A DNA stretch of 48,125 nt from Anaerolineales bacterium. GTDB lineage: Bacteria; Chloroflexota; Anaerolineae; Anaerolineales; Villigracilaceae. The position numbers and the translations under genes were made by a program. Shown in pieces: positions 1 through 48,125 of this stretch (position 1 is the first letter of the stretch; every line of letters begins with the position of its first letter). The notes beneath the pieces were generated by a model. The model saw only the letters and a list, made by a program, of their open reading frames with translations. It did no database searches and was not told the DNA's origin. The stretch covers positions 1 to 48,125 of the forward strand of contig JANWWK010000060.1 of NCBI GenBank assembly GCA_025056175.1, in the 5' to 3' direction.

Positions 1-283
1 GCACAAGAAGTTTTTGGCGGAAGTGTACGTGTTGAAGAAAGAGGAAGGCGGCCGCCACAAAGCGTTCTTCAGCGGGTATCGTCCGCAGTTCTACATTCGG
101 ACGATGGACGTGACGGGGAACATCACGCTGCCGCAGGGCGTGGAAATGGTGATGCCCGGTGACAACGTGAACCTGACGGTGGAACTGATTGTGCCGGTGG
201 CGCTGGAGCAAGGCTCGAAGTTCGCCATCCGCGAAGGCGGTCTGACGGTCGGCGCGGGCGTCATCACCAAGATTCTGGAATAA
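1..283 (+). CDS. tuf: Elongation factor Tu, C-terminal end (5' truncated by window)
   Basis: Reading frame open from base 2, ending in TAA at 281-283. The translated end ([20 protein letters not shown], then a [10 protein letters not shown] segment, MPGDNVNL and a terminal [12 protein letters not shown]) is domain III of EF-Tu, the GTPase that delivers aminoacyl-tRNA to the ribosome. Only about 93 residues of a roughly 400-residue protein are inside the window; the GTPase domain lies upstream. It is followed after 26 bases by rpmG, the usual order in the tuf-rpmG-tRNA-Trp-secE-nusG segment, so cotranscription is likely. Confidence 0.97.
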
Positions 284-309
284 GCGTTTCTCTGAGGTAA
301 GGTAGTACG

Positions 310-480
310 ATGGCTTCCAAAAAGAAAGATATCCGCCCTGTGATTACCCTGCAATGCACGGATTGCAAGGAGCGGAACTACACTACGCAAAAAAATCGTC
401 GCAACGACCCGGGCCGTATTGAGTTGAGCAAATACTGCCCGCGCTGCAAGAAGCACACGTCGCACCGCGAGACCAAGTAG
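310..480 (+). CDS. rpmG: 50S ribosomal protein L33
   Basis: 56-residue basic protein of the large subunit. ATG at 310 is preceded by a GAGGTAAGG ribosome binding site. Two CxxC pairs (C16/C19 in [11 protein letters not shown]43/C46 in KYCPRCKKH) mark the zinc-binding form of L33. The protein ends in HTSHRETK. It lies between tuf and tRNA-Trp, the conserved position for this gene in many bacteria. Confidence 0.97.
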
Positions 481-514
481 CCTTTCAGGGCAGGTTCATG
501 CCTGCCCTGCTCAC

Positions 515-590
515 AGGCCAGTAGCTCAATTGGTAGAGCTCTCGTCTCCAAAACGAGCGGTTGTGGGTTCGAGTCCTGCCTGGCCTGCCA
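515..590 (+). tRNA. tRNA-Trp (anticodon CCA)
   Basis: A 76-nt cloverleaf. Acceptor stem AGGCCAG pairs with CTGGCCT, followed by discriminator G and an encoded CCA. The anticodon stem CTCGT/ACGAG encloses loop CTCCAAA, giving anticodon CCA, which reads UGG. The T loop GGTTCGAGTCC is standard. It sits between rpmG and secE, a widely conserved location, and is presumably excised from the same transcript. It is not related to the UGA codon in selD. Confidence 0.97.
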
Positions 591-661
591 GACATTTTAT
601 CGGCAACGCCGTCCTCGAAAGAGTGAGGCGGCGTTTTAGCCGTCAGAACAAGGAGCCTGCG

Positions 662-865
662 TTGACCGAGAAAAAGGAAAATGCTATCGTCCGGTATTAC
701 CGGGAAACTGTTGGCGAACTTCGTAAAGTCAGCTGGCCGACCCGCGAAGAAGCCATTCACCTGACCCGCATTGTGATTGTGGTTCTGGTTGTGATGGCGA
801 TTTTTCTGGGCTTCGTGGATTGGATTGGTGGCATGTTGTTGAATCTGGCGTTGGGTATTTCCTGA
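662..865 (+). CDS. secE: Preprotein translocase subunit SecE
   Basis: 67 residues starting at TTG 662, with AAGGAG at 650-655 six bases upstream. In-frame codons further upstream run through tRNA-Trp and cannot be the start. A short charged N-terminus leads into the SecE signature YYRETVGELRKVSWPTREEA and one transmembrane helix (IVIVVLVVMAIFLGFVDWI). This is the short, one-helix form of SecE that clamps SecY in the Sec translocon. nusG begins about 15 bases downstream. Confidence 0.95.
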   Translation: MTEKKENAIVRYYRETVGELRKVSWPTREEAIHLTRIVIVVLVVMAIFLGFVDWIGGMLLNLALGIS

Positions 866-880
866 TTGCCGAAAGGTGAC

Positions 881-1510
881 ATGATGATGAGCGCGCAAGA
901 CCCCGAAGAATTGAAGACGCCCGGCCCTGCTCCGGTGCCGGATGCCGGGTCCGCCGGTTCTTCTGGCGCGCCTGCCGAAACGACCGAAGGGCCTGCCTGG
1001 TACGTTGTTCATTGCTATTCAGGGTATGAAAACAAAGTCCGGCATAACCTGGAACAGCGCATCGAGACGATGGGCATGAAGAACAAAATCTTCGATGTCG
1101 TGGTCCCGACTCAGGAAGAAATCGAAGTGCGGGATGGCAAGCGGCGCGTTGTCGAACGCCACATTTTCCCTGGCTATGTGCTGGTCAACATGATTTTGAC
1201 CGAAGAGTCCTGGTATGTGGTGCGTAATACCCCCGGTGTGACGGGTTTCGTGGGCATGGGTAATCAACCAACGCCTTTGCGCCCCGAAGAAGTCAACCAG
1301 ATTTTGAAGCGCATGGAAGCCGAAGTTCCCACCGTGAAGGTTACCTTCAAAGTGGGAGAGCGTGTGCGCATTGTGGATGGGCCGTTCAACGATTTTCGCG
1401 GCAGTGTGGCAGAAATTGACGCCGAGCGCAACAAAGTGCGTGTGATGGTCAACTTCTTTGGTCGCGAGACGCCCGTCGAACTGGATTTTCTGCAAGTTGA
1501 GAAAGCGTAA
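881..1510 (+). CDS. nusG: Transcription termination/antitermination protein NusG
   Basis: About 209 residues. An acidic, proline/alanine-rich N-terminal extension of about 30 residues precedes the NGN domain (AWYVVHCYSGYENKVRHNLE, then RHIFPGYVLVNM and RNTPGVTGFVG). The C-terminal KOW domain contains VGERVRIVDGPFNDFRG and ends ELDFLQVEKA. NusG binds RNA polymerase and couples it to Rho or the ribosome; rho itself is at 29 kb here. Three consecutive ATGs (881, 884, 887) follow a GAAAGGTGA ribosome binding site at 871-879; spacing favours the second or third. A TTG at 866 is also in frame but lies before the binding site. Confidence 0.96.
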   Translation: MMMSAQDPEELKTPGPAPVPDAGSAGSSGAPAETTEGPAWYVVHCYSGYENKVRHNLEQRIETMGMKNKIFDVVVPTQEEIEVRDGKRRVVERHIFPGYVLVNMILTEESWYVVRNTPGVTGFVGMGNQPTPLRPEEVNQILKRMEAEVPTVKVTFKVGERVRIVDGPFNDFRGSVAEIDAERNKVRVMVNFFGRETPVELDFLQVEKA

Positions 1511-1530
1511 CAGGCCGCCTGGCCTGATGC

Positions 1531-1562
1531 GTGGGAGGGTGCATCCCACCCGCTATAACCAC
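1531..1562 (+). promoter_or_regulatory. L1-binding mRNA mimic upstream of rplK
   Basis: The segment folds as GTGG (1531-1534), GA, stem GGGTG/CACCC with a five-base loop, a seven-base internal loop GCTATAA, then CCAC (1559-1562). This resembles the L1 stalk of 23S rRNA (GGTGGGAG...ATACCACC). Free L1 is known to repress the L11-L1 operon by binding such a mimic. The closing CCAC abuts the rplK ribosome binding site (1563-1568). A second element of the same shape precedes rplA. Confidence 0.72.
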
Positions 1563-1575
1563 AAGGAGTTAGAAA

Positions 1576-2001
1576 ATGGCAAAGAAACTAAAAGCAATCG
1601 TCCGTCTCCAACTGGAGGCCGGAAAAGCCAACCCGGCGCCCCCGGTCGGCCCGGCCCTCGCCGGTCATGGTCTCAACATCATGGCCTTCTGCAAGGAATA
1701 CAATGCCCGTACGTCCAACCGTCCCGGGGAGTTGATTCCCGCAGAAATCAGCGTCTATACCGATGGCTCATTCACCTTCGTCTTGAAGACGCCGCCTGCA
1801 GCCTTCCTCATTCGCAAAGCCGCGGGCATTGATAAAGGTTCCGGCGCGCCGAACAAGAACAAAGTGGGTAAGTTGACCCGCGCTCAGGTGCGCCAGATTG
1901 CCGAAACCAAGATGAAAGACCTGAACGCCATTGACATCGAAGGCGCGATGAAGCAAATCGAAGGGACTGCCCGCTCGATGGGAGTCACAATCGTTGATTA
2001 A
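1576..2001 (+). CDS. rplK: 50S ribosomal protein L11
   Basis: 141 residues, the normal L11 length, from ATG 1576 after AAGGAG. The N-terminus [20 protein letters not shown] and the following [17 protein letters not shown] are diagnostic. L11 sits at the GTPase-associated centre with L10 and L12 and takes part in factor binding. The upstream L1-type hairpin suggests feedback control by L1, which is encoded by the next gene 50 bases away. Confidence 0.98.
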
Positions 2002-2005
2002 GCAG

Positions 2006-2041
2006 GTGGGAGGACTGCTTGACGCAGTCCGTTCGTACCAC
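2006..2041 (+). promoter_or_regulatory. L1-binding mRNA mimic upstream of rplA
   Basis: GTGG (2006-2009), GA, stem GGACTGC/GCAGTCC with loop TTGAC, seven-base internal loop GTTCGTA (2031-2037), CCAC (2038-2041). The architecture matches the element before rplK, and the left GA and right seven-base loop are the same size. It abuts the rplA ribosome binding site GGAGG (2042-2046), so L1 binding should block initiation directly. Confidence 0.75.
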
Positions 2042-2051
2042 GGAGGATAAA

Positions 2052-2771
2052 ATGTCGAAACCTGGAAAGAAATATCTGGCCGCAGCGGCCAAAGTTAACC
2101 GCGATACGTTGTATCTTCCCAAAGAAGCCATCGAGCTCGTCAAGGAAACGTCCTTCACAAAGTTCGATGCCACTGTCGAAGTTCACCTGCGCATGGGCCT
2201 GGACCCCCGTCAGGCAGACCAGCAAGTGCGCGATGTGGTTGTGTTGCCGAACGGATTGGGGAAAACCGTCCGCGTAGCGGTCTTCGCCCAGGGAGAAGGC
2301 GCCATCGCTGCCCGGAACGCCGGTGCAGATGTGGTCGTAGATGACGATGAAACCTTCAACCGCATTCAAGGTGGCTGGCTGGAATTCGATGTGGCAATTG
2401 CCACCCCTGAGATGATGGGCAAAGTGGGCCGCCTGGGTCGTATCCTTGGTCCGCGCGGCTTGATGCCGAACCCCAAGGCGGGGACGGTCGTTCCGGCGGG
2501 AGATATTGAACGTGCCATCCGCGAGGCCAAAGCAGGCCGTGTAGAATTCCGCCTGGATAAAACCGCTAACATTCATGTTCAAATTGGCAAGGTTTCTTTC
2601 CCTGCCGAAAAACTGCACGAAAACTTTGCAGCGTTGATGGAAGCTATCAAGAAAGCGCGTCCTGCTGCTGCGAAAGGTAATTACATCAAGCGCATCACCG
2701 TCACTTCTACAATGGGCCCAGGCATTAAGGTTGACCCGAATGCCGCCCAGAGCATGTCGGTAGCCGGGTAA
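2052..2771 (+). CDS. rplA: 50S ribosomal protein L1
   Basis: 239 residues from ATG 2052, preceded by CGGAGGATAA. The in-frame upstream extension from 2019 covers the L1 site and is not coding. Recognisable segments: [20 protein letters not shown] at the start, [17 protein letters not shown], and [19 protein letters not shown], which is the L1 signature. L1 forms the mobile L1 stalk that helps release deacylated tRNA. It also acts as translational repressor of its own operon, for which two mRNA sites are visible. Confidence 0.97.
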
Positions 2772-2789
2772 GCACCCGTTACTGAGATA

Positions 2790-2950
2790 CTGACAAACGA
2801 CTTCGCCGAAGACGGCCGGCGCCCCTTGTGGGGCTTAATCTCCTGCCCAGGTGAAGACGGAGAAGCCCTCTCCCGTTCCTGTAAGGAACGTTGCCTCGTT
2901 GTGAGGAAAGTCTTTGCCTGGCGTTTGTCAGGCAAAAACTTTTAAGGAAA
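2790..2950 (+). promoter_or_regulatory. L10 leader (rplJL autoregulatory RNA)
   Basis: The 190-base gap between rplA and rplJ contains the conserved core of the L10 leader: CCGAAGACGGCCGGCG, a GGGGCTTAATC segment and CTCCTGCCCAGGTGAAGA (about 2806-2857). It resembles the Bacillus-type element in which the L10(L12)n complex binds its own mRNA. Further hairpins follow: CGTTCC/GGAACG (about 2875-2891) and TTTGCCTG/CAGGCAAA (2913-2920 with 2929-2936), the latter just before the rplJ ribosome binding site. The outer boundaries are approximate. Confidence 0.8.
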
Positions 2951-2963
2951 GGAGGTAGGAACT

Positions 2964-3494
2964 TTGGCACTCACTCGTGATGAGAAGCAGAAGGTTCTCG
3001 ACCAATATGCCGCATGGCTGGAAAAAAGCCAGGCTGTAATTCTGGTCGAGTACACCGGTCTCAAGGTGAAAGACCTGGATGTGATTCGCGCGAAAATCCG
3101 CGAAAGCGGCGGGGAGTTCCATGTGTTGAAGAACACCCTGGCCCGCAAAGCGTTCGAGGCGCGCGGCATGAGCGTCCCGGAGACGTTGCTGGCAAAAAGC
3201 ACCGCTGTTGCCTTTGCCTTCAGTGATGCTGCTGGCACCACCAAAGCACTGACCGAAGCCACCAAAGGCATGGAAGCGGTCAAAGTCAAAGGTGGTTTCC
3301 TGGATAAACAGGCGCTCAATCCCGCTCAGGTCAAGGCACTGGCGGATATGCCGCCGCTGCCGGTTGTCCGCGCCCAACTGCTGGGCGTCTTGCAAGCCCC
3401 GGCCGGCAAACTCGTGCGTACTATTGCCGAGCCTGCCCGCTCGCTGGCTTCTGTGTTCCGGGCTTATGCAGAAAAAGCCCAGGCCGCCGCGTAA
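2964..3494 (+). CDS. rplJ: 50S ribosomal protein L10
   Basis: 176 residues from a TTG start at 2964, eight bases after AAAGGAGG. Typical L10 features: MALTRDEKQKVLDQYAAWLE at the N-terminus, SQAVILVEYTGLKVKDLDVI, and FHVLKNTLARKAF (rRNA-binding segment). The long C-terminal helix (QLLGVLQAPAGKLVRTIAEP...SLASVFRAYAEK) binds L12 dimers. The rare start codon and the leader upstream fit translational control of L10 dosage. Confidence 0.97.
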   Translation: MALTRDEKQKVLDQYAAWLEKSQAVILVEYTGLKVKDLDVIRAKIRESGGEFHVLKNTLARKAFEARGMSVPETLLAKSTAVAFAFSDAAGTTKALTEATKGMEAVKVKGGFLDKQALNPAQVKALADMPPLPVVRAQLLGVLQAPAGKLVRTIAEPARSLASVFRAYAEKAQAAA

Positions 3495-3566
3495 CCGGCT
3501 GTTACGCAACTCGTTTCATTCCGTTCCAATCAACATTTCTCTCTGAAAGTAAGGAGTAACTCACAA

Positions 3567-3956
3567 ATGGCTGCAAATCTCGATACTCTGGTGGAAGAAC
3601 TGAGCAAGCTCTCCGTTCTGGAAGCCGCTGAACTGGTCAAGAAACTCGAAGAAAAGTGGGGCGTCTCTGCTGCTGCTCCGGTGGCGGTGGCCGCTGTTGC
3701 TGGCGCTGCGCCTGCCGCTGCTGCTGCTGAACCGGTCGAAGAGAAGACCGAGTTCGATGTCATCATCAAAGATGCCGGTCCGAAGAAGATTGAAACCATC
3801 AAGGTCATCCGCCAGTTGACCAGCCTGGGCCTGGGCGAGGCCAAAGCGTTGGCCGAAACTGCCGGCGGCAAAGTGCTTTCTGCCGTGGGCAAAGATGCCG
3901 CGATGGACGCCAAGAAGAAACTGGAAGAAGCCGGCGCGGTCGTCGAAGTCGTCTAA
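3567..3956 (+). CDS. rplL: 50S ribosomal protein L7/L12
   Basis: 129 residues from ATG 3567 with AAGGAGTAA upstream. The N-terminal dimerisation helices ([20 protein letters not shown]) lead through an alanine/proline/valine-rich hinge to the globular factor-binding domain ([30 protein letters not shown]). The last gene of the block; a strong terminator lies 24 bases downstream, so the usual rpoBC continuation is absent. Confidence 0.98.
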
Positions 3957-3979
3957 TTTCGGTTATCTGCTTCCTGAAA

Positions 3980-4008
3980 GAGACACCCCTGGCGGGTGTC
4001 TCTTTTTT
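3980..4008 (+). terminator. Rho-independent terminator after rplL
   Basis: Stem GAGACACCC / GGGTGTCTC (3980-3988 and 3994-4002) with a five-base loop and a run of six T. It closes the ribosomal protein transcription unit before the aminotransferase gene. Confidence 0.95.
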
Positions 4009-4021
4009 GTGACGGGTGATT

Positions 4022-4027
4022 TATAAT
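4022..4027 (+). promoter_or_regulatory. Likely -10 box for the aminotransferase gene
   Basis: Perfect TATAAT, 34 bases before the ATG at 4062. It lies just after the rplL terminator. No convincing -35 is visible. Confidence 0.55.
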
Positions 4028-4061
4028 TCTTTCCAACTCTCACGCACAGGAGCAAAATGCA

Positions 4062-5219
4062 ATGAGCTTTTCCAGGCGCACCACGCATCTGAAACCCGAA
4101 GGAGCGTATGCTGTCCTTGCCAGAGCAAACCAGTTGGAAGCCGAAGGAAAGGATATTCTACATCTCGAAATCGGTCAACCCGATTATGAGACATTTCCGA
4201 ATGTCAGTCTGGCAGGAATTCGCGCCATTACGCAGGGCAAAACGCGCTACACTGCGCCGGACGGGATGCCTGCTTTGAAAGAAGTGATTGCGCGGGATGC
4301 CGGTGCGCGGCGCGGGATGCAGATTGACCCTGACGAAGTGGTGGTCAGCCCCGGCGGCAAGCCGAATCTATTCTTTCCTACGCTGGCGCTGGTGGAACCA
4401 GGCGACGAGGTGCTTTACCCCGACCCTGGTTTTCCGACATACGAGGCCATGATTCGCGTGGCAGGCGGCGTACCGGTGGCCGTTCCCTTGCGCGAGGGGA
4501 ATCGGTTTTCCTTTGACCTGGCGGCCTTCGACCGCCTCATCAACGAGCGTACGCGGCTCATCATCCTGAATTCGCCGGGCAACCCCACGGGCGGTGTCAT
4601 TCCGCTGACCGACCTGGAACACATTGCGGCACAGGCCAGGCGGTACGATGTGTGGGTGATGAGCGACGAACTGTACGCGCGCATCGTTTACGATGACCTG
4701 AGCGCGCCCTCGATTGCCACCCTGCCCGGCATGAAGGAACGTACCATCATCGTAGATGGTTTCTCGAAGACGTATTCGATGACCGGATGGCGGTTGGGCT
4801 TTGGCATCATGCCTCGCGCGCTGGCTGAACGGGTGGGCTTGCTTCTCACACATTCGATTGGCTCCACTGCTCACTTCACGCAATTTGCGGGAGTGGAAGC
4901 CTTGACTGGTCCGCAAGAGATGGTGAATGCGATGGTTGCCGAATATCAGCGCCGCCGGGACGCGATGGTAGATGGCTTGAACTCTCTACCGGGGTTTTCC
5001 TGTCAGAAGCCGCAGGGGGCGTTCTACGCCTTTCCTAACATTACGGGAACAGGAATGACTTCGGAAGCGTTGGCAGCTCTATTTCTTGAAAAAGCGGGCG
5101 TTGCCTTGTTGCCTGGTTCGGCGTTTGGTGAGCATGGGGAGGGATATTTGCGTCTTTCCTACGCTACTTCAATTCAAACGATTGAGAAAGCGATTGAACG
5201 GATGCGAGCAGTTTTGTAG
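4062..5219 (+). CDS. PLP-dependent aminotransferase, class I (aspartate aminotransferase Ib-like)
   Basis: 385 residues, a normal length for fold-type I aminotransferases, from ATG 4062 with AGGAG upstream. Key motifs: LEIGQPDYETFPNV near residue 35, Y63 in KTRYTAPDGMPALKE, NSPGNPTGG at 170-178, the D202/Y205 pair in SDELYA, and the PLP lysine K236 in FSKTYSMTGWRLGF. These fit subgroup I-gamma enzymes acting on aspartate or related amino acids. Exact substrate cannot be told from sequence alone. Its stop codon is part of the terminator stem. It is a single-gene unit between rplL and tmRNA. Confidence 0.9.
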   Translation: MSFSRRTTHLKPEGAYAVLARANQLEAEGKDILHLEIGQPDYETFPNVSLAGIRAITQGKTRYTAPDGMPALKEVIARDAGARRGMQIDPDEVVVSPGGKPNLFFPTLALVEPGDEVLYPDPGFPTYEAMIRVAGGVPVAVPLREGNRFSFDLAAFDRLINERTRLIILNSPGNPTGGVIPLTDLEHIAAQARRYDVWVMSDELYARIVYDDLSAPSIATLPGMKERTIIVDGFSKTYSMTGWRLGFGIMPRALAERVGLLLTHSIGSTAHFTQFAGVEALTGPQEMVNAMVAEYQRRRDAMVDGLNSLPGFSCQKPQGAFYAFPNITGTGMTSEALAALFLEKAGVALLPGSAFGEHGEGYLRLSYATSIQTIEKAIERMRAVL

Positions 5220-5246
5220 GACAACTCGTATGCGTTGTCCTATTTT
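5218..5246 (+). terminator. Terminator of the aminotransferase gene
   Basis: AGGACAAC (5218-5225) pairs perfectly with GTTGTCCT (5234-5241) around an eight-base loop, followed by ATTTT. The first stem bases overlap the TAG stop codon. Confidence 0.9.
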
Positions 5247-5250
5247 GATT

Positions 5251-5315
5251 GCGCGCGTGCGCAGAAAGCAAAACGCGCCTGCCGGAGCAAGCGCGTGCGT
5301 GTGGAGATGGCGGGA
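5251..5315 (-). repeat. Distal copy of tmRNA 3'-end/terminator repeat
   Basis: A 65-base direct repeat of 5338-5402 with 63 matching bases, offset by 87 bases. Read on the - strand it begins with the last 14 nt of tmRNA (TCCCGCCATCTCCA) and continues through a terminator-like hairpin ACGCGC/GCGCGT followed by TTTTGCTTT (about 5264-5296). The two base changes fall in the hairpin loop, which here can form an extra TGC/GCA pairing. Confidence 0.9.
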
Positions 5316-5337
5316 GCGAATTATCCCCTCAATGGGG

Positions 5338-5402
5338 GCGCGCGTGCGCAGAAAGCAAAACGCGCCTGGCAGAGCAAGCGCGTGCGTGTGGAGATGGCGG
5401 GA
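5338..5402 (-). repeat. Proximal copy of tmRNA 3'-end/terminator repeat
   Basis: Overlaps the 3' end of the functional tmRNA gene by 14 nt (5389-5402) and runs about 51 bases beyond it. The partner is at 5251-5315. The 22 bases between the copies are not repeated. Confidence 0.9.
5351..5383 (-). terminator. tmRNA terminator
   Basis: On the - strand, ACGCGC (5383-5378), a 12-base loop, GCGCGT (5365-5360), then TTTGCTTTC. It lies six bases after the tmRNA 3' end. A second copy lies 87 bases further on at about 5264-5296. Confidence 0.7.
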
Positions 5403-5788
5403 ATCGAACCCGCGTCCGAAAGATTCGACCACCGGAAGTCTACATGCGTAGCCGGTTGAGATTGTCGCTGGGGGGAACTCAACAGGCAAAATTCACCCGC
5501 AGCCATCCGCTCGAACCCGAAGGTTCTCTTTCGCACCGTCAGCGGCATCACGGCGCGGCATTCTGCCTTTGTCACGCCTGCTCGCTCTCCGGGCAGACTG
5601 CGGGAGCGGCAGACGCCGTCTCACTTTGGGAGACGGGCCGTTTTGCTCTCAACCGCGATTAGGCGGCGAGGGGCATAGCGGCGTAGGAAGTGCGGTTGGC
5701 ACTTAATGGTTGCGCTGATTTTACGAGCTCGGCGCGCTCTCGGCACGCATTCCGGGGCCAGCCTCTCCCGTCGAAGCCTGTCATCCCC
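5389..5788 (-). ncRNA. ssrA: Transfer-messenger RNA (tmRNA)
   Basis: The - strand starts GGGGATGACAGGCTTCGACG and ends with GGACGCGGGTTCGATTCCC then GCCATCTCCA. GGGGATG and CATCTCC form the acceptor stem and the T-arm is standard; total 400 nt. CCA is not encoded (CAC follows), so it must be added after processing. The tag frame at 5700-5659 reads ANRTSYAAMPLAA then TAA, ending in the LAA that ClpXP-type proteases recognise. tmRNA with SmpB rescues stalled ribosomes. Short ORFs predicted across this gene on either strand are not real. Confidence 0.97.
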
Positions 5789-5817
5789 AAGAGCAGGCGG
5801 GGAGCGTCCCCATTGCT

Positions 5818-5826
5818 ATTATAACA
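5818..5826 (-). promoter_or_regulatory. Extended -10 promoter of tmRNA
   Basis: On the - strand TGTTATAAT (5826-5818), a TGn extended -10, about 30 bases before the mature 5' end. This implies a short 5' leader removed by RNase P. Confidence 0.7.
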
Positions 5827-5851
5827 CTACCACCGCATGGAATGCAGGCAC

Positions 5852-6472
5852 CTATGAGTCTGTTTTGAAAATCAGGCGAGTGCGTTCTATCCGTGCGTCT
5901 TCCAGGGAAATGCCCAACGCATCCAGCACTTCTTCCGGGCGTCCGGTCGCGCCTTCACGGGCGGTCAGTCGCATCCAAAGCCTGCCTGCGTTCAACGTCA
6001 GCGCTTCGATTAATGGACGCAGGTCATACGCCTTGCCGCGCCGTTCGCGGGGCAGAGAATCGGTGGCGAGTAAGGTCTCGATTCGACGGGGCAGGTCATG
6101 TTTGTCAGCCGTTTCCAGGAGTTCGGCTTCGTATTCCGCCGCAATGACCTGCGTTTGCAGGGCTGGGGCGCGTTCTTCGACCGTTTCAATGGACAGAATG
6201 CCCAAACCGCCCGGTACGGCAGATTGAATGCGCGCAGCCAGGCCTTCCAAGGGGATGTTTTCGGTCAGTTTTAAATCTACCACTTCGCAGCGGCTGGCAA
6301 ACCCCAGGGGGAGAGCCGCCGCCAGTTGAATTTGGGGGTGTGGATGAAAACCCTGGCTATAAGCCAGCGGCAGCCCGACCCGGCGCGCTGCACGCTCCCA
6401 GATTTTGTGCAGATCGAGGTGACCGGTGTAGCGGAGAGGGCCTTGTTTGGTAAACGTGATACGGAGACGCAT
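5852..6472 (-). CDS. DUF2344 / TIGR03936 family protein (partner of radical SAM protein)
   Basis: 206 residues. The N-terminus MRLRITFTKQGPLRYTGHLD with LDLHKIWERAARRVGLPLAY and YSQGFHPHPQIQLAAALPLG is diagnostic of the family that accompanies, or is fused to, TIGR03960 radical SAM proteins. Biochemical function is unknown to me. The radical SAM partner is two genes upstream on the same strand, separated by a small membrane protein gene, so all three probably share a transcript. The 3' end lies 63 bases before the tmRNA 5' end. Confidence 0.88.
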   Translation of the reverse strand: MRLRITFTKQGPLRYTGHLDLHKIWERAARRVGLPLAYSQGFHPHPQIQLAAALPLGFASRCEVVDLKLTENIPLEGLAARIQSAVPGGLGILSIETVEERAPALQTQVIAAEYEAELLETADKHDLPRRIETLLATDSLPRERRGKAYDLRPLIEALTLNAGRLWMRLTAREGATGRPEEVLDALGISLEDARIERTRLIFKTDS

Positions 6473-6556
6473 GGAGAATGAAAGCAGAAAGGAATGGTTG
6501 CCCGGCTTATGGCATCGGTGCTTCTGACGGGTGAAACGTGATGTTTTTAGCGTGCA

Positions 6557-6910
6557 TTAGCGGCGGGAGACCAGTGGCGGTATGAGCAGGCAGATGACGA
6601 TGCCCGGAACACCAAACAGGAGCGGGTTCAGTGTGGCGTTGTGCGGCGAAGCAGCTTGCAGATAGGTAATAACCGCGGCACTGACGAGGCCGCCTGCCAG
6701 CGCCGTCGGAAAAGCGCGCTGTTTGCGTGAAATGCGAATCAACAGCCCAACGATGGCGGCACTGACGGCCAAAATGACCAGTTCCAGGCCGTTTGCGGCG
6801 ATGCCACGCTGACGAAGGAAAGCCCCCGAGGCCATCGCGCTCATAAAAATCAAGAGACCCGCGGGCAATCCCACCAGAAAGTCGGAGAGAAAAGCGAGAA
6901 GGTGTGCCAT
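6557..6910 (-). CDS. Small membrane protein, function unknown
   Basis: 117 residues with four predicted hydrophobic helices (roughly 7-27, 40-60, 66-86, 95-113) and a basic C-terminus ending VSRR. I do not recognise the family. It starts 12 bases after the stop of the radical SAM gene and precedes the DUF2344 gene by 84 bases, so it interrupts a normally adjacent pair. No strong ribosome binding site is visible before ATG 6910, consistent with translation coupled to the upstream gene. Confidence 0.75.
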   Translation of the reverse strand: MAHLLAFLSDFLVGLPAGLLIFMSAMASGAFLRQRGIAANGLELVILAVSAAIVGLLIRISRKQRAFPTALAGGLVSAAVITYLQAASPHNATLNPLLFGVPGIVICLLIPPLVSRR

Positions 6911-6922
6911 GCACGTATTGCT

Positions 6923-8854
<1,932 letters not shown>

Positions 8855-8861
8855 GCGCCTG

Positions 8862-8867
8862 ATTATA
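8862..8867 (-). promoter_or_regulatory. -10 box, leaderless start of radical SAM operon
   Basis: TATAAT on the - strand (8867-8862), seven bases before ATG 8854. Transcription should begin at or next to the start codon; no ribosome binding site fits between. Confidence 0.7.
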
Positions 8868-8953
8868 CCCGCCAGGCTTCGATTGAAATGGGGATTTTTC
8901 TCACAAATTTGGATGACATTTATCCGAAATTTGCTTGCTCGTGCTGACGTTTA

Positions 8954-8978
8954 GCCCCTCTCCCAACCAGAGAGGGGC
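8954..8978 (-). other. Intergenic hairpin
   Basis: Perfect nine-base stem GCCCCTCTC/GAGAGGGGC with a seven-base loop, 46 bases past the stop of the gene ending at 9024. No T-run follows on either strand, so it is probably a transcript-end or RNA-stability structure rather than a classical terminator. The rest of 8868-9023 shows nothing recognisable. Confidence 0.5.
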
Positions 8979-9023
8979 CAAAGGCGATAAACCCAGGCTT
9001 TTGGGCTGCTTCTGAGATGCGCT

Positions 9024-10346
9024 TTATGCGCCAACAGGCGCTTCGATAGGGGGTTCTTTCTTGAACCATTTGCGTCCATACAGCCACAAACCGCCCAGTC
9101 CAAGCAGGATGACCAGGATGTTGACCAGGTTTCCTACGAACGGGAGCGCCGCCAGAATGGCGAACAGTGTCACCCCCAGCGCCAGCGCTCCAAAGCGTCC
9201 TTCTGCCCATTCGGGGCGAAGCCGGCGCAGAATCCATTGACCGCCTACCAGTGCGACAATGATTTTCGAGACGAAAGTGGATGCTAAAACGAATACCATA
9301 ATCACCAGGAAGAGCAACAATGCACCCGTCCACAGAATGGCGGCGCTCAGGCGGTTGAGGGTGAGCAGCCCAAAGGCGATACTGCCGACCAGCATGGCGA
9401 CGATGATGAGGGTGATGGCGAAAAAGAAGGCGGCCCAGGAAACGATGCCCCATCCAAAGGCGGGCAGGGGCGCGGCGCGTACCTGTTCGGCGCTGGTTTG
9501 CAGGAATTGAGGGAACAGCCAGAACAGGGTCGCGCCAATCAGCAGCAGGGTGACCAGGTTGCGGAGCAGGTTGAGTACCCCTTCTGCCAATCGCTCGGTA
9601 GGTGTGAGCGGGCGAGGGATGTTTTGCATCTCTTCTGTGGGCTGTAGACGACGAACTCGTTCTGCAACCCCCGGGGGAACAGGCAGGTCGCGCGGACTGG
9701 TGTATTCCAGTTCTCCTTCGATTTTGGCCTGTGGGTCAATTTTCAAGCCCGGAGCCACCTTTGGCAAGGGGATGGGCGAATCGGGCAGGAATATCATTGG
9801 GCCGGTATCCCCCTGCTCTGGCTCGCCCGCAGTGATGGAAGCGTTTCTGCCGACCGTGCCGCGCAGTTCTATCCCGCCGACGCCGATTTTCAAATCGCGG
9901 CTGATGTTGCCGCCCAGCAACGCCTGTCCGCCGGTGAAGATGACGTCCTGGCCTACATCACTGCCCGGACGCAGTTCGAGACTGGCGCCCGCTGAAACGA
10001 TGTCACTGCCGACAATGGCTTTTTCACTAAACAGAATTGCTCCCGCGGCGATGCGCGCATCATCGCGGATAACGCCGTTGACGATAACCGTTTGTGCGGC
10101 GGCAATCAGGTCGCCTTCCACTGTGCCGTTGATGGTGATGATCGACCCGACCGCCAGCAGGTCGCCTTGAATCGTGCCATCTACGGTGATGGTTTCGGCG
10201 GTGGCGTACAGGTCGTCGGCAATCACTTCTTCTGGGCCGATGACAATGTTCTCTTCACTGCGCCCCTGAAAGGCCAAAACCGGCCTGACAAGAAGCAGAG
10301 AGAGTAGAACAAAACCTGATATGATGAAAAAAATTCGATGACGCAT
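9024..10346 (-). CDS. Bactofilin-like beta-helix membrane protein
   Basis: 440 residues. Signal peptide at 1-25 (FFIISGFVLLSLLLVRPVLA). Residues about 35-175 are hexapeptide-like beta-helix repeats (ETITVDGTIQGDLLAVGSII, ITINGTVEGDLIAAAQTVIV, RDLKIGVGGIELRGTVGRNA) of the polymer-forming cytoskeletal/bactofilin type, here predicted outside the membrane. A linker of about 70 residues leads to about six transmembrane helices (about 255-430) and a basic tail. Third gene of an envelope operon; a Shine-Dalgarno AAGGAG precedes the ATG. Function is unknown; a surface scaffold is an inference. Confidence 0.8.
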   Translation of the reverse strand: MRHRIFFIISGFVLLSLLLVRPVLAFQGRSEENIVIGPEEVIADDLYATAETITVDGTIQGDLLAVGSIITINGTVEGDLIAAAQTVIVNGVIRDDARIAAGAILFSEKAIVGSDIVSAGASLELRPGSDVGQDVIFTGGQALLGGNISRDLKIGVGGIELRGTVGRNASITAGEPEQGDTGPMIFLPDSPIPLPKVAPGLKIDPQAKIEGELEYTSPRDLPVPPGVAERVRRLQPTEEMQNIPRPLTPTERLAEGVLNLLRNLVTLLLIGATLFWLFPQFLQTSAEQVRAAPLPAFGWGIVSWAAFFFAITLIIVAMLVGSIAFGLLTLNRLSAAILWTGALLLFLVIMVFVLASTFVSKIIVALVGGQWILRRLRPEWAEGRFGALALGVTLFAILAALPFVGNLVNILVILLGLGGLWLYGRKWFKKEPPIEAPVGA

Positions 10347-10441
10347 GGCGTTCTCCTTGAGAAACGTGCAGACTGGGCAATTTCTGCCAGATATACGCCC
10401 AAAGGGTGTGTGGGTTGCAGGCAGCGGCAGCTTCTTGAAGA

Positions 10442-11290
10442 TTAATGCTGCGTGCTTTCGGTAACGGATGGCTGTGGACGGGTTAAACGCAGGCCGAGCA
10501 GGTCTAACCCCTGAAGCAGCAGGCCAGTTTGAGTAACCCCCAGCCAGGCGAGCAGGATAGTAAGGAACCAGGCTGTTCGGTCAAGCGCGGCAGGCAGTTC
10601 GGTTTGGGCAGTTTTGACTTTTTGGTGCAGGATTTCAACAGCGCGGGTATATTCATGGATGACTGTGCGCGACTGTTCCAGGCTGCTGCGAATTTCGATG
10701 AGGTTGCTCACGATGGCATCGGCGTTGGCACCGATGGCTGCCAGGCTGGTTCGAGATTCAGCCAGTGACCCTTCCATTGAGGTCAGAGAGGCGGAAATTG
10801 GGTCGAGACTGCGCGAGAGTTCGGCCAGCGAACCGCTCAACGGGCGGGAACTATCGTAACCGCGCAGGCCAATCAGAGGGATGGAGGCCAACGCCGAAAG
10901 GGTCGAATCGATGATTCGTGCGCTGGTCTGTGCCGATTGAATGGCCTGTTGCGATTTGGCGATGGCTTGTGGCAGGTCGCGGGCGGTAACGCTGGAGAGG
11001 GTGTCCAGCAGCGGCAGGGTGTCTTCGAGCGAGTCGCCGGCGGTTTGGACAGCGTTCGTCAGGGAAATCAGGGCGCTTTCGGCCTGGTCGAGAGAGTGCG
11101 AGGCAAGTTTTAAGCCGTCGGAGGTGGTTTGCAGGGTGGTGTCCAGCACGGCCAGCGTTTCCTGTACTTCGGTTTTCCATTCTGTTTCGACCTGCCACAG
11201 GCTGACGATTCCAAAGCCGCTGATGGTCATTCCGGTCAGCGCAGTGGTGATGAGCAGAATACCGAAGAAGGACGACAGGGCGGCTCTCAT
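10442..11290 (-). CDS. Membrane protein with central coiled coil
   Basis: 282 residues from ATG 11290, chosen because AGGAGA lies seven bases upstream; an in-frame ATG at 11311 lies before that site. One N-terminal helix (about 5-32), then roughly 200 residues of serine/leucine/alanine-rich heptad-like sequence (ETLAVLDTTLQTTSDGLKLA, GSLAELSRSLDPISASLTSM), then a C-terminal membrane helix (TAWFLTILLAWLGVTQTGLL). This layout resembles chemoreceptor-like or spanning coiled-coil proteins without a signalling tip. No known family recognised. It is 24 bases downstream of the CAP-LysM gene. Confidence 0.78.
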   Translation of the reverse strand: MRAALSSFFGILLITTALTGMTISGFGIVSLWQVETEWKTEVQETLAVLDTTLQTTSDGLKLASHSLDQAESALISLTNAVQTAGDSLEDTLPLLDTLSSVTARDLPQAIAKSQQAIQSAQTSARIIDSTLSALASIPLIGLRGYDSSRPLSGSLAELSRSLDPISASLTSMEGSLAESRTSLAAIGANADAIVSNLIEIRSSLEQSRTVIHEYTRAVEILHQKVKTAQTELPAALDRTAWFLTILLAWLGVTQTGLLLQGLDLLGLRLTRPQPSVTESTQH

Positions 11291-11314
11291 ACACAAATCT
11301 CCTGGAGGCATTGG

Positions 11315-12706
11315 TCAACGCCTGCGCCAGGGGCCGAACCAGGCCAGGCCACCCAGTGACAGAATCAGCAAGCCCACAACGAGAAACGGCCAGGCCGAGA
11401 CAGAGCGGTTTTGGCTTGAAGGCGGGGGCATGGGCGTGAACGAAGGCCCAGCCGAAGGCGTGGGGGAGAAGGTCGGGGTAACACTCGGCGGGGCAGGCGT
11501 GGCGGTGGCTGTGGCGGGTGGAGTGACCCGCAAGAGCAGTTTTTGTCCCGGGCGGATAATCGAATCGGCGGTCAGGCCATTCCAGGCCAGCAGGCTGGAG
11601 AGGGGGATGTCGTAGTAGTTCGCAATCCACGAGAGCGTTTGTCCGCTTTGCACGGTGTGATAATAGCGGCCATCGGCTTCGGGCGTGAGCCGTTGAATAG
11701 CGCTCAGTGTGGGGCTGGGTGTTACGCGACCGGGGTCAATCACCAGCTGCTGACCGATTCTCAATGGCCAATCGGGTTGCAGGCCATTGAGGCTGAGAAT
11801 GCGTTCAACTGTGACGCCATAGGCCTGTGCGATGGTGATGAGCGTCTGGTAGGGTTGCACCTCGTGGACAATACGGCCTTCGGCATCGGGCGTGCTGGTT
11901 GTCACCAGGCCTTTGGGTGTGGGGGTGGGGTATCCGGCGGCATTGGGACCGGGAATGTAGAGTTTTTGGCCGGTGCGGAGCGGCACATCGCGGCTCAGGT
12001 TGTTCCAGCGCTCCAGGTCGGCGATGGTGACCTGGTAGGCAATGGCGATGGCCCAAAAGGTTTGCCCGCTCTGCACAATGTGATAGACGTTTCCGTCGGC
12101 ATCGGGGGTGGCGCGCTGAACCGGTACGATGTACTGGGGGATGCCGCCGGAAGAGGAACCGCCGGGAGCGGGTGTATTTCCGCTGCCAGGCGTGTAGCTG
12201 CCACACGATTGTCCGCTGATATAGGCGGCTTGCAAGACGTAGTAGGTGCGCCCATTGGATGCGGTCGCTACGCCTGCGCCCACGTGGCAGTAAGCGGCTT
12301 CGACAGCCGGGCGCATGTGGTCGGGGTCGGCCCAGGCGGCCATAATCTGGTCAATGGTCATCGAAAGACCAACGGCAAAGTTTTCGGTGGCCCAAACCGT
12401 TGCGCCGCCGCCGTAGCCAGCAGCTGCCAGACGTCCGCGCACATTGCCGATATGCCAGGACATTTGTTTTTCGGCCATCACTTGTGCCGTGTACTGTGCT
12501 ACGGCGTTGACAATCGGGTCTTCGATGAGCGGTGGGTTGCCATAGGAGACCCGCAAGGTGTTCATGGCGATAATCAGTTCATAGGCGCTGACCTGACGGG
12601 GTGGTACAGGTTGCAGCGGGATGGCGTGCGCGGCAGGCAGGGGCATGAGCCATCCGCCGAAGAAGGCAAACATCAGCAAAACAAGTAGAACCCGCAGAAA
12701 CCGCAT
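11315..12706 (-). CDS. CAP (SCP-like) domain protein with three LysM repeats
   Basis: 463 residues. Signal peptide 1-28 (ending PAAHA). CAP/SCP-like domain about 40-165 with NTLRVSYGNPPL, WHIGNVRGRLAAAGY and the ENFAVG-type core. Three LysM domains at about 208-252, 280-325 and 349-393, each introduced by a TP(D/E)A(D/E)G linker, then a Pro/Ser/Thr-rich stalk and a C-terminal membrane helix (437-458) with an RRR end. Extracellular, anchored at its C-terminus, probably binding peptidoglycan or another glycan. First gene of the three-gene envelope operon. A TATAAT ends six bases before the ATG. Confidence 0.88.
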   Translation of the reverse strand: MRFLRVLLVLLMFAFFGGWLMPLPAAHAIPLQPVPPRQVSAYELIIAMNTLRVSYGNPPLIEDPIVNAVAQYTAQVMAEKQMSWHIGNVRGRLAAAGYGGGATVWATENFAVGLSMTIDQIMAAWADPDHMRPAVEAAYCHVGAGVATASNGRTYYVLQAAYISGQSCGSYTPGSGNTPAPGGSSSGGIPQYIVPVQRATPDADGNVYHIVQSGQTFWAIAIAYQVTIADLERWNNLSRDVPLRTGQKLYIPGPNAAGYPTPTPKGLVTTSTPDAEGRIVHEVQPYQTLITIAQAYGVTVERILSLNGLQPDWPLRIGQQLVIDPGRVTPSPTLSAIQRLTPEADGRYYHTVQSGQTLSWIANYYDIPLSSLLAWNGLTADSIIRPGQKLLLRVTPPATATATPAPPSVTPTFSPTPSAGPSFTPMPPPSSQNRSVSAWPFLVVGLLILSLGGLAWFGPWRRR

Positions 12707-12712
12707 GATGCA

Positions 12713-12718
12713 ATTATA
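12713..12718 (-). promoter_or_regulatory. -10 box, leaderless start of CAP-LysM operon
   Basis: TATAAT on the - strand (12718-12713), six bases before ATG 12706. The expected +1 falls on the A of the start codon. Confidence 0.7.
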
Positions 12719-12756
12719 ACCCGCAGGTTGCCTGGCGCATTGCGCGATTCCGAACC

Positions 12757-12785
12757 TTGACGAATGCCCGGCGGCAGGCTAAAAT
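12757..12785 (+). promoter_or_regulatory. Sigma70-type promoter
   Basis: TTGACG (12757-12762), a 17-base spacer and TAAAAT (12780-12785), the best complete -35/-10 pair in the window. It drives the + strand gene at 12845 and is divergent from the CAP-LysM promoter about 40 bases away. Confidence 0.7.
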
Positions 12786-12844
12786 TCGGGCTTGCCGTTG
12801 GCCGCCTCCGTGCGCGGGGGCGTGTTTTTTCGTGTGAGGCCGTT

Positions 12845-13366
12845 ATGTCCACATCTGACTCGCAAGAACTGGAAGTTCCCCAGGTGGTCAACCTTTCTAA
12901 TGTGACTGTCGGGGAGGTGAAAGCAGAACTGGTGCGTGCCACGCAATCGGTCATCCACAAATTGGAAGCCGAAGAGGCCGATGCCGGTCAGGTTATTATC
13001 GGTGCAGCGGCAAGCGGACAGTTCAACGGACGGCGTGCCATTATCGGCGCGGTGCAGAGTCAGCAAGCCGATTTGCGCTATGTACATGTCGGTGGTGTGC
13101 GTGCCGGAACGGTTTCACTTAACGGTAAGACCGCCCTTGTGCTGGCAGACTCCGTCAGCGCACCGCAGACGAATGCCCTGCTTGTCGCTGGAGCAAACAT
13201 TCAGGCTGAGACAGTGCGCGCCGGCATTTTGATTGGACGCCAGGTCAATGGCAGCGTACAGACGCTTTTCGATGCGCGTAGCGCATTGCTGGCTGGTCTG
13301 GCAGGCGGTGTGGTGGCCGGATTGATTTTGCTGGCCGCCAGGCGGTTATTCCACAGCAAGAAATAG
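12845..13366 (+). CDS. Hypothetical protein with repeat-rich body and C-terminal membrane anchor
   Basis: 173 residues from ATG 12845; the longer in-frame extension from 12764 runs back through the promoter. After about 15 acidic residues comes a valine/alanine/glycine-rich region with short-period repeats (GQVIIGAAASGQFNGRRAII, RYVHVGGVRAGTVSLNGKTA, ANIQAETVRAGILIGRQVNG) suggestive of a beta-solenoid. It ends in one transmembrane helix (ALLAGLAGGVVAGLILLAAR) and a basic end. No family recognised. Divergent from the bactofilin-like/CAP-LysM operon, which may mean related envelope function. Confidence 0.75.
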   Translation: MSTSDSQELEVPQVVNLSNVTVGEVKAELVRATQSVIHKLEAEEADAGQVIIGAAASGQFNGRRAIIGAVQSQQADLRYVHVGGVRAGTVSLNGKTALVLADSVSAPQTNALLVAGANIQAETVRAGILIGRQVNGSVQTLFDARSALLAGLAGGVVAGLILLAARRLFHSKK

Positions 13367-13368
13367 TC

Positions 13369-13401
13369 AATATGTGCGGCAATTCGGCCGCCATACATAT
13401 T
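13369..13401 (+). other. Hairpin after the 12845 gene
   Basis: AATATGTGCGGC pairs with GCCGC...ACATATT (three-base bulge) around AATTCG, two bases after the stop codon. It has no T-run. It is probably the 3' end structure of the transcript. Confidence 0.45.
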
Positions 13402-13467
13402 CTAAAAGGGCGAGGGTAACTCTGTGCGTGGAAAGAGACAGGGTGAGAGGCGCCCGAGGAGAAAATC

Positions 13468-14103
13468 ATGGAAAAAGTTGTTTTGAAAGCCACCAAACGA
13501 ACCGTCACCGGCAAGCAGGTGAAACAGCTGCGCCGCAAGGGCCTTCTTCCCGGCGTCATCTATGGTCACAATATGGAGCCGACCCCGATTTCGCTGGATG
13601 CCCATGATGCCAGCCTGATTTTGCCCAAACTGACTTCTTCCAGCATTGTGACGATTGACCTGGAAGGCAAGCAGATTGCGGCGCTGGTGCGCGAAAAACA
13701 GCGCAACTTCATCAAGAATTTCTTTACACACGTAGATTTTCAGGCCGTTTCGTTGACCGAAGCCATCCGCACCTATGTCAGCCTGCACTTCTCTGGTGCA
13801 GCGCCGGCGGTCAAGGATTTTCAGGCCATCGTGGTTACCAATCTGGCCGAAATCGAAGTGGAAGCCTTACCCGCTGACCTGCCGGAACGCATTGAGGTAG
13901 ATTTGAGCAAACTGGCTGCCATTGGAGATGCCATCTACGTCAAAGATTTGGTTGTCCCTGCAGGAGTCGAGGTGCTGACCGATGGAGATGAAGTGGTGGT
14001 GGTGGCGACCGGTGCGACCGAAGAGAAGGAAGAAACCGAAATCGTCGAAGGCATCGAGCCTGAGTTGAGCGTTGAACGCGGCAAGAAGGAAGAAGAAGAG
14101 TAA
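13468..14103 (+). CDS. rplY: 50S ribosomal protein L25/general stress protein Ctc
   Basis: 211 residues, the long Ctc (TL5) form with an N-terminal 5S rRNA-binding domain (KATKRTVTGKQVKQLRRKGL, PGVIYGHN) and a C-terminal beta domain. It ends in an acidic tail rich in Glu and Lys. ATG 13468 follows GAGGAGAAAATC. L25 binds 5S rRNA in the central protuberance. Single-gene unit closed by a strong terminator. Confidence 0.95.
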   Translation: MEKVVLKATKRTVTGKQVKQLRRKGLLPGVIYGHNMEPTPISLDAHDASLILPKLTSSSIVTIDLEGKQIAALVREKQRNFIKNFFTHVDFQAVSLTEAIRTYVSLHFSGAAPAVKDFQAIVVTNLAEIEVEALPADLPERIEVDLSKLAAIGDAIYVKDLVVPAGVEVLTDGDEVVVVATGATEEKEETEIVEGIEPELSVERGKKEEEE

Positions 14104-14122
14104 TTCTCTCTCTTTGCTTTGG

Positions 14123-14154
14123 ACGCCGGCAGCGAGATTCTGCCGGCGTTTTTG
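14123..14154 (+). terminator. Terminator of rplY
   Basis: ACGCCGGCAG (14123-14132) pairs perfectly with CTGCCGGCGT (14140-14149) around a seven-base loop, followed by a T-rich run. Confidence 0.95.
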
Positions 14155-14291
14155 TTTTCGCGCGTTAGCATCTGCTCAAAAAAGAGATGGTCACCTGAAT
14201 TTGCTGCAAAAACACTTCAATTGTTGAAGGAATCGTTGAACGCAATGAATGAATGCAGCCAATTTCAATCATTATCTAACTGTGGCGGCGG

Positions 14292-14297
14292 TATAAT
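14292..14297 (+). promoter_or_regulatory. -10 box, leaderless start of MFS gene
   Basis: TATAAT seven bases before ATG 14305, with an in-frame GTG at 14302. No ribosome binding site is present, so a leaderless mRNA is likely. Bases 14155-14291 hold nothing else I recognise. Confidence 0.65.
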
Positions 14298-14304
14298 CGG
14301 CGTG

Positions 14305-15546
14305 ATGACTGCGAATCTCTCCGAACTTTCTTATGAAACCCGTAAGCGGAATTTCCGCAACGTGCAAATTGACGCAATTGGCGTGGCGCTTTCCACTGCT
14401 GCTGCGCCCTTTTTGCCGGTTTTTTTGACTCGCATGGGGGCAAGCAACCTGCAAGTGGGCCTGCTGACCGCGATGCCGGGCGTCACTGGACTGGTGTTGG
14501 CGTTGTTCATTGGGCGTTTTTTGCAGACCCGCCGTAATATCGTCCCCTGGTTCAGCGGTTCGCGCCTGATGGTGCTTTCCAGTTATGCGCTGACTGGCCT
14601 GGCTTCGATAGTCCTGCCTCGTGAATGGCTGGTCAATTCGGTATTGGGCATTTGGGCGCTGGCAACCATTCCGCAGACTTCTCTGGCAGTGTGTTTTAGC
14701 GTAGTCATGAACGCCGTTGCCGGGCCGGAAGGCCGCTATGCCTTGCTCAGCCGCCGCTGGACGATTTTCGGGCTGACGAACACGGTGGTCACCTTTCTTG
14801 CAACCCAGATGCTCGACCGGGTTGCCTTTCCGCTCAATTACGAAATCCTGTTTCTTGCGCTTTCCCTGGGAGGGCTCATCAGTTACTATTTTTCCAGCCG
14901 TATCGTCTTGCCGGACCAATCGCCGCCGCCCCTTTCGGAGAGCCGCTCTCTGCGTGAAACCCTTCAGAACTATGCGAGTCTGTTGAGCCAACATCCGGCT
15001 TTCGTCTCGTTTTCGCTCAAGCGGTTCGTTTATCTCTCGGCCATTTCACTGGCAGCGCCCATTTTCCCCTTGTTTTTTGTGCGTGAAGTACATGCAAGCG
15101 ATGCCGAAATCGGCGTTATCAACATGGCCTCGAGCGCAGTGATGATGATAGGCTATTCCGTTTGGACGTGGATTTCGCGTCGGCGCGGCGGACGTTTTGT
15201 ACTTTTGGCAACAACTCTCGGTCTGACGTTGTATCCGCTGGCTTCGGCGCTGACGCCGCAGGTGGGGTGGATTGTGGTTTACGCCGGTATAGCGGGGTTC
15301 TTTCAGGCCGGCATTGACCTGGTATTTTTTGATGAACTCATGAAAACCGTCCCCCCTGAATACAGTGCAACCTTCGTCTCGCTGGCGCAGAGTTTGCAGT
15401 ATCTTTCAGCGATGCTCGCGCCCCTGGCCGGCACCTGGTTGGCCGACCACCTGGGTTTGGGAACGGCGCTTTGGGTCAGTGCCGCGCTGCGACTGGCAGG
15501 TTTTTTGCTTTTCTTACGCCCCGATTATCATTTTTCACTAAAATAG
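14305..15546 (+). CDS. Major facilitator superfamily transporter
   Basis: 413 residues from ATG 14305. The longer frame from 14119 runs back through the rplY terminator and is rejected. About 12 transmembrane helices: FLPVFLTRMGASNLQVGLLT, GVTGLVLALFIGRFLQ, then a cytoplasmic RRN loop, and in the second half AISLAAPIFPLFFVREVHAS. Substrate cannot be assigned. The gene stands alone between rplY and a small hypothetical gene. Confidence 0.82.
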   Translation: MTANLSELSYETRKRNFRNVQIDAIGVALSTAAAPFLPVFLTRMGASNLQVGLLTAMPGVTGLVLALFIGRFLQTRRNIVPWFSGSRLMVLSSYALTGLASIVLPREWLVNSVLGIWALATIPQTSLAVCFSVVMNAVAGPEGRYALLSRRWTIFGLTNTVVTFLATQMLDRVAFPLNYEILFLALSLGGLISYYFSSRIVLPDQSPPPLSESRSLRETLQNYASLLSQHPAFVSFSLKRFVYLSAISLAAPIFPLFFVREVHASDAEIGVINMASSAVMMIGYSVWTWISRRRGGRFVLLATTLGLTLYPLASALTPQVGWIVVYAGIAGFFQAGIDLVFFDELMKTVPPEYSATFVSLAQSLQYLSAMLAPLAGTWLADHLGLGTALWVSAALRLAGFLLFLRPDYHFSLK

Positions 15547-15586
15547 ATGTACAATTGTTTCACCATTCACAACGGAGGTATCTCTC

Positions 15587-15880
15587 ATGCCAGCCAGGTT
15601 CGATGGCGTCATCGAAGCCGTCCGCTATGCTCCCGATGGAAAAATCGAATTTGTCCGTGCGTATGAGCGCCGCGGCGCGGCGTTTTCTGACCATGTCTTG
15701 ATTCAGCGGGATGCCCTGATAGAACGCCTGAAGCAGGGGAAGAAATTCGTCACCGGAAGACGAAAAGCCAATCTGGGCGGGATGTTCGAGGTTGGTGCGT
15801 CTGTTTTGCTTTCCGGAGATTCTGTCACCACCCGACCCGGCGTACAAGGCGATTTTTTGGAAGATGTTCCTGTTTTCTAG
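15587..15880 (+). CDS. Conserved hypothetical protein
   Basis: 97 residues from ATG 15587 with ACGGAGGT upstream. Soluble, mixed alpha/beta composition: DGVIEAVRYAPDGKIEFVRA, DHVLIQRDALIERLKQGKKF, GMFEVGASVLLSG. No motif identifies a function. It is followed after 31 bases by the NERD-like gene and is probably cotranscribed with it. Confidence 0.75.
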   Translation: MPARFDGVIEAVRYAPDGKIEFVRAYERRGAAFSDHVLIQRDALIERLKQGKKFVTGRRKANLGGMFEVGASVLLSGDSVTTRPGVQGDFLEDVPVF

Positions 15881-15911
15881 CCCTTGCAATCGTTCCTAGC
15901 GGAGACCGGCC

Positions 15912-16850
15912 ATGAAACACATTGATAAAACTCCCTATCGCTCCGAAAGCGGCGAAATCAACCTGTTCAACCGTGTGCAGGGCATGCTGAAATATGGTAT
16001 GACGTGGTACAACCGCGTCAAGGCGCAGGATGCCGTCGCGGCCATTCTTGGCAGGCAGTTGGGCGGTCAGTTCGTCCTGCTGCAAAACATTATTTTGCCC
16101 GGAACCGAAATTGACTTGCCGCTGGTTTTGCTTGGTCCGCCGGGTGTGTATCTGATAAATGCCCTGCACGAGCAGGGAGTGTACCTGGTGCGGGATGACG
16201 AATGGGGAACGTTGACCGGGGAAACCTTTGTGCCGGCGCGGATTAATCAGGTCAAGCGCGCGATGACGATGGCAAAGGTCTTGCAGGTGTATCTCGACCG
16301 CATGGGCTACAAAGGCTTCCTGGTTGAACCGGTGGTGATGTCACCTGACCCCAAACTGCACATTGACTCCACCCGCCCGGCTGCGCGCGTGGTCATGAGC
16401 GATGCGATTGACCGCTTTGCTCTCAACCTGTTGCAGTCGCGCGCGATTTTCGATATGAACACCGTACTGGATTTGGAACATCTCCTCTTGACGGGCCAGA
16501 GCCGTCAGCAGGCCATGGCCGAAGGACAAAAATCCGAAGGCGCGGCTGCGCGCCAGGGTGCAGGGGTGTTCCTGCCCGAAGAAGGCAGCGATTTGGAGTT
16601 TTCTTTTCAGGAAGAATCTGAAGCAGCAGAAGCGCAGCCCCAGGGTTTTGCGGAGGCAGCTCCACTGACTGAGCAGGCGCCATCCTCAGCCCGTCCGAAA
16701 AAGGCCAAAAAACCAAAGCGCAAGAAAATTCTGGGGATGACGCCGGTGCAGTTAGGTGTGGTGATTGCGCTTTTGTTGTGCTGGCTGTGTGGTTTGCTGG
16801 TCTTCGTTGGCTGGTATTTCTACTCCATCGGTTGGATTCAATTTGCATGA
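15912..16850 (+). CDS. NERD-like domain protein with C-terminal membrane anchor
   Basis: 312 residues. Residues about 50-200 resemble a nuclease-related (NERD) fold: LQNIILPGTEIDLPLVLLGP then PGVYLINALHEQGVYLVRDD, with the conserved Asp in EIDLPLV and a downstream NQ pair. An acidic/alanine-rich linker follows (about 205-260), then a basic stretch and one C-terminal helix (about 280-305). The juxtamembrane motif KKILGMTPVQ recurs in the small membrane protein at 32246. Its stop overlaps the start of the glycosyltransferase gene (ATGA), so the two are coupled. Nuclease activity is not shown. Confidence 0.6.
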   Translation: MKHIDKTPYRSESGEINLFNRVQGMLKYGMTWYNRVKAQDAVAAILGRQLGGQFVLLQNIILPGTEIDLPLVLLGPPGVYLINALHEQGVYLVRDDEWGTLTGETFVPARINQVKRAMTMAKVLQVYLDRMGYKGFLVEPVVMSPDPKLHIDSTRPAARVVMSDAIDRFALNLLQSRAIFDMNTVLDLEHLLLTGQSRQQAMAEGQKSEGAAARQGAGVFLPEEGSDLEFSFQEESEAAEAQPQGFAEAAPLTEQAPSSARPKKAKKPKRKKILGMTPVQLGVVIALLLCWLCGLLVFVGWYFYSIGWIQFA

Positions 16851-17566
16851 CGGAACCCTTTTTGAGCATTATCATTCCCGCGCGGAATGAAGAGCGCCGC
16901 CTGCCTTCAACGCTGGAGCAGGTGGTGCATTTTATCCAGGAAAGCGGTCTGTCCTCGGAGGTTTTGGTGGTCGTGAACGCGAGCACTGACCGGTCCCTGG
17001 AAGTGGCCTCGTCCTTTGCTGCCCGGCACGAAATTGTGCGCGTTCTGGCCGAAGACCTGCCCGGTAAGGGGCGCGCTGTGCGAAAAGGCATGCTGGCGGC
17101 GCGCGGCAGATACCGCTTTTTTGCCGATGCCGACCTTTCGATGCCGATTGCCGAAGTACGGCGTTTTCTTCCTCCGGCGGTAGATGCGCCGATTGCGATT
17201 GCCTCCCGCGAGGCGCCCGGCGCGGTGCGATATAACGAACCGGTTTACCGTCACCTGACCGGACGTGTTTTCAATACGCTCATCCGCTGGCTGGTGTTGC
17301 CTGCGCTCCAGGATACACAGTGTGGTTTCAAAATGTTTCGCGCTGATGTGGCCGAAGACCTGTTTCGCCGTCAAACGCTGATGGGTTGGTCGTTCGATGT
17401 GGAATTGCTCTACATTGCCCGCCGGCGCGGGATTCCGATTGTGGAAATTCCCATTCCCTGGTATTTCAACCCCGATTCCAAAGTCAGTGTCGTGCGCGAT
17501 TCATGGCGCATGTTTACCGACCTGCTCGTCATCCGACGCAATGGCGTTCGTGGAGTGTATGATTGA
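16847..17566 (+). CDS. Family 2 glycosyltransferase, dolichyl-phosphate glucosyltransferase-like
   Basis: 239 residues from ATG 16847, overlapping the previous stop by four bases. GT-A features: LSIIIPARNEERRLPSTLEQ, VVVNASTDRS, the metal-binding FFADADLSMP, and the DTQCGFKMFRADVAEDLFRR segment with WSFDVELLYIARRRGIPIVE seen in ALG5/DPM1-like enzymes. These transfer sugar from a nucleotide donor to a polyprenyl phosphate. No membrane helices, so it acts at the inner face of the membrane. Upstream of and overlapping rnhB. Confidence 0.88.
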   Translation: MTEPFLSIIIPARNEERRLPSTLEQVVHFIQESGLSSEVLVVVNASTDRSLEVASSFAARHEIVRVLAEDLPGKGRAVRKGMLAARGRYRFFADADLSMPIAEVRRFLPPAVDAPIAIASREAPGAVRYNEPVYRHLTGRVFNTLIRWLVLPALQDTQCGFKMFRADVAEDLFRRQTLMGWSFDVELLYIARRRGIPIVEIPIPWYFNPDSKVSVVRDSWRMFTDLLVIRRNGVRGVYD

Positions 17567-18182
17567 AACGCTGCCCGGTCTGGCTCTGGAGCGAGAACTG
17601 TGGCAGCGTGACATTCGGCTGGTGGCGGGCGTGGACGAGGCCGGGCGTGGCGCGCTGGCGGGGCCGGTGATGGTGGGGGTGGTCATTCTGCCCGACAGGT
17701 CCGACCTGGAATGGTCACTGGGGGGCGTGCGTGATTCCAAGCAGATGACACCCCACCAGCGAACTGTTTGGGCAGCAAAAATCAAAGAAATTGCGCTGGC
17801 CTGGTCGGTGGGGGCTGCACAGGCCGATGAAATTGATGCGCTTGGCATTTTGCCGGCTACGCGGCTGGGTGTCACGCGTGCTTTACAGTCTCTTCCGTTT
17901 CAGCCCGATTTTCTCTTGATGGATTACCTTCCCTGTCCGGGTCTTACCGTTCCACATCGGATGATGCCGAAGGGCGAAAGCCACTCCTTGAGTATTGCGT
18001 GCGCTTCGGTGCTGGCAAAAACGGAACGCGACTCAGTCATGCAACTTCTGGATGGGCAGTATCCTGGCTATGGCCTGGCTCGTCACAAGGGATATGGCAC
18101 GGCGCTGCACCGCGCGGCGATTCGCGCGTTGGGATATTCCCCCATTCATCGCCGAACGTTTGTGTTTTCGGAGGACAGGTAG
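17559..18182 (+). CDS. rnhB: Ribonuclease HII
   Basis: 207 residues from ATG 17559 (alternative in-frame ATG 17541), overlapping the end of the glycosyltransferase gene. All family motifs are present: GVDEAGRGALAGPVMVGVVI with catalytic Asp-Glu, RDSKQMTPHQR, a further acidic residue in LLMDYLP, KGESHSLSIACASVLAKTER, and GYGTALHRAAIRALGYSPIH. It cleaves the RNA strand at ribonucleotides embedded in DNA. It converges with the FemAB-like gene, with three bases between the stop codons. Confidence 0.95.
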   Translation: MIETLPGLALERELWQRDIRLVAGVDEAGRGALAGPVMVGVVILPDRSDLEWSLGGVRDSKQMTPHQRTVWAAKIKEIALAWSVGAAQADEIDALGILPATRLGVTRALQSLPFQPDFLLMDYLPCPGLTVPHRMMPKGESHSLSIACASVLAKTERDSVMQLLDGQYPGYGLARHKGYGTALHRAAIRALGYSPIHRRTFVFSEDR

Positions 18183-18185
18183 AGG

Positions 18186-19370
18186 TCAGGCGCTCTCGCG
18201 GCTGGCGTGCTTCCATCTGGCTTTGCCGCGCGCACGCATCCAATCCAGCACTTTGGGCATGATTCTGGTGTAAATTGCATACCAAACTGGATGAGGGACA
18301 TAATCCCACGCGCCGAGCGTGCGTATTACTTCCCCGCCCAGTCCTTCTTTGAAGCGAAAAACTCCCCACATCGGGTCATTTTCATTGAAAACATCCGGTG
18401 CGCCCCACAGGTCGTATATGCGGCATCCGTGCCTTTGCGCCCATTGGATTGCTTCCCATTGCAAGAGATAGTTTGGCATTTTCTCGCGGTGTGCCTCGCG
18501 GCTCATGCCATAAACGTAATAGGCGCGCCCGGCGAACGCAAAGAGAAAGACCGCTGCAATCGGTTCCCCCTCCACTTCCGCAATCAAGGCTTCGGCAACG
18601 GGCATTTCGTTCGATGGAGCAGGATGGTTGGATGAAAATAGCGTCCACACGGTGCGGTAATAGGCTTCTTCGCGGATGACAAAACCATCGCGTGCAGCGG
18701 TTTCGGCATACATACGATAGAGCAGGGGCCAATCGGCGGGGGTGCCGGGCCGCACGCTGACCCCTTTCCTGGCAGCCAGGCGGAGGTTGTAGCGCGTTTT
18801 TTGCTTCATGCGCGCCAGCATCTCTTCTTCCGACAGGCTGACATCGAGCAAGACGGTGTTGCGGAATTGAATCTGTTCCTCCGAAAAATGCCACCCCCGG
18901 TGCAACCAGTCGGCGCGAACGGTCTCCCCTGCCGGTTCAGGCACTTCGCTTTCCGTGCCGGGAATGCCCTTTCCCAGCACTACATCGGGGTCGCACTTCA
19001 AAAAAATTGCGCTCTGCTGGCGCCCAAAACGCTCTAAATCATCCAGCACTCGTTTCCGGAGCGGTGTATCGCTCCAGTCCAGGTTTGGACCTTTGGGGCA
19101 ATAGAGCAGTGAAAGCCGGGCTGCCATTCCCCCGGAAATGACCGTTTTTTTCAGCACCATTGCTGCCGCGCGAATTTCTTGAGCGTTTTCCGGTTGTACA
19201 GCACTTGCCTGGGGAGTGTGACGGATAACCGTACACTGTTCTGCATCCCAAAGCAAATAATATGGTTGCCAGCCGTAACGCGCTTTCACCTGTCCCCATT
19301 GCCAGGTTTGCAAGAAATGCGGGTTGGGAAGATGGGCGATTATTTTGTTCCAGAACGTAACGAAATCCAT
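18186..19370 (-). CDS. FemAB/peptidoglycan bridge-type aminoacyltransferase
   Basis: 394 residues of the FemABX-like GNAT superfamily: N-terminal HFLQTWQWGQVKARYGWQPY, the KQKTRYNLRLAARKGVSVRP motif that marks lipid II:glycine glycyltransferases, LYRMYAETAARDGFVIREEA, and the C-terminal RIYDLWGAPD and YALE-like end. Such enzymes add amino acids to lipid II peptide side chains using aminoacyl-tRNA. Whether this bacterium makes a cross-bridge is not known from the window. A TATAAT ends nine bases before the ATG. Confidence 0.88.
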   Translation of the reverse strand: MDFVTFWNKIIAHLPNPHFLQTWQWGQVKARYGWQPYYLLWDAEQCTVIRHTPQASAVQPENAQEIRAAAMVLKKTVISGGMAARLSLLYCPKGPNLDWSDTPLRKRVLDDLERFGRQQSAIFLKCDPDVVLGKGIPGTESEVPEPAGETVRADWLHRGWHFSEEQIQFRNTVLLDVSLSEEEMLARMKQKTRYNLRLAARKGVSVRPGTPADWPLLYRMYAETAARDGFVIREEAYYRTVWTLFSSNHPAPSNEMPVAEALIAEVEGEPIAAVFLFAFAGRAYYVYGMSREAHREKMPNYLLQWEAIQWAQRHGCRIYDLWGAPDVFNENDPMWGVFRFKEGLGGEVIRTLGAWDYVPHPVWYAIYTRIMPKVLDWMRARGKARWKHASRESA

Positions 19371-19379
19371 AGGCCTGTG

Positions 19380-19385
19380 ATTATA
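19380..19385 (-). promoter_or_regulatory. -10 box of the FemAB-like gene
   Basis: TATAAT on the - strand (19385-19380), nine bases before ATG 19370. The transcript would have a leader of only two or three bases. Confidence 0.6.
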
Positions 19386-19477
19386 CTCAACCTACCCCTG
19401 TCTTTTGGGGTATTTCCAGGTTGGGATTGTTATGTAAGAATGCGAGAGTTCGTCCCACCATCTCCAGGAGATTTTTT

Positions 19478-20344
19478 ATGAAAAAACACTTTTTTCCCTT
19501 GTTCCTGCTCGTTCTGGCAGGTTTGGCTTGTAACCTGCCATTTTCTTCTGGGGCGGTGCCGCCTACGGTTTTGCCTGTAGCGTCGTCTGTCCCCACTGTT
19601 TCTTTGCCTGCGTCTGCACCCACGCCCACGCTTCCCGTTGCTACCGCAGGGGGCTTCGCTGTGTCGCTCTCTTCTTCTCTGGCGGAAGGCTACCTGCTCG
19701 AAGTTGTCCCGGAAGTGTCGGATGAAAACGCAGCCGGTCCCTGGTCAATTGCGCCTGCCCATCTCCTCATTCGCTTGCCAAATTACCCCTTGCAGGGCAA
19801 ATTTCATGAACCCCGGCTTGTGATTTACCCTGTTTCATCGCTGATTGAAATGAATGAAGGCGCGGCTTATAACTTCAAAAGGTTACAGGAAATTCTCGGT
19901 GCGGGTGGCGGGGTACCGGCTTCGCCGCAAGACCTGCCTGGTGTGTTCTTTTTCAACGCAGGCGGTCTTTTTGTTTCTAACCTTTCGCGGTTACCGTTTC
20001 AAAATGGGCAGGGCATACGCTGGCTGACCGAATATGCTCAGTATTTTGCCCCGGTGAACAACTTTGAGCTGTTCTATTTGTATCAAGGCTTAAGCCAGGA
20101 CCAGAATTTCTACGTGATTGCTGTCCTTCCAGTGATGCACCCGGCGCTGGCGATGGATGACAATCCCAACGCGGCGCTGCCTCCAGGTGGAATTCCTTAC
20201 CCGGCAGAAGATTGGAGCCAGGCGGAAGAATACTACCGGCAAGTTGGCAACTTGCTTGAAAACACGCCGCCCGATTCTTTCACACCGCGCCTTTCCGATT
20301 TAGACGCCTTGATAGCCAGTTTGAACGTTTCCCCGGCACCCTGA
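19478..20344 (+). CDS. Putative lipoprotein, function unknown
   Basis: 288 residues from ATG 19478 with CCAGGAG upstream. Basic start MKKHF, hydrophobic core and a probable lipobox LAGLAC (C18), slightly atypical at -3 (Gly). A Pro/Thr/Ser/Val-rich spacer follows (about 25-60), as in many Chloroflexota surface lipoproteins. The body has no motif I recognise: ISSLIEMNEGAAYNFKRLQE-type segments and a tyrosine/asparagine-rich middle. Probably on the outer face of the membrane. Confidence 0.78.
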   Translation: MKKHFFPLFLLVLAGLACNLPFSSGAVPPTVLPVASSVPTVSLPASAPTPTLPVATAGGFAVSLSSSLAEGYLLEVVPEVSDENAAGPWSIAPAHLLIRLPNYPLQGKFHEPRLVIYPVSSLIEMNEGAAYNFKRLQEILGAGGGVPASPQDLPGVFFFNAGGLFVSNLSRLPFQNGQGIRWLTEYAQYFAPVNNFELFYLYQGLSQDQNFYVIAVLPVMHPALAMDDNPNAALPPGGIPYPAEDWSQAEEYYRQVGNLLENTPPDSFTPRLSDLDALIASLNVSPAP

Positions 20345-20401
20345 AGCGTGCGAATTCGGCGCGCGGCGCATGTGTTATTGGCCATAGAGCGCGGCGGGGA
20401 T

Positions 20402-20410
20402 TGGTATAAT
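20402..20410 (+). promoter_or_regulatory. Extended -10 promoter of wecC
   Basis: TGGTATAAT (TGn extended -10), followed after 16 bases by AAGGAG (20427-20432) and GTG at 20439. Confidence 0.65.
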
Positions 20411-20438
20411 GGGCAGAGTTTTTCTCAAGGAGCTCTGC

Positions 20439-21758
20439 GTGAAATTCAACAAAATTTGCATTTTGGGGCTGGGCTACATCGGATTGCCCACCGCCACCAT
20501 GTTTGCTGCCAACGGCGTGAAAGTCGTTGGCGTAGATACCAATCCCCACGTCATCGAAACGCTGCGCGCCGGACGTTTGCATATTCACGAACCCGGCCTG
20601 GGGGAAATGTTGCAAAAAGCGATTGCCAGCGGCAATTTGAGCGTTGCCTCAGCGCCAGAACCGGCGGATGCTTTTCTGATAGCGGTTCCAACGCCGTTTT
20701 ACGAAAACCAAACCGGTGAATATCGCGGCCAGCCCTACAAGAAGGCTGATATGCGTGCGGTGACTTCGGCAACCGAAGCGATTGTGCCGCATTTGCGGAA
20801 GGGCAATCTTGTGGTGCTGGAATCCACTTCCCCGCCGCGCACGACGGTTGACCTGGTTGTTCCCATCCTGGAGACCTGCGGGTTGAAGGCGGGTTCTGAT
20901 TTCTACGTTGCCTATTCGCCGGAGCGCGTTTTGCCAGGACAGATTTTGCGCGAACTGGTGGAAAATGCGCGCGTCATCGGTGGCATTACCCCCGAATCGG
21001 CACAGGCAGGCGTCGAACTCTACGCAACGTTTGTGCGCGGCCCCATCCACCCCACCGATGCGACGACCGCTGAGATGGTCAAATTGATGGAAAATACGTA
21101 TCGAGACGTGAATATTGCGATTGCAAACGAGTTTGCACGCCTGGCAGAGCGTTTTGGTGTGGATGTGTGGGAGGCCATTCGTCTTGCCAGTTTGCATCCG
21201 CGCGTCAAGATTCTCAACCCCGGTCCTGGCGTGGGGGGACACTGCATCAGTGTAGACCCATGGTTTTTCGTGGAAACGGCCCCCGATTTGGCGCAACTGA
21301 TTTGGATGGCGCGCCGCGTGAACGACGAACAACCCCATTTTGTGGTGGAGAAGGTGCGGCGTGCATTCGGCCAGCCCTTGAACGGTAAACGCATTGCGGC
21401 TTTGGGTCTGGCCTATAAGGCCGATGTGGACGACCTGCGCGAAAGCCCGGCGGTTGAAGTCGTTCATCTACTTCAGCAGGAGGGGGCGGTTGTTACAGCC
21501 TTTGAGCCATATAAACCTGAAAACGGATTGCCCGGCATTCATTCTGCTATGTCGTTGGAAGCCGCACTTCAATCGGCGGAGGCAGTTTTGTTCCTGGTCG
21601 GTCATACCCAGTTCCGTGCGTTGACGCCCGCGCAATTGGCTGCTCTTACGCCGGCGCGAATTCTGATTGATACCGTTAATGTACTGACCGGTTCGGATTG
21701 GACAGCAGCAGGGTTTCAACTCTGGCGTTTGGGAGCGGAGAAGCGGATAAACGGCTAA
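20439..21758 (+). CDS. wecC: UDP-N-acetyl-D-mannosamine dehydrogenase-type nucleotide sugar dehydrogenase
   Basis: 439 residues from GTG 20439; a longer frame from 20409 lacks a binding site and starts in the promoter. N-terminal Rossmann fold ICILGLGYIGLPTA, middle FVRGPIHPTDATTAEMVKLM and ENTYRDVNIAIANEF, and active-site C269 in PGPGVGGHCISVDPWF, the WecC-type form. A C-terminal UDP-binding domain follows (GLAYKADVDDLRESPAVEV). It oxidises UDP-ManNAc twice to UDP-ManNAcA for cell-surface polysaccharide. No epimerase (wecB) is adjacent. A related UDP-sugar substrate is possible. Confidence 0.9.
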   Translation: MKFNKICILGLGYIGLPTATMFAANGVKVVGVDTNPHVIETLRAGRLHIHEPGLGEMLQKAIASGNLSVASAPEPADAFLIAVPTPFYENQTGEYRGQPYKKADMRAVTSATEAIVPHLRKGNLVVLESTSPPRTTVDLVVPILETCGLKAGSDFYVAYSPERVLPGQILRELVENARVIGGITPESAQAGVELYATFVRGPIHPTDATTAEMVKLMENTYRDVNIAIANEFARLAERFGVDVWEAIRLASLHPRVKILNPGPGVGGHCISVDPWFFVETAPDLAQLIWMARRVNDEQPHFVVEKVRRAFGQPLNGKRIAALGLAYKADVDDLRESPAVEVVHLLQQEGAVVTAFEPYKPENGLPGIHSAMSLEAALQSAEAVLFLVGHTQFRALTPAQLAALTPARILIDTVNVLTGSDWTAAGFQLWRLGAEKRING

Positions 21759-21791
21759 CCTTTTTGTGTATCAGAACCGTTGGGCTTGTTG

Positions 21792-21797
21792 TATAAT
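21792..21797 (+). promoter_or_regulatory. -10 box, leaderless GTG start
   Basis: TATAAT six bases before GTG 21804. The expected +1 is the G of the start codon, and there is no ribosome binding site. Confidence 0.65.
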
Positions 21798-21803
21798 CGA
21801 ATC

Positions 21804-22763
21804 GTGCGCAGAATGGTTCACGGTTTGATTTTGGTGTTGCTTCTGACCGGTCTGTTTTTGGTTGGAGGCAAAGATGCGCTGGCGCAGGGTGGCACTTCGC
21901 AGTATTTTCCCGATACAGGCCACAACGTCAGCGGTGAGTTTTTGCTGTTCTATCAGAGCGTTCCCAACGCACAGTTTGTGTTTGGCTCACCGATAACGGA
22001 ACAGTTTACTGACCCTACGACCGGACGGCTGATTCAATACTTTCAGCGGGCGCGTTTTGAGTATTTTCCTGAATTGCCTGTCGGCCAGCGCGTGCGAGTG
22101 TCTCCGTTGGGTGAATATGTATATCAGCGCGTGCCAAACGAGGGCCAGGTAAACGTCTTTACCCCTATCGGTTGCCGTTATTATGCGGAAACTGGGTATT
22201 CTATTTGCTACGCTTTCCTGGAATTCTTCGATAAAAACGGTGGTGAAGCCATCTTTGGCAAACCCAAATCACCTTTTGTGTTCTACAATGGGCGCATTGT
22301 CCAGTATTTTGAGCGAGCGCGTTTCGAGTGGTATCCCGAATATCCCGATGGGCAGCGAGTTGTTCTGGCCGAGTTGGGACGTATCTACTTTGACCTGGTA
22401 GGCGAAGACCCGAACCTGTTGCAACCGGTGAAGGCCGATGCCTTTCCTGGCAATGTGACCAAAATCTATGCGCGCGCTTTTACCTGGAAAGCCGTTACCC
22501 GCGCTGAAGATACCCAAACAGTGTATGTGGTGGTACAAGACCAGACGCTTTCTCCCGTTGCAGGCGCAACAGTTATTTTGACGGTTAACTGGCCGGGCGG
22601 TGGTGCGCAATCTCTGGCGCAGACGACCAATCAGTACGGTTTGGTGATTTTATCTTTCCCCGTACAGGCGCAGCCGCACGGCAGTCTGGTAACTGTTCAG
22701 GTGGAAGTGCTGTATCAGGGCTGGAAGAGCGAAACGGTCACGTCGTTTCGCATCTGGCAGTAA
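21804..22763 (+). CDS. Secreted protein with two QYF-x-RARFE repeats and an Ig-like C-terminus
   Basis: 319 residues from GTG 21804 (ATG 21813 possible). Signal peptide 1-27 (MRRMVHGLILVLLLTGLFLV, cleavage after DALA). Two repeats of about 72 residues (34-107 and 126-196) share a Y(F/Y)x(D/E)TG start, F(L/F)xF, FG(S/K)P, then QYF(Q/E)RARFE, (Y/W)(F/Y)PE, GQ(R)V and LGxYxY/F. Residues about 225-319 resemble a bacterial Ig-like domain (PVAGATVILTVNWPG, TTNQYGLVILSFPV). Function unknown; surface binding is an inference. Translated from a probable leaderless mRNA. Confidence 0.78.
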   Translation: MRRMVHGLILVLLLTGLFLVGGKDALAQGGTSQYFPDTGHNVSGEFLLFYQSVPNAQFVFGSPITEQFTDPTTGRLIQYFQRARFEYFPELPVGQRVRVSPLGEYVYQRVPNEGQVNVFTPIGCRYYAETGYSICYAFLEFFDKNGGEAIFGKPKSPFVFYNGRIVQYFERARFEWYPEYPDGQRVVLAELGRIYFDLVGEDPNLLQPVKADAFPGNVTKIYARAFTWKAVTRAEDTQTVYVVVQDQTLSPVAGATVILTVNWPGGGAQSLAQTTNQYGLVILSFPVQAQPHGSLVTVQVEVLYQGWKSETVTSFRIWQ

Positions 22764-22788
22764 GGCATTCTCTCAGGGGACGAGATAA

Positions 22789-23478
22789 TTACGCACCAAA
22801 GAGTGATTTCCAATCGAATACAGGTCCATCTTTGCAGGCCAGAAGGCTTACGCGCGAAGTTGTCACCGCGCAAACGCCGCATTCGGCCATGCCTGCACAG
22901 GCCAGGGGCGTTTCCACGAGTATTTCTATCGTGTAGCCATTGAGTTGCGTAGACGAATTGGTTGCAAGAAGCCTCTGGAATGTCGAGAGTGCGGTGCGGG
23001 GGGTGTCGAGCGCCAGGTAATCTGCCCAGCGGATGGTCTCAGTCAGGGCTGTGAGCGGCAATATCTCGATGTCAGGCGGCAGGTTTGCAGGCGGGGTATG
23101 GCTCAACAGAGTGATTTCTGCGTTTTGGTTCACTGCTGGTTCAATCAGAGCAAGCAGCCGGGCTGGTGTGTTTCCCAGTGCAGCCAGTGCTACGCGCCGG
23201 GCAGTGCGTGGCAGGTGAAAGCCGCGTCCCAGTGGACCGCGCAGAGTCAGGATTGTGCCGGCAGTCCATGCAACTGGCAGGGGGGCGGCTGCGTAGAATC
23301 CCCTGGAGTGGCTGCCAGCCCGAAAAACGGGAACCGCCAGCGGACGGGTTGTTTCGGAAGGTGCATGGGCAAGCAGGTATTGCCCGGGCGCGGGAACCAG
23401 GGTTGGGTCGCAGAGAATGCGCGCTGCGCGTTCATCCTGCATAAATGTTTCATCAATTTGGCCGCTTCCAATCCGCAT
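22789..23478 (-). CDS. PyrK-like iron-sulfur flavoprotein (dihydroorotate dehydrogenase electron transfer subunit family)
   Basis: 229 residues. A ferredoxin-reductase-like fold: PAPGQYLLAHAPSETTRPLA (FAD-binding region), TILTLRGPLGRGFHL, and a C-terminal [2Fe-2S] motif C194-x5-C200-x2-C203-x11-C215 ending LLACKDGPVFDWKSL, as in PyrK. PyrK passes electrons from PyrD to NAD+. Neither pyrD nor another partner is next to it, and it lies between a secreted repeat protein and an SPFH protein, so the partner is open. It converges with the 21804 gene. Confidence 0.78.
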   Translation of the reverse strand: MRIGSGQIDETFMQDERAARILCDPTLVPAPGQYLLAHAPSETTRPLAVPVFRAGSHSRGFYAAAPLPVAWTAGTILTLRGPLGRGFHLPRTARRVALAALGNTPARLLALIEPAVNQNAEITLLSHTPPANLPPDIEILPLTALTETIRWADYLALDTPRTALSTFQRLLATNSSTQLNGYTIEILVETPLACAGMAECGVCAVTTSRVSLLACKDGPVFDWKSLFGA

Positions 23479-23496
23479 GGCTGAATCGTATCACGT

Positions 23497-23502
23497 TATA
23501 AT
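23497..23502 (+). promoter_or_regulatory. -10 box of the SPFH gene
   Basis: TATAAT, then AAAGGAGGAA (23511-23520) and ATG 23524, a conventional leader unlike the leaderless genes nearby. It lies in a 45-base divergent intergenic gap. Confidence 0.6.
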
Positions 23503-23523
23503 GGTGTTCAAAAGGAGGAACTA

Positions 23524-24564
23524 ATGAATATCGCGCAAACTGTTCAGTTCGTGGCTTCGATGGCCTGGCTGTTGACCGTTGTTTTTGGTGCGGTTGCGCT
23601 CACGCGCGCCGGACGCGGACAGAACGCTAAAGGGCTTTCGACGTTGTTTCTGGTTTTTTTGGCTGCTGCCATTGTTCTAACCGGCATTGGCGCTGGCCTG
23701 GTGTTTATTGAGCCAGATGAAATCGGTGTAGTGATTACAGCCCTTGGTGAGGGCGGTATTCGCCCGGAACCCCTGCCTTCGGGTTTGCACTGGATTGTGC
23801 CGTTTGTCAACCGCGTGGAACGTTACTCGATTCTACGGCAAACGTATACCATGTCTTCGGTGGAAATTGAAGGTGTGCAGCGTGGGGATGACTCGATTCA
23901 GGTGCGCACCAAAGACGGCCAGCAGGTCTATGTGGATGCCTCTGTGATTTATGCAATAGACCCGATGAAGGCGATTGATTTATATCGCACCTGGCGGAAT
24001 GGTTATGAAACCGGCCTGGTGCGTCCGGTGGCGCGCGGGGTTATCCGGGATGTCGCTTCGCAATATGGCGTTGAAGAAATCGTCAGCACCAAGCGCAGTG
24101 AAATGGAGCAATTGATTACGCAGGAATTGCAGCGCGTTTTCGAGCGCAATAATCTGGTGCTTCAGGATTTCGTCTTGCGAAACATTCGCTTCAGTGAGGA
24201 GTACGCCGCAGCGGTGGAGCAAAAGCAGATTGCCGAGCAACAGGCACAACAGGCGCGCTTTGTGGTGGAACAGAAGAAGCAGGAAGCCGAGCAGGCGCGG
24301 CAGATTGCTCAGGGGCAGGCCGATGCGGCAGTGATTGCGGCCAAAGGTGCAGCAGAAGCGCGCATCATTCAGGCGCAAGCCGAGGCCGAAGCCCTGCGGC
24401 TGATTGCGAAGGCTCTAGAGGAAAACCCCAACCTGTTGACGTATCAATACATCACCAAACTCGCGCCCGGTATTCAGGTTATGCTTGTTCCAAACGATAA
24501 TCCCTTCCTGTTGCCGCTGCCGAATCTCACCCCAACCCCTCCCACCCCCGCGACGCCGCAATAG
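23524..24564 (+). CDS. SPFH/band 7 (prohibitin-like) membrane protein
   Basis: 346 residues with a strong ribosome binding site. Two N-terminal hydrophobic helices (about 8-27 and 40-62), then a band 7 domain: FIEPDEIGVVITALGEGGIR, GLHWIVPFVNRVERYSILRQ, KDGQQVYVDASVIYAIDPMK, and the coiled coil with QKQIAEQQAQQARFVVEQKK and AAEARIIQAQAEAEALRLIA. It ends in a Pro/Thr tail. These proteins form oligomers in membrane microdomains and often modulate proteases such as FtsH. Monocistronic, closed by a terminator. Confidence 0.92.
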   Translation: MNIAQTVQFVASMAWLLTVVFGAVALTRAGRGQNAKGLSTLFLVFLAAAIVLTGIGAGLVFIEPDEIGVVITALGEGGIRPEPLPSGLHWIVPFVNRVERYSILRQTYTMSSVEIEGVQRGDDSIQVRTKDGQQVYVDASVIYAIDPMKAIDLYRTWRNGYETGLVRPVARGVIRDVASQYGVEEIVSTKRSEMEQLITQELQRVFERNNLVLQDFVLRNIRFSEEYAAAVEQKQIAEQQAQQARFVVEQKKQEAEQARQIAQGQADAAVIAAKGAAEARIIQAQAEAEALRLIAKALEENPNLLTYQYITKLAPGIQVMLVPNDNPFLLPLPNLTPTPPTPATPQ

Positions 24565-24590
24565 AATGTGAACGGCTCTGTTTGATGAGA

Positions 24591-24621
24591 AGCAGGGAGT
24601 GGTAAAATCTCCCTGCTTTTT
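24591..24621 (+). terminator. Terminator of the SPFH gene
   Basis: AGCAGGGAG (24591-24599) pairs with CTCCCTGCT (24609-24617) followed by TTTT. It lies only 26 bases before the selD start. Confidence 0.9.
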
Positions 24622-24646
24622 ACTTTGCTGATGGGAGCCCGTGCAA

Positions 24647-25732
24647 ATGAACGACCATGCTACTTCGGGGCGTCAAATTCGCCTGACGACTCTCTCCAGC
24701 TGCGCTGGCTGAGCATCGAAGTTGAATGCGGAAACGCTGGCGCAGGTTCTGCGTCCTCTCTCTGCTTTGTTTCAGCCGGGTGATTATCCGGATTTGCTGG
24801 TTGGGCTGGAGGGCCCTGATGATGCCGCCGTCTGGCGGCTGGATGACGAGCGCGCTCTGGTGGTGACCACCGATTTCTTTACGCCGGTGGTGGATACTCC
24901 CTATGAGTACGGTGCCATTGCGGCGGCCAATTCACTTTCCGATGTTTATGCCATGGGAGGGCTGCCGTTTCTGGCGCTGAACATTGCGGCTTTGCCGCCC
25001 GATTTACCGATGGAGCTCTCCGCTGAAATTTTGCGCGGCGGCGCCGAGAAGTGCCGTGAGGCCGGCGTGGTGGTGGCGGGCGGGCATACCGTGCAGGATA
25101 AGGAACCCAAGTTTGGTCTGGTGGTGATTGGTTTTGTACATCCGCAAAGGATGATGACCAAAGGCGGCGCGCAGCCCGGAGATGCGCTGGTGTTGACCAA
25201 ACCGCTTGGTTTTGGCGTGACGACAACGGCACTCAAGCGCGGTCTGGCTTCCCCTGAAGATGTGCAGGAAGCGGTTGCCTGGATGAGCCGCTTGAATGCG
25301 AAGGCTGCCCAACTGGCCCGTGAGTTCGGTCTGCGCGCTGGGACCGATGTGACCGGTTTTGGTCTGCTCGGTCACGGCTGGGAGATGGCGCGCGCTTCGG
25401 GCGTGCGCCTGGTGCTGGATTTTGCGCGGATTCCTTTTCTTTCTTGCGCCCGCAAATACGCCGAACAGTGGACGTTTCCGGGTGGTTCGGCAGATAACCG
25501 TCTGTTTTATGGGCAATATGTCCAGTTCGATGCGCGTATATCCGAAATGGAGCAAATGCTCCTGTTCGATGCACAAACCAGCGGCGGCCTGTTGCTTTCC
25601 GTTCCGGCGAAACATTTACCTGCTATGGAAAAACGTGCGGCTGAACTTGAACAGCCGCTATGGGTCATCGGCCGGGCGGAAGAAGGCGAGGGGATTCTGG
25701 TGATTCGAGAAGGAAACGCATCAGGAGTTTAG
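24647..25732 (+). CDS. selD: Selenide, water dikinase, selenocysteine-containing
   Basis: 361 residues if UGA at 24710-24712 is read as Sec. ATG 24647 follows GGGAG. The start reads MNDHATSGRQIRLTTLSSCA, then G21, Sec22, A, S, K25, and continues in frame into LNAETLAQVLRPL. This aligns with the E. coli SelD active site RLTQYSHGAGCGCK, with Sec22 at catalytic Cys17 and K25 at Lys20. Other motifs: GPDDAAVWRL, TTDFFTPVVDTPYEYGAIAA, VVAGGHTVQDKEPKFGLVVI and TDVTGFGLLGHGWEMA. It makes selenophosphate from selenide and ATP. An ORF starting at TTG 24722 would lose the catalytic segment. selA, selB and tRNA-Sec are not in the window. Confidence 0.93.
24713..24755 (+). promoter_or_regulatory. Candidate bacterial SECIS element in selD
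   Basis: Downstream of the UGA, GGCGCAG (24739-24745) pairs with CTGCGTC (24749-24755) (one G-U) around loop GTT. The loop begins 34 bases after the UGA with G in first position. As I recall, bacterial SECIS elements have an apical loop roughly 16-37 nt downstream with a G near its start, so this fits. Not verified by folding. Confidence 0.6.
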
Positions 25733-25836
25733 TGGATTTTGACGTACGCACACACCATCATCACGGTACAAAGTTCAGGTTGCGTTACAATACTCTTCCG
25801 CTTTTATATGCCGAAGTTCAAGAAATTTTATAAAGC

Positions 25837-27132
25837 ATGGATGTCGGTCTAGAAATTCTCATCGTCTTTCTTCTCATTCTCATCAATGGTGCGTTTGCGC
25901 TTTCGGAAATGGCAGTGGTTTCCTCGCGCAAGGCGCGCTTGCAGCAGCGGGTGAACGAAGGCAGTCTGGGGGCCAAAACCGCTTTGGATTTGGCAGAAAA
26001 TCCCAGTGCGTTCCTTTCAACGGTACAAATCGGCATCACGTTAATTGGCGTTCTGGCGGGTGCGTTTGGTGGCGCGCGTATTGCCAGGCCGTTAGCAGCG
26101 TATCTGGAGCAGATTTCCGTTCTTGCGCCCTATGCACTCTCGTTATCGCTGGGAATTGTGGTTGTTCTCATCACGTTCTTCTCCCTTGTTTTGGGCGAAC
26201 TGGTTCCCAAGCGGTTGGCGCTGCATAACCCGGAACGCGTTGCTGCGGTGGTTGCCGGGCCGATGGTGTTGCTTGCGCGTCTGTTTTCGCCCCTGGTTTG
26301 GCTGTTGGGAGCAGTGACCGACCTCACTCTGCGCTTGCTGGGTGTCAGCCCAACGGTCGAGCCGCCTGTCACCGAAGAAGAAATTCTGGTGCAGTTAGAC
26401 CAGGGAACCCAGGCCGGCGTGTTTGGAGAGGCGGAACAGGATATGGTCGAAGGCGTCTTTCGCCTGCACGACCGGCGCGTATTCTCCTTGATGACGCCGC
26501 GTTCCGAAATTGTCTGGCTGGATGTAAACGATTCTCCTGAAGAAATTCGCAAAGTCATCGAAGAAAGCCCGTTTTCGCAATTCCCGGTGTGTGAAGATAG
26601 CCTGGACAATGTCATTGGCATTATCAAAGCACGCGACTTGTTGATAGAGAGCCTGCGCGGGGAATCGCTGCGTCTGCAACTTAACCTTCAGCCGGTGATG
26701 TACATCCCTGAAACCGCCCACGCCTCGCGCGCATTGGAAATTTTCAAATCTGGCGAGGCCGAAATGCTGATGGTGGTGGATGAGTTCGGTTCGGTGGAAG
26801 GTTTGATGACGATTAGTGACATCCTGGAAGAAATTGTGGGCGATATTCAGGATGGCGAACCGCAGGCCACTCAGCGCCAGGATGGCTCCTGGCTGCTGGA
26901 TGGGATGCTGGCGGTGGAGGATTTCAAAGAGATTTTCAACATTCGCCATTTGCCTGATGAAACGGAATACGAAACACTGGGCGGATTTATCATGAACTAT
27001 CTGGGCAGTGTGCCGCATGAATCTGACCACTTCGAGTGGAATGGCTTGCGCTTCGAGGTTGTGGATATGGATGGCAACCGTGTAGATAAAGTGATGGTCA
27101 CCTTAAAACCGCCTGCAACGGACGGAGGCTGA
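25837..27132 (+). CDS. CNNM/CorC-HlyC family membrane protein with CBS pair
   Basis: 431 residues. N-terminal CNNM (DUF21) domain with about four helices: LEILIVFLLILINGAFALSE, QIGITLIGVLAGAFGGARIA and VLITFFSLVLGELVPKRLAL with the LGELVPKRLAL signature. Two CBS domains span about 205-325 (MTPRSEIVWLDVNDSPEEIR, QFPVCEDSLDNVIGIIKARD). A CorC_HlyC transporter-associated domain (DGSWLLDGMLAVEDFKEIFN) ends at about 425. Members are linked to magnesium or other divalent cation efflux. Translation of ggt starts one base after its stop, so the two are coupled. Confidence 0.92.
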   Translation: MDVGLEILIVFLLILINGAFALSEMAVVSSRKARLQQRVNEGSLGAKTALDLAENPSAFLSTVQIGITLIGVLAGAFGGARIARPLAAYLEQISVLAPYALSLSLGIVVVLITFFSLVLGELVPKRLALHNPERVAAVVAGPMVLLARLFSPLVWLLGAVTDLTLRLLGVSPTVEPPVTEEEILVQLDQGTQAGVFGEAEQDMVEGVFRLHDRRVFSLMTPRSEIVWLDVNDSPEEIRKVIEESPFSQFPVCEDSLDNVIGIIKARDLLIESLRGESLRLQLNLQPVMYIPETAHASRALEIFKSGEAEMLMVVDEFGSVEGLMTISDILEEIVGDIQDGEPQATQRQDGSWLLDGMLAVEDFKEIFNIRHLPDETEYETLGGFIMNYLGSVPHESDHFEWNGLRFEVVDMDGNRVDKVMVTLKPPATDGG

Positions 27133-27133
27133 A

Positions 27134-28819
27134 ATGTTCTCAATTGAATTTTTCTCCCGTCGCTCTCCCGTCTACGGTAAAGGGGGGATGGTTGCTTCTT
27201 CTCAGCCGCTGGCAACCGCCGCCGGACTGGAAATTCTCTCGCGCGGTGGCAATGCCGCCGACGCCGCCATCGCTGCTGCGGCCGCGCTCAACGTCACCGA
27301 ACCGTGTTCCACCGGGTTGGGCGGCGATATGTTTGCACTGTTTTACGATGCCCAAAGTGCACAGGTCTTTGCGCTCAACGGTTCGGGCCGCGCTCCGGCT
27401 GCCCTGACGCTGGAGCGGGTTCGTCAGGAAGGCTGGAGCGTGGATTTGCCGCCCTTCCATCCTTACACGGTGACTGTGCCGGGCGCCTGCGCTGGCTGGT
27501 GTGATTTGCACGAACGGCACGGAGCGCTTTCCTTGCAGGAAATTCTTGCCCCGGCCATTCGCCTGGCCGAAGAAGGATTTCCCGTTGCCCCGCTAACGGC
27601 CTATTTCTGGCAGCGTGGCGCAGAGCGGCAATTACGCAATGCGCTCAACGGCCAGGAACTGACCATCGAGGGGCGTGCGCCGCGTGCTGGGGAAGTTTTT
27701 CGCAACCCTGGTCTGGCGCGCACGTTGCAGCAGATTGCCGAAGGCGGCAAAACGGCTTTTTACCAGGGTGCCATTGCCGAAGCAATTGTGGATGCCGTGC
27801 AGCAATCTGGCGGATGTATGAGCCTGGATGACCTGGCTGCGCATACCTCAACGTGGGAGACACCTGCCAGTGTTCCCTTTGGCGCGTATCGTGTCTATGA
27901 ATGCCCTCCCAACGGGCAGGGAATTGCCGCGCTCCTGGCGTTCAACCTTCTGGAAGGTTTCGACCTGACGGGTTTCTCCCCGCTCTCGGTAGAACGCTTG
28001 CATTTGGAAATTGAGGCCTTGCGCCTGGCCTTTGCCGATGCGCGCCGTTACGTCGCCGACCCCGCTTTTGGCGCGGATTGGCAGTGGATGCTTTCCAAAG
28101 ACTATGCTGCCAAACGCCGCCAGCAAATTGACCCGCGCCACGCAACGCTCGACCGCGAGGCTGGCCGCCCCATCGCTTCTTCGGATACCGTGTATCTTTG
28201 TGCTGTGGATAGATGGGGCAACGCCTGCTCTTTCATCAACAGCAACTATATGGGCTTTGGCACAGGCATTGTCCCCAAAGGATGGGGCTTCAGCCTGCAA
28301 AATCGTGGACATAACTTTCATCTCGACCCGGCCCATCCCAATCGGTTGCAGCCACGCAAACGACCGTATCACACCATTATTCCAGGATTAATCACGCGCC
28401 TTTCGCGCAGCCCATTGACCCCAGACAATCAACCGCCAGTGATTGATGGGGTATCGTCTGCCGGACAGGTTGAGACGCTTTTTGGTCCCTTTGGCGTGAT
28501 GGGGGGGTTCATGCAGCCGCAGGGACACGTGCAGGTTGGCCTGGCCTTGATGCTGGATGGTCTTGACCCGCAGTCGGCGCTCGACCTGCCGCGCTTCTGC
28601 CTGGAAGATGGCAATCCCTCCGATGCGGTTGCACTCGAAGAAGGGATACCTGTTGCTGTCATGTCTGCCCTGTCCGAGATGGGACATCCCGTCCGTCCCG
28701 TTAGCGGTTGGGGGCGGGCGATGTTTGGCCGCGGGCAGGTGATTGTGCGCGAACCCGATGGCGTCTTGATTGGCGGCAGTGACCCTCGCGCGGATGGATG
28801 TGCGATGACGTTGCCTTGA
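27134..28819 (+). CDS. ggt: Gamma-glutamyltransferase family protein
   Basis: 561 residues. The N-terminal part has GKGGMVASSQPLATAAGLEI, LSRGGNAADAAIAAAAALNV and STGLGGDMFALFYD. The autoprocessing nucleophile is T352 in SSDTVYLCAVDRWGNACSFI, followed by NSNYMGFGTGIV and the small-subunit end (RGHNFHLDP, GFMQPQGHVQVGLALMLDG). No signal peptide, so probably cytoplasmic, unlike E. coli GGT. Substrate could be glutathione-like, gamma-glutamyl or an acylated amide. It starts next to the CNNM stop with GGAGG upstream. Confidence 0.9.
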   Translation: MFSIEFFSRRSPVYGKGGMVASSQPLATAAGLEILSRGGNAADAAIAAAAALNVTEPCSTGLGGDMFALFYDAQSAQVFALNGSGRAPAALTLERVRQEGWSVDLPPFHPYTVTVPGACAGWCDLHERHGALSLQEILAPAIRLAEEGFPVAPLTAYFWQRGAERQLRNALNGQELTIEGRAPRAGEVFRNPGLARTLQQIAEGGKTAFYQGAIAEAIVDAVQQSGGCMSLDDLAAHTSTWETPASVPFGAYRVYECPPNGQGIAALLAFNLLEGFDLTGFSPLSVERLHLEIEALRLAFADARRYVADPAFGADWQWMLSKDYAAKRRQQIDPRHATLDREAGRPIASSDTVYLCAVDRWGNACSFINSNYMGFGTGIVPKGWGFSLQNRGHNFHLDPAHPNRLQPRKRPYHTIIPGLITRLSRSPLTPDNQPPVIDGVSSAGQVETLFGPFGVMGGFMQPQGHVQVGLALMLDGLDPQSALDLPRFCLEDGNPSDAVALEEGIPVAVMSALSEMGHPVRPVSGWGRAMFGRGQVIVREPDGVLIGGSDPRADGCAMTLP

Positions 28820-28868
28820 AACGCAGGCCGCAAAATCAGGGAAAGCCTTATCAGAAGAACGAAAATCG

Positions 28869-28877
28869 TGCTATAAT
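28869..28877 (+). promoter_or_regulatory. Extended -10 promoter of rho
   Basis: TGCTATAAT, a TGn extended -10. The transcript should start near 28884, giving a leader of about 160 nt before rho. Confidence 0.65.
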
Positions 28878-28922
28878 TACCGTAATTCCCCGCATAGTTG
28901 ATCAATCAAAAAAAGAAACAGG

Positions 28923-28944
28923 GTGGCCGCGGGGCCGCATTTTT
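28923..28944 (+). terminator. Terminator-like hairpin 1 in the rho leader
   Basis: GTGGCC (28923-28928), loop GCGG, GGCCGC (28933-28938, one G-U), A, then TTTTT. It lies inside the leader downstream of the rho promoter, so it can act as an attenuator. Confidence 0.6.
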
Positions 28945-28985
28945 CGATGAAACTATCTCCCAACCGGAACAATTGAACTTTTCTG

Positions 28986-29020
28986 AACGTCCTGTTGCAG
29001 GGCGTTGCTCTTCTTTTTCT
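28986..29020 (+). terminator. Terminator-like hairpin 2 in the rho leader
   Basis: AACGTCCTG (28986-28994) and CAGGGCGTT (28998-29006) form a nine-pair stem (one G-U) with a three-base loop, followed by the pyrimidine-rich GCTCTTCTTTTTCT. It ends 24 bases before the rho start. Confidence 0.55.
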
Positions 29021-29043
29021 ATCCCCCTTCCAAGAGAAAACCC

Positions 29044-30327
29044 ATGATGAATATCCTCGAACTCGAAAGCAAGCCTCTTTCTGACCTTCGCTACATGGCG
29101 CTCAAGGAGTTTGGCATCCAAAATGCCAACCGATTGAAGAAAGAGGCCCTCGTCCTGCGTTTACGGCAGGAAGAAGCCTTGCGCGAAGGGCTGGAAATTC
29201 GCGGCGGAATCCTGGAAATCATGGACGAAGGAATCGGTTTCCTTCGTTCGGCGCGCTATACTATCAGTGATGATGATGTCTACGTCTCGCAAGCGCAATT
29301 GCGCCGTTACGAACTGCGCTCCGGTGACCTGGTCATCGGCCATGTGCGTCCGCCGCGCGAATCGGAGCGACACTGGGGTCTCATCAAAGTCGAATCGGTC
29401 AACGGGATTGACCCCGAAGACGCCCGCCGTCGTCCCAAATTCGAGAATCTGACCCCTATCTTCCCCGATAAGCGCTTCGACCTGGAAACCCGCAGCGACA
29501 TTCTCGCTACCCGCGTCATCAACCTGATTGCCCCGATTGGACGCGGCCAGCGCGGTTTGATAGTTTCCCCTCCCAAAGCCGGTAAAACTACCATTCTGAA
29601 ACAGATTGCCAACGCGATCTCTACCCAGTACCCGGATGTTCATCTGATGGTCGCCCTGATTGGTGAACGTCCCGAAGAAGTGACCGATATGGACCGTTCG
29701 GTAGATGCCGAAGTGATTGCCTCCACGTTCGATGAACCGGTCACATCACACGTTCGCACGGCAGAAATTGCGCTCGAACGTGCCAAGCGCCTGGTGGAAA
29801 TTGGCCGCCATGTCGTTATCCTGATGGACTCAATCACCCGGCTGGCGCGCGCCTATAACCTGACCGTCAACCCTTCAGGGCGCACCCTCTCCGGCGGCAT
29901 GGACCCTTCTGCGTTGTACCCGCCAAAACACTTCTTTGGCGCAGCGCGCAACATCGAAGAAGGCGGTTCGCTCACCATCATTGCCACCTGTCTGGTAGAT
30001 ACCGGCTCTCGTCTGGATGACGTGGTGTACGAAGAATTCAAGGGCACCGGCAACATGGAACTGCACCTGTCGCGCCGGCTGCAAGAGCGCCGCATTTTCC
30101 CGGCGGTAGATATCGAACGTTCCTCCACCCGCCGCGAAGACTTGTTGCTCGGCCCGGATATCCTCCAGCGCGTGTGGACCATGCGCCGCATGTATGCTCA
30201 GATGACGGCGCCGCCTCCACAAGGCGCAGGCATGGACCAGACGGTCGCCACCGAAGCCATCATCAACCGCATGGCGAAGACCAAAAGCAACCAGGAATTT
30301 TTGGAAACGCTGCACGAAAGCATTTGA
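29044..30327 (+). CDS. rho: Transcription termination factor Rho
   Basis: 427 residues from ATG 29044 (or 29047). N-terminal helical domain (LESKPLSDLRYMALKEFGIQ), OLD-type RNA-binding fold with the RNP-like GGILEIMDEGIGFLR, then the RecA-like ATPase: Walker A SPPKAGKTT (about 175-183), Walker B HVVILMDSITR, and Q/R loop region (SGGMDPSALYPPKHFFGAAR, GSLTIIATCLVDTGSRLDDV). Hexameric helicase that ends transcription of untranslated RNA. The in-frame extension upstream is leader RNA. The two leader hairpins suggest autoregulation by attenuation. Confidence 0.98.
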   Translation: MMNILELESKPLSDLRYMALKEFGIQNANRLKKEALVLRLRQEEALREGLEIRGGILEIMDEGIGFLRSARYTISDDDVYVSQAQLRRYELRSGDLVIGHVRPPRESERHWGLIKVESVNGIDPEDARRRPKFENLTPIFPDKRFDLETRSDILATRVINLIAPIGRGQRGLIVSPPKAGKTTILKQIANAISTQYPDVHLMVALIGERPEEVTDMDRSVDAEVIASTFDEPVTSHVRTAEIALERAKRLVEIGRHVVILMDSITRLARAYNLTVNPSGRTLSGGMDPSALYPPKHFFGAARNIEEGGSLTIIATCLVDTGSRLDDVVYEEFKGTGNMELHLSRRLQERRIFPAVDIERSSTRREDLLLGPDILQRVWTMRRMYAQMTAPPPQGAGMDQTVATEAIINRMAKTKSNQEFLETLHESI

Positions 30328-30360
30328 TGATGTGCAATGCGTGAAAGATGACGGATACCG

Positions 30361-31374
30361 ATGGAAAAACTCGCTTCCCGCTGGTTCGATATTGTTAGCT
30401 GGGCAATCACGCTGGTTATCGTGCTGGGGTTGACCGGCTTCGCGTTCTGGCATACCCGTAATGTGTCAGCGGGGGGTGAAGCGGTGGTTATCCCCACCTC
30501 TGCCCCTGCCCGAACGCTCCAACCAGTTGTCACGCCGGGGCCGGCGGTTTCGGTGCTTTCGCTCCCCTCAATTGACCGCAGTTTGAAACTGGATACCATC
30601 ATTCCAGAACGACCTCGTTACGCGGTTTTGAACTACACCGTCCGGCGTGGCGATGCTCTGGTGCGGATTGCCAAAGAATTTAATATCAAACCGGAAACGC
30701 TTCTCTGGGCAAATTTCGACGTTCTGCGCGATGACCCGCACGGCCTGAAACCTGGTCAGGAACTCAACATTCCTCCGGCGGATGGGTTGCTCTACCGCTG
30801 GAAAGAAGGCGACACCCTCGAAAAAATTGCCGCACAATACCGCGCCAAAGCCGAAGACATCGTCAACTGGCCCGGCAACAACCTGGATTTGAGCAACCCT
30901 CAACCACAGCCAGGCCAATGGGTGATGATTCCTGGTGGCTGGCGTGAAACCAAAACGCCGATGGTAGATGCCGGCGGCGCGCCCTCCGGCACGTGCAATG
31001 TGGCTTTTAGCGGGTTTGGCTGGCCGGCGGGCGAAACCTACCTCTCCGGCAACGACTACTTCCCCGGTCATTACGGCATAGATATTGCTGCCGTGGAAGG
31101 TGCGCCGATTTATGCCGCCGCCAGTGGCGTGGTGACCAAAGCGGCCACCGGCTGGAACAGCGGTTATGGCAACTACATTGTTATTGACCACTGCAACGGC
31201 TACACCACGCTCTATGCCCACTTGAGCGCCATTAACGTTTCGGCAGGAATGGTGGTTGGGCGTGGTGCGGTGATTGGCGCTTCGGGAAACACTGGCAATT
31301 CATTTGGCGCGCATTTGCACTTCGAGGTGCGGCGCAATGGCGCACACATCAACCCCTGGAGCATCTTCCAGTAA
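30361..31374 (+). CDS. LysM-domain M23 metallopeptidase, membrane anchored
   Basis: 337 residues. N-terminal signal-anchor helix (about 15-38). Two LysM-like modules: YTVRRGDALVRIAKEFNIKP and YRWKEGDTLEKIAAQYRAKA (about 90-195). C-terminal peptidase M23 (LytM) domain about 230-335 with the zinc ligands in GHYGIDIAA (His, Asp) and HLHFEVR, plus TLYAHLS. It cleaves peptide cross-links in peptidoglycan outside the cell. The birA start lies inside its 3' end. Confidence 0.92.
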   Translation: MEKLASRWFDIVSWAITLVIVLGLTGFAFWHTRNVSAGGEAVVIPTSAPARTLQPVVTPGPAVSVLSLPSIDRSLKLDTIIPERPRYAVLNYTVRRGDALVRIAKEFNIKPETLLWANFDVLRDDPHGLKPGQELNIPPADGLLYRWKEGDTLEKIAAQYRAKAEDIVNWPGNNLDLSNPQPQPGQWVMIPGGWRETKTPMVDAGGAPSGTCNVAFSGFGWPAGETYLSGNDYFPGHYGIDIAAVEGAPIYAAASGVVTKAATGWNSGYGNYIVIDHCNGYTTLYAHLSAINVSAGMVVGRGAVIGASGNTGNSFGAHLHFEVRRNGAHINPWSIFQ

Positions 31375-32152
31375 ATTCTTTCAGGAATTGCACGCTGCCT
31401 TGCAGGGAATACTGCCAGGCGAATGGCGCTATTTCCCTTCTCTCGGCTCGACGAATGATGAAGCCCTGGCCTGGGCCTCCGCCGGCGCGCCAGATTTTTC
31501 CCTGGTCATTGCCGATGAGCAAACGCGCGGACGCGGACGCATGGGGCGCAGTTGGTTTACTCCGCCTGGCGCGGCGCTGGCCTTTAGCCTGATTTTGCGG
31601 CCTGAACCGGCCGAGCGCGACCGGATTGGCCTGTTTTCTGGCCTGGGTGCCTTGGCGCTTGTAGATGCCCTTCAACCTGCCGGGGTTGCGGCGCAAATCA
31701 AATGGCCGAACGATGTCTTGATAAATGGCAAAAAAGTAGCGGGAATTCTGGTCGAAACCGTTTGGAGCGGGATGGAGGTCGAAAGCGTGATTTTGGGGAT
31801 AGGCGTCAATGTCAGTCCGGAATCTGTGCCGCCGCCCGAAGGATTGAACTACCCTGCTACCTGTGTGCATGCCGAAGGGCAGAATCGCCTCTCACGTGTG
31901 GCTCTCTTACAATTGTTGTTGCAGGCGGTTCTCAAACGCCGAACACAACTTTCGCTGGACATCTTCCTGCGCGATTGGGAAGCCGCCCTGGCCTTTCGCG
32001 GTGAACCGGTGCAGGTGTGGTTGGGCCAGGAGCAGATTGTTTTGGGGCGCATTCTCGGCCTGGAAACCGACGGCAGTTTGCGGTTGGGCTTGCCCGATGG
32101 CAGCGCGCAGGTCATCCACTTTGGCGAAGTGCATCTGCGCCCCGACCGGTAG
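31337..32152 (+). CDS. birA: Biotin-[acetyl-CoA-carboxylase] ligase
   Basis: 271 residues from ATG 31337, overlapping the peptidase gene by 38 bases; TTG 31388 is a possible later start. Catalytic motifs: SLGSTNDEALAWA, the GRGRMGRSW biotin-AMP loop, KWPNDVLINGKKVAGILVE and VILGIGVNVS. The C-terminal small domain is present (GEPVQVWLGQEQIVLGRILG). No N-terminal helix-turn-helix, so it is a monofunctional ligase that attaches biotin to carboxylase carrier proteins and not a repressor. Confidence 0.93.
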   Translation: MAHTSTPGASSSKFFQELHAALQGILPGEWRYFPSLGSTNDEALAWASAGAPDFSLVIADEQTRGRGRMGRSWFTPPGAALAFSLILRPEPAERDRIGLFSGLGALALVDALQPAGVAAQIKWPNDVLINGKKVAGILVETVWSGMEVESVILGIGVNVSPESVPPPEGLNYPATCVHAEGQNRLSRVALLQLLLQAVLKRRTQLSLDIFLRDWEAALAFRGEPVQVWLGQEQIVLGRILGLETDGSLRLGLPDGSAQVIHFGEVHLRPDR

Positions 32153-32245
32153 AATAGGTCTCTGACCTGTCTGCTTCTCCTCTGCTCGTTTCCGACAGTT
32201 CAAAGAACTGTCCTGCATGATATACTTTGAAGCGCGAGGTAAACC

Positions 32246-32479
32246 ATGTTCGATGATTTACGTAACAGCGACCAGCCCATCTTTCAAGGCGAGGAACTGA
32301 ACAAACCCCAGCCAGTTCCAAAATCGTCTGGTTTCTCTGCGCCCCGCAAGAAGAAAAGCGGCAAATTCTTGGGAATGACTGCCGTCCAGCGTTTTGTTCT
32401 CTCTACATTGCTGTTTTTGACAGCCTGTATGGTGAGCATTGTCGTTTTGCTTGTGACAGGCCGCATTGCAGTTTTTTAG
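32246..32479 (+). CDS. Small single-span membrane protein
   Basis: 77 residues from ATG 32246 with GAGGT upstream. A polar, lysine/proline-rich N-terminal half (cytoplasmic by charge), then GKFLGMTAVQRFVLSTLLFL and one transmembrane helix. The GKFLGMTAVQ segment matches KKILGMTPVQ just before the membrane helix of the NERD-like protein at 15912. No known function. Upstream TATACT (about 32220) may be its -10. Confidence 0.65.
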   Translation: MFDDLRNSDQPIFQGEELNKPQPVPKSSGFSAPRKKKSGKFLGMTAVQRFVLSTLLFLTACMVSIVVLLVTGRIAVF

Positions 32480-32505
32480 GAGAGTTTGTGCAATTCTCTG
32501 CTTTT
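32480..32505 (+). terminator. Weak terminator-like hairpin
   Basis: GAGAGTT (32480-32486) pairs with AATTCTC (32492-32498, one G-U) around five bases, followed by TGCTTTT. It begins one base after the small membrane gene. The remaining about 100 bases up to the convergent dhaM gene show nothing clear. Confidence 0.35.
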
Positions 32506-32601
32506 CGCCGCGAAATCACCGATTTTCAGACGTTTGCCTTTCTCGCCTGACCTGGCAGGGGATAGCAGCAGGCCTGGGGAAGGGCCGGTAGTGACGTTTT
32601 T

Positions 32602-35112
32602 TCAGACGGCGCTTTGGTGGTGAGACAGGAATTCGCGGGCTAATTGCCGTACTTCCTCGGCAGTGGCGCATTCAACCAGTGCGCGCTGAGCCAGTTGTTG
32701 GGTTTCGTAAAGGGCGAGTGTCCGCACCAGCGCTTTGATTTTCGGAATGCCGCCGGGGTTCAGGCTCAGTTCGTCCACGCCCAGACCAATCAAAACGGGT
32801 ACGGCTTCGGGGTCGCCTGCCATCTCACCGCAGACGCCCACCCATCTGTCTTCTGCATGTGCGGCCTGGACGGTAGAATCTATCAGGCGTAAGAGGGCAG
32901 GATGCAATCCATCGGCAAGATGACTCAAAGCCGGGTTGCCGCGCTCGGCGGCGAAGGTATATTGCGTCAGGTCGTTTGTACCAATGCTGAAGAAATCCAC
33001 TTCCTGGGCGAGTTTGTGCGCCAGAAGCGCCGCCGAAGGAATTTCTACCATGATGCCGGTTTCGACTGGCCAGGCGTGGGGGATGTTGCCGCTTTCCAGT
33101 TCCGTATGTGCCTGGGTAAGCAAATCCTGGGCCTGACGAACTTCGTTGATGTCGGCAACCATCGGGAACATGATTCGACAAGGGAAGCCTGCCGCAGCGC
33201 GTAAGATGGCGCGCAGTTGGGTGAGGAAGAGAGACGGTTGTGCAAGCGAAAGGCGTAAGGCACGCACGCCCAGAAACGGGTTGGTTTCCTGGGGCATGGG
33301 AAGATACGGCAGAGCCTTGTCTCCGCCTACATCAAGCGTGCGTACCGTAATGGGACGATTTGTCCCCAGCGTTTCGTAAATGGGGCGTAACAGTTGATAC
33401 TGCTCTTCTTCGCCTGGTGCGGTTTGACGGGTGAGAAAAAGGAATTCGGTGCGCAGCAGGCCGCATCCTTCGGCGCCATTTTCGACGGCGGCTTGTGCGT
33501 CTTGTCCCTTTCCGATGTTAGCAAAAATTTCGATGCGGTGATGGTCGCGCGTAAATGCGAGTGCCTGGCTGTATTGTTGCAGGCGGCTACGGCGTTCCAG
33601 CCATTCGGCGCGGCGGGTTTGCAGGTCAGCAAGGGTTGAAGCGGGCGGGTCAATCCACACTTCTCCTGTACTGCCATCCAGGCCGATGAGAGTTCCCTGC
33701 GGTGTATTTTCGAGTAAGGGGCCGATTCCGGCGATGGCGGGAATTCCGAGCGCGCGGGCCAGAATGGCGCTGTGTGAGGTGGGGCCACCCCCTGACGTGA
33801 TGAGGCCAAGCACCTGTTTCAGGTCTATCTGAGCCGTTTCTGTGGGGGTCAGGTCAGGAGCATACAGAATCACTGGCGTTTCAAACGGGAGAGAGGGTGC
33901 AGCGCGGGCATCGGTAAGCGCGAAAAGCACCTGTCGTCCAACGTCTTCCACATCGGTTGCGCGGGCTTGCAGGTAGGCATCGGGCAGGTGGCGGTATTCT
34001 TGTGCGGCCTGCTGGATGGCCTGATTCCACGCGAAGGCGGCGTTTTCTCGTTGTTCAAAGATGCGCTTGCGTGCATTTTCCGACAGGCCTGGGTCTTGCA
34101 AAATGAGCAGGTGCGCCTCGAAGATGGCAGCCTGATGCTTTCCGATTGTTTGCTCTAAGCGGCGGGTGCGCTGTTCGATGGCCTGAGCCGTGTGTTGAAT
34201 GGCTTCTTGCAGGCGTTTCCATTCCGTTTCGGGCCGTTGCGCTGGTGTCTCAGGGATGGGCGGAAGGGCGGGTTCGTAGCGAAAGAGCGGAGCCAGCGCC
34301 ACTCCTTCAGAAACGGGGATCCCGCCCGTGCGCCCGGCGCTCGTTTCCGCGGGGAAATTGAGGGGTGATGGGGGTTCTCCTGCAGGAGCTTCTCCAAAGT
34401 TTGCTTCGACCAGGGTTTTGAGTGCGCTCAGGGCCTGGGCGGCTTCTGGCCCGCTGGCGCTGATTTGTATCTCGTGCTGTTCGATGGCGCCAAGTGTTGC
34501 CAGTGCATTCAGGCTGCGTGCCGAGACTGGCCCTTTGCCGGTCGTCAGATTGCGGACGCTGATTTCGGCTTTGAATTGCGCGGCAGTGCGGACGAATTGC
34601 GCCGCTGGGCGGGCGTGTAAGCCGTGCAGGTTTTTCAGGGTCAGTGTAATGCTTTCGGTCGGCGCAATGGCTTCGGATGGAATGACGGCGGGGGCTGGCG
34701 CTTCCTGTGCCATGTGCTGGCGTTTTGGCTCCAGGGCGGTGTTGGCTTCCTGGCAAATGGTGTCCAGGTCACTTCCCAGCCCAATCTGGACGGCGGCAGC
34801 AATCGCACCTTCTACGAGGGGGGCGGGGCAAAAGCGAATCTTGTTTCGCATCTCTGGCGGCAGGAGCTCCAGCGCCATGCCTGCGCTTAAGACGGCACTG
34901 CCCAGGTCCATCAATACCAGCACGCCATCTTCGGAATAAACCGTTTGAATGGCCTGCATGATTTCGATGGCGTCGGTGCCGAAATCGCTGCGCTCTTCCC
35001 CCACGCCTGCGGCAATGGCAACAGGCAGTTGGGCAGGCGCAACCTGCCCCAAAAAATCTACCAGGGCCGAGGCGAGCTTTCGGCTGTGCGAAACAAGAAC
35101 CAGCCCGACCAT
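32602..35112 (-). CDS. dhaM: DhaM-type multiphosphoryl transfer protein: EIIA-HPr-complete Enzyme I
   Basis: 836 residues. EIIA(Man/DhaM) domain 1-130 with phospho-His9 (MVGLVLVSHSRKLA). HPr domain about 153-240 with phospho-His166 (NLHGLHARPAAQF). Enzyme I about 264-810, with phospho-His447 (SGGGPTSHSAILARALGIPA), PEP-binding GCGLLRTEFLFL, RTLDVGGDK and SIGTNDLTQYTFAAERGNPA, and catalytic C761 (GVCGEMAGD). E. coli DhaM stops after the EI N-domain; here EI is complete, so phosphate can run PEP to DHA kinase within one protein. Start follows GGGAGAA, 15 bases after the sdhD-like stop. Confidence 0.92.
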   Translation of the reverse strand: MVGLVLVSHSRKLASALVDFLGQVAPAQLPVAIAAGVGEERSDFGTDAIEIMQAIQTVYSEDGVLVLMDLGSAVLSAGMALELLPPEMRNKIRFCPAPLVEGAIAAAVQIGLGSDLDTICQEANTALEPKRQHMAQEAPAPAVIPSEAIAPTESITLTLKNLHGLHARPAAQFVRTAAQFKAEISVRNLTTGKGPVSARSLNALATLGAIEQHEIQISASGPEAAQALSALKTLVEANFGEAPAGEPPSPLNFPAETSAGRTGGIPVSEGVALAPLFRYEPALPPIPETPAQRPETEWKRLQEAIQHTAQAIEQRTRRLEQTIGKHQAAIFEAHLLILQDPGLSENARKRIFEQRENAAFAWNQAIQQAAQEYRHLPDAYLQARATDVEDVGRQVLFALTDARAAPSLPFETPVILYAPDLTPTETAQIDLKQVLGLITSGGGPTSHSAILARALGIPAIAGIGPLLENTPQGTLIGLDGSTGEVWIDPPASTLADLQTRRAEWLERRSRLQQYSQALAFTRDHHRIEIFANIGKGQDAQAAVENGAEGCGLLRTEFLFLTRQTAPGEEEQYQLLRPIYETLGTNRPITVRTLDVGGDKALPYLPMPQETNPFLGVRALRLSLAQPSLFLTQLRAILRAAAGFPCRIMFPMVADINEVRQAQDLLTQAHTELESGNIPHAWPVETGIMVEIPSAALLAHKLAQEVDFFSIGTNDLTQYTFAAERGNPALSHLADGLHPALLRLIDSTVQAAHAEDRWVGVCGEMAGDPEAVPVLIGLGVDELSLNPGGIPKIKALVRTLALYETQQLAQRALVECATAEEVRQLAREFLSHHQSAV

Positions 35113-35127
35113 GTCTTTTCTCCCGTT

Positions 35128-35532
35128 TTATGTGCTTTTGGAGGCAATCACCAGCGCCAGCCAGATTCCGTATCCAATCGTGAGAAGTCCAAACAGGCCA
35201 AAGCCCCAGTTGATGAGCCTCAGGACGCTGCGCGGGGGATTCAGGTCCAGCACGATGCCGCGCAGCCCGACCAGGCTATGCGTCACGACAGTAATGACGA
35301 AGAGAATCTCGATGGCTGGGATGAGCGGGTTGCGAAAATAGGCCACGATGTCATCATACGTCATCAGGCCGGAGTGGGCGCTTCCCAGATAGTGGTTGAC
35401 CGTCAGATGCAGGGCCAGGATAAGCACTAACAGCGGCCCGGTCACAATTTTGACCAGCCACAGCCAGGCGGTTTCTCCGGGTCGCGGCCCGGTGGGGTAT
35501 TGAAAGGAGGGCGGGTTGTTCATGGGGTTCAT
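35128..35532 (-). CDS. SdhD-like cytochrome b anchor subunit
   Basis: 134 residues, three hydrophobic helices (about 25-45, 70-92, 105-130). ALHLTVNHYLGSAHSG and the second-helix segment VVTHSLVGLRGIVLD carry a histidine in the position of the heme b ligand in SdhD/FrdD-type anchors. Overlaps the sdhC-like gene by four bases (ATGA); a second Met at codon 4 is possible. It should anchor the iron-sulfur subunit and help form the quinone site. No sdhA is adjacent; the flavoprotein gene in the operon is glpA-like. Confidence 0.82.
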   Translation of the reverse strand: MNPMNNPPSFQYPTGPRPGETAWLWLVKIVTGPLLVLILALHLTVNHYLGSAHSGLMTYDDIVAYFRNPLIPAIEILFVITVVTHSLVGLRGIVLDLNPPRSVLRLINWGFGLFGLLTIGYGIWLALVIASKST

Positions 35533-35912
35533 CCTGCAAACATGCGAATTGCAAAGACAAGCGTGCCAACTAAGGCCAAAAGCACTGAGAGGTAGAACAT
35601 TTGCGTCTGCTGGCGGATGCCAAGGCCGAAACTGGTGAGTACGACGCGCAATCCATTCAGGGCGTGGTAGATAACTGCTCCAATGACCAGCAATTCACCG
35701 AGCTTGACGAGCGGGCTTTTGGTCAGTTCCAGAAATTCTTCGTAGGCTTGTGGTCCCTGGGCCAGGCGTCCAAGCACAATCAGGTGCAAAAAAAGGTAAA
35801 ACGTCAGACCTAACCCGGTGAGGCGATTGAGAATGAACGCCCATGCGCCGGGGTTGCGCCCCAGGGGATTGAACCAGGTCAGGAGTTTGCGTGAGGAGGG
35901 TTGATTGTTCAT
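35529..35912 (-). CDS. SdhC-like cytochrome b anchor subunit
   Basis: 127 residues with three helices (about 24-47, 68-90, 104-125). NRLTGLGLTFYLFLHLIVLG matches the SdhC first-helix signature, and IYHALNGLRVVLTSFG has the His and the NG(L/I)R pattern of SdhC heme ligation. It follows the iron-sulfur subunit gene by 14 bases with GGAG upstream. Together with the next gene it makes a two-subunit, six-helix membrane anchor. Confidence 0.85.
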   Translation of the reverse strand: MNNQPSSRKLLTWFNPLGRNPGAWAFILNRLTGLGLTFYLFLHLIVLGRLAQGPQAYEEFLELTKSPLVKLGELLVIGAVIYHALNGLRVVLTSFGLGIRQQTQMFYLSVLLALVGTLVFAIRMFAG

Positions 35913-35926
35913 GTTTGCGTTGCTCC

Positions 35927-36652
35927 TTATTTCCCAAACACCTGGCGAAGTTTTGCGCCAACGACCTGTCGGCGTAAATCCATAATGCGGCGCGCAGGGT
36001 CAACGAACGAGGGGCAAACCGCAGTGCATTCAAAGGCGCTGTGACATCGCCAGACACCGTCTTCGCTATCGGCCAGTGGAAGCAATTCTGGGTGGCGGCG
36101 CATGCCCTGGTCTTGAATAGCGGCCAGTGGCGCCGGGCCGAGGTAGGCGGCGGTGGTTGCGGCCACCGGGCAGGCGCTGATGCATAATCCGCACTCCAGG
36201 CAGTCGCTCAGGCGCAGATATTGGGCGTCTTCGGGGTTCCAGGTGGAGGCAGGGTGTTCGATTTCTGCTTCGGTCACTGGCAGAACAGCGCGGGCATTCA
36301 CCCTTTCCATTTTGCGATACAGGTCGCCCATATCTACGACCAGGTCACTGACGATGGGGAAGTTACGCAACGGTTCAATCGTCAATACCGCTCCGTTTTG
36401 GGTCACTGCGCGAAGGGGGGTAATGCAAGTGAGCTTTTCTACGCCGTTGACGCGCATGCCGCACGCCCCGCAGGTGGAGTGATGGCAGGCATGACGGAAG
36501 CATAAACTGCGGTCATGAAATGCCCATACGCGCTCGACGGCATCCAGGACGTATTCATCGGGGTTGACTTGCAGCGTAAAGGTGTCGTAACGAGGGGCTT
36601 CGTTTGCTTTTTGGCGATAGAGTCTGAGCGTAAGAGTCCATTGTTCAGGCAT
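35927..36652 (-). CDS. SdhB/FrdB-type iron-sulfur subunit
   Basis: 241 residues from ATG 36652; a longer open frame to 36925 lies inside glpA and is a shadow. All three cluster motifs are present. [2Fe-2S]: C56-x4-C61-x2-C64-x11-C76 (HACHHSTCGACGMRVNG). [4Fe-4S]: C151-x2-C154-x2-C157-x3-C161-P (CLECGLCISACP). [3Fe-4S]-type: C203-x5-C209-x3-C213-P (CHSAFECTAVCP). This is the electron wire of complex II enzymes. Its start lies inside the last codons of glpA, so the two are translationally coupled. Confidence 0.9.
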   Translation of the reverse strand: MPEQWTLTLRLYRQKANEAPRYDTFTLQVNPDEYVLDAVERVWAFHDRSLCFRHACHHSTCGACGMRVNGVEKLTCITPLRAVTQNGAVLTIEPLRNFPIVSDLVVDMGDLYRKMERVNARAVLPVTEAEIEHPASTWNPEDAQYLRLSDCLECGLCISACPVAATTAAYLGPAPLAAIQDQGMRRHPELLPLADSEDGVWRCHSAFECTAVCPSFVDPARRIMDLRRQVVGAKLRQVFGK

Positions 36653-37829
36653 AGTGCTTTTCCTGGTTAGACAGAGTGTAATACTGGCGATAGGAGAGCA
36701 GCGGCGTTTCTCTGGTGGTGCAAGGCGTCTGAATGCCCAGTTTGGCGCAAACGACATCGGCGGTTTTTTCGGCCATCGCGCGCATGGTGGTTGCCTTTCC
36801 GCCGGTGATGGTGACCAGGCCCTCGATGTTGTGGGTCTCTTTGTGGTCAAAGCATTTGAAGGTGCGCGCCATGCTGCGCCCCGACCCGCTTCCCACCAGG
36901 GGACGGGTTGCCATGTAAATTCCACGTGGGCGGGCGTTGCGTATGGCCGGTATCAGCTCGCTGCCGCGTTCGAGCATGAGTTGCACCTGGTCTTCGGTGA
37001 CGGGGATGTAATCTACGTTTTCTGCTGTGAAGGAGGTGGTGCCAACGACCACCATGCGGCGCTGGGGGAGGACGATGTCGCCATCGCCGGGTTCGTTCAG
37101 GCGGTTGACCGCCCGCTGAACCAGACGCTGGTCGTATGCAACCATGATGCCCGGCGTGGGGTGAACCGGGGCATCCAGGCCGGCCATGGCGGTAATCTGC
37201 CCTGCCCAGGCGCCAGTGGCGTTGACGACCATATCAGCGTGCAGGTCTTCGTGCCGATTGGCGGCGCGGTCCAGGATGCGCACACCGGTCACATTTCCCT
37301 GCCCATCCATGAGCAGGGTTTCGACTTCGGCATAGGTGCGAAACTGTGCGCCGTTGTGTCTGGCGGTAGCCGCAAAGGCCAGTGCCAGCCGCAGCGGGTC
37401 GAAAGTTGCATCGGGGATGAGAAAGGCAGCCAGCAGGCGTGGGTTCAGGTTGGGTTCGAGCGTCAGGGCTTGCTGGGGGGTGAGTTCCTCTAAAGGAATG
37501 CCGCATTCTTCGCAACCGGCGATGAATTGTTCCGCGTAAGAAAGGTCGCTGTCATCAAGAGCGATGAACAGACCGCCGTTTGGCTCGATGACTTGCGGTA
37601 CGATTCGGCGCAAAATCTGGTTTTCTTCAATGCACTCAATGGCCGATTCTTTATCTTTGACGGCGTAGCGTCCGCCGCTGTGCAATAAGCCGTGTGTGCG
37701 GCCAGATGTGCCGTTGCAAATATCACCGCGTTCGACGACGGTGACCTGGCAGCCGCGCAGTGCCAGGTCGTGGGCGGTGGCTACGCCGGTAAAGCCTGCA
37801 CCGATGATAATCACATGGGGTTTGGACAT
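36645..37829 (-). CDS. GlpA-like FAD-dependent glycerol-3-phosphate dehydrogenase
   Basis: 394 residues with GGAGACC upstream of ATG 37829. N-terminal FAD-binding HVIIIGAGFTGVATAHDLAL, the GlpA/GlpD signature GTSGRTHGLLHSGGRYAVKD, VVNATGAWAGQITAMAG, and late TRPLVGSGSGRSMARTF and GLVTITGGKATTMRAMAEK. It corresponds to the catalytic domain of E. coli GlpA (542 residues) but lacks the C-terminal BFD-like iron-sulfur domain. It oxidises sn-glycerol-3-phosphate to DHAP. The immediately following genes are SdhB/C/D-like, not GlpB/GlpC, so these probably take the electrons. Confidence 0.88.
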   Translation of the reverse strand: MSKPHVIIIGAGFTGVATAHDLALRGCQVTVVERGDICNGTSGRTHGLLHSGGRYAVKDKESAIECIEENQILRRIVPQVIEPNGGLFIALDDSDLSYAEQFIAGCEECGIPLEELTPQQALTLEPNLNPRLLAAFLIPDATFDPLRLALAFAATARHNGAQFRTYAEVETLLMDGQGNVTGVRILDRAANRHEDLHADMVVNATGAWAGQITAMAGLDAPVHPTPGIMVAYDQRLVQRAVNRLNEPGDGDIVLPQRRMVVVGTTSFTAENVDYIPVTEDQVQLMLERGSELIPAIRNARPRGIYMATRPLVGSGSGRSMARTFKCFDHKETHNIEGLVTITGGKATTMRAMAEKTADVVCAKLGIQTPCTTRETPLLSYRQYYTLSNQEKHYA

Positions 37830-38449
37830 ATCGAGGTCTCCGTTTGGTGGGGAGGCGGAGTCTGGTTTGATTGGGATGAGGAAGAGCAGTCAGGACAATC
37901 GTAAACTTCTTGTGGAACATCGAGCGTTTGCAGGGTCGTCAACAGTTCGACCGGCCCGATTTTGAACCCTGTTGCCCCACACTGACATGCATATGCGCCG
38001 ATTGGGTATTGCGCGTAGGGCAGGGGTGGGGTGTTCAGGTCAATCAGTTCAACATCCAGACGCCAGCGGGCGTTGGTGATGAGGCGCTGTGCGCCGCACT
38101 GGCGGAGTTTTTCGGCATATTGACGAAAATGGGTGCAATGCCGCATGAGAAGCACACCGGTTGTGAGTTCTGGCGGAAAACGCCACGTAAGCGCATCGGC
38201 ACACACCACTTGCAGGTTCGATGGCAAGGGGTCGCTGCTCATTCCGCTCTGCAAAACAGCAGCATTGCGCTCGATGGCGATGACCCGGCGCGCTATGGCG
38301 GCAGCCTGGCGCGCAAAACGCAAGTCGCCTGCGCCAATATCCAGAACAACGTCTTCGGGGTGCAGGTGCTTTAAGGCAGCCTGATAGGTCGCCTGGTCAT
38401 AAGGCGCGAAGCGGGCTTCCCATTCTTCGTTGGAGCGGGCAGAAAACAT
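37811..38449 (-). CDS. SAM-dependent methyltransferase with C-terminal zinc-ribbon-like cysteines
   Basis: 212 residues from ATG 38449 (an open extension upstream belongs to the previous gene's region). Class I methyltransferase motif I DVVLDIGAGDLRFARQAA, motif II VIAIERNAAVL and LQVVCADALTW. The C-terminal third has CQC...CPDC (YACQCGATGFKIG and EVYDCPDCSSSSQ), a likely zinc ribbon. Target unknown. Its 3' end overlaps the glpA-like start by 19 bases, so it is in the operon, although no glycerol role is obvious. Confidence 0.75.
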   Translation of the reverse strand: MFSARSNEEWEARFAPYDQATYQAALKHLHPEDVVLDIGAGDLRFARQAAAIARRVIAIERNAAVLQSGMSSDPLPSNLQVVCADALTWRFPPELTTGVLLMRHCTHFRQYAEKLRQCGAQRLITNARWRLDVELIDLNTPPLPYAQYPIGAYACQCGATGFKIGPVELLTTLQTLDVPQEVYDCPDCSSSSQSNQTPPPHQTETSICPNPM

Positions 38450-38456
38450 GGTTGGC

Positions 38457-38714
38457 TTATTGTTTGCGACGCAAAAAGCGGTTGAGCAGCAGATTGCCAA
38501 AAAAGATAACCCAAACCAGCCCGCCAAATAGCAGCCCCCACAACAGCCCTTCCAGCCAACCCCGTTCCGGGATAACCTGCCAGGCGGTGAGTGCAGCCAT
38601 GACCAGGCTGGTGATGGTCATGACAATCAAGCCGGTACGCATCGAAATCCAGGGTGCTGCCAGGTCTTGTTGGGGAGTTTCTACGCGTTTGGGATGGTTT
38701 TTTTGGGTCTTCAC
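38457..38714 (-). CDS. Small two-helix membrane protein
   Basis: 85 residues from a GTG start at 38714 with GGAG seven bases upstream. Charged N-terminus, then two helices (about 26-46 and 52-75: LLWGLLFGGLVWVIFFGNLL) and a basic end NRFLRRKQ. It resembles AtpI/AtpZ-like small membrane proteins only in layout, and no family is assigned. It lies between the glpK terminator and the methyltransferase gene. Confidence 0.68.
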   Translation of the reverse strand: MKTQKNHPKRVETPQQDLAAPWISMRTGLIVMTITSLVMAALTAWQVIPERGWLEGLLWGLLFGGLVWVIFFGNLLLNRFLRRKQ

Positions 38715-38737
38715 GAGGGAACTCCAGCAAAGGGGAT

Positions 38738-38780
38738 GAAAAGAAGGGGTGGGTGAGCGTCTGGCTCATGCCCACCCCTT
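38738..38780 (-). terminator. Terminator after glpK
   Basis: On the - strand AAGGGGTGGG (38780-38771) pairs with CCCACCCCTT (38753-38744). TGAGC/GCTCA stacks inside it after a two-base bulge, and CTTTTC follows. It splits the cluster into glpF-dhaK-dhaL-glpK and the downstream seven-gene part, which must depend on read-through or an unseen promoter. Confidence 0.8.
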
Positions 38781-38798
38781 TGTGTGGGTCGGGCGAGG

Positions 38799-40295
38799 TT
38801 ATTCTACCCAGTCGAAGGTGCGGGTGACGGCTTTCTTCCAGCCTTTGTAGAGTTTTTCGCGTTCTTCGGCGCTCATCTTGGGGGTCCACTCATGGTCTTT
38901 GCCCCAGTTAGCGCGCAGGTCTTCCACTTTGCTCCAGAAGCCAACGGCCAGGCCGGCAGCGTAAGCCGCGCCCAGGGCGGTGGTTTCAGAAACGGTGGGC
39001 CGAATGACGGGAACGCCGAGGATGTCGGCCTGGAATTGCATCAGCAAGTCATTGAAGACCATACCGCCATCTACTTTGAGGGCCGTGAGCGGCACGCCCG
39101 AGTCGGCGTTCATGGCATCCAGGACTTCGCGGGTCTGGTAAGCGGTGGCTTCCAGCGCTGCGCGGGCGATGTGATTCTTGGTGATGAAGCGGGTGAGACC
39201 CACGATGACACCGCGCGCGTCGCTACGCCAGTAGGGCGCAAACAGGCCAGAGAAGGCCGGTACGAAGTAAATGCCGCCGCTATCGGGAACAGCGCGGGCG
39301 TAATCTTCGATGTGCTTGGAGAAGTCGAAGAATTCCAGGTTGTCGCGCAGCCATTGCACCAGTGCGCCCGTGATGGCAATTGAGCCTTCCAGACAATAGA
39401 CGGCGGGTTCGTTGCCGATTTTGTACCCCAACGTGGTGAGCAGGCCGTTTTTGCTCTGCACGGGTTTCGTGCCGGTGTTGAGGAGCATGAAGCAGCCCGT
39501 TCCGTAGGTGTTTTTGGCTTCGCCGGGGCTGAAGCAGGTTTGTCCAAAGAGCGCGGCCTGCTGGTCGCCCAAATCGCCGGCGACGGGGACGCCGTTGAGC
39601 GAGCCGATGGCCTTGCCGTATACTTCGGCAGAAGGCCGGACGCGCGGCAGCATGGCTTTGGGGATGCCCATAATGCCCAGAATTTCGTCATCCCAATCCA
39701 GTGTCTCCAGGTTCATCAGCATGGTGCGGCTGGCGTTGGAGACATCCGTAATGTGAACGCCACCGTTCGGGCCGCCGGTGAGATTCCAGATGACCCACGT
39801 GTCAATATTGCCAAACAACACTTCGCCTTTTTCGGCTTTTTCGCGCACGCCCGGGACGTTATCCAGAATCCACTTGATTTTGGGGCCGGAGAAATAGGTT
39901 GCCAGGGGTAAGCCCACTTTAAGGCGGAAGCGGTCTTGCCCGCCGTCTTTGGCGAGTTCATTGCAGATGGCATCGGTGCGTGTATCTTGCCAGACGATGG
40001 CGTTGTACACCGGCTTACCAGTAGCGCGCTCCCACACCACCGTTGTTTCGCGCTGATTGGTTACGCCCACGGCGGCGATGTCTTGCGGGTCAATGTTGAA
40101 CTTCTTGAGTGCGCCGTCAATCACTTCTTGTGTGCGCTGCCAGATTTCGATGGGGTCGTGTTCAACCCAGCCCGGCTTGGGGTAAATTTGCTCATGTTCT
40201 TTCTGGTCAATGGCAACCACGCGACCAGCATGGTCAAAGACCATGAAGCGGGTGCTGGTGGTGCCTTGGTCTACTGCTGCGGCATATTTAGCCAT
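38799..40295 (-). CDS. glpK: Glycerol kinase
   Basis: 498 residues, the normal length, from ATG 40295 with GGAGGCACAC upstream. FGGY kinase motifs: [81 protein letters not shown], and [20 protein letters not shown]. It converts glycerol and ATP to sn-glycerol-3-phosphate in the cytoplasm, the substrate of the GlpA-like enzyme. It is 68 bases after dhaL and ends at a strong hairpin terminator. Confidence 0.98.
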
Positions 40296-40363
40296 GTGTG
40301 CCTCCTGTTTATGAATGGGAAAAGGGACGGTTTTGGCGTTGCGAACAGTGTTTGAAAGAACGG

Positions 40364-41002
40364 TCAGGCGCTGTTTTTCCAGGTTTGTGCGGCAGCGTTG
40401 AGAATAAGGTAGGAAGAAGTTGCTCCCGGGTCCTGATGTCCGGCGCTGCGTTCGCCCAGATAACTGGCGCGTCCTTTGCGCGCGACCAGGGGGATGGTGC
40501 TTTCCATCCCCTGACGGGCGGCTTCTGCCGAGCGTTGAAGCGCAATGTGGAGTGGTTGTCCTTCGGCGATGGCTTGCTTGTAAACCGAAAGCGCCGGGGT
40601 GAGGGCATCTACCATCGTTTTGTCGCCTGGTTCGGCTTTGCCGCGCATCACGACGCCGTTGAGCGCAGCTTCCAGGGCTTCGGCCCAGTCCTGGGCGGTC
40701 ATTTCCATTTTGCCGGCTGTTTTCATGCCTGCTTGCAAAAAGAGCGTGCCATATAACGGTCCGCCAGCCCCTCCGACGGTGGAAAGCAGGGTCATGCCGA
40801 CCGTTTTGAAAATGGTGCCGATGTCTTTGTCGCGGATTTCGGGCATTTTGTTCATGACTGCCTTGAAACCGCGGTCCATGTTTGCGCCATGGTCGGCATC
40901 GCCGATGGCGGCATCCAGTTCGGTCAGGTAATTCTTGTTTTCGGCCAGCACGCTGGCAATGGCGGTAATCCAGGCGAGGACATCGTCACGAGAGACTGGC
41001 AT
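40364..41002 (-). CDS. dhaL: Dihydroxyacetone kinase, ADP-binding subunit DhaL
   Basis: 212 residues from ATG 41002 with GGAG upstream (alternative ATG 41014); the 41002 start aligns with E. coli DhaL ([12 protein letters not shown]). Motifs: [18 protein letters not shown], where the Asp residues bind Mg-[21 protein letters not shown], and [20 protein letters not shown]. In PTS-type enzymes the bound ADP is a fixed cofactor rephosphorylated by DhaM, and DhaL passes phosphate to DHA on DhaK. In E. coli DhaL also co-activates DhaR. Confidence 0.95.
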
Positions 41003-41021
41003 AGGCGGCTCCATAGGGTCA

Positions 41022-41050
41022 CCCTGGGCGGGGTGTGATGCCGCCCAGGG
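41022..41050 (-). other. Inverted repeat between dhaK and dhaL
   Basis: CCCTGGGCGG and CCGCCCAGGG, perfect 10-base arms around nine bases, starting 18 bases after the dhaK stop and ending just before the dhaL ribosome binding site. No T-run, so it is an RNA hairpin rather than a terminator. It may set the DhaK:DhaL ratio or block 3' exonucleases. Confidence 0.6.
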
Positions 41051-41067
41051 TTCGAGTTGTGTTTGTA

Positions 41068-42069
41068 TTATACGCCCCAACGCAAACCAGGAGTCTTCAC
41101 CGGGGCATCCCACAGTTTGAGGAAATCGTCATCCATCTTGAGCAAGGTAATCGAAGTGCCAGCCATTTCGAGGCTGGTGATGTAGGAGCCAATCAAATTG
41201 CGGACCACCTTGAGACCATGTTTGGTGGCGATTTCATAGGCTTTGCGATAGACAATGTACAGTTCGATGAGCGGCGTGCCTCCCATGCCGTTCACAAACA
41301 GCAGCACTTCATCGCCAGCCTTGTAGGGCAGGTCGCTGACAATAGGCTCCATCAACATTTCGACGATTTCATCGGCCGATTTGAGCGGCAGCCGCGTGCG
41401 GCCTGGTTCACCATGAATGCCGATGCCAATTTCCATCTGGTCTTCTGGCAAATCGAAGGTGGGTTTGCCGACATGAGGCACTGTGCAGGAAGTCAGCGCC
41501 ATGCCCATGCTGCGTCCCAGTTCTTTGGCTTTGCGGCAAACATCGGCCACTTCTTTGAGCGAACGGCGTTGTTCGGCGGCAGCGCCGCACAATTTTTCGG
41601 CCAGGACGGTGGTGCCGACACCGCGCCGACCGGCGGTGTACAGGCTGTCTTTGACTGCTACGTCGTCGTCAATCACCACTGCTTCGACTTCGATGCCTTC
41701 CGCGCGCGCCAGGTCAGCGGCCATCTCGAAGTTCATGATGTCGCCCGTGTAGTTTTTGACGATATGCAATACCCCTGCGCCGCCGTTAACGGCTTTGGTC
41801 GCTTCCAGCATCTGGTCGGGCGTGGGGGAAGTGAACACTGCACCGGGACAGGCAGCATCGAGCATGCCCATGCCAACAAAGCCGCCGTGCATCGGTTCAT
41901 GGCCAGAGCCACCACCCGAAATCACTGCCACTTTGCCCTGAACGGGGGCATCGGCGCGCACGATGAAGTTGGGGTCGAAATGCACTTTCACCAGGTCGCT
42001 GTGTGCGTAAGCAATGCCTTCCAGCTCCTCACGCACGACATCTTCTGGCTTATTAATCAATTTTTTCAT
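41068..42069 (-). CDS. dhaK: Dihydroxyacetone kinase, DHA-binding subunit DhaK
   Basis: 333 residues from ATG 42069 with GAGGAGAG upstream. [56 protein letters not shown] and [17 protein letters not shown] are diagnostic, and the substrate-binding His219 lies in [16 protein letters not shown] binds covalently as a hemiaminal to this His. It pairs with dhaL and the DhaM protein at the far end of the cluster. Confidence 0.97.
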
Positions 42070-42103
42070 GAGATTCTCTCCTCTCTGAAGCGGCCCACTG
42101 CTC

Positions 42104-42877
42104 TTATTTGGCCGGGAGGTTCTTGCTCACGAGCAGGTCATACAAATAGATGCCGATGAGGGCGCCGATGATGGGGGCAATGATAGGAATCAGCCAGTAG
42201 CCATCGGCAAACAGTCCCTGCGTACCGACCAGCGTGCCAAACAGACGGGGGCCGAAATCACGCGCCGGGTTGATGGCGTAACCGCTTGGCCCGCCCAGGC
42301 TCAGGCCGACCGCCAGCACTGTGCCGCCGACCAGGAATGGACCCAGGTTGTGCATCAGACCGGTGTTTTTGCTATCACCGCTGGCTAAAACGCCCCAGAG
42401 CAGAACGGCCGTGCCGAAAATTTCGGCCACAATCGCGTTGACGAAGCTATATCCGCCTGCTGATGCTGCGCCAGCGCCCCCCCAGAAGGCCTGACCAAAG
42501 ACTGAGCCGGGGCCAGTACACCAAACGTTCGGCATTCCGGCTTTAACGAGACCATCCATGTACACCAGGTAAACCCCCAATGCGCCCAGGAAAGCGCCCA
42601 CAACCTGCGCAATGATATACGGGAAGACGTCTTTCCATGGGAAGCCGCGTTTGAAGGCCAGGGCAATTGTCACCGCCGGGTTGAGGTGCGCGCCCGAAAC
42701 ACCTGCCGAAACATACACGGCGACAATCACGGCAAAGGCCCAGCCGAAGGTGATGGTGTTCCAGTTATAGGCTGGCGCTGCCAGGCGAGGCGCCAACCCT
42801 ACATTGGCAACCACGCCGTCACCAAGCAGGATGAGGATAAACGTGCCGAAAACTTCGCCAATCAGTTTTCCGAACAT
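42104..42877 (-). CDS. glpF: Glycerol uptake facilitator (aquaglyceroporin)
   Basis: 257 residues, MIP family, six helices and both NPA boxes: [18 protein letters not shown] and [17 protein letters not shown]. The Asp after the second box (NPARD) is typical of glycerol-conducting members. ATG 42877 follows AAGGAGAAAAACC. It admits glycerol by diffusion, and GlpK traps it. First gene of the metabolic part of the cluster, with a 380-base regulatory gap upstream. Confidence 0.96.
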
Positions 42878-43106
42878 GGTTTTTCTCCTTATGAAATGAT
42901 GGGGGATAGGACGTGAAAAGAGGGCAGGGTAAGCACGTTTTTTTCTTTATCTGACCTTGCACTCCTTTCTGGCAGACAACTGCCATCAAACCTGTCACGG
43001 AAGGGAGAGGCTTTTGTTCAACTGTCTATCTTGCACTGGGGATAGAAAATGGCGAAAGGGGCTTTTTTGGCACGCGTTTTATGAATTGAATTTTTCATTC
43101 TTTATC

Positions 43107-43134
43107 ATTTTACAAAAGGCATGCGGAAATCCAA
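43107..43134 (-). promoter_or_regulatory. Putative sigma70 promoter of the glpF-dhaKL operon
   Basis: On the - strand TTGGAT (43134-43129), 16-base spacer, TAAAAT (43112-43107). Predicted start near 43100. The two palindromes upstream are centred about 59 and 91 bases before it. Confidence 0.45.
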
Positions 43135-43138
43135 AATC

Positions 43139-43179
43139 AATCCGCCGCTTCGTTTCAAACTGAAACAATTTGGCGGATT
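43139..43179. promoter_or_regulatory. Nested palindrome, candidate DhaR site 1
   Basis: Outer arms AATCCGCC (43139-43146) and GGCGGATT (43172-43179) and inner arms GTTTCA/TGAAAC (43152-43157, 43161-43166) share one centre at 43159. It may be a regulator-binding site or, as RNA, the 3' end of dhaR. The palindrome at 43184-43198 supports the first reading. Confidence 0.55.
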
Positions 43180-43183
43180 AAAT

Positions 43184-43198
43184 GTTTCATAAAGAAAC
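43184..43198. promoter_or_regulatory. Palindrome, candidate DhaR site 2
   Basis: GTTTC-ATAAA-GAAAC, centre 43191, 32 bases (about three helical turns) from site 1 and sharing its GTTTC half-site. Confidence 0.5.
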
Positions 43199-43257
43199 GC
43201 TTGTCCGAAATGCGCTCAAACTCCCTGTTCGGCTGAAACCGTCTTTTCCCCGTTTTG

Positions 43258-45282
43258 CTAGTGAATGTGCTGGCGAAATTCATGCACGTTAATATCGAAG
43301 GATTTCAGTTTGCGCCATAGTGTGGTTCGACCGATACCCAGCGCCTCGGCCATGTGCGTCAAATTCCCCCGATACTTTTGTGCGGCGCGCAGAATGGTCT
43401 CGTATTCTGCTTCTTTCAGCGAATGATAATTGATTTTTTCGATAGATTCCTGAGGAGGAAGGGCATGGTTCATTCGCACTTCTGGTGGTAGATGCTGCAC
43501 CTCAATACAACCGCCAGACGAGGCCACTTGCATGGCAGCCCGCCCTAAAACGGCTTCCAATTCGCGGATGTTGCCCGGCCAGGTATATTTTTTCAGGGTT
43601 TCCATGGCGTCGGGCGATAATTCGACTGTATAACCTAACTGGGTCGAGAAGCGCGTCAGAATGCGTTCAACCACGAGGGGAAAATCCTCCTGACGTTCCC
43701 GCAGGGGTGGCAGGGTGATGCTGAAGATGCTTAAGCGATAATACAGGTCGGAACGAAAAGCGCCCCGGGCAATTAATTTTTCGATATTTGCCGAAGTTGA
43801 AGCGATAACCCGTACATCAATTTCGACGGCACGTTTTCCATGCAGACGCTGGATGACGTTGAGTTCGAGCGCGTTTAACAGCACCGTTTGTGCTTCCAAC
43901 GGCAGCGCATCTACATCTTGAAAAAAGAGCGTGCCTCCCTGCGCCAGCTCGAATTTGCTGGGGCGCCCGCTTCCTTGTTTATTTTCACTCTCTTCAAAGC
44001 CAAGTAATTCGGGAATGACCAGTTCGTTTGGCACTGACGCACATGCAAAGACCAAAAAAGGACCGTTTCGACGCGGCCCCGCATTGTGGATAGCGCTGGC
44101 CAGTACGTTTTTCCCGGTCCCCGGCTCGCCGCGAATCAGAATGCTGGCCTGGGCGCCGGCTGCCGATTTGACGAAGCTTCTCACCCGTTTCATCGCGGGC
44201 GTTTCGCCAGGAATATCGTTGAGCGTGAGCGGCGCTTTGGCGCCGACTTGTTTTTGCACCAGTAAACGCACTTTGTTTTCGGCGCGCAGGGTCAGGATGA
44301 CCCAGCGGATTTTCTGGGCTGTTTGCAGAACGTAATCCAGACTCAAGACGCAGCGCACCGACTGTTTTCCGACGTTGATGATGCCCTCCACATCGGTCAG
44401 TGTTTTTCGCCTGGCAATCTGTTTATGGACGAACTCTGGCAAAGTTAGCACGTTATAAATGGAATGCCCCAGCATCGATTGCAGGGGAATTCCAAGAATC
44501 TGACTGGCAGCATGGTTGGCATGCACCAGATTGCCATCTTCTTTCCAAACCATGATGCCATCCGAAATGCCCGAAAGGATGGCATTCAACTGTGCCAGCT
44601 GGCTGTTTTGTTCTTCGAGCAAGACATCAGATTGACGCTGACTTTCAATAGAGCGGGCTGCAGCGGTTACCAATCCCAGGGAGTGGATGTGGTACTTTTC
44701 TGCCGGCATAATCAAACCGAACACCCCCAACAGGTGACCACTTATATCGAAAATCGGCGCTGCGGCCCCCGTAAGTTGATGGAACTGGCGGACAAAATGT
44801 TCATGTCCTGCCACTTGCACGGGCATTCGTTCTATCAGCGCCAGCCCAAACGAATTCGTTCCAATCAATTCTTCCGAGAGTAAACAGCCTGGCTCCACAC
44901 CCCATTCTTTCATCCCCTCTTGCAGGCTGGGGTCACTCACCATGTCGAGGATACAGCCAGCGTTGTTTGTCAGGATGAGCGCCGTTTCGGAGCCTTGTAC
45001 GCACTGGTAGATGTCTTCCAGCATCGGACGGGCAATTGCCATCAGGTCGAAACTGGCGGTTTGTGAGGCCAGTAAACAGGCGCTGCCTACGTGTGTGAAT
45101 TTAACCGGCAAAAATGGGTTCACTTTTCCCCAACATCGCCGCCACGAGGCTGAAATCAAGGGCGGAACGTAAGGGGCAATTTTCTGCGTCGTGATGAATT
45201 CTTCCCAGGCGGTTTTTATGCTGTCTTGCACTGTATCTTTCGACTGCTTCAGGTAGGGGGAAAGGGCAGTTTCGACATTCAT
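43258..45282 (-). CDS. dhaR: DhaR-like transcriptional activator (AAA+ family, lacking GAFTGA)
   Basis: 674 residues. GAF-like sensor about 75-215, PAS domain about 225-335, AAA+ domain about 355-590 (Walker A RGEPGTGKN at 384-392), C-terminal Fis-type helix-turn-helix (GNLTHMAEALGIGRTTLWRK). The sigma54-contact loop is missing: after PELLGFE comes ESENKQGSGRPSKFELA, and Walker B is LFFQDVD instead of FLDEI. E. coli DhaR likewise lacks this loop, works at a sigma70 promoter and is controlled by DhaL and DhaK. It lies 53 bases after gyrA with no terminator between, so read-through from gyrA is possible. Confidence 0.88.
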   Translation of the reverse strand: MNVETALSPYLKQSKDTVQDSIKTAWEEFITTQKIAPYVPPLISASWRRCWGKVNPFLPVKFTHVGSACLLASQTASFDLMAIARPMLEDIYQCVQGSETALILTNNAGCILDMVSDPSLQEGMKEWGVEPGCLLSEELIGTNSFGLALIERMPVQVAGHEHFVRQFHQLTGAAAPIFDISGHLLGVFGLIMPAEKYHIHSLGLVTAAARSIESQRQSDVLLEEQNSQLAQLNAILSGISDGIMVWKEDGNLVHANHAASQILGIPLQSMLGHSIYNVLTLPEFVHKQIARRKTLTDVEGIINVGKQSVRCVLSLDYVLQTAQKIRWVILTLRAENKVRLLVQKQVGAKAPLTLNDIPGETPAMKRVRSFVKSAAGAQASILIRGEPGTGKNVLASAIHNAGPRRNGPFLVFACASVPNELVIPELLGFEESENKQGSGRPSKFELAQGGTLFFQDVDALPLEAQTVLLNALELNVIQRLHGKRAVEIDVRVIASTSANIEKLIARGAFRSDLYYRLSIFSITLPPLRERQEDFPLVVERILTRFSTQLGYTVELSPDAMETLKKYTWPGNIRELEAVLGRAAMQVASSGGCIEVQHLPPEVRMNHALPPQESIEKINYHSLKEAEYETILRAAQKYRGNLTHMAEALGIGRTTLWRKLKSFDINVHEFRQHIH

Positions 45283-45335
45283 AGCGGGCAGAGGGTTAAA
45301 TGCTTATGCCGGGGCGAAACCTGTTCTCCTGCCGT

Positions 45336-47867
45336 CTATTTTACCGTAATTGCCTCCACAAATTGGCCGGTCTGAAAGAGGTCTTCGGATTTCGAGCCTC
45401 CATTTCCATTTGCGCCAACCGATTTCAAATCGGCATTGGCAATGCGGGCAACGGCGGCCACGCTGTCGCCGTGTTGCGGCTTCATCAGCCGCACGCCGCG
45501 CGTTGCGCGCCCGGCTTCTTTGATTTCTTTCACTTTCAACCGCAAAACCATGCCATTTGTCGAGATGAGGGTCACATCATCAGAAGGCTGAACGACCCGT
45601 GCTGAAGCGATTTTGCCGATTTTCTCCAGAGATTTCTGGTCAATCGTGGCGATGCCGCCAGTGGCGCGTCCTTTAGGGGCATACTCGGTCAGCGGGGTAC
45701 GTTTGCCGTAGCCCTGCTCGGTGACCACCAGCAGCGAACCGCCGGATTCGACTACTTCCATGCTCGTCACGCGGTCGCCGTTAGAAAGGCGAATTCCCTG
45801 CACGCCCGCAGCGGCGCGTCCCATCGCGCGCACTTCGTCTTCGGAGAAGCGCAGCGCCTGCCCATTTTGGGTGATGAGCAAAATTTCATCCTGACCGGTG
45901 GTCAACCGCGCCCAGCCCAGTTCGTCCCCCTCTTCGAGGGTCATCGCAATCAGTCCGGCAGAACGCACGGTGGCAAATTCTTCCAGCGCAATCCGTTTGA
46001 TTTTTCCGCCGGTGGTGGCAAGGACGCAGTATCCGTGTGAGTTGAAATCGGGAACAGACAACGCAGCGGTGATTTTCTCTCCCGGTTCAAGCGAAAGGAC
46101 GTTGTAAATCGAGATTCCTTTGCCGGTGCGGTCGGAATCGGGAATCTGATACACCTTTTCGCTATACACCTTGCCCTTCGAGGAGAAGAACAGGATGGTT
46201 TGCAGGGTGCGTGCCGGGAAGATGAAGCGCACTTCGTCTTCTTCTTTGGTTGTATGGCCGGTGACCCCTTTGCCGCCAATGCCCTGCGATTTGTACGCAG
46301 CGGCGCTGGTGCGTTTGATGTAACCGCGCCCGGTCAGGGTAATCAGGACGGCTTCATCTTGCACCAGGTCTTCTTCGCGCAGTTCGTCTTTGGCTTCGGC
46401 GGCAATGCGCGTGCGGCGTTCATCGCCGTATTTTTCGGCCACGTCCTGCATGTCGTTCTGAATCAGCGCCAGAATTTTACGCGGATGCGCCAGCAGGTCT
46501 TCCAGATAGGCAATTTGTTCACGCACTTGTCGGGCTTCTTCTTCGATTTTCCAGCGTTCCAGCGCGGCCAGGCGGCGTAATTGCATATCGAGGATGGCCT
46601 GCGCCTGGATGTCCGTCAGCCCAAAACGCCTGATGAGTTTGCTCCTGGCATCTTCGGCATCCTGTGCCTGGCGGATGGTCTGGATGACTTCATCCAGGTT
46701 GGCGAGGGCAATCAAAAGACCATCCAGCACATGCGCGCGCGCGCGGGCTTTGTTCAGTTCGTATTGCGTTCGGCGTGTGAGGACTTCACGGCGATGTTCG
46801 ATGAAGAGTTGCAGCGCGCGCTTGAGGGTCAACATGCGTGGTTCACCATCCACCAGCGCCAGCAGCTGCACGCCAAACGTGGATTGGAGCGGGGTGAACT
46901 TGTACAGCTGGTTCAGCACTTTTTTGGGTTGCGCGCCGCGTTTGAGTTCGATGACAATGCTCATGCCGCGCTGGTCGCTCTCATCGCGCAGGTCTGAAAT
47001 CATGTCAATTTTCTCTTCGCGCACCAGTTCGGCAATCCGCTCGATGAGACTGGCCTTGTTCACCTGATAGGGGATTTCGGTGATGACGATTTGATGCCGT
47101 CCACCTTTGATTTCTTCGATGGCGGCCAAACCGCGCACCACCAGCCGTCCTTTGCCGGTGGAATAGGCGTGTAAGATGCCCTCACGCCCTAAAATGACTC
47201 CGCCGGTGGGAAAATCCGGGCCGCTGATGAATTCCATTAATTTTTCGACCGGGATGTTCTCGATGTCTTCGTAGTTCTCGATAAGGTACGCGATGGCGGC
47301 AGCCAGTTCGCGCAAGTTATGGGGTGGGATGTTGGTTGCCATGCCAACGGCAATGCCCGCCGAGCCGTTCAGCAAAAGATTGGGCAGGCGCGCCGGTAAC
47401 ACCAGCGGTTCTTGCAGCGAATCATCGAAGTTCGGGCCGAAGTCAACGGTTTCTTTTTCGATGTCTGTCAGCATCTCTTCGGCCAGGCGGTTCAATCGTG
47501 CTTCTGTGTAGCGCATGGCGGCGGGGGCATCGCCGTCAATCGAGCCAAAGTTACCCTGTCCATCTATCAGCGGGTAACGCATCGAAAAATCCTGTGCCAT
47601 GCGCGCCATCGCATCATAGACAGCGGAGTCGCCGTGCGGATGGTATTTACCCAGCACTTCGCCCACGATACGCGCCGATTTTTTGTACGGACTGCCGGCG
47701 CGCACGCCCATATCGTGCATGGCATACAGGATACGGCGGTGTACCGGTTTCAAGCCATCTCGTGCATCGGGTAAGGCGCGCGCCACGATGACGCTCATGG
47801 CGTAATCGAGATAGGCTTCGCGCATTTGGGCGTCTATATCTACCGTTTGAATGTTGCCAGTGGTCAT
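45336..47867 (-). CDS. gyrA: DNA gyrase subunit A
   Basis: 843 residues. Winged-helix domain with catalytic Y120 ([12 protein letters not shown]) and the quinolone region [19 protein letters not shown] with the sensitive-type S81 and D85. Coiled-coil and tower follow, then a six-bladed C-terminal DNA-wrapping domain. The GyrA-box is the variant QGIGGKG (canonical QRRGGKG), which still suggests gyrase and not topoisomerase IV. It acts with GyrB (not here) to introduce negative supercoils. GAGG precedes ATG 47867, directly behind a hairpin with a T-run. Confidence 0.96.
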
Positions 47868-47878
47868 GAAAACCTCGT

Positions 47879-47912
47879 AAAAATACGCAATACGGGCCGA
47901 CCGTATTGCGTA
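47879..47912 (-). terminator. Hairpin with T-run in the gyrA leader
   Basis: TACGCAATACGG and CCGTATTGCGTA (47884-47912), perfect 12-base arms with a five-base loop. On the - strand it is followed at once by TTTTT and then the gyrA ribosome binding site. It has full intrinsic-terminator form but lies between the promoter and gyrA, so it is a candidate attenuator. Confidence 0.7.
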
Positions 47913-47938
47913 CGGAGTTTACGTATCAACGTCCTCCA

Positions 47939-47947
47939 ATTATACCA
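47939..47947 (-). promoter_or_regulatory. Extended -10 promoter of gyrA
   Basis: TGGTATAAT on the - strand (47947-47939). Predicted start near 47932, giving a leader of about 65 nt that contains the hairpin. Confidence 0.65.
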
Positions 47948-47996
47948 GACCTGCGCCGTTGTCGTTTTCTGGCGTGGTCGTTCCAACAGGGCTTTC

Positions 47997-48125
47997 TTAA
48001 AGTCGGGTAAGCAGCGCAAAGGCTTCTGCAGGATGAGCATTGAAGTAGCGTCTGGCAGAAGGCAGGTAACGATATTTCAAGTTGCCCAGCAGGATACCAA
48101 TTACCAGGTTGTTGATACACGCCAT
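47997..48125 (-). CDS. Probable transposase, C-terminal end (cut by window edge)
   Basis: The last 42 codons reach the window edge in frame: MACINNLVIGILLGNLKYRY, then LPSARRYFNAHPAEAFALLT, R, L, stop. The pattern NNLVIG, three hydrophobic positions, a basic or aromatic stretch, then ARRYFNAHPAEAxALL, is the usual end of DDE transposases of the ISAs1/IS4-like groups. The first codon here happens to be ATG but is most likely internal. Intactness cannot be judged from this window. Confidence 0.5.
   Translation of the reverse strand: MACINNLVIGILLGNLKYRYLPSARRYFNAHPAEAFALLTRL

Follow-up and report, generated by a model that had tools for sequence, protein, structure and literature searches.

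GlpD and GlpO have a DAO_C domain and no partner subunits. The canonical bacterial glpA is accompanied by glpB and glpC, according to the accessible parts of a 2025 paper (PMC11962113). The same parts draw a GlpA-SdhBCD for the archaeon Thermofilum pendens (Fig. 9b legend), in which the genes after glpA code for putative b, c, and d subunits of succinate dehydrogenase (SDH). In this gene-order prediction, the SDH-type subunits were interpreted as the membrane anchor and the electron-transfer part of the glycerol-3-phosphate dehydrogenase (G3PDH). In Sulfolobus acidocaldarius, a truncated GlpA is found beside a different anchor gene, CoxG (PMC11962113, accessible parts). No bacterial GlpA-SdhBCD is named in those parts or in the other matches listed, among which subscription papers and preprints are thinly covered.

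We analyzed a 48,125-nucleotide stretch of DNA from an Anaerolineales bacterium (the window). A four-gene set, glpA-sdhB-sdhC-sdhD, is embedded in a glycerol/dihydroxyacetone operon on its minus strand. Judging from sequence, the set very probably encodes a bacterial GlpA-SdhBCD, a membrane-bound sn-glycerol-3-phosphate:menaquinone oxidoreductase. The features of the region are as follows.

32602..35112, minus strand: fused DhaM-type EIIA-man / HPr / enzyme I, which presumably supplies dihydroxyacetone kinase with phosphoryl groups
35128..35532, minus strand: SdhD-type membrane anchor, 134 aa (Sdh_cyt)
35529..35912, minus strand: SdhC-type membrane anchor, 127 aa (TIGR02970)
35927..36652, minus strand: SdhB-type iron-sulfur subunit, 241 aa (TIGR00384, Fer2_3, Fer4_8)
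36645..37829, minus strand: glpA-like flavoprotein, 394 aa, FAD/G3P (DAO) core only
37811..38527, minus strand: methyltransferase-like ORF, in the same position in several relatives; start not fixed
38457..38714, minus strand: small ORF with a weak DUF3792/TIGR04086 match below the cut-off
38799..40295, minus strand: glpK, glycerol kinase (TIGR01311 757 bits, cut-off 590)
40364..41000, minus strand: dhaL (TIGR02365 256 bits); upstream start not fixed
41068..42069, minus strand: dhaK (TIGR02363 491 bits)
42104..42877, minus strand: glpF-like MIP channel (TIGR00861 185 bits)
43258..45282, minus strand: GAF-PAS-sigma54-activator-Fis regulator upstream of the operon, whose make-up we take to resemble DhaR

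The window glpA is followed by sdhB, sdhC, and sdhD without sdhA, which agrees with the Thermofilum type in gene order, as far as that type is set out in the accessible parts of PMC11962113. The Thermofilum system is archaeal whereas the present one is bacterial, and no Thermofilum sequence was among the best 80 loci reached. The original prediction knew of no described enzyme of this make-up, which needs correcting given the T. pendens drawing. The CoxG anchor, as described there, comes without Fe-S or heme subunits, unlike SdhBCD of the window. New here are the bacterial branch (Chloroflexota and Actinomycetes MAGs) and short-GlpA/SdhB pairs lacking recognized anchors in spirochaete and deltaproteobacterial loci. 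The bacterial branch extends this G3P dehydrogenase make-up to bacteria, where the literature found, in its accessible parts, proposes it for Thermofilum-related archaea only.

The tight junctions described in the original prediction were confirmed: glpA and sdhB overlap by 8 bases, sdhC and sdhD by 4 bases, and gaps of 14 and 15 bases separate sdhB from sdhC and sdhD from the next gene. The absence of sdhA, glpB, and glpC was likewise borne out among the genes of the operon. The order glpA-sdhB-sdhC-sdhD is kept in seven of eight relatives' loci and therefore is not a product of chance; in the eighth, the contig stops within glpA, and SdhB-C-D-DhaM of the same genome lies on another contig (L103). 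The proposed search for conserved adjacency showed that it recurs in relatives, Chloroflexota, and Actinomycetes MAGs. A strain-specific accident was thus rejected.

The window GlpA matches TIGR03377 with 452 bits over profile positions 1-384 of 530, below the cut-off of 552.8 because the C-terminal part is absent. It lacks the C-terminal BFD-like [2Fe-2S] domain, as the original prediction stated. It shares with E. coli GlpABC the TIGR03377 core, conserved residues, operon setting, and presumed reaction, but differs in lacking that domain and in having SdhBCD in place of GlpB and GlpC in the operon. With GlpD and GlpO it shares the DAO core and aligned residues. Residues H50, R54, Y55, R309, P310, and K345 are conserved in the alignment, and presumably have an active-site role. 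In one alignment set, the BFD-like Cys motif was present in 32/32 long GlpAs and 0/83 short GlpAs.

The three subunits beside GlpA have the features of complex II (SQR/QFR), namely the SdhB cluster motifs, the SdhC/SdhD heme-ligand positions, and a quinone-site Arg; the set differs from complex II in having no SdhA/FrdA and an SdhB of a separate clade. SdhB scores 162 bits against TIGR00384 (cut-off 88) and matches Fer2_3 and Fer4_8, and all three cluster motifs are intact: Cys4 for [2Fe-2S], CxxCxxCxxxCP for [4Fe-4S], and Cx5Cx3CP for [3Fe-4S]. The [2Fe-2S] motif is all-Cys in the GlpA-paired SdhB, whereas the organism's own SdhB has CGSD. SdhC (TIGR02970, 76.7 bits, cut-off 52.3) and SdhD (Sdh_cyt, 37 bits, cut-off 25.8) carry the expected heme-ligand-like histidines: SdhC H83 aligns with E. 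coli SdhC H84, and SdhD H85 with E. coli SdhD H71. The heme b ligand positions are present in 59/59 SdhC and 60/60 SdhD proteins, across which the quinone-site residues are also invariant (SdhC R30 aligns with E. coli R31). SdhC H83 and H43 and SdhD H85, H42, and H47 are invariant, which suggests that the anchor has a conserved heme b site and may have another.

We surveyed 127 non-redundant GlpA loci of other genomes, with the window excluded and duplicates removed; nine (seven short, two long) were dropped for lying too near a contig end, leaving 118 informative loci. All 26 long GlpAs precede GlpB, which was sought by a single query from L100, and none precedes SdhB, in agreement with the statement on canonical bacterial glpA in the accessible parts of PMC11962113. 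Among the 92 short GlpAs, 86 precede SdhB or, in one case, are fused to it, none precedes GlpB, and six have neither. GlpA form and partner thus go together without a crossed case, giving a clean rule that GlpA without its own [2Fe-2S] domain is accompanied by SdhB. Most of these loci were collected with short-GlpA profiles, so the shares should not be read as a census. Among 400 Chloroflexota genomes, we counted 23 window-type GlpAs, leaving a partial match in G101 (158 residues, contig end) unclassed; 19 have an adjoining SdhB (including G232, cut by a contig end), one is split by contig ends, and three have a same-clade SdhB elsewhere in the genome. Four solitary GlpA loci without an adjacent SdhB belong to three f5 genomes and one Thermoflexales MAG.

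The GlpA and SdhB trees divide alike. On one side of a 100% SH-aLRT branch of the GlpA tree (L105, L187, L188, and L155 left out) are 84 short GlpAs; on the other are 29 long ones together with E. coli GlpA and a row truncated at a contig end. In the SdhB tree (L087 as a second hit, L128, L178, and duplicates left out), 23 ordinary SdhBs with E. coli SdhB and FrdB form one side of a 100% SH-aLRT branch, and the GlpA-paired SdhB falls outside. In one Actinomycetes MAG (L115), GlpA, a linker, and SdhB form a single 720-aa ORF followed by SdhC and SdhD; this fusion, from one MAG sequence, is not adjacent to glpK. Canonical glpABC occupies the bracketed slot of glpF-dhaKL-glpK-[..]-dhaM in L100, L171, L175, and L176, and the L100 GlpABC proteins exceed the curated cut-offs. 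The correlation of partner and domain, the clade structure, the fusion, the slot exchange, the nearby glpK, the content of the organism's genome, and the invariant residues together support a GlpA-SdhBCD complex.

In the proposed enzyme, GlpF would admit glycerol and GlpK would produce G3P, which the GlpA core, from its family and conserved residues, would oxidize to DHAP on FAD. From FADH2, the electrons would first reach the SdhB-type subunit's [2Fe-2S] cluster, which would substitute for the C-terminal [2Fe-2S] domain of canonical GlpA, and then pass through [4Fe-4S] and [3Fe-4S] to a quinone, probably menaquinone, at the SdhC/SdhD anchor. Quinone reduction with G3P electrons is what we infer from this arrangement.

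It is very unlikely that the same complex acts on another substrate, with the short GlpA oxidizing a different 2-hydroxy-phosphate or hydroxy acid. In favor of this, the DAO superfamily is a broad one, and where a short locus has 1 kb or more of upstream sequence, glpK is missing from the 1.5 kb upstream of 8/46 Chloroflexota-type and 4/12 Actinomycetes loci. However, glpK is in that range in the other 38/46 and 8/12, the window glpA shares its operon with glpF, glpK, and dhaKLM, the residues aligned with GlpO/GlpD are conserved, and in relatives GlpABC stands at this operon position. The substrate is less sure for the short-GlpA/SdhB pairs of spirochaetes and deltaproteobacteria, in which no anchors were recognized, where the rarity of glpK (3/16 and 0/6, thus lacking in 13/16 and 6/6) is a warning. 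A further warning comes from 'GlpAB' of D. autotrophicum, possibly of another family, which is linked with dicarboxylate transporters in the accessible parts of PMC2702500.

There is a very slight probability that SdhBCD is a second SDH/fumarate reductase isoform serving an unlinked SdhA, with GlpA acting alone and the adjacency incidental. Leaving the GlpA link aside, the best matches of the subunits are SDH/FRD family models, and just one SdhA was found in the genome. But the separate complete SDH looked for in this genome exists as a contiguous sdhCDAB on another contig, and since the lone SdhA (Succ_DH_flav_C) has its own C, D, and B, its pairing with the window subunits is unlikely. An ordinary-clade SdhB also occurs in 23/25 genomes with a window-type GlpA (a figure in which G372 and G247 each have a second Fer2_3 protein left unclassified). 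The separate position of the paired SdhBs, the GlpA-SdhB fusion, and the tie of SdhB to the GlpA form without its own [2Fe-2S] domain also argue against an isoform, and favor the predicted recruitment of a complex II electron-transfer module to GlpA, which withstood the two refuting conditions of the original prediction. If this reading holds, automatic annotation as succinate dehydrogenase would be inadvisable for SdhB/C/D genes next to a glpA of this kind. The own genome has no GlpB over the cut-off and no DAO_C, the mark of GlpD. Among the 25 genomes, 13 additionally encode a DAO_C (GlpD-type) protein and four encode GlpB, so the window-type GlpA is often not the sole G3P dehydrogenase.

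Operation in reverse, as a menaquinol:DHAP reductase making G3P for lipids or redox balance, is barely credible: complex II modules run both ways in Frd/Sdh, but the G3P/DHAP potential of about -190 mV is lower than that of menaquinone, and the operon carries glycerol channel and kinase genes.

Returning to GlpA-SdhBCD, recognized SdhC and SdhD were found in 0/22 spirochaete and deltaproteobacterial short-GlpA loci. In all, 25 short SdhB loci have no recognized C/D, two of them from Chloroflexota (L095, L162); among the 25, the contig ends soon after in L090 and L157, and L141 and L143 have little sequence beyond SdhB. From this gene content, SdhCD appears not to be obligatory for the GlpA-SdhB pair. 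We regard as rather doubtful a joint reading with three parts. The Fe-S/anchor arm of complex II would be a plug-in module for a flavoprotein outside the SdhA family, in bacteria and, following what has been proposed in print, in archaea as well. A two-heme anchor, with the extra invariant His at SdhC H43 and SdhD H42 or H47, would provide G3P respiration with a transmembrane electron path of its own in SdhCD-bearing bacteria. The anchorless GlpA-SdhB of spirochaetes and Desulfovibrio-like bacteria would be a dehydrogenase with a non-quinone acceptor.

The AF2 model of the GlpA-SdhB fusion, made from an alignment of the fusion with 8 GlpA rows and 32 SdhB rows, had a pLDDT of 73.6 and a pTM of 0.55, which did not fix the orientation of GlpA and SdhB. 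As a natural fusion, L115 is usable for structural study. In L120, SdhB and SdhC form one ORF.

The operon of the window lies on the minus strand in the order glpF, dhaK, dhaL, glpK, two small ORFs, glpA, sdhB, sdhC, sdhD, and a DhaM-type fusion.

42877-42104, minus strand, glpF
40295-38799, minus strand, glpK
37829-36645, minus strand, glpA
36652-35927, minus strand, sdhB
35912-35529, minus strand, sdhC
35532-35128, minus strand, sdhD
35112-32602, minus strand, DhaM-type EIIA/HPr/enzyme I fusion
43258-45282, upstream of the operon, GAF-PAS-sigma54-Fis regulator

The original prediction proposed that a complex II electron-transfer module was recruited to a GlpA-like flavoprotein, and its coordinates, gene types, and junctions for glpA-sdhB-sdhC-sdhD are correct on gene and profile reading. 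The window GlpA matches TIGR03377 at positions 1-384 of 530 only, and the C-terminal domain is missing. A methyltransferase-like ORF (37811-38527) and a small ORF (38457-38714) occupy the glpK-glpA interval here and also in several relatives. The DhaM-type gene (32602-35112) encodes a single 836-aa protein joining DhaM EIIA, HPr, and enzyme I, a make-up expected of a self-contained PEP-to-DhaL phosphorelay.

The adjacency recurs in other genomes, as the original prediction suggested should be searched. In a family sample of 100 genomes, 9 (including the window's own) have GlpA at 75-100% identity, and the ordered glpA-sdhB-sdhC-sdhD is intact in 7 of the 8 relatives, the eighth being interrupted by contig ends. 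Among 400 Chloroflexota genomes, 99 GlpA matches are spread over 94 genomes with a score gap between 443 and 368 bits. SdhB adjoins 19 of the 23 GlpAs above this gap (counting that of G232, whose locus is cut by a contig end), one is split between contigs, and three, all of family f5, have a same-clade SdhB elsewhere in the genome. In these f5 genomes (G346, G429, and G133), the short GlpA and the SdhB occupy separate loci (L233, L234, L235; L096, L098, L099), at which no dedicated SdhC/D was found. Window-type GlpA (at least 456 bits) occurs in 13 of 376 genomes from the phylum to which the L115 Actinomycetes MAG belongs, including that MAG and the one of L116. SdhB, SdhC, and SdhD are present at all 10 further uncut loci; glpK is upstream in 7 of them, 6 of which have the DhaM fusion downstream.

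We pooled loci from the family, Chloroflexota, and Actinomycetes-phylum searches and a named-contig scan (best 80 loci), including E. coli and excluding the window; duplicate removal left 127 GlpAs, 118 with enough downstream sequence. Because it was mostly gathered with short-GlpA profiles, this pool is no census. Long GlpAs have at least 125 residues beyond the core; short ones have at most 15, or are fused. GlpB follows 26/26 long GlpAs and SdhB none, whereas the 92 short GlpAs have SdhB next or fused in 86 cases, GlpB in none, and neither in 6. In the set scored for the BFD-like CxC...C..C motif, the extension carries it in 32/32 long versus 0/83 short GlpAs. The weight of the pool rests on the lack of crossed cases (long with SdhB or short with GlpB). 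The [2Fe-2S] acceptor beside the FAD would thus be supplied by either GlpA's own C-terminal domain or SdhB.

Quick trees with SH-aLRT support, made without bootstrap, gave the same division. A 100% branch of the GlpA tree (115 rows) has 84 short forms on one side; on the other are 29 long forms together with E. coli GlpA and a single row truncated at a contig end. The SdhB tree (104 rows) also has a 100% branch, which sets 23 ordinary SdhBs, drawn from 22 genomes, and the E. coli proteins SdhB and FrdB against the SdhBs found at GlpA loci plus the three from f5; the paired SdhBs thus stand apart from ordinary succinate dehydrogenase, contrary to the phylogeny that the original prediction named as refuting it.

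The host genome (3.57 Mb, 95 contigs, completeness listed as 100%) has a separate complete succinate dehydrogenase, a contiguous sdhC-sdhD-sdhA-sdhB on another contig (C1) containing its sole SdhA. We infer the host's placement from its nearest named GlpA relatives, mostly Chloroflexota MAGs, many labelled Anaerolineae (best 80 loci). No GlpB in the host genome exceeds the family cut-off (the two matches cover just some 31 N-terminal residues each), and the DAO_C domain that marks GlpD is absent. The operon GlpA is the only candidate found there for respiratory G3P oxidation. This sole candidacy is not general: of the 25 genomes that carry window-type GlpA, a DAO_C protein occurs in 13 and a GlpB above the cut-off in 4.

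For short loci that have SdhB, and 1 kb or more of upstream sequence, we looked for glpK within 1.5 kb. It was found upstream in 38/46 mostly Chloroflexota loci, 8/12 from Actinomycetes genomes, 3/16 spirochaete loci, and 0/6 deltaproteobacterial loci, and in 15/26 long-GlpA comparison loci. On these counts, G3P is well supported as the substrate of the window kind, and weakly in the spirochaete and deltaproteobacterial pairs.

In alignments, SdhC H83 (invariant, 59/59) and SdhD H85 (60/60) correspond to E. coli SdhC H84 and SdhD H71, which we take to be heme ligands, and the invariant SdhC R30 to E. coli R31, presumably a quinone-site residue. The further invariant SdhC H43 and SdhD H42 and H47 may bind a second heme, like two-heme complex II types, but the host's ordinary SdhC also has a histidine at the H43 position. 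SdhB comes after a short GlpA at 16 loci from spirochaetes and 6 from deltaproteobacteria, and none of these 22 has recognised SdhC plus SdhD, although the contig ends soon after at a few. Sdh_cyt matches were absent genome-wide from 14/14 spirochaete genomes searched and present in 5/6 deltaproteobacterial ones (completeness not stated for either). In Desulfovibrio sp. A2 (L142, 5956-7990), a two-gene GlpA-SdhB unit without recognised SdhC/D is directly followed, by eye, by a GC-rich terminator-like repeat and a T-run; the 16 spirochaete loci hold similar pairs.

According to PMC11962113, counterparts of sdhB, C, and D come after glpA in Thermofilum-related archaea by gene order, and GlpA-SdhBCD is drawn there for T. 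pendens. The make-up is therefore a known proposal in archaea, which qualifies the original prediction's remark that it knew of no described enzyme of this kind; no bacterial or other further description was apparent among the matches listed. The likeness to the window is one of gene order. The same paper states that in Bacteria a canonical glpA is consistently accompanied by glpB and glpC, which also holds for our long GlpAs. 'GlpAB' is named in sulfate reducers (PMC2702500, PMC11505543), and the word SdhB is absent from the accessible part of PMC2702500. What we add is the bacterial branch, the domain/partner rule, a GlpA-SdhB fusion, and the anchorless pairs. The working complex in bacteria is predicted from genes.

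Canonical glpABC lies between glpK and dhaM at four loci (L100, L171, L175, and L176), the position of glpA-sdhBCD in the window, and all three Glp proteins of L100 exceed curated cut-offs; the two modules therefore look interchangeable for one role. The fusion, known from a single sequence, is a 720-aa ORF of GlpA, an Ala-, Ser-, and Thr-rich linker, and SdhB, followed by SdhC and SdhD (L115, 5899-8061), with no glpK close upstream. Its AF2 model is too weak to place the GlpA/SdhB interface. This natural fusion is a good target for structure work. In a Chloroflexota MAG (L120, 7177-8313), SdhB and SdhC form a single 378-aa ORF adjoining a short GlpA. Another locus (L097, genome G474) contains both a canonical long glpA with GlpB/GlpC and a short glpA-sdhB-sdhCD within about 7 kb.
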